DNA of 25,839 nucleotides from a virus, in the IMG/VR virus record IMGVR_UViG_3300017991_000370, positions 1 to 25,839 of that record; one strand, given 5' to 3'. How positions within the stretch are numbered: the stretch's first letter is position 1; the number at the start of each line of letters is the position of its first letter. Under the pieces are notes generated by a model that saw only the letters and a list, made by a program, of their open reading frames with translations, did not search any database and was not told where the DNA came from. Both the position numbers and the translations under genes were made by a program. Shown one piece after another: positions 1 through 25,839 of the stretch.

Positions 1-1959
1 AGGTCATACAGTCGATCAACTTTTTCAAAAAGCGATCCGTTTTCGCAGATCATGTTGATCAAGACCACTAAGCCGACAATGAGAGGAGCAGGGTGGTATC
101 TTCAGATTGATGATATGTTTTCTCAAAAAGTCAGAGAGACGGATGCTTATAAAGCGGCATTCGATTTTCTGCGTCGGAAGCTTGGTGAACCTGACTTCAG
201 CATGCGTCAAACAATTGAATGGTTTGCTGATTCTAATCGTCCAAGACCAATCAGAGAAGACATGGTAAGCTTCACTGAATACGGCACGAACAGCAAAGTG
301 GCGTTTGAAGCTGATCCTGATGATTTCTTGAATGGCAAGGATCGCGGCAGCGAAGCGGACGAAGGCGATCTTGATTATGACGGTCAGGTGGCGTCGGAAG
401 CCGCGATGGATGTCGATACTCAGTATGATCCGAAACATTTTCCTGCATTCAATATGCGGATAAAGAGCGGAGATCCTGAGTCGGTCATTAAGTTTTTTCA
501 GAAGCTGAAAGGTTCGGCTTCCAAATATATCTATAAATATGAATCTGGAAGCTTGAATCCGCCATATCAGCGGATCATTTTTACGGATGGTTCAGAAGCA
601 CGAATCATGTTGAAATCAGGAACTATTTCCAATGATCGTCATCCGTTCGGTTGGCGTTTGGAAATTCTTCGAAATTCTCCTGACGCTCCTTATTCTTCAG
701 TTGCTCCAATAGAGAATTGTTTGGCAAATCTGATTGTCGGACGAACAGTTGAACGCACTCTTGGAATTCCAGATGGAATTGAAAAGAGCGCTGGAACAGG
801 AGCGAAATTCTATTATTGGTTCATTGCTCCTGAAAAGGTCGGTGAATCAACTGAAGTGAACGAGCGAGCCGTGATGCTGGGAAAACGCGATCAGGCGGGC
901 GTTCTGAGGCGCGCAGTCGATTTCATGAGGCAGATGAGCAGTCTGCATAGAGGGCAGATCGCCAAGCGATATCCGAACACAAGGGACGGCGGCGGCGAGC
1001 TGGAATTCAACGATGGTTCGGCCGCATGGCTTCTGAAACTTCCTGGACAGGGACGCAAAGGGGTTGGTTGGTATTTGGGTATCGCCGTCAAGGACGCCGT
1101 TGCAGAGCACGGTCCTGGGAAATGGCAGGAAACGGTTGCAGGCGAGCTGATCGGCGACGCGATCAAGAAGCAGTGGGGGAAGCCTGATGGAGATGACAAG
1201 ACTGAAGGGTGGTGGTTCTTGGGAGACGTCAAGCTTGATGAATTGACGAATGGTCACGCTCCTGCCGGTCTTGGCAGATTCGAACGTGCGAAGCTGTTCT
1301 TTGACAAGATTGGACAGAAACATCGCAGCCGAATCAGGAAAACAGAGAGAGATGCGAAAGGCGTCAAATTTTATTTCAATGATGGTTCTGATGCTTCGCT
1401 CAGAAAAAACAGCAGAGACGGTAAATGGTATCTGACTGTGGCGCATGGCGGGGCGATTGCGGGTTCAGGAAATTGGAATGAGACGCTTGCGGGCGCGTTA
1501 GTTGGCGACAAGGTTTGGAAAGGATGGGGGAAGCCGGATCATGCTGAGAGAATTGCAGAATATCAGCCGTACGTTGTCTGGCTTGTCGAAAATACGATGA
1601 GCGAAGCGGACGACGGCAAAGACGTTGTGCTCAAGATCGATGTCGGCGATGATGTTGAGAAGACCGCAAAGCAGTTCATGATGGACATGAGCGGCGTGCA
1701 TGGCGGCAGCATCATCAAGAAACAGCGCGAACAGGGCGACGGCATCAAGTTTGTCTTTGCCGACGATTCGGCAGTCAGTCTGTACTTCGCGAATTCGGCG
1801 ATGGGTCGCGGTTGGTATTTGGCGGTTGGTCCGCGAAGGTCTGGCGCACCGTGGCGCGATACCTATGCGGCATATTTCGCCGATGCTGTGCGGGCGGGGC
1901 TGAAGCGCGATCCTGACGGAGATGACAGCAACAGTGCGTTTTGGTTCCTTGGCGAATAG
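1..1959 (+). CDS. Multi-module phage protein of unknown function, 5'-truncated
   Basis: The reading frame is open from base 1, so the gene begins upstream; the ATG at 52 is only the first internal Met. From that Met it is 635 residues made of tandem copies of one ~110-residue module. Each copy has an amphipathic helix, a strand ending in D-G-S (residues 179-181, 321-323, 444-446; D-D-S at 571-573), a G-x-Y-L/G-W-Y-L strand (14-17, 337-342, 457-461, 587-590), a W-x-E-T helix, then G-x-P-D and a W-x-F end (for example 376-379 and 387-390). The first copy is cut by the window edge. A low-complexity acidic stretch (about 85-125) separates copies one and two. I recognise no known family. It lies 17 bases upstream of the gp25-like baseplate gene, and single divergent copies occur in the genes at 2361 and 4008, so a virion or assembly role is an inference only. 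Confidence 0.85.
   Translation, partial: RSYSRSTFSKSDPFSQIMLIKTTKPTMRGAGWYLQIDDMFSQKVRETDAYKAAFDFLRRKLGEPDFSMRQTIEWFADSNRPRPIREDMVSFTEYGTNSKVAFEADPDDFLNGKDRGSEADEGDLDYDGQVASEAAMDVDTQYDPKHFPAFNMRIKSGDPESVIKFFQKLKGSASKYIYKYESGSLNPPYQRIIFTDGSEARIMLKSGTISNDRHPFGWRLEILRNSPDAPYSSVAPIENCLANLIVGRTVERTLGIPDGIEKSAGTGAKFYYWFIAPEKVGESTEVNERAVMLGKRDQAGVLRRAVDFMRQMSSLHRGQIAKRYPNTRDGGGELEFNDGSAAWLLKLPGQGRKGVGWYLGIAVKDAVAEHGPGKWQETVAGELIGDAIKKQWGKPDGDDKTEGWWFLGDVKLDELTNGHAPAGLGRFERAKLFFDKIGQKHRSRIRKTERDAKGVKFYFNDGSDASLRKNSRDGKWYLTVAHGGAIAGSGNWNETLAGALVGDKVWKGWGKPDHAERIAEYQPYVVWLVENTMSEADDGKDVVLKIDVGDDVEKTAKQFMMDMSGVHGGSIIKKQREQGDGIKFVFADDSAVSLYFANSAMGRGWYLAVGPRRSGAPWRDTYAAYFADAVRAGLKRDPDGDDSNSAFWFLGE
472..1956 (+). 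repeat. Four complete tandem copies of a protein-level module
   Basis: Protein-level repeats at roughly 472-831, 895-1227, 1270-1596 and 1648-1956, with the tail of an earlier copy before 231. Copies share F-x-D-G-S, G-W-Y-L, W-x-E-T and G-K-P-D/W-W-F-L landmarks in the same order. DNA identity between copies is low, so the duplications are old. Copies three and four are the most alike. Confidence 0.75.
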
Positions 1960-1976
1960 CAGGAGCATACGAATCA

Positions 1977-2348
1977 ATGGCTACAGAGAGCGGCGTCGGC
2001 TTCATGGGGCTGGCAAGCAACGAGTTTGCCAAGATCAAGACTGATGCCGCTCTCTATGCTGAATCGGTGCATAGGTTGTTGAACACGACTCCGGGAGACA
2101 GACCTTGGGACCCTGAATTCGGATGCGGGCTCAAGCTGTTGTTGTTTGATGGCGGTCCCGGTTTCGTGGCGCGGTCATCGCAGTATTTGATTCAACAAGC
2201 AATTGCTCGATACGAGCCGCGTCTTGAAATCAACACGATGGCATTTGAATACGATACGGATCTGAAGAAGTTGAAGATTACGATTCGGTTCGTAATCAAA
2301 AAAACTCAGGAAGTGTTTGACGTCATTGAAACTTTGAATGCGGCTTGA
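1977..2348 (+). CDS. gp25-like baseplate wedge protein
   Basis: A 123-residue protein matching the GPW/gp25 family in length and pattern. Around residues 32-50 it has the segment that reads T-P-G-D-R-P-W-D-P-E-F-G-C-G-L, followed by L-L-F-D and, near residue 77, A-I-A-R-Y-E-P-R-L. These are the family's best conserved blocks. In T4, gp25 is a wedge component that helps trigger sheath assembly and contraction. The ATG at 1977 is chosen because AGGAG lies at 1961-1965. The frame is open further upstream to a TTG at 1941, but that would overlap the preceding gene and add nothing family-like. It heads the recognisable baseplate genes of this window. Confidence 0.88.
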   Translation: MATESGVGFMGLASNEFAKIKTDAALYAESVHRLLNTTPGDRPWDPEFGCGLKLLLFDGGPGFVARSSQYLIQQAIARYEPRLEINTMAFEYDTDLKKLKITIRFVIKKTQEVFDVIETLNAA

Positions 2349-2360
2349 ACCAACAGGTGA

Positions 2361-2867
2361 ATGATGGATGATCGCAGGCATCGCGACAACATGCAGGTGG
2401 ATGATTTGATCAGGGAATGGATGGACGAAGCGGCTTTCTATAGCGTGTCTGAAGCGGATGCCGATGATTTGGACTTGAGCTTGATTGATGATGGAAGCGA
2501 AGAAGACGGCTCTGTGCGCGGTCAGTTCACAAGCGTACAAGAACGAGCGGCGCATTACGAGCATGCCGTGAATGCGCTGAAAAATTTGATCGGCAGAGTC
2601 AGGACCGATCAATGCTTGAAGACGATTTTCACGCTCAAGGATAGTGTTGAATACATCTTCGATGATCGTTCGTCAGTCAAAATATCTGAGCGAGCAGACA
2701 ACGGCAAAGTTCTGACTGTCAATTCGGGCGTGTGTTCTCCTGTTCATTGGAAGAGCGGCGTTGTGGGGCAGAAATACATGATGCGGCTGGTCGAGACGTT
2801 CGGCGAACCAGATGCCGATGATGAAAAATCGGCTTCGTGGGTTTTTGTCGATAAACTTTCAGCGTGA
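2361..2867 (+). CDS. Unknown protein with N-terminal VDDL tag and one repeat module
   Basis: 168 residues, no recognised family. Residues 11-20 (M-Q-V-D-D-L-I-R-E-W) match a short peptide found near the N-terminus of four other proteins in this window. An acidic linker follows (about 22-50). Residues 65-168 are a divergent single copy of the module repeated in the first gene: F-D-D-R-S at 100-104, G-K-V-L-T-V at 115-120, G-E-P-D at 138-141 and W-V-F-V at 150-153. AGGTGA at 2355-2360 could serve ATG 2361 or, with better spacing, ATG 2364. The stop at 2865-2867 abuts the next gene. The pairing of tag and module suggests a linked role in one assembly, which is inference. Confidence 0.8.
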   Translation: MMDDRRHRDNMQVDDLIREWMDEAAFYSVSEADADDLDLSLIDDGSEEDGSVRGQFTSVQERAAHYEHAVNALKNLIGRVRTDQCLKTIFTLKDSVEYIFDDRSSVKISERADNGKVLTVNSGVCSPVHWKSGVVGQKYMMRLVETFGEPDADDEKSASWVFVDKLSA

Positions 2868-2881
2868 TGCGGCGGAAGATC

Positions 2882-3994
2882 ATGAGAGAAGAAAAATTCA
2901 CCGTTGATGAAGTGCTGGCGTATTTGAAGGGTGAGGACTCCAATAGAAGCGGCTCGACGTGTTTGGAAGAGCCGACTTTCGCCAGCGTGCTTTTTGAAGA
3001 GCACGAACAACAGCAGCATGATTCTCTTCTTGAAGATCGAAATGTTTGGGTTGAAAACGTCTTGCATGAAGCGTTGACCATCGCCATTCGAGAAGCGTTT
3101 CGTGAAGCGGAGATGCTTGTTGAGCATCGTCTGTTGACGGAATCTCGAATTGAATCCATCACGGAACGTTGTTGGTTGGTGGTTGAACGTGACGTACGGC
3201 AGCGGTTTGCTGATCGCAGGAAAAGGGAGCGTGAAGCAGAGGAGAAGGACAAAAGAGGGAATTGGATGCAGCGTGCGATTGCGTCCATCAAGGATTATGT
3301 GAAGGGCGCAGTGAGCGGCTTGCTGACATGCTTTCAGGATTACAAGAAGGCGTGGCATGAAGCCATGGCACATTTGGACTTTGGCGCGGGCGTCCTTGCC
3401 TATGCATTGTCACGCAGAAAGATCCTTGCAATCTTGAAGGCGTTTGGATTCAGTCTGCGTCAGATGCTGGAAGCCATTCTTGCATCGATTCGGTTTGGTC
3501 GCGACGGCGGTTATGAAGCGTTCAGGAAGCTGAGTCAAGACAAAGTCATGATGGAAAAGCTTCGGCGCAAGGTGCTGAAGGCTGATGAATTGTTGGACAA
3601 ATATCCGGTTCTGAAGAAGGCAACCGGTTTGCCCGTGGCGGGCTTTCTGCTCTTGATTTGGCTTAATATGGCGTTATGGGGAGAATACGATTATGACTTT
3701 AATAAAAAATACATTATGCAGGCGCTAAGAGGAAAATATACTCTGGAAGATTTGCTGATGAGTCCGATGGGGTTGATTTTCTTGTCTCTGTTTGCGAGCG
3801 GCCAGTTTGCGACAGGATCGGCGTTATTCCATTTGTCTGGTCCGGTCGGCGCGTTGCATGTGGTCAATCTGCTGATCACGTTGTTCTACATTTCCTATCG
3901 GGCCGCGAAAGACAAGAAACGGCTTCCTGAAGAAGAAGAGGCTGCAAGAAAGGTTCAGCATCGGTTCAGATCCCCTGCGACGGCAGGCGCGTGA
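2882..3994 (+). CDS. Membrane protein of unknown function with N-terminal TVDEVL tag
   Basis: 370 residues from the ATG at 2882; GTG 2864 and ATG 2867 are alternatives overlapping the previous stop. I prefer 2882 because GGAAG precedes it and because it places the shared tag (T-V-D-E-V-L at 7-12) at the same distance from the Met as in the proteins at 4008 and 16352. Residues 45-235 are charged and helical. The C-terminal third holds three likely membrane helices (about 248-266, 292-310 and 321-340) and a short basic tail. No known family is recognised. The TM pattern could fit an injection or membrane-associated factor, but the sequence does not decide this. Confidence 0.8.
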   Translation: MREEKFTVDEVLAYLKGEDSNRSGSTCLEEPTFASVLFEEHEQQQHDSLLEDRNVWVENVLHEALTIAIREAFREAEMLVEHRLLTESRIESITERCWLVVERDVRQRFADRRKREREAEEKDKRGNWMQRAIASIKDYVKGAVSGLLTCFQDYKKAWHEAMAHLDFGAGVLAYALSRRKILAILKAFGFSLRQMLEAILASIRFGRDGGYEAFRKLSQDKVMMEKLRRKVLKADELLDKYPVLKKATGLPVAGFLLLIWLNMALWGEYDYDFNKKYIMQALRGKYTLEDLLMSPMGLIFLSLFASGQFATGSALFHLSGPVGALHVVNLLITLFYISYRAAKDKKRLPEEEEAARKVQHRFRSPATAGA

Positions 3995-4007
3995 AAGGAA
4001 GTATATC

Positions 4008-5192
4008 ATGACAGATCGGCGTTCAGTGGATGAAGTGTTTGAATTGCTTCGACAAAAGGATAGAGACGATTATGATGGTCAATTGACCATGCGTTCTATT
4101 GATCCATCTGCGATCGGCGGTCCTGAGACCAATCTGGAATTGGTGATGAAGGCTTCCGATGCCGATGATGTTCCGATCGGCGAAGCATCTGCGGGCGCTT
4201 TCGTCTATTTGATGGGCAAGATTGCAAAGGGCGTGGCGGCTGCGGCAACAAGCGTTCCATTTGTTTTGGCGCGGCAATTCATCGATCCGATTCGAACCAA
4301 GGCATTGAACGCCAAGTTCAAGGCTTCTCCAAAAGACGAATTGCAGGCTGCGATTCATGCGCGCAAGAAGTTCGATCAGTTCATGAGGATTGCTGATCTT
4401 GTCGAGCAACAGGCGCGTTTGGCTCAACAATATGGCGGTCGCAATTCATTCGCCGAAGTGTTTCGGGCGAAGGACATTGCTCGATACGATGTCTATTTCA
4501 GTCATGACTTTGACATCGGCAGCGCAGTGATTTGCATGGAGTTGACGGCGCAGAGAAGCAGCAAGACCTATGAATTGTCGATCGACGGGAGACCGTTCAA
4601 AGGGTTCTACTGGCTGTATTCGGTCGCGGTGTGGGTAACGTATTCATCGAACGGTTCAGCGGCGTCCAAAACAAAGCCAGGGCGTCAGCTTGGCAATCAG
4701 AAAGAGTTCCTTTCCAAGATCCTGTCGTTCCGAACCGCAGGCATTGACGATCGTGCGAACAAGCTGACCAAGGATGTTCAGCGGGCTGTCGGCCATCCTG
4801 ATGCGGTCGATTTGAACAAGCAATATGCGGTTTGGAACTTTATGCAGTTGCCGGACTATTGTTTCGATGGAGACGATCCATTCAGTCCCAATCGACACAA
4901 GTTTGAACAGTGGTTCGGAGCACGGTTTGGAGAAGGCAGTCAGGTTGAATGCATGCACAGTTCTCTCTTCCGTGGACAGGTTGATGAGAGGGAACTTGAC
5001 CAAGTATCGGTTGAGTTGGAAAATGAGGGAGATGAGGATTTCACGGACGATGTTCCGTTTGGACAGAAATTTGATTTTTGCTGTGATGATTCTCCTGATT
5101 GTGTGCGTGCGCGTGAACGTGCGCGTGCGCGCAGGCGCATGCGCGCGGGCATGAAGGCTGATTTTATCGTTTTCCGCAAGAAAAAGGCGTAA
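4008..5192 (+). CDS. Unknown protein with N-terminal SVDEVF tag and basic C-terminus
   Basis: 394 residues. Residues 6-11 (S-V-D-E-V-F) carry the shared N-terminal tag. An alanine- and valine-rich segment at 61-88 could be a membrane or amphipathic helix, followed by a helical stretch (about 95-142). Residues 150-280 look like a divergent copy of the repeat module: a D-I-G-S-A-V strand at 169-174, a Y-E-L-S-I strand at 188-192, then V-G-H-P-D at 261-265 and W-N-F at 276-278. The C-terminus is an arginine-rich tail (366-380) encoded by an alternating purine-pyrimidine tract. AAAGGAAG at 3994-4001 overlaps the previous stop and sits 6 bases before the ATG, so translation is probably coupled. 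No known family. Confidence 0.82.
   Translation: MTDRRSVDEVFELLRQKDRDDYDGQLTMRSIDPSAIGGPETNLELVMKASDADDVPIGEASAGAFVYLMGKIAKGVAAAATSVPFVLARQFIDPIRTKALNAKFKASPKDELQAAIHARKKFDQFMRIADLVEQQARLAQQYGGRNSFAEVFRAKDIARYDVYFSHDFDIGSAVICMELTAQRSSKTYELSIDGRPFKGFYWLYSVAVWVTYSSNGSAASKTKPGRQLGNQKEFLSKILSFRTAGIDDRANKLTKDVQRAVGHPDAVDLNKQYAVWNFMQLPDYCFDGDDPFSPNRHKFEQWFGARFGEGSQVECMHSSLFRGQVDERELDQVSVELENEGDEDFTDDVPFGQKFDFCCDDSPDCVRARERARARRRMRAGMKADFIVFRKKKA
5101..5150 (+). repeat. Alternating purine-pyrimidine, GTGCGC-rich tract
   Basis: About 50 bases of nearly uninterrupted GT/GC alternation with a few breaks (AA near 5115, GG near 5133). It encodes the arginine-alanine tail of the preceding gene. Such tracts can adopt left-handed DNA under negative supercoiling and are prone to length change. 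It may be no more than codon choice for an R-A-R-A tail. Confidence 0.6.
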
Positions 5193-5195
5193 TGC

Positions 5196-6815
5196 ATGTC
5201 GAACGGCGGCACTGATTCTCAGATCATCGTTGAACGCAATCAGGTTTGGAGTCCTGATTTCACCGCGTTGAATTACGATGCGTTGCAGGCTGAAATAGTC
5301 GGCTACATCCGATCGCGATACGAAGAAGAGGGAATCCAGACGGATTATCTTCAGACGAATGCCGCGATCCTGATGACGGACGCCGCTGCGTATGTCGGTC
5401 ATCTGCTTGGAAACCGAATGGACGATCTGGTTCATGAGGTTTGGCTTCAGACTGCTCAGTTGCGGACGAATGCACTGTTGACGCTGCGGACGCTTGGACA
5501 AGAGCCGTTGTTGCCGCGTGCGGCACGTCTTCCGGTGGTGGTAACGTTCGAAGACATTCCAAACGTGGATGTCATCATGGCGCGGCTGTATCAGATCAAC
5601 GTGACGGGTCTGGATGGAACGACGCTTCAGTTTGAGGCGATGTTCGAAAAAGGAGACTACTACAGCAGCATCATCCTTCCTGCGGGCACCAAGAGAAACA
5701 CTGTATATTTCTATGAAGGAGTTACGTATCAAGACATTTTCCAGAGTACGGGTGCGCCGCGCCAACAATACAGACTTCAGCGCAGTCCGGTTATCGAAGA
5801 CAGCTTCTATGTCTCGGTTTCTCCGATTGCGCCAGATATCATCACGGCTGAACAAATCGTCGCTTCACGAATCACGCAGGTGGATTCTTTGGTCACGTCG
5901 TTGGATGAGATCATTTACACCTATGATGTGATGGAAAACAATGAAGTACTGCTTCGATTCGCTACGGATGAATTTGGGCAGATTCCGCCAAGGGGCTGGT
6001 ACATCTATGTTGATTATCGAGTGGGCGGCGGAAGTCGCGGAAACGTTTCGGTGGGCGCTGTTGATACGAATACCAATTTGGTGGACGATGCTGGGAACAG
6101 TGTAAGAGCACTGTTGGCGAATACTACATCAGGAGCAACGGGTGGTGCGAATGAAGAATCTCTAGAAGAGATTGCTGAGCGTGTTCCGGCGCGTGTGGCG
6201 ACGGCGAGCAAGCTGGTTCAACGTTCCGATTACGATTCGATGCTGCGTGAGATTTTGCCTGACGAAATCGATCGCGTTTACGTAATGGACTATCAGACTG
6301 CAATTCGAATCAACCGGGCGAATCCGATCGTTCCGCAAAACAGCGTTTATCTATGGGTTCTTCCAAAGAATGCTTCTGTGATGAGCGAAGACCAAAGGCA
6401 GATCATCGCGACTAGCTTGGAAGAGCTGAACTTGATTGCCATTGCACACTACTTATTCGATCCTGATTACAATGATTGGACGCTTCAGGCCGAACTGTAC
6501 GTTGACAGAACAGTCAATCAGGAGCGTGCCGAGACGGCTATTCGTGAGCAGATGCTTGCGGAATTCGGTCAGTTCAATTTGGAGAATCAGCCGACAGGGG
6601 CGCTTCGGTTCAATCGAGCTGTGCGCATCAGCAAGTTGATTGAGATATTGCAGAAGAACATCGGGGCAACAGATGATACTGGAAATTATGTGGTTCTGCG
6701 GAATCCTGCTGCGGATATTGATCCTTCATCTTCGATTCCTCCGCGATACGGAGAAATCACAAGATTGACCAATGATAATATTTTTCTAGATTTTATTCTC
6801 AGAGAGGAATCTTGA
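5196..6815 (+). CDS. Baseplate J-like / gp6-type baseplate wedge protein
   Basis: 539 residues. The baseplate-J hallmark is at about 309-349: a G-A-T-G-G-A-N-E-E-S-L-E-E-I block, then R-V-P-A-R and V-Q-R-S-D-Y-D-S-M, corresponding to the family pattern G-G-x-D-x-E-S ... R-x-P ... T-x-x-D-Y. The N-terminal part (about 20-110) has the usual helical segment with a Q-T-D-Y/R-M-D-D-L pattern. In P2 gpJ and T4 gp6, these proteins form the wedge ring that joins the inner baseplate to the fibres. AAAAAGG upstream of ATG 5196 is a good ribosome site. Its stop overlaps the next start by one base (TGATG), so translation is likely coupled to the gpI-like gene, the same J-then-I order as in many contractile phages. 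Confidence 0.9.
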   Translation: MSNGGTDSQIIVERNQVWSPDFTALNYDALQAEIVGYIRSRYEEEGIQTDYLQTNAAILMTDAAAYVGHLLGNRMDDLVHEVWLQTAQLRTNALLTLRTLGQEPLLPRAARLPVVVTFEDIPNVDVIMARLYQINVTGLDGTTLQFEAMFEKGDYYSSIILPAGTKRNTVYFYEGVTYQDIFQSTGAPRQQYRLQRSPVIEDSFYVSVSPIAPDIITAEQIVASRITQVDSLVTSLDEIIYTYDVMENNEVLLRFATDEFGQIPPRGWYIYVDYRVGGGSRGNVSVGAVDTNTNLVDDAGNSVRALLANTTSGATGGANEESLEEIAERVPARVATASKLVQRSDYDSMLREILPDEIDRVYVMDYQTAIRINRANPIVPQNSVYLWVLPKNASVMSEDQRQIIATSLEELNLIAIAHYLFDPDYNDWTLQAELYVDRTVNQERAETAIREQMLAEFGQFNLENQPTGALRFNRAVRISKLIEILQKNIGATDDTGNYVVLRNPAADIDPSSSIPPRYGEITRLTNDNIFLDFILREES

Positions 6816-9800
6816 TGGCTGAAGTCATCAAACAATATAATCCGATTACGGCTTATGGGGAGCCGATACGCTTTGCAGTTTCAACTGATGGCGGCAGCTA
6901 CATGGTCGTCAATGACGGCGGCGGCGATTACTATCTTGCACAGACGGAAGTTACAGAAGAATTGGGAATTGACGGCAGCGTGTTGGACCGTGAACCTGAA
7001 GGGACATTCTGGCTTCGCGGAAAACTGGTGACTCGGGATCTTTTTGGAGATCTGCGACAGAATGACATTGTTCCGCATCATGTGCAGATCATCGGAACGG
7101 AACAGTATGATGCTTCTGCGATTGTTCCGCTTGCGGGAACACGGCTCAAGTTCAGCATCGGCGATCATGACGTCAGCGTTTACTTCGCATCCGATTTGGC
7201 TTCATCGGCGATCGTTCAGTTGGTGACAAACGAACTGATTTCAATTGATCCTTCATTGCGTGATGCATTTCAATACGATACGACTTCGAAACGTTTCTTG
7301 GTCACGACTCAGACGCCGAAGGAAAATCCGGTTTCCGCATTCGGCGCGCGGATGCAGATTGAAAACGGAACAGCGAATGAGGCGTTTGGGTTCGTCAATT
7401 ACGACTTTGCTTTAGGTGATATTCCTCCAGAATATGACGAAATAGTATTCTATGCTCTGCTTCAGGACAAGACGGAATACACGTCTGACGGCGGCATGAG
7501 TGATTATGTTCCGGTGAAGGAAGAAAATCGTCTGTTGGACAAGATGATTCCGAGACATGATCGCGACATCATCAAGGCCAACAAACAGCTTTTGCTCTAT
7601 TGGGACGGTATTGCTTACGGCATGGATGTCATGGAGCGCGAAACGACGCGCATTCTATATTCCTTTTCGGTTGATAAAATCGATGCAGAATATCTGGAAG
7701 AGATTGCGCGCACGCTCGGCTTTGATCTGCCGATTTTGGGGAATCCGTCAGACGATGTGAAGCGGGATTATGTGCGGAACCTGATCCGCATCTATCAGAT
7801 CAAGGGAACACCGACAAGCGTTGAGACCATTTTTAGGTTTCTGCAATACACGACCACGCTGACAGAACGCACAAGCGATGCAAGCAAGAATTATCCGCTG
7901 ATCATCATCACGGTGGATCAAGCAGACATCGAAAGCTACTATTCAAAGTTCCTGCAAACGAATGATCCGAATGATTTCTTTGATTCGTTCAACTTCTTCA
8001 TGATCGATCAGGCCGATGATGACCATAGAATTTCAGTGAAGCAATGGAATCGGCTTCCGATCATTTCCGGCCTTGACATTGAGATTCAAGATTCGACAGG
8101 TGCGGCAATCACATTGCCGAAAGTTGAAGGGTCGTTGCTGAGTCCGTTTGACGTGTCGGAAGACACCGGACGGCTTGTTCTCTCGACGGCACCGACTCCG
8201 AATTTTCAGGTGGATGAAGAGTTGTACGCAAGCGGCGTCCATATCGGGCGCGTCGAACAAGTGATTGACGCATCGAACTATTATGTGCGCTACGCGGAAA
8301 ATGCCGTCAACAATCTGCCGTTCAGTCATATCACGGGCACATTCGGCGGCGGAACGACTGTTTCAGGCGTCATCAGCAAGCACTTGCCGAACAGCAGACT
8401 GAAGTTGTTCATTGATCAGCGATATCCGTTGGAAGTCGATTTCACTGATCATGAAGCTGTGTTCATCACGGGCGGCATTCGAGCCGCAACGGCTGAAGAG
8501 GTGGATCAAGCGATTCAGATCGCAGCGGCTGAACAAGGCGTTCCGATTCAGATCTTTCATGCTGGCGGATTCATCACGGCGCAGTCTTTGCTGTATGGCA
8601 GCAACGCAAGAGTGGAAGTGACGAACGGCAATTATGCCATTGGATTTACTGACGGCTACGTAACGCCAAGCATTTTGAATCCTTGCTTTGTTCAGTTTGA
8701 CAAGGGCGTCGTCAATATTTCGCTTGGCGAAGGCGAAACGATCGAAGCAACGCTGAATGCTGAGCCGATCATTGCGTTGGATAATAGCATTGAATTCTTC
8801 TTTGCTCATTTAATAGATGAGGATGACCCTTATTCGGTAATGGTCCTGACCAATAATGAAAGCGAGGGCAAAGCGCGGCTTGCTCAGTTGGCTAAGCTGC
8901 GATGGGAAGGGTCTGGGTTTAGAATCGACGCAAAAGACGCACAAGATGATTATCGGCGTCCTTTGTGGGATGAATTGAGCGATTCTCAACAGCGTCAACT
9001 GAAAATTTTCGTCCAGTATCGAGACAATCAGGAACGGTATTGGATTGCTGCTGGAAGACCATCCGCAGGAGATCCGACGAATCCAGGCAGATACAACGAA
9101 AGGCATCCTTGGATTCCTGCCGATTTGACGGTTGATCCGGGTCTAGGCAACAGCATTTTTGCGCAACTGGAATTCGAACCGTTCGAAGAAACGGATCTTA
9201 CAGCGGAGGATCTGAAGCGGTTGTTGTGGTTCGTCGAGTTTCTGAGACCCGTGCATGTTGTTTTTGATCTGATTATCCAAGCGATTTCAGAAGAAGAACG
9301 TGTCATCGGTTTGCCGTATGATCCGTTGCGCTTCGGCTTCAATACCAAGTTTCCAGACTTCCTTGGGAATCATCCAATTTTCCATTGGTTGACGGCGACA
9401 TTGGGCGCGTTGCTTGAGGATACGCTGCGGCTTCCATGGCTTGGGTACAAGAACTATACCCATCGATTCTGGCCTGTCGGAGGTGTCGGGGCAAACTATC
9501 AAGTAGGCGACGTTATTGAACTTTATTTCATCAAGCAGAGGCTGAACAAGATGCCTCATCTGCCGTTCGTCTATGGCGATCTGCTGAACGCGGTCGGCGG
9601 CGCGCAAGGATACATGGGAACCGATTTGAACGATCGGTGGTATATGCTTTATGACGTGGATGAGACTGGTGGCGATTGGAGCGGTAATGTTTCAGCGGCA
9701 ACCACGATTCCGGGCAGAGAGGCGCAGTTTGAACAGTTGAATGCGGTTCAGGTTCTGTTGACGGTGACGGTTGCTTCTCCGGGCGCTCCGGGCGTCGGCT

Positions 9801-11380
9801 ACATTGACGTTCAGTGCGCAGATAACATTTGGGCGATTCCGAGACAAGGTACGCTGTACAACCTGCGGACCAATCTGCCTGAGCAATTTACGGCAACCAA
9901 TCTGGAAGTCAGGCATGAGCGGGCCGGATATTACTTTACGGGCTTTCCTCCGGTTTCGCGCTATGTCGATCGTGAAGGAAATCCATTGGCCAGTCCGCCA
10001 TGGGGCATGCCGACGTTTGACGCGCGGGTGAACGTTCCACACCGATTGACTCAGTTGAGCTATCCGCACTTGTGGGATCGTGGCGCGGGCTTCGTGGATT
10101 TCATTGACGGCGAAAATCCGGCCGTTCACGCCTACACGCTTCGCGACTTTATGCGCGAACCTCCGATTTATGATATTTCGGAGGGTGCCTTGAAGTTGAT
10201 CATGAGTCGTTCGGACGGCGGCAATCCGCTGAGCGGTGTAACGATTCAATCATGGGCTCCGGGCGCTCGAATCGAAATCCTGCAAGCGGACTTGACGCTC
10301 TACAAGCAGCGCGTGCGGACTGATACCGTCAACCATGCCGAAGATCATTGGCCGATTACCGTCGTGACGATTAAGGATATGAACGGCAATCAGTTTTGGG
10401 CGTACGCCAGATGGCAGAACGCGGCGTACTCAACAACCATTCCAGAAGATCGCGATAAGCTTTATGTCTGGAAGGACATGAGAGGCACGCAGTCGGGGTG
10501 GAATCCATGGCCTGGAAGCGGAGTGCCGACTCCGCTGAGCGGTTCGGTTCAAGAGTACAAGTTTTGGCATCTCAATCCTTGGGCGACTCCGGGCGCGGAT
10601 CGGTTGCAGGCTGAGTTTGAGGCGACGTGGGAAGACGACGCTCGCACGCCAGCACAAGACGTCTATCATGACAAGATGGATGGCGTTTTCAGTGGAATGG
10701 GGAACGGCAAATCTGAATCGCAAGGTCCGCTGAACATTCCGTTGGGCGGCGGTTTTTGGGCGAATCGGACTTTCGGATGGAATTCGACGTTGGGCGGCAT
10801 TTGGCCGGTTTTTGATGCCGATTCCATGATTGTGGTGGAAGACATTGAGAACGTTACGATTTTTTCTGATCTGTACAACTACGATCCCGTCACGGGAATC
10901 GTGACGTTCGCCAATCCCGCTTTAGGAGTCAAGGCGGGAGATTTCTTTGTCTCCAACCCGCTCGCCGCTCCATTTGATCTGATGTATCACACGGTGCTTG
11001 GCGTATTGGGCAATACCATTCTGATCAGGCCGAACACGTTGGTGGACGTGGGCGGTGTCGCTGTTCTGCCTAATGGTCATCTCAATATCACTCATGTGAC
11101 GCTTGCAGGCGCGGGCGATGTCCGCGATGGTCAATTGTTGATTGGTTCGGCCGGTCTGATTGATACTTTGCTCACATGGGATATGTTGATGAACGCTTTG
11201 GCTCCGGGCATGACTCAATATCTGGATTTGAGTCCGAACGATATTTTAGCCTTGACGCTTATACCTCTGATTTATTACATTCAAGGAGATACAGAGCTGC
11301 AAAACGGCTACACGCCTTCGCCGACTCCATCAGTCTTCGATAATTTTCCATACGGCGTTTTCTATCAAGGCTGTCCCTGA
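6815..11380 (+). CDS. Very large gpI-like tail/baseplate protein
   Basis: 1521 residues. A P2 gpI-type tail protein region lies at about 240-345: a helix with R-H-D-R-D-I-I-K-A-N-K-Q-L-L-L-Y-W, then L-G-F-D-L-P and I-R-I-Y-Q-I-K-G-T-P, the classic 'KGT' turn. A second family-like block, L-R-P-V-H-V-V-F-D at about 809-817, closes the first half. Two copies of a small beta module occur at about 112-197 and 529-614. The C-terminal half is rich in G, W, P and aromatics and has no clear coiled coil; it looks like an elongated baseplate or fibre-connecting region. Its position after the J-like gene and its size resemble a fused gpI/gp7-type wedge protein. GAGAGG at about 6801-6806 supports ATG 6815 over the TTG at 6812. 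Confidence 0.85.
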   Translation: MAEVIKQYNPITAYGEPIRFAVSTDGGSYMVVNDGGGDYYLAQTEVTEELGIDGSVLDREPEGTFWLRGKLVTRDLFGDLRQNDIVPHHVQIIGTEQYDASAIVPLAGTRLKFSIGDHDVSVYFASDLASSAIVQLVTNELISIDPSLRDAFQYDTTSKRFLVTTQTPKENPVSAFGARMQIENGTANEAFGFVNYDFALGDIPPEYDEIVFYALLQDKTEYTSDGGMSDYVPVKEENRLLDKMIPRHDRDIIKANKQLLLYWDGIAYGMDVMERETTRILYSFSVDKIDAEYLEEIARTLGFDLPILGNPSDDVKRDYVRNLIRIYQIKGTPTSVETIFRFLQYTTTLTERTSDASKNYPLIIITVDQADIESYYSKFLQTNDPNDFFDSFNFFMIDQADDDHRISVKQWNRLPIISGLDIEIQDSTGAAITLPKVEGSLLSPFDVSEDTGRLVLSTAPTPNFQVDEELYASGVHIGRVEQVIDASNYYVRYAENAVNNLPFSHITGTFGGGTTVSGVISKHLPNSRLKLFIDQRYPLEVDFTDHEAVFITGGIRAATAEEVDQAIQIAAAEQGVPIQIFHAGGFITAQSLLYGSNARVEVTNGNYAIGFTDGYVTPSILNPCFVQFDKGVVNISLGEGETIEATLNAEPIIALDNSIEFFFAHLIDEDDPYSVMVLTNNESEGKARLAQLAKLRWEGSGFRIDAKDAQDDYRRPLWDELSDSQQRQLKIFVQYRDNQERYWIAAGRPSAGDPTNPGRYNERHPWIPADLTVDPGLGNSIFAQLEFEPFEETDLTAEDLKRLLWFVEFLRPVHVVFDLIIQAISEEERVIGLPYDPLRFGFNTKFPDFLGNHPIFHWLTATLGALLEDTLRLPWLGYKNYTHRFWPVGGVGANYQVGDVIELYFIKQRLNKMPHLPFVYGDLLNAVGGAQGYMGTDLNDRWYMLYDVDETGGDWSGNVSAATTIPGREAQFEQLNAVQVLLTVTVASPGAPGVGYIDVQCADNIWAIPRQGTLYNLRTNLPEQFTATNLEVRHERAGYYFTGFPPVSRYVDREGNPLASPPWGMPTFDARVNVPHRLTQLSYPHLWDRGAGFVDFIDGENPAVHAYTLRDFMREPPIYDISEGALKLIMSRSDGGNPLSGVTIQSWAPGARIEILQADLTLYKQRVRTDTVNHAEDHWPITVVTIKDMNGNQFWAYARWQNAAYSTTIPEDRDKLYVWKDMRGTQSGWNPWPGSGVPTPLSGSVQEYKFWHLNPWATPGADRLQAEFEATWEDDARTPAQDVYHDKMDGVFSGMGNGKSESQGPLNIPLGGGFWANRTFGWNSTLGGIWPVFDADSMIVVEDIENVTIFSDLYNYDPVTGIVTFANPALGVKAGDFFVSNPLAAPFDLMYHTVLGVLGNTILIRPNTLVDVGGVAVLPNGHLNITHVTLAGAGDVRDGQLLIGSAGLIDTLLTWDMLMNALAPGMTQYLDLSPNDILALTLIPLIYYIQGDTELQNGYTPSPTPSVFDNFPYGVFYQGCP

Positions 11381-11395
11381 AACGAAAATAAATTC

Positions 11396-11400
11396 TTGAT
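11396..11400 (+). other. TTGAT motif at the left end of the TnpB element (candidate TAM)
   Basis: TTGAT immediately precedes the element's left-end hairpin. TTGAT is the target/TAM pentanucleotide of the well-studied ISDra2 TnpB. The position fits IS200/IS605-type insertion, which occurs 3' of the motif without target duplication. Confidence 0.55.
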
Positions 11401-11402
11401 TT

Positions 11403-11417
11403 GTTGGCAAACCCAAC
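11403..11417 (+). other. Left-end hairpin of the TnpB element
   Basis: Inverted repeat GTTGG-CAAAC-CCAAC placed two bases inside the inferred element end. IS200/IS605 elements carry subterminal hairpins that TnpA recognises as single-stranded DNA. A 5-bp stem is short, so this rests mainly on its position next to TTGAT. Confidence 0.45.
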
Positions 11418-11457
11418 GTACCATGACTGCAACAATCAGGAGTCACACAACAATCCA

Positions 11458-12708
11458 ATGCCGCTGATTCTGTCGCACAAGATTCGATTGAAGCCGAACG
11501 ACAAGCAGGTTGCTCATCTGAAGCATGCCTGTGATGTGTCGAAGTTCGTCTACAATTGGGCTTTGAATCAGTGGCAACGGATGTTCGAAGCGGGCGAGAA
11601 GCCGTCTGCAAACAAGATCGACAAGCGTTTCAATCAAGTCAAGAAGCAGTCCTATCCATGGGTTTTGGATGTCAGCAAATCTGTACCGCAGATTGCAATC
11701 AAGAACCTTGGGCAGGCATTCAAACGATTCTTCAATAAGAAATCGAAATATCCTCACTTCAAACGAAAGAACAAGTGTAAGAAATCGTTTGGACTACAGA
11801 ATAATCAGTTTGCGATAAGCGAAAAAACCATTCGACTGCCCAAGCTGGGCAATGTTCGAATGTACAACACGCTTCGCTTTTCCGGAAAGATCATGTCTGC
11901 AACCATCAGTCGTACTGCTGACAGATGGTTTGTTTCGATAGCTGTTGAGATTGACTTTGATCCATCAACGTTCAGACACGAAAACCAAGGTCTGATCGGG
12001 ATTGATGTAGGACTCAACAGTTTTGCTGTACTCAGTACGGGTCACTCATTTGATGCGCCGAAACCATTGAAGCATGCCTTGAGACGGTTGAGAACACTGA
12101 ACAAGAAGTTGTCCAGACAAGTTCGATTCTCCAACAACTGGAAACGAACCAAGAACCGAATTGCAAAACTGTATTATCGAATCAGTTGCATCAGAAACGA
12201 TTTCCTGCACAAGCTGACTTCGTTTTTGACACAACGATTCAACGGCATTGCAATCGAGGATTTGAACATCAAAGGCATGCTTCGAAATCACAAGCTTGCG
12301 CGATCGATCAGCGATGTTGTTTGGTCTGAGTTTCGAAAACAGTTGGAATACAAAGCGGAATTGTACGGCTCCAAAATCGTTGCAATCGATCAATGGTTTC
12401 CAAGCACACAGAAGTGTTCGAACTGCGGTGAGCGCAAGCAAGGAAATGAGAAACTGAAGCTTGGTGATGAAGTCTATCACTGCAAGCATTGCGGTTTTGA
12501 AGCGGATCGTGACTTCAACGCTGCAATCAACATCAAAAATCAAGGCTTCAGCCTTGAGTCGGCCAATGGCTTGTCGGTCAAGAAGTCTGTCGCCTCATTG
12601 GTCAATAGTTTCAGTGCATCAGTGCTGAAGCCAAACCAAGATTGGGCAGGAAGTTTTCATGGGTCTGCTGTAGATAGTGCAGCAATGCAATCACAACGGA
12701 TTCAATAA
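11458..12708 (+). CDS. tnpB: TnpB RNA-guided endonuclease (OrfB, IS1341 type)
   Basis: 416 residues from the ATG at 11458, a typical full length. An N-terminal OrfB helix-turn-helix region (about 1-130, with Y-N-W-A-L at 32-36) precedes a split RuvC nuclease: G-I-D-V-G at 181-185 (D183), I-E-D-L-N at 266-270 (E267) and D-R-D-F-N-A-A at 350-356. A four-cysteine zinc ribbon (C320, C323, C342, C345) sits before the last motif. All catalytic positions look intact, so the nuclease is probably active. The last ~55 residues lie over the DNA that would encode the 3' guide RNA. AGGAG at 11438-11442 is 15 bases from the ATG, which is long. Five bases separate its stop from the sigma factor ATG. The protein cuts DNA next to a TAM under guidance of the element's own RNA. 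Confidence 0.95.
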   Translation: MPLILSHKIRLKPNDKQVAHLKHACDVSKFVYNWALNQWQRMFEAGEKPSANKIDKRFNQVKKQSYPWVLDVSKSVPQIAIKNLGQAFKRFFNKKSKYPHFKRKNKCKKSFGLQNNQFAISEKTIRLPKLGNVRMYNTLRFSGKIMSATISRTADRWFVSIAVEIDFDPSTFRHENQGLIGIDVGLNSFAVLSTGHSFDAPKPLKHALRRLRTLNKKLSRQVRFSNNWKRTKNRIAKLYYRISCIRNDFLHKLTSFLTQRFNGIAIEDLNIKGMLRNHKLARSISDVVWSEFRKQLEYKAELYGSKIVAIDQWFPSTQKCSNCGERKQGNEKLKLGDEVYHCKHCGFEADRDFNAAINIKNQGFSLESANGLSVKKSVASLVNSFSASVLKPNQDWAGSFHGSAVDSAAMQSQRIQ

Positions 12709-12725
12709 GAAAAATGAAGCACTAC
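12570..12725 (+). ncRNA. Candidate omega RNA (reRNA) with guide reading into the sigma factor gene
   Basis: TnpB elements encode a guide RNA whose scaffold overlaps the tnpB 3' end and stops at the right end; the guide is the flanking DNA. Here the scaffold would end at GGATTCAA (12698-12705), similar to the GGTTCAA I recall at the ISDra2 scaffold end. The guide would start at 12706 and span the sigma factor start codon (12714-12716). The 5' limit is not visible and is set only approximately. Confidence 0.45.
12666..12684 (+). other. Right-end hairpin of the TnpB element
   Basis: TGCTG (12666-12670) pairs with CAGCA (12680-12684) around a 9-base loop, about 20 bases before the inferred right end. 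It fits a subterminal transposon hairpin and a stem in the guide RNA scaffold. An alternative pairing of TGCA at 12678-12681 with TGCA at 12686-12689 is possible. Confidence 0.4.
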
Positions 12726-13295
12726 TTCAGAAACAGGGAAGTCACGTCAGCGGTACAAGAATATCAGGCGACAGGTAATCAAGCCGTTCTTGGTCCTTAT
12801 ACTAAGGACATACGCGATTTGATTCTTGCCGTCATTAATGCCAATCGTTTTCGACAATTTGGAATTGAACTTGAAGATTTACAGCAAGAAGCATTTGTCA
12901 CGTCTATTCAATGCCTTAAAGGATTCGATCCGAATTATGGCAAGAGCTTGTTTTCCTACCTCAGTTTAGCCGTCAAATACCGACTCATTGACATCACCAA
13001 GAGGGATACGCGACACCGGCAGCGGAACATTTTAGTGACGGGCGGGACGCCGATTTTTTCGCTTGCGGAGGAACAATCAAGACCCGCTGTTTCTGTCAAA
13101 AAATCACTTCGCTTCAAGGTCAAAAAGAACGGCAACCCTATGGTGAATCGCACAATCATTGCCATTGATGCTTTGATGGTTGACGATCCGTGCTGTGTGG
13201 ATGGTTGCGATGCCATCACGCACATTATGAAGATGAGCGGCCTGTCCAGATTGCAGACTGAAAAAGCGGTCAGCACAATTCAATCGAACCTGTAA
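12714..13295 (+). CDS. gp55-like late-transcription sigma factor
   Basis: 193 residues, close to T4 gp55 (185). The N-terminus (K-H-Y-F-R-N-R-E-V-T-S-A-V) parallels the gp55 start (Y-N-Y-V-N-N-K-E-L-L-Q-A-I), which fixes the start at ATG 12714. A sigma-70 region 2-like block follows: L-E-D-L-Q-Q-E-A-F-V-T-S-I at 53-65, then G-F-D-P-N-Y-G-K-S-L-F-S-Y-L at 70-83, and a basic stretch at 89-103. There is no region 4 of normal size, as in gp55. In T4, this sigma directs host RNA polymerase to late promoters with a TATAAATA -10 and works with gp33 and the sliding clamp. No strong Shine-Dalgarno is present; the TnpB element ends 8 bases upstream, so expression may be coupled to tnpB or altered by the insertion. 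Confidence 0.8.
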   Translation: MKHYFRNREVTSAVQEYQATGNQAVLGPYTKDIRDLILAVINANRFRQFGIELEDLQQEAFVTSIQCLKGFDPNYGKSLFSYLSLAVKYRLIDITKRDTRHRQRNILVTGGTPIFSLAEEQSRPAVSVKKSLRFKVKKNGNPMVNRTIIAIDALMVDDPCCVDGCDAITHIMKMSGLSRLQTEKAVSTIQSNL

Positions 13296-13340
13296 ATCGA
13301 ATATAAGCTAAACGGGAATGGTCAACTGAAGGTGTACGAA

Positions 13341-13730
13341 ATGACCAAAGAAAAAGAGAAAGTTCTCTTCGGAGGAATCGAAATTGAACTGAGCGGCGAT
13401 GCTGAAATCGACAAGATGATTGTTGAAGTGCTGAAGCAAAGCGACAAGATCGATGTCGAAGCGGATGAAGCCTGGATCGCCGCGCGGGTCACGTTTGAGG
13501 AAACCAAAGACGGCTTTCATTTGAAGGTCGCAACAGACGCGCTGAAGGTCAAGCAGAAGTCTGTGGATCAAAGGCTGAAACTGATTCAGGAACTGTTGAG
13601 ATACAAGCGAGAAGAGAAGAAGATCGAATTGAAGCGTGAAATGAATACGGACCAAGAAAGCGGATTCGATCTTTCCAATCTGGCGAAAACCGGAGACGGA
13701 AAAAACACGGGACAGCGTCAGCCGCACTGA
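13341..13730 (+). CDS. Small coiled-coil protein, unknown
   Basis: 129 residues, no family recognised. ATG 13341 is chosen over GTG 13332 because GAAGG at 13328-13332 lies 8 bases upstream. An acidic first half (about 10-50) is followed by a strongly helical, lysine- and glutamate-rich segment (about 63-108) with L-x-x-x-x-x-x-L spacing that predicts a coiled coil, then a polar tail. It follows the gp55-like sigma gene. I see no resemblance to the T4 co-activator gp33. A coiled-coil protein this size could be a small terminase subunit or scaffold part, but nothing specific shows that. Confidence 0.7.
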   Translation: MTKEKEKVLFGGIEIELSGDAEIDKMIVEVLKQSDKIDVEADEAWIAARVTFEETKDGFHLKVATDALKVKQKSVDQRLKLIQELLRYKREEKKIELKREMNTDQESGFDLSNLAKTGDGKNTGQRQPH

Positions 13731-13759
13731 TGGATGTTCCTTGAAAGGCTGGTCATAAA

Positions 13760-14212
13760 ATGCCAGGCGCATTTGGTCAAAATCAAGGCCAGATCACATA
13801 CTCTATGAACCAGTTGACCATTCCGTGGTCGGCGTTTCAGTTCTTTTTCAAAGGTCAAATGGCCTATCCGTTCGGCCGCAATCTTGGATTCCCCCCTGCG
13901 GGACCGCCTGCGTTGGGCTGGGATGCTGATGGAAACCATTTGCGAGAGACGCTGATATCACTGCTTGGCGACATCAAGCAATATGGCGCTCCGTCCAAGA
14001 AGGATCGGGTGACTGCGGTTCTATTGAATCAAGCCGTCACTCAGAACTTGATTACGCCGACAGATCGCGGCGAATATATCTTGACGAAAGACGGCGAAGA
14101 CTTGTGGGACTCGTTTGCTCATCCTCCCGAAATGCCGAATTTGAGCGCGAATACAATCAATGCCCAAATGGGCGATATTATGAATAGAATCTATCCAGGC
14201 AAACAGTGGTAA
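13760..14212 (+). CDS. Small protein, possible winged-helix, unknown
   Basis: 150 residues, no family recognised. The first 45 residues are rich in Q, F, G and P (M-N-Q-L-T-I-P-W-S-A-F-Q-F-F-F at 16-30). Residues 60-118 resemble a winged-helix layout: a helix (R-E-T-L-I-S-L-L), a second helix (V-T-A-V-L-L-N-Q-A-V) and a short hairpin (G-E-Y-I-L-T-K-D-G-E). Some phage adaptor proteins have similar folds, so both a structural and a DNA-binding role are open. GAAAGG at 13743-13748 supports the start. Confidence 0.7.
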   Translation: MPGAFGQNQGQITYSMNQLTIPWSAFQFFFKGQMAYPFGRNLGFPPAGPPALGWDADGNHLRETLISLLGDIKQYGAPSKKDRVTAVLLNQAVTQNLITPTDRGEYILTKDGEDLWDSFAHPPEMPNLSANTINAQMGDIMNRIYPGKQW

Positions 14213-14230
14213 GCAGAATAGCAGGAAGTC

Positions 14231-14761
14231 ATGACGCCTTCGCCTGAACGCAACGAACCGGTTGATATTCATACTTTTATACTGGATAGCTACTATGATA
14301 TGCGGGAATGGTTTCGCATCATTTCGCGCGGCATTCTGATCGTAATGATGCTGTTGGCGATTTTCGCCATCTTCATTTTGATCATCGGGTTTGGTTGGTT
14401 GTTGGAGACTGTAGGCAATAACTTTGTTGCAGACGGCGAAACACTGAAACAGGTAAACGCCGTCATTCAATTCTTGGCATTCTTGTTCTTTGGCACTGCG
14501 GGCATTGCGACGGTCAAGAAAATGGGACCGTTCGGAATCTTCAAGATGATCATGGAATGTCTGCACAAAGAAGAACGCAGAGACCAAATCGGTCCTGATT
14601 TTCAGATAGGTTGGCAGTGCAAACGATGCAACCGCATGTTGAGTAACCGGGACATGCAAATGCTTCAAGCAGGTGCTCCGATCAATGAACCGTCTGAGTT
14701 GTGCCAGGAAACCAAGGATTGTCTGCATCATTGGGCGAAATCCAATCCAGTAAAGGAATAG
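14231..14761 (+). CDS. Two-helix membrane protein with a cysteine-rich tail
   Basis: 176 residues. Two strong membrane helices (about 34-57 and 75-95) precede a C-terminal soluble part with C130-x-x-C133 and C158-x5-C164 followed by two histidines (166-167), a plausible zinc site. AGGAAG just before ATG 14231 gives a good start. No family is recognised. A holin was considered, but the long cysteine-rich tail is unusual for one. It lies directly upstream of the LD-carboxypeptidase (one base between stop and GTG start), so the two are probably co-translated. Confidence 0.75.
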   Translation: MTPSPERNEPVDIHTFILDSYYDMREWFRIISRGILIVMMLLAIFAIFILIIGFGWLLETVGNNFVADGETLKQVNAVIQFLAFLFFGTAGIATVKKMGPFGIFKMIMECLHKEERRDQIGPDFQIGWQCKRCNRMLSNRDMQMLQAGAPINEPSELCQETKDCLHHWAKSNPVKE

Positions 14762-14762
14762 C

Positions 14763-15737
14763 GTGGAAACCATTCGGCCAAAAAAACTTCCGCAGCGTGA
14801 CGCAAAAATCGGGTTGGTGGCTCCGTCGTCTGCGATCAATACAAGATTTGTCGCGTTGGGCATTAAGGAGATTTCGGAACGATACGACGTGACGTTCAAG
14901 CTTGGGCGCAGCGTCAATCGAATGATCGAAACCGACTTGACTGCGGCGTCCGTCGAAGTGCGGGCGAATGACATCAACCAAATGTTCGCGGACCCTGAGA
15001 TTGATGCAATCATGGCGGCGCGCGGAGGCTACGGTTCTCAGGAGCTGATCAACCATCTCGACTACGATGTGATCAAGGACAATCCAAAGCCGATAGTTGG
15101 TTTCTCGGATGTGACTGCAATCCTGAACGCCATTACGGTCAAGACGGGCATGATTACGTTTTTGGGTCCGACATGTGAAATCCCGCGAATGTCGGATGCA
15201 GAAAGAGCGAATCTGGATTTCCTGTTTGAGATGTGGCGTGAACCGAATCCTCAGATGCTGTTGCAGATGAAGAGTTCGCTGAACATCGTGAGAGCGATTG
15301 AGACGCAGAAGAAAATTGGAAGCGGCAGGCTTTTCGGCGGAAACATGGTTCTGACGACTCGATTGATCGGGACGCCGTTCGAAGTTCCATCTTCCGATGT
15401 CGTCTTGGCATTTGAAGAAATCGGCGAATCTCCGATTTCTGTGGATGGAATGTTGCATCATCTTCAATTGTGCGGCATCCTGAACAGGAATGTGCCTGTG
15501 CTGTTCGGTGACTTTGTGCGCAACCGATCGGCGTCGGGCGGCAGTTTGAGCCAAGAGGATTCGAATCCATCGATCAATCTGATATTGATCAATCGACTGA
15601 AAAACCAGAATGCTCCGGTTTTGGCCGGTTTTCCGTTCAGTCATGGAGAATACAACTTGACGTTGCCGATCGGCGCAAAGGTGCGCGCGGATGCATCAAT
15701 CAGTTCGGTGACGGTTCTGGAACCTGTTGTACAGTGA
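14763..15737 (+). CDS. S66-family LD-carboxypeptidase (LdcA/MccF-like)
   Basis: 324 residues, full length for the S66 family. The nucleophile motif G-F-S-D-V-T places Ser at 115, preceded by A-R-G-G-Y-G (86-91). The Glu of the triad fits F-E-E-I at 217-220, and the His fits F-S-H-G-E-Y-N at 292-298 (H294), ahead of L-P-I-G. All three catalytic residues look intact. LdcA enzymes remove the terminal D-Ala from cytoplasmic murein tetrapeptides; MccF relatives cleave microcin C. No signal peptide is visible, so it should act in the cytosol. The GTG start at 14763 has AAAGGA 5 bases upstream. Why a phage structural operon would carry it is unclear: peptidoglycan weakening before lysis and protection against an antibiotic are both possible. 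Confidence 0.85.
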   Translation: METIRPKKLPQRDAKIGLVAPSSAINTRFVALGIKEISERYDVTFKLGRSVNRMIETDLTAASVEVRANDINQMFADPEIDAIMAARGGYGSQELINHLDYDVIKDNPKPIVGFSDVTAILNAITVKTGMITFLGPTCEIPRMSDAERANLDFLFEMWREPNPQMLLQMKSSLNIVRAIETQKKIGSGRLFGGNMVLTTRLIGTPFEVPSSDVVLAFEEIGESPISVDGMLHHLQLCGILNRNVPVLFGDFVRNRSASGGSLSQEDSNPSINLILINRLKNQNAPVLAGFPFSHGEYNLTLPIGAKVRADASISSVTVLEPVVQ

Positions 15738-15756
15738 TGATGAAAGGGCGTTGAAA

Positions 15757-16332
15757 ATGGCTCCTGATTTCATGAATCGCGACGTGTCTGTTGAAGAGCT
15801 GTTGGAGCAATACGCTGAGACCGAAGTGGAACGACAGGACAGAGAAGAAGGGATGGGCGGCGGATCGGAAGGATTTCCTGTTGATCCTGATTATGGTCTG
15901 AGAAGCGATCATGATAAGGAAGACGGAAAGTTGAAATATCCGCCAAGACGTCTTTTGCCGCTTTCGAGAATGGTTGTGCAGGAAAGCGAACTGTCGGAAG
16001 CCATGATGATTACGAAAGCGATTGCCAAGAAACTTCCGATGCTGTACGCAGGCGAAACCAAGAAGCCGGAAGAGATTCAGGTGCCGCTGAAGATCATGAG
16101 CACGTGGGGCGCGAATCTGCGGATCTACATCACGGAATTCGACGGGCAAGATGTGATGTTCGGCTATGTCGATAATCGGTCGACGGGAGAAGGGGAGTTG
16201 GGCTATTTCTCGTTGGGAGAATTGTCTGTGAAGAAGCGAGGATTCCCATTGTTCGAACGAGATAAATGGTGGAATGAAAAGACGACGTTGAAGCAGGTGA
16301 TGGATGCTTCGCGTGCCGGAAGTCCGCTTTGA
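15757..16332 (+). CDS. DUF2958-like protein with N-terminal SVEELL tag
   Basis: 191 residues from the ATG at 15757 (AAAGGG upstream). Residues 11-16 (S-V-E-E-L-L) carry the shared N-terminal tag, followed by an acidic linker. The region from about 84 to 185 matches the DUF2958 pattern as I know it: L-P-M-L-Y-A near 93, W-G-A-N-L-R-I-Y-I-T-E-F-D-G at 117-130, F-G-Y-V, E-L-G-Y-F-S-L-G-E-L at 147-156, and an E-R-D block near 167. DUF2958 is a small domain of unknown function common on plasmids and phages. Coupling it to the tag suggests it is delivered or assembled together with the other tagged proteins, which is inference. Confidence 0.75.
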   Translation: MAPDFMNRDVSVEELLEQYAETEVERQDREEGMGGGSEGFPVDPDYGLRSDHDKEDGKLKYPPRRLLPLSRMVVQESELSEAMMITKAIAKKLPMLYAGETKKPEEIQVPLKIMSTWGANLRIYITEFDGQDVMFGYVDNRSTGEGELGYFSLGELSVKKRGFPLFERDKWWNEKTTLKQVMDASRAGSPL

Positions 16333-16351
16333 TGGAAACAGGGCGTCAATT

Positions 16352-16891
16352 ATGAAAGACAATAGAACGGTTGACGAACTATTGGTTGAGTTGAGGGGCG
16401 CTGAAGACAGTGGACAAGTGCATACTGCAGTTCCATACATCCATTCAGATCCTGGTGAATCTCCAAAGTACGACGCGGCAACTGGTCAGAGGCTGCGTGT
16501 GTCGGATGAATTTCCGGCTACCGCCGAAGGATTGTTGTCATACCTCAAAGACAAGAAAATCCATATCGATTATTCTCCGCATGACCTTGGCGTTCCGTAC
16601 TACGTCGCCTATCTGCACAGCGAACTGCATCAAGTTGGCGACATCATGAATCGCATGGGTTTTGTTCGTCGAGTTTCTTCGGTTGAAGAGTACATGTCCG
16701 AACATTTTGGCTTGCGTGAAACGTGGTATGGTGAGGATAATACGTTTGTCGGCGTTTTTGACCATGGCTTTTTGATTGTGCCATCGAAGAGCGTCGGCGA
16801 ATTCCAGTTTGGGAATCCGCACCTCAAGGATGTGGTGCGATACATGAATCTGACAGCGAAACGGACATCAAAGAAAGTAGCGATGGAATGA
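16352..16891 (+). CDS. Unknown protein with N-terminal TVDELL tag
   Basis: 179 residues. The ATG at 16352 has AGGG about 9 bases upstream and puts the tag (T-V-D-E-L-L at 6-11) at the same place as in the protein at 4008. A polar linker (about 15-50) leads to a compact alpha/beta region (about 55-155) with many aromatics and histidines (Y-Y-V-A-Y-L-H-S-E-L-H near 83-93). No family is recognised. It lies between the DUF2958-like gene and the gp4-like nuclease. An upstream in-frame start at 16304 would overlap the previous gene and is less likely. Confidence 0.8.
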   Translation: MKDNRTVDELLVELRGAEDSGQVHTAVPYIHSDPGESPKYDAATGQRLRVSDEFPATAEGLLSYLKDKKIHIDYSPHDLGVPYYVAYLHSELHQVGDIMNRMGFVRRVSSVEEYMSEHFGLRETWYGEDNTFVGVFDHGFLIVPSKSVGEFQFGNPHLKDVVRYMNLTAKRTSKKVAME

Positions 16892-16898
16892 AACAGTG

Positions 16899-17519
16899 AT
16901 GAATCGTCGCGGTCGTCGGAAACGTCGTCGGAATCGGTGGGCTCCGACAACAGGGAAAAAACAACCGCTGAAGAAGCGGATTGATTTTTCAAACATGACG
17001 GCAGCAGAAATTGAACGTCTCGGAAAAGCAAGCGCGATGCGGATCATTCAAGGCACGGATAATCTGTCAAGTCGCGGGCATACTGGCTCTATACAAACAA
17101 GATTCGGCAAACTGCATTATCGTTCCACCTTAGAACGCGGCGTATTGAAGGCACTTGACGGCTTGAAGGATTTGGTTGCTTCTCTCAAAACCGAACCGTT
17201 CTATATCGAATATCGGTTTCGCGGACTGCGGCACTATTACGTTCCCGATTTGATTGTGAAGCTTCGAACCGGACAAGTTTGGCTGCTTGAAGTGAAGCCT
17301 AAAAACCAGTTGAACGAAGCTAAGAATCAAGCGAAGTTTGAAGCCGCTCTTGGATGGTGCATTAAACGTGGAAATCATTTGCGCTTTGGAGTTTTGACAA
17401 CGAAAGACCAAGACAAGATTGAACAAACGTTGTTGAAGCACGACGGCTGTTCCATACAGGAAACGATCAATGAGCACGGCTTTGGAAAATCTGATCAGTC
17501 ATCTCAGCCAAGTCAATGA
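16899..17519 (+). CDS. gp4-like head-completion nuclease (PD-(D/E)XK, TnsA-like fold)
   Basis: 206 residues. The N-terminus is very basic (R-R-G-R-R-K-R-R-R-N-R at 3-13). A PD-(D/E)XK nuclease core follows: R-S-T-L-E-R at 75-80 (E79), Y-V-P-D at 114-117 (D117) and L-L-E-V-K-P-K at 129-135 (E131, K133). This arrangement is shared by TnsA and by T4 gp4 (gp50), a head-completion protein that acts on packaged DNA ends before tail joining. Its place just ahead of the terminase genes favours the gp4 role over a transposase. GTG 16896 is an alternative start. Its 3' end overlaps the next gene by 50 bases in another frame. Confidence 0.72.
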   Translation: MNRRGRRKRRRNRWAPTTGKKQPLKKRIDFSNMTAAEIERLGKASAMRIIQGTDNLSSRGHTGSIQTRFGKLHYRSTLERGVLKALDGLKDLVASLKTEPFYIEYRFRGLRHYYVPDLIVKLRTGQVWLLEVKPKNQLNEAKNQAKFEAALGWCIKRGNHLRFGVLTTKDQDKIEQTLLKHDGCSIQETINEHGFGKSDQSSQPSQ

Positions 17520-17751
17520 GCGTGTTTCGCCTGAGATGAAACAGGCGTATACAGAAGTGTTGACGATGCATGACACGTTCAAAAGGGCGTTGGACAAAGC
17601 GGAGAAATCAAGCGATCCCGAATCGATTGCCAAAGTGATTCAGATGACGCTTGACGTCGTGGCGGGTCAGCTCAGTCAGGAGAAGACCCGACGCTATGAC
17701 AAAGTCGTGAGAGACCTTGGGAAGATCTCAAAATCGATAAACGTTAACTAA
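17470..17751 (+). CDS. Small helical protein, possible small terminase subunit
   Basis: 93 residues, all helical by eye, mixed charge, no cysteine. AGGAAA about 8 bases before ATG 17470 supports the start even though the gene begins inside the previous one. No family is recognised. Its size, helical make-up and position two genes upstream of the large terminase make a small terminase or packaging accessory role possible, but T4 gp16 is longer (164 residues) and no helix-turn-helix is evident. Confidence 0.65.
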   Translation: MSTALENLISHLSQVNERVSPEMKQAYTEVLTMHDTFKRALDKAEKSSDPESIAKVIQMTLDVVAGQLSQEKTRRYDKVVRDLGKISKSINVN

Positions 17752-17765
17752 TTCCTAAAAGGAAT
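17751..17765 (+). promoter_or_regulatory. Hairpin overlapping the ribosome site of the ChaB-domain gene
   Basis: ATTCCT-AAA-AGGAAT is a perfect 6-bp inverted repeat with a 3-base loop. Its 3' arm holds AGGA, 7 bases before ATG 17771, so folding would hide the ribosome site. The stem is AT-rich and short; an effect on translation is a guess. Confidence 0.35.
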
Positions 17766-17770
17766 ATACC

Positions 17771-19672
17771 ATGCCATACGATCGCAACGATGAATTGCCG
17801 AAGGGAGTCAAGAATAATTGCACTTCCAAACAGCAGACGATGTGGCGCAAAGTCTTCAACGGCGCGTTCGACTTCTACAAAGAAAAAGGACGCGCGAATG
17901 TGGATCAGCTTGCGGCGCAAACGGCATGGAAGATGGTCGTCAAATACGGTGGTTACAAGCCTGCAAAGAAAGAGAGTGTCGAGATGCCGAAGAACTTCGA
18001 TTTGGACAGCAACGTGCGTCAACTGATGGAAATTGCCGATCAGGGACCGGCTACTCCTGATTTCGATCTGCGGACTCTGACTGAGACCGCTGATTTCATG
18101 GCTCCCTTGATCGATGAGGATGATGTTGGGCATCTCACAGGGGATTACGATACGACGGGCACGATTTCAGATCCTCCGGTCGGCAAGCAGGAAATCGGTG
18201 AGCCTACTGAAGAGGAAGAAGAGATCTATAGCGGCATCAGCTTTGATGATGAGGGCGATGACAAGCGCAAGCGCAAGCGCAAGTACGCTCAAGATGACGA
18301 AGATGAAGACATGAAGCGCCGCAAACAAGTGGAACGCTTTGAAGAGGCATGCCGCAAGGGCGATTTCGAAGCGATGGAACAGATTGCTGGCGAAATCGAA
18401 GAGCAGAACAATGGGGATGGTGACGAAGACGGCAAGCGCAAGGGCGCGATGGATGCCAGATTCGAACGGGCGGCGAAGGAGTTTGAGGACAGCGAGGAAG
18501 GCGAAATCTCTGTTTCGGACGCCGTTGATGATTTCGAGAAACAGCTTTCGGACTACAAGCGCAAGCAGGCATACGATACTTCCGGCAGCATTGCCGATCC
18601 GGCACAGAACTTCGACACCGATTGGCATGCGGATTGGAAGGATGAGGTTGATTTCGAGGATGAAATCACAGACGACAATGATGATCCTGAAGACAAGAAG
18701 AAAAAGCAGGATCAGGATGTTGAAGGCGGCATCGCCGATCCGGCCCAAGGCATTGACACTGATTGGCATGCGGACTGGAAGGCTGAGGATGATGACTTGA
18801 TTTCTGATCAGGACATCGAAGACGCTCTGAGAGGGCGCAAGGGCAAAGATGATCTCTCCTTTTCCGATGAAGATGAGGAGAGCAAAAAAAAAATTGAGGA
18901 ATCGAGTTTAGCGGCTCTCAAAAGATTCATCAACGAAAATGGCGAAGAGGGCGATGAAAAACTTGATGAAGCGCCTGTGGTGAGCCTGCATCAAATCACG
19001 CTTGAAAGATACAAATCCAATATCACAATGAGCGTGGGCGATTTCTTGCAGAAGCTGTATGAACGTGCCAACAAGGAGCCTTCAGACAGCACTGTGCTTG
19101 GATTCTGTGCGTCGCTTCCATTAGCTTTGTATGGCACTCTTGCCAATTACATAGCAAGTCAAAAATGGAGCAAAGAATTTGAAGCTGCTCACAAAAAGTT
19201 GTCCATGGCAGTTTTGAACACTGCACAGAATCTTACCAATAATCTTCCCGCTTTCGCAAAAGCTTTGAAGGGAGAAGATAAGGACAGAGGAGTCAACGGC
19301 TATCAGATGGGCATCAAAACAGCGATGTCGATCAATAATAGAAAGCTGGTCTATCCTATTGGTCTTTTCCTTCAAGAACTTGACCAAAAGGCTTCTGAAG
19401 CGCAGACATTTGGCTACGTCATGGGCTATACGATGACGGTTTCCAAGTGGATCGTCAACATGTTCAAACAGGCTTGGAGAGTGGCCAGAAAGATGAAGGG
19501 TGTTGATCCATCCATTTCACAAGGATTCAGTGCGATCGTGGATGTGCTTGAAAAGGCTGATAGAGAATTGCGCAATGGGATAGCCGATTCGGCGAAACCG
19601 CTTGGCGGAAAAGACACGTTCCGGGCGGCGAAAGCCATGGTCGGAGGAATCAGGAAAGCCAGCAAGATCTGA
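17771..19672 (+). CDS. ChaB-domain protein with acidic repeat linker and helical C-terminus
   Basis: 633 residues. Residues 1-65 match ChaB: the M-P-Y-x-x-x-x-E-L-P start, then V-F-N-G-A-F-D-F-Y-K-E-K and the Q-T-A-W-K-M-V-V-K-Y helix. Residues 100-400 are a very acidic low-complexity linker with K/R patches (K-R-K-R-K-R-K at 165-171) and repeats of [G]-[S/T]-I-[A/S]-D-P; two copies of D-P-A-Q-x-x-D-T-D-W-H-A-D-W-K sit at 276-290 and 323-337. A helical C-terminal region (about 405-633) is internally duplicated (V-G-D-F-L-Q-K-L at 422-429, I-G-L-F-L-Q-E-L at 530-537). AAAAGG upstream of ATG 17771 is a good site. An A10 tract at 18884-18893 lies at the linker/C-domain border. Directly before the terminase, it could be a scaffold or packaged internal protein; this is inference. 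Confidence 0.78.
   Translation: MPYDRNDELPKGVKNNCTSKQQTMWRKVFNGAFDFYKEKGRANVDQLAAQTAWKMVVKYGGYKPAKKESVEMPKNFDLDSNVRQLMEIADQGPATPDFDLRTLTETADFMAPLIDEDDVGHLTGDYDTTGTISDPPVGKQEIGEPTEEEEEIYSGISFDDEGDDKRKRKRKYAQDDEDEDMKRRKQVERFEEACRKGDFEAMEQIAGEIEEQNNGDGDEDGKRKGAMDARFERAAKEFEDSEEGEISVSDAVDDFEKQLSDYKRKQAYDTSGSIADPAQNFDTDWHADWKDEVDFEDEITDDNDDPEDKKKKQDQDVEGGIADPAQGIDTDWHADWKAEDDDLISDQDIEDALRGRKGKDDLSFSDEDEESKKKIEESSLAALKRFINENGEEGDEKLDEAPVVSLHQITLERYKSNITMSVGDFLQKLYERANKEPSDSTVLGFCASLPLALYGTLANYIASQKWSKEFEAAHKKLSMAVLNTAQNLTNNLPAFAKALKGEDKDRGVNGYQMGIKTAMSINNRKLVYPIGLFLQELDQKASEAQTFGYVMGYTMTVSKWIVNMFKQAWRVARKMKGVDPSISQGFSAIVDVLEKADRELRNGIADSAKPLGGKDTFRAAKAMVGGIRKASKI
18596..18781 (+). repeat. Duplicated DPAQ...DTDWHADWK unit in the ChaB-domain gene
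   Basis: Two 45-base copies (18596-18640 and 18737-18781) encode D-P-A-Q-x-x-D-T-D-W-H-A-D-W-K with a 141-base (47-codon) period. A weaker related unit with G-T-I-S-D-P lies near 18158-18175. The strong conservation of W-H-A-D-W suggests a short linear motif that binds a partner. Confidence 0.7.
18884..18893 (+). other. A10 homopolymer, possible slippage site
   Basis: Ten consecutive A residues inside the ChaB-domain gene (S-K-K-K-I). A shift by -1 meets TGA at 18895-18897, and a shift by +1 meets TAG at 18909-18911. Either slip would give a ~375-380 residue product lacking the C-terminal domain. Runs of this length are known to cause transcriptional slippage in bacteria; whether it happens here is unknown. 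Confidence 0.45.
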
Positions 19673-21575
19673 AAAGTTCAATAGCGTCAAAGGTTTGCTG
19701 TTGGCAGATGCACAAGGACAAATCGAATCCAGGGGAAGTGAAGAGCGTGGAGAGGGTTTCGATCCGGTTCAAGAGTATCATCAGTGCGCCGATGACGTTC
19801 TGTACTTTATTGAGAGGTACATCAAAATAAAGCATCCTGCCCAAGGGGTGATTCCTTTTGAAATGTACGATTTTCAGAAGGAATTGGTGACGCTGATCAA
19901 TGACAAGGATCGCGTTATCGTCAACAAGTCTCGACAGACCGGCGTTTCGACGTTGACGGCTGCATACGCGCTATGGATGGCGCTTTTCAAACGTCACAAA
20001 TCGATCATGATTCTGTCGAAGAAGGATGACGACGCCAAGAAATTCCTTGCCAAGATCAAGTTGGCATACAAGGAATTGCCTGAATGGCTTCGCAGAGGCG
20101 TCAAGACGATCAAATCGAACGAACATCAGTTCCATCTGGCGACAGGCAGCACGATTGAGGCGGAAGCATCCGGCCAGGACGCCGGTCGTTCGGAATCTCT
20201 GAGCATGCTGGTGATGGACGAAGCGGCGTTCATGCAGCACGCCGAAACCATCTGGGATGCTGCGAACCCTACGCTGTCGAGAGGCAACGGAAAGTGCGTC
20301 ATCATTTCGACGCCTAACGGAATCGGCAACTTCTATTACGACAAGGTGGAAGGGGCGAAAAAGAAGGGGCGGGAACCAGCGAAGTGGAATCAATTCCACT
20401 ATTTCTTCTGCCATTGGCGCGATGTGCCCGAATATGACGATGCATGGTATGAAATCATGCGTCCGCAATTCACTGACAGGAAGTGGGCGCAAGAATATGA
20501 AGGAAGCTTCATCGGATCAGGCAAATTGGTTTTGTCTGAGGAACATATTCAAGAGGTGAAAAACAGACTTATACAGCCGATCATCATCCGCAACGAAGAC
20601 ATGGAGCCTGATGCGAACGGCAAGTTGTGGGTTTGGGAAAAGCCGCGCGCTGACCGCATGTATGGAATGGGCGTGGATACGGCGCGGGGAGACGGCACGG
20701 ATAACTATGCCATAGTTGTTTTGGATATGATTTCAATGAAGGAGGTTGCTGAATATTACGGTAAATGCGATATATACAGATTTGCAAAAATGTGTTCGGA
20801 AGTAGGTTTTTGGTATCATGAAGCTTATGTGGTCTGTGAAAACAACACATACGGCAAGATTGTTTTGGATCGAATGATAGAAGATTTCGGCTATTCGAAT
20901 ATGTACTATCAGCGTGACACGAGATCAGGAAACATCAACTTCAAAAAACCGGGGTTTCTTTCTGCGCCTTCGACCAAGATGAGAATCACGGACGGCACGA
21001 TTCAAGCGTTCAAGTTGTTCCATCTTGCGAGTCCGCGCATCCTGAAAGAGATGCAGACGTTCTATTGGATCAACAACACAGCACAAGCGCGCAAGGGTTC
21101 GAATGATGATCTGATGACGGCGCTGGGAATGATTACAGGCAATCTTGACGCGATGATTCAAGACGATCCGTCAACAAGCGATGGGCTTGCCGAACGATTG
21201 CAGAAGGCGTATTATGGAAAAGTTCTTTTTGAGGGGTATCAAGAAGTTCCTGATGATGAAATGCAACAAGAATTTGAATATCAGATTGGTGATGAAGTAG
21301 ACGGCATGTCGTATTTGGGCGATAATGGATCAAGCAGCTATTATCCGCCAGACGCCGGTTTGTTTGCGGATAACCATAATCAGCTGAATGCTCAGCAGCA
21401 TCAGGCAAGCGGAGATAGGCCGCAAGGAAGAATGGTCTACAAAAGAGGAATTCTGCAACGTGTGGACAACAATCAAGAAGATATGCCGCAGCCTCTTGAC
21501 TCAAACAATTTAAACCAGCAGATTGAACAGGAATTCGGATTTGGATTTCTGTCCAAGCCGCCGCCGAACCGATAA
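19602..21575 (+). CDS. terL: Terminase large subunit (gp17-like)
   Basis: 657 residues from TTG 19602. The packaging ATPase motifs are clear: an adenine-binding Y-D-F-Q-K-E-L at 89-95, Walker A-like K-S-R-Q-T-G-V-S-T at 109-117, Walker B L-V-M-D-E-A at 203-208 and coupling motif S-T-P-N-G at 236-240. The RNase H-like nuclease follows with G-V-D-T-A-R-G-D at 357-364, V-C-E-N-N-T at 411-416 and N-D-D-L-M-T-A at 501-507, supplying the acidic triad. This is the motor and headful nuclease that fills the prohead through the portal. A glutamine-rich tail (about 555-650) follows the nuclease. The start is unsure: the TTG overlaps the ChaB-domain gene by 71 bases; a later TTG at 19694 is the alternative. 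Confidence 0.93.
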   Translation: MAEKTRSGRRKPWSEESGKPARSEKFNSVKGLLLADAQGQIESRGSEERGEGFDPVQEYHQCADDVLYFIERYIKIKHPAQGVIPFEMYDFQKELVTLINDKDRVIVNKSRQTGVSTLTAAYALWMALFKRHKSIMILSKKDDDAKKFLAKIKLAYKELPEWLRRGVKTIKSNEHQFHLATGSTIEAEASGQDAGRSESLSMLVMDEAAFMQHAETIWDAANPTLSRGNGKCVIISTPNGIGNFYYDKVEGAKKKGREPAKWNQFHYFFCHWRDVPEYDDAWYEIMRPQFTDRKWAQEYEGSFIGSGKLVLSEEHIQEVKNRLIQPIIIRNEDMEPDANGKLWVWEKPRADRMYGMGVDTARGDGTDNYAIVVLDMISMKEVAEYYGKCDIYRFAKMCSEVGFWYHEAYVVCENNTYGKIVLDRMIEDFGYSNMYYQRDTRSGNINFKKPGFLSAPSTKMRITDGTIQAFKLFHLASPRILKEMQTFYWINNTAQARKGSNDDLMTALGMITGNLDAMIQDDPSTSDGLAERLQKAYYGKVLFEGYQEVPDDEMQQEFEYQIGDEVDGMSYLGDNGSSSYYPPDAGLFADNHNQLNAQQHQASGDRPQGRMVYKRGILQRVDNNQEDMPQPLDSNNLNQQIEQEFGFGFLSKPPPNR

Positions 21576-21586
21576 GGATAAAGGTC

Positions 21587-22204
21587 ATGTCTCAACGATT
21601 TTTCGATTCATTCCTGTATGATCTGCATCAGGAAGTCAAAAAGGGCGAAATTGAAGATCTTATGCAGACGACCAGTCGCGTGCTGAGGGAAGACATTCCG
21701 GGCGTCAGCATGGCGACGATGGGACGCAGCAAACAGGACGTTGAGGAAGAAGAACAGCCGCCCAACGTCAGCATCATGAAATTGCTGCATGCGGCGAAAC
21801 AAAAAGGACGCGCCAAGCGTCGTGTGTGGGTCAAAAAGAGCGAGATTCGGGACGCCGCAAAATCGCTGGGTATTGAGATGAGCGACGATGTCTTCGAGAA
21901 GTATTGGAAGAAGAATCGCAGTCGATATCTACGGGGCAGACATCTCGAATTCAGTACAGATCCGCATTCGGATGAAGAAGTGGTTTCTCCTGGAAAGCGA
22001 GGGCTGAGACGTCCATCAGCAGACGAAGATTGCGATTGCTCTGTGACGGATCTACTCAAGCGTCTCAATGAGGAGACTTCTGATTCAGACGAGAACTATG
22101 ACCGTGAACTGTTTGAGATGACGTTCCGTCACGGCAACGGCGATCCATGGTTTGCCAACGAACAAGTCATGATGAACGAAGAACGACAAAAGAAATCCGA
22201 ATAA
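21587..22204 (+). CDS. Unknown charged protein between terminase and hub-like gene
   Basis: 205 residues, no family recognised. An acidic linker (about 45-60) leads to a basic helical region (about 60-120; K-G-R-A-K-R-R-V-W-V-K-K near 73-84) that could bind nucleic acid, then a second acidic linker. Residues 152-160 (S-V-T-D-L-L-K-R-L) resemble the shared N-terminal tag but lie inside the chain. AAGGATAAAGG before ATG 21587 is a strong ribosome site. Its position between terminase and portal genes suggests a packaging or virion role. Confidence 0.75.
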   Translation: MSQRFFDSFLYDLHQEVKKGEIEDLMQTTSRVLREDIPGVSMATMGRSKQDVEEEEQPPNVSIMKLLHAAKQKGRAKRRVWVKKSEIRDAAKSLGIEMSDDVFEKYWKKNRSRYLRGRHLEFSTDPHSDEEVVSPGKRGLRRPSADEDCDCSVTDLLKRLNEETSDSDENYDRELFEMTFRHGNGDPWFANEQVMMNEERQKKSE

Positions 22205-22226
22205 CCTGCGTGGTTCTTAAATCATC

Positions 22227-23900
22227 ATGTCATTCGGAGAATCCCTTTCCAGCGTTGATCCGCCGCAATTGTTGTGGAATTCGGAAGCTGTTCAGCGGCG
22301 CGGCTTGGTCGACTTGATCGGCAGCGACATCATGCCGTTTGTGCATTTGCGTTTCGGTCGCTTGATTCCGTTGTACAATGTTGAAGGTCAGTTGCTCGAA
22401 AGCTTCTCTCAAGACATTACGGGCCGCGTGACGCTGACTCTGTCGGACCCGACGAACTTTCTCATTGAGCGCATTCTTCGATTCATCTTCTCAAGCTTCA
22501 ACGAAGTCGAAGACAATCGCACTCTGTATATGCGTTGGGGCTGGACGGACGGCAAGCGTGAATGGACGCAAGGTTCACGGTTTCAGGAGAGTGAACGCAT
22601 CCAAGTCATGAACCAATGGCAGGCGTATTCTCTAATCAGTTGGACACAGGATTTTGAGAGTACGGGCAGCGGTTGGGTTTTGGAAGGGATGCCATATGGT
22701 CAATATCTGATTGAGCGTGTCAAGGCGGTCATTCCATACAACCAAGACATGGGGGAAATCACTTCGCAGAACGTTGAGAATATTCTTTCTCGCATGTTCT
22801 TGAATGAGCGCAATTTTGCTTCCGATCGCGTGCCGCGCGTGCGCGTGCGATTCGTTGGAGAATTCCAAGAAAACAGCCTGAACGCCGATGACGGTTGGTA
22901 TCAATCGACAGGCAACATGACTTTTCAACAGTTCTTGAAGGAGATTGTTGAAAAGCGGTGGGTTGGTGTGGAAAGCGGACGTGTTCCGTCGATCATCTAC
23001 AGTTCGACCATCATTGAAGAGAAGGATAATCAGCAGCCGCTGACAGTCATTTACATTTGCGACAAGAATTCAATCGGTACAGAAAGAAGACAGTCTGCAA
23101 ATTGGATCAACGAACAGTTGGGCATCGGAACGTCTGCGGAACGGATGGCTTTGGAGCAAAGCGGAGAAATCTACAGCGAAACGAATCTCAGAAAACTTCG
23201 AGAGGGGTGCGCATTTTCACTGAAGTACCCAAATACGTTCGGCAACATTCTCAAATTTACGACCAGTGAAAGCATTGTCTGGATTGATCGTGCTCAGCAT
23301 TATCAGGCACCGGTCAACGATTCCGATGCGCGTACAAGGACAGTAGAAGGGCAAGGCGAAAATCCAGGCGATGCGTTTGCACCTCCGATTGCGCGGAACA
23401 TGCAGGCGCAGCATGTGGAAAATGAAGTAAACCGAGGGGTGGCGCATCAAACATCTGCCAATCCCGATCAAATGGATGCAGTGGCGCGGGAAGCTTCGCT
23501 TTCGCCTTACTATGCAATGGCACTGAACATCACATTGCTTGGCGAGCCTGACTTTTTTGATCCGGTAGCAGTTCTGGGAACACGGGTATGGATGGAAGTG
23601 GATCAACAACCGTTTCTTGATCAGCAGATCAGGTTCGGTCATCGATTCGAGAACACGCCTGAAGGGTTGGTGCAGGCGTTTCCGATTCTGAAAAGTCTGG
23701 CGCAACGTCAAAACGGCATCGAAGGTAATAGTGTGTTGAATGCCATGGTCAACAGCGGATTATTTGATCCGGCAATCAAGTCATATTTGACGGGAGTATG
23801 GTGGATTGCAAAGTTTTCCAATACGATAAACGGCGGCAGATTCGAAACCTCCTTGACTCTGATGGTCGAATTTCTTAAAACTGGTAGAGTGGTTGGGTAG
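22227..23900 (+). CDS. Probable baseplate hub-like tail protein
   Basis: 557 residues. The N-terminal part (about 35-165) is beta-rich, with T-G-R-V-T-L-T-L-S-D and L-Y-M-R-W-G-W-T. A Q/N-rich linker at about 375-415 precedes a C-terminal beta region with A-L-N-I-T-L-L-G-E-P-D-F-F-D-P near 433-447. The end, G-V-W-W-I-A-K-F-S-N-T-I-N-G-G-R-F-E-T-S-L-T-L (about 522-544), follows a pattern common in tail hub proteins of the gp27/gpD type, where a domain ends in V-x-H-x-I-x-x-G-x-[FY]-x-T-x-L-x-L. The assignment is by pattern only. No clear Shine-Dalgarno precedes ATG 22227. Alternative: another baseplate or tail-tube-associated protein. Confidence 0.6.
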   Translation: MSFGESLSSVDPPQLLWNSEAVQRRGLVDLIGSDIMPFVHLRFGRLIPLYNVEGQLLESFSQDITGRVTLTLSDPTNFLIERILRFIFSSFNEVEDNRTLYMRWGWTDGKREWTQGSRFQESERIQVMNQWQAYSLISWTQDFESTGSGWVLEGMPYGQYLIERVKAVIPYNQDMGEITSQNVENILSRMFLNERNFASDRVPRVRVRFVGEFQENSLNADDGWYQSTGNMTFQQFLKEIVEKRWVGVESGRVPSIIYSSTIIEEKDNQQPLTVIYICDKNSIGTERRQSANWINEQLGIGTSAERMALEQSGEIYSETNLRKLREGCAFSLKYPNTFGNILKFTTSESIVWIDRAQHYQAPVNDSDARTRTVEGQGENPGDAFAPPIARNMQAQHVENEVNRGVAHQTSANPDQMDAVAREASLSPYYAMALNITLLGEPDFFDPVAVLGTRVWMEVDQQPFLDQQIRFGHRFENTPEGLVQAFPILKSLAQRQNGIEGNSVLNAMVNSGLFDPAIKSYLTGVWWIAKFSNTINGGRFETSLTLMVEFLKTGRVVG

Positions 23901-23925
23901 CAAGAAAGGTCAGGTTTGAACCCTC

Positions 23926-25839
23926 ATGGGCATGGAAAATAAACAACTTGTCGCAACTGTTTTCGGGGATATTCAGAGCCAAATTGACCATATGGGATAT
24001 ATCGGACAGGATTATGGAATCCAGTCCGGGACGCCGGAAGAATGGACCGCCCCCGTTCCGGCAAAGAGCGAATATGAGTGGTATGGATCGTTTCTGTTCT
24101 TGTCTCAGGATCGTTTGCAGCGGTATGGCGATGCTGAAGATATGGACGATCATGCATTCACGTCAGGCATCTACGACATCTATGCAGAGGAAGCGGCAGC
24201 CGTCAAGAATGCTGAGGGCAACATTTTGACGGTCAAAAGCGACAACGTCAAGGTACGCCATTCGTTGGAAGAACTGCTTTTCGAACGTCTGAACATCAAT
24301 CACAGCGGATTCGAGATTGCACGGGGGATGGCGAAATTTGGAGACGAGTTCCGATTCATGGTGCTCGACAAGGAACGTAAGGGCGTTCTGTATCTCAAAG
24401 ACATGCCTGCCTATTCGGTCTATCGTCTGGAACTGGACAACAAGCTGATCGCATTCGTGCAGTATGGACCAAGCGGCGAAGCGGCAGCGATGGACCCGTT
24501 TTCGGTCGTGCATTGGCGTCTGGGAATGACGAAAGACCGTTATAAGCCGTATGGAGTCGGGCTGCTTGATCCGGCGCGTCGTCACTTCAGACAGTTGAAG
24601 CTGATGGAAGACGGCATGGTTGTTTATCGTTTGGCGCGTGCTCCCGAACGACGCATGTTCTTTATCAATGTCGGCCGCATGCCGCCAGCAAAAGCACAAG
24701 GCTATATTGAGCAGATCATTTCGAAGTTCAGAAAGCAGCCTGCGATTCGGCAGAACGGCGTGCTTGACTGGCGTTCTCACAACCTTGCCGTGGATGAAGA
24801 CTTCTACATTCCCGTCCGAGACGGAAATGACGGCACTCGAATTGAGCAACTTCCGGGCGCTCAGAATCTAAGCGAAATTGACGACGTGGTCTGGTTCAAA
24901 GATCAGATCGTTGCGTTTGCCAAGATTCCGAGAGTCTACTTGCAGGATCGGGAAGGCGGCGCTGCTGAACGGCGTGAAAATCTTCAGATACAAGATGTGC
25001 GATTCGCCAAAACCATTGGACGTTTCCAGGCTTTTTTCCTTCAAGGCTTGGCAAAGGTGTGCATCGTGCATCTGTTGCTTCAGGGCTTCACAAAGCGCGA
25101 AGCGTTGGCGTTTACACTGGAAGGAAACAAGTCGAGTTTTGAGACTGAAAAGCTGATGTTGGAAATTCAGGAATCAAAGCTTAGCATGGTGCGATCCTTG
25201 ATCGATTCAGGTTTTCCGCGTTCGTATGCTATGCAGCACGTGCTCAACATGAGTGCACCTGAATATGACAGGCTTGTGGAATGGCGTCGAAACGAAGATT
25301 TAATCATGGCGCAGCGGGAAGCAGAGGTTGAAGCACTGAGAACGGCGTCCGCTTCGACGTTGGAACAGAAGCTTGCTCAGTGGTTTGAAGACCATGCAGA
25401 AGCCGATCCCACAACGTCTTTTTTGAGGAAAATTGCCAAGACGCAAAAGATCGAAGATCCGATAGACAAGTTGAAGCAGTCTATTGAAGGCGAAGAAGAT
25501 GCGGCGGCTGAACAAGATGGCAAGAAACCGAAAGGCAAAGACGACAAAGACGCACAGGAAGGCGAGACGTCTGGGGTCTTCAAAACTGTGGTTGATCCAA
25601 AAACAGGGAAGCCTGTTGAGATTCCGGGAACGATCAAGGCTGGTGAACACGAAGTCAAAAACCCAAATATTCCACGCGATGCTTTAAAGCCGCGTCGAGA
25701 TCAGATCAATCCTCGCAAACCGAGAACGTGGGAAAAGCCGTCAGAACCATATAGCAGTCGTGGTCGTGGTGCGGATCAGAGTTTGTTCGGATCGATCACC
25801 GGCGCGATGCCGACAACGGCTGCAATCAATGAAATCGCG
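23926..25839 (+). CDS. Portal vertex protein (gp20-like), 3'-truncated by window end
   Basis: The frame is open to the last base, giving 638 residues without a stop. The gp20 family signature is strong: L-M-E-D-G-M-V-V-Y-R-L-A-R-A-P-E-R-R-M-F at about 226-245, followed by V-G-R-M-P-P-A-K-A, and R-I-E-Q-L-P-G-A-Q-N-L-S-E-I-D-D-V at about 305-321 with V-W-F-K-D-Q-I. The dodecameric portal forms the DNA entry vertex, docks the terminase and nucleates prohead assembly. The C-terminal ~150 residues visible are a lysine- and glutamate-rich linker and a proline- and arginine-rich segment, so this portal is longer than T4 gp20 (524). The second in-frame ATG at 23932 is an alternative start. Confidence 0.93.
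   Translation, partial: MGMENKQLVATVFGDIQSQIDHMGYIGQDYGIQSGTPEEWTAPVPAKSEYEWYGSFLFLSQDRLQRYGDAEDMDDHAFTSGIYDIYAEEAAAVKNAEGNILTVKSDNVKVRHSLEELLFERLNINHSGFEIARGMAKFGDEFRFMVLDKERKGVLYLKDMPAYSVYRLELDNKLIAFVQYGPSGEAAAMDPFSVVHWRLGMTKDRYKPYGVGLLDPARRHFRQLKLMEDGMVVYRLARAPERRMFFINVGRMPPAKAQGYIEQIISKFRKQPAIRQNGVLDWRSHNLAVDEDFYIPVRDGNDGTRIEQLPGAQNLSEIDDVVWFKDQIVAFAKIPRVYLQDREGGAAERRENLQIQDVRFAKTIGRFQAFFLQGLAKVCIVHLLLQGFTKREALAFTLEGNKSSFETEKLMLEIQESKLSMVRSLIDSGFPRSYAMQHVLNMSAPEYDRLVEWRRNEDLIMAQREAEVEALRTASASTLEQKLAQWFEDHAEADPTTSFLRKIAKTQKIEDPIDKLKQSIEGEEDAAAEQDGKKPKGKDDKDAQEGETSGVFKTVVDPKTGKPVEIPGTIKAGEHEVKNPNIPRDALKPRRDQINPRKPRTWEKPSEPYSSRGRGADQSLFGSITGAMPTTAAINEIA

What the first reader, a model, noticed from the sequence alone, without database searches (positions are those of the whole stretch)
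11396..12725. Solo TnpB element seated exactly at the late sigma factor start, with a guide that would target the empty site
TTGAT (11396-11400) directly precedes a left-end hairpin. The inferred right end (TTCAA, 12701-12705) is followed at once by DNA covering the gp55-like start codon. Under the known TnpB mechanism the guide is this flank (12706-12725). An uninserted relative would have TTGAT joined to this same sequence, that is TAM plus target, and would be cut and repaired with the element. The RuvC residues are intact and no TnpA is present. This makes a case for RNA-guided homing into an essential late-transcription gene, analogous to homing endonucleases in T4-like phages.
Basis: partly seen in the sequence, partly recalled or inferred. 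Interest (0 to 1): 0.8.

Follow-up and report, generated by a model that had tools for sequence, protein, structure and literature searches.

The report
Phage TnpB element abutting sigma gene

Summary
The TnpB element is real, but its right end and guide were misplaced. A 90%-identical copy and a 60%-identical copy (protein) sit at unrelated sites in another phage contig (G001), and a tnpB-less guide RNA lies elsewhere in G001. Across these four sequences 12706-12721 is shared (13-16 of 16 bases) and likeness drops to chance (2-4 of 20) at 12722. So the element and its guide-RNA scaffold end at 12721, not 12705. The sigma gene's start codon (12714-12716) lies inside the element, and the natural guide is CTACTTCAGAAACAGGGAAG (12722-12741), not 12706-12725. 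The 'left hairpin' is not conserved. TTGAT is kept in all three tnpB copies, but there it is also a -35-like box 17 bases before a -10-like box. TnpB is under purifying selection (dN/dS 0.13) with its catalytic residues intact. RNA-guided retention or homing is the likeliest function, but it is inferred, already published for TnpB in general, and no empty site was found. Joining the flanks gives sigma no ATG or GTG start. The most interesting by-product is the stand-alone guide RNA beside G001's tail-sheath gene (held-out model E=2e-19).

The parts
11393..11402 (+). TTCTTGATTT, identical in all three tnpB copies; holds TTGAT (11396-11400, candidate TAM) and the -35-like TTGATT; the left edge of the element lies at 11393 or just after 11400
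11396..11424 (+). promoter-like TTGATT - 17 bases - TACCAT ahead of tnpB; same spacing in L003 (TACCAT) and L179 (TATCAT)
   Evidence: pattern scan found only these three and the tnpB-less guide RNA in G001 (both strands) and the window + strand; the generic promoter scan did not list it
11458..12708 (+). tnpB, 416 aa, RNA-guided nuclease family
   Evidence: Pfam PF01385, PF07282, PF12323; NCBIfam NF040570 guided_TnpB 309.6 bits against cut-off 100; dN/dS 0.13 against the L003 copy
12561..12721 (+). omega-RNA (guide RNA) scaffold, overlapping the 3' part of tnpB and the first bases of the sigma ORF
   Evidence: covariance models R1 and R2; 9 pairs with changes on both sides, 91% of cells paired
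12701..12705 (+).
12706..12721 (+). conserved right tip TAAGAAAAATGAAGCA of the element and scaffold; 12711-12715 pairs with 12653-12657 in the RNA model
12722..12741 (+). natural guide CTACTTCAGAAACAGGGAAG (starts at 12722, or 12723 if the C belongs to the scaffold); lies in codons 3 to 10 of the sigma ORF
   Evidence: follows from the boundary and the TnpB mechanism (PMC8612924); no RNA data
12714..13295 (+). gp55-like late sigma factor, 193 aa; its start codon and second codon lie inside the element
   Evidence: PHROG 234 late sigma transcription factor E=6.6e-4; Pelagibacter phage HTVC008M gp55 26.7%; the next in-frame start codon is at residue 36
6812..11380 (+). upstream tail protein gene, ends 12-20 bases before the element
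   Evidence: Pfam Tail_P2_I, PHROG 48 tail protein

Best explanation
The feature is a TnpB-only insertion element of about 1.33 kb (11393 or 11401 to 12721) in a myovirus-like phage. TnpB is made from a promoter at the left edge; the 3' part of the same transcript folds into a scaffold ending at 12721 and runs on into the sigma gene, so the guide is the sense sequence of the first sigma codons (3 to 10). If a co-infecting or replicating phage genome has the sigma gene without the insert next to a suitable motif, TnpB would cut it and repair from the filled copy would restore the element. Shown here: the anatomy, the right boundary, the RNA fold, the conserved coding sequence, and copies at unrelated sites. 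Inferred: promoter use, guide use, TAM, cleavage, homing, and how the element moves.
For: Copy in L003 at 90% DNA identity between a MazG-like gene and an unrelated ORF, and copy L179 with a TnpB 60% identical to the window's, both in G001. Identity ends at 12721|12722 in all pairwise comparisons. Four-sequence RNA model with compensatory changes; a model built without the tnpB-less copy still finds it at 2e-19 and finds the scaffold beside a distant tnpB (L098, 9.5e-4). Catalytic residues conserved, dN/dS 0.13. Closest natural protein with a solved structure is ISDra2 TnpB (8bf8).
Against: No uninserted relative was found, so neither the junction nor the TAM was seen. Rejoined flanks give sigma only a TTG start without a ribosome-binding site (TTG ATC TAC), or no start. 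TTGAT may be kept because it is the -35 box and not because it is a TAM. Some TnpB-type proteins have lost nuclease function; here the triad is intact but activity is untested.
Confidence: 0.68

Rival explanations
1. One reading: the right end is TTCAA at 12705 and the guide is 12706-12725, spanning the sigma start codon.
For: TTCAA resembles the right tip of IS200/IS605 elements (general knowledge); TTGAT is the ISDra2 TAM (PMC8612924).
Against: 12706-12721 is shared by two other copies at unrelated sites and by a tnpB-less guide RNA, and 12711-12715 is paired in the scaffold with a compensatory change.
Confidence: 0.03
2. Site-specific homing into one short target: the phages share TTGAT plus ATTCARTAAGAAAAATGAAGCAC because the element always enters that sequence, so 12700-12722 is target and not element.
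For: The shared block lies at the right edge; some IS607-type relatives end in AACGG, and ACAACGG occurs at 12693-12699.
Against: The block is also in L179 and in the tnpB-less RNA with paired, covarying bases; flanks outside share nothing; no empty target was found in G001 or the window.
Confidence: 0.05
3. A passenger element: TnpB is kept or lately acquired but does not home here, and the insertion is tolerated because its tip happens to supply a start codon to sigma.
For: No transposase in the window; sigma depends on the element's ATG, which the L003 copy also has although there it begins only a nine-codon ORF.
Against: Strong purifying selection on tnpB over the divergence between copies, with an intact catalytic triad.
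Confidence: 0.2

Closest known systems
ISDra2 TnpB of Deinococcus radiodurans (IS200/IS605 type)
   Same: RNA-guided nuclease with significant sequence match; TTGAT at the left; guide taken from the right flank; proposed homing
   Different: No Y1 TnpA and no conserved left-end hairpin; different right tip; the residues aligned with ISDra2 Y52 and S56 (TAM contacts, from memory) are not conserved in the alignment
IS607-type TnpB (for example ISXfa1, ISFba1)
   Same: Nearest genomic TnpB relatives (48% and below) have an IS607 serine recombinase beside them where a transposase was found; the model finds a scaffold next to the tnpB of L098, which has a serine recombinase upstream
   Different: No TnpA here; no matching core dinucleotide at the two tips; AGGAG, GAGGG or GGG TAM not seen at the left; NCBIfam IS607_TnpB scores below IS200_TnpB and both are below cut-off
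TnpB homing and plasmid gene drive (PMC8612924, PMC11870625)
   Same: The same proposed logic: cut the copy lacking the element, repair with it
   Different: Here in a phage genome and untested
Free-standing homing endonucleases of T4-like phages
   Same: Selfish insertion near an important phage gene, expected spread in co-infection
   Different: Target set by RNA from the flank and not by protein recognition

Membership tests
RNA-guided TnpB family | OrfB/TnpB domains and RuvC D-E-D triad | tested here: met
RNA-guided TnpB family | structured right-end RNA scaffold ending at the element end | tested here: met
   that the flank then serves as guide is inferred
RNA-guided TnpB family | guide-dependent DNA cleavage next to a TAM | not testable with these tools
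   needs biochemistry
IS200/IS605 (Y1) element | Y1 TnpA, conserved end hairpins, TTGAT-type insertion site | tested here: not met
   one Y1 query finds none in the window or G001; left hairpin not conserved; only the TTGAT part fits
IS607 element | serine-recombinase TnpA and the same core dinucleotide at both ends | tested here: not met
   no TnpA in the window or beside L003/L179; no shared dinucleotide at the tips; relatives have it and G001 carries one serine TnpA elsewhere, at 1150-1563 minus
Homing element in a phage gene | uninserted alleles whose junction is the cut site | tested here: inconclusive
   no uninserted relative in viral contigs or phage records

The most novel reading that the evidence does not exclude
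These phages run a small TnpB guide network: TnpBs encoded at some sites also serve stand-alone guide RNAs such as the one between G001's tail-sheath gene and the next gene, so that RNA-only elements ride on TnpB in trans; and in the window phage the guide-RNA tip doubles as the translation start of the late sigma factor, so that TnpB processing of the transcript would compete with sigma translation.
Probability: 0.15. Interest if true: 0.7.

Novelty: new member of a known kind. Interest (0 to 1): 0.42.

Why it matters
If TnpB works as inferred, RNA-guided homing would be acting on a late-transcription gene during phage co-infection, a natural setting where copies with and without the element meet, and it could be tested in one cross. 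The stand-alone guide RNA in a phage with two intact TnpBs of the same kind would make trans use of TnpB guides directly testable.

Tried and rejected
Searches for an empty site: blastn of 10000-14500 in phage records, no match; tail protein, no match; sigma protein, only the same phage and one distant sigma; terminase, only the same phage above 37% identity; MazG-like neighbour of the L003 copy, only the same contig and 41-44% relatives; the 71 kb relative of G001 is 99.95% identical over 69 kb and does not cover the L003 site. The first genome-contig scan gave no relative. Idea that the scaffold ends at ACAACGG 12699 as in some IS607 types: dropped after the fourth sequence and the RNA model. 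The exact 18-mer match in L188 is chance, inside a tail gene. The guides of the three tnpB copies have no second match of at most 1 mismatch in the window or G001 (the guide of the tnpB-less RNA was not scanned). Rfam gave nothing. Model R1 found nothing in the three whole bacterial genomes tried, without a positive control. A blastn of the scaffold in phage records gave only a chance-level match. Three TnpB papers are not held in the library.

Full report
What was checked. The window is a 25.8 kb IMG/VR virus record; no larger genome is held. It reads as part of a myovirus-like phage with T4-type terminase, baseplate and tail genes. TTGAT is at 11396-11400 and an intact tnpB ORF runs from ATG 11458 to the stop at 12706-12708. 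Domains and catalytic residues are those of RNA-guided TnpB, and the closest natural protein with a solved structure is ISDra2 TnpB. The ORF at 12714-13295 is a weak but consistent match to late sigma factors.

Where the element ends. One contig of sample 3300018080 (G001, 138 kb) holds a 90%-identical copy between a MazG-like gene and an unrelated ORF (L003), and a second copy whose TnpB is 60% identical to the window's (L179). Searching G001 with the right tip also brought up a guide-RNA-like stretch without any tnpB on the minus strand at 119717-119879. Comparing the four, bases 12706-12721 agree in 13-16 of 16 positions, and 12722-12741 in only 2-4 of 20. The element and scaffold therefore end at 12721. 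The ATG of the sigma gene at 12714 is element sequence, also present in the L003 copy, where it begins only a nine-codon ORF.

The RNA. The four sequences fold into a common structure; 91% of cells are paired, nine pairs have changes on both sides (shuffles 3.4 on average, none of 500 as high) and slid controls collapse. Four sequences are few, so the fold is well supported but not final. A model built only from the three tnpB-linked copies finds the tnpB-less copy at E=2e-19 and the scaffold next to a distant tnpB in Desulfocicer (L098, 9.5e-4).

The left end. TTCTTGATTT is identical in all three tnpB copies, and 17 bases after TTGATT come TACCAT, TACCAT and TATCAT. A scan of both strands of G001 and the + strand of the window for this spacing gave only these three and a like site before the tnpB-less RNA. 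TTGAT can therefore be a promoter box, a TAM, or both; the generic promoter scan did not list it.

Lineage. Among TnpB relatives, those with a detectable transposase nearby have an IS607-type serine recombinase and none a Y1 transposase, although NCBIfam scores are higher for the IS200 model. G001 itself carries a serine TnpA beside a third, distant TnpB. Known IS607 TnpBs use other TAMs, so the ISDra2 TAM should not be assumed.

Function. dN/dS is 0.13 between the window and L003 copies, so the protein is being kept. Homing or retention by cutting element-free copies is the published role of TnpB and the likeliest one here, but no uninserted relative was found. Joined at 11400 and 12721 the flanks would start sigma at TTG ATC TAC; all other joins tried lack an ATG, GTG or TTG start. 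Either the native start was weak, or it was lost when the element came in; the latter would argue against a clean homing event. Sigma has no other in-frame start before residue 36, so it now depends on the element's tip.

Judgement. The stand-alone guide RNA and the start codon inside the guide-RNA tip are the parts worth following.

Noticed in passing
L276:19717-19879 minus strand (G001 119717-119879), also L284:558-720: A guide RNA of the same family without tnpB, between a tail-sheath gene and the next gene, after a perfect inverted repeat and a TTGATT-17-GATAAT promoter-like stretch; natural guide GCAAAAAAATGGGCGTTCTC. Fold z-score -4.9.
   Followed up: partly
L271:86-757 and 1150-1563, minus strand (G001): A third, distant TnpB (29%) next to an IS607-type serine recombinase at the contig end; a possible transposase in trans.
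   Followed up: no
window 11847: The identical phage contig 3300018080_004446 breaks off inside tnpB, as expected if repeated copies in that sample broke the assembly.
   Followed up: no
window 14763-15737: A 324-aa ORF that looks like an LD-carboxypeptidase-type protein in the structural gene region (impression only, not searched).
   Followed up: no
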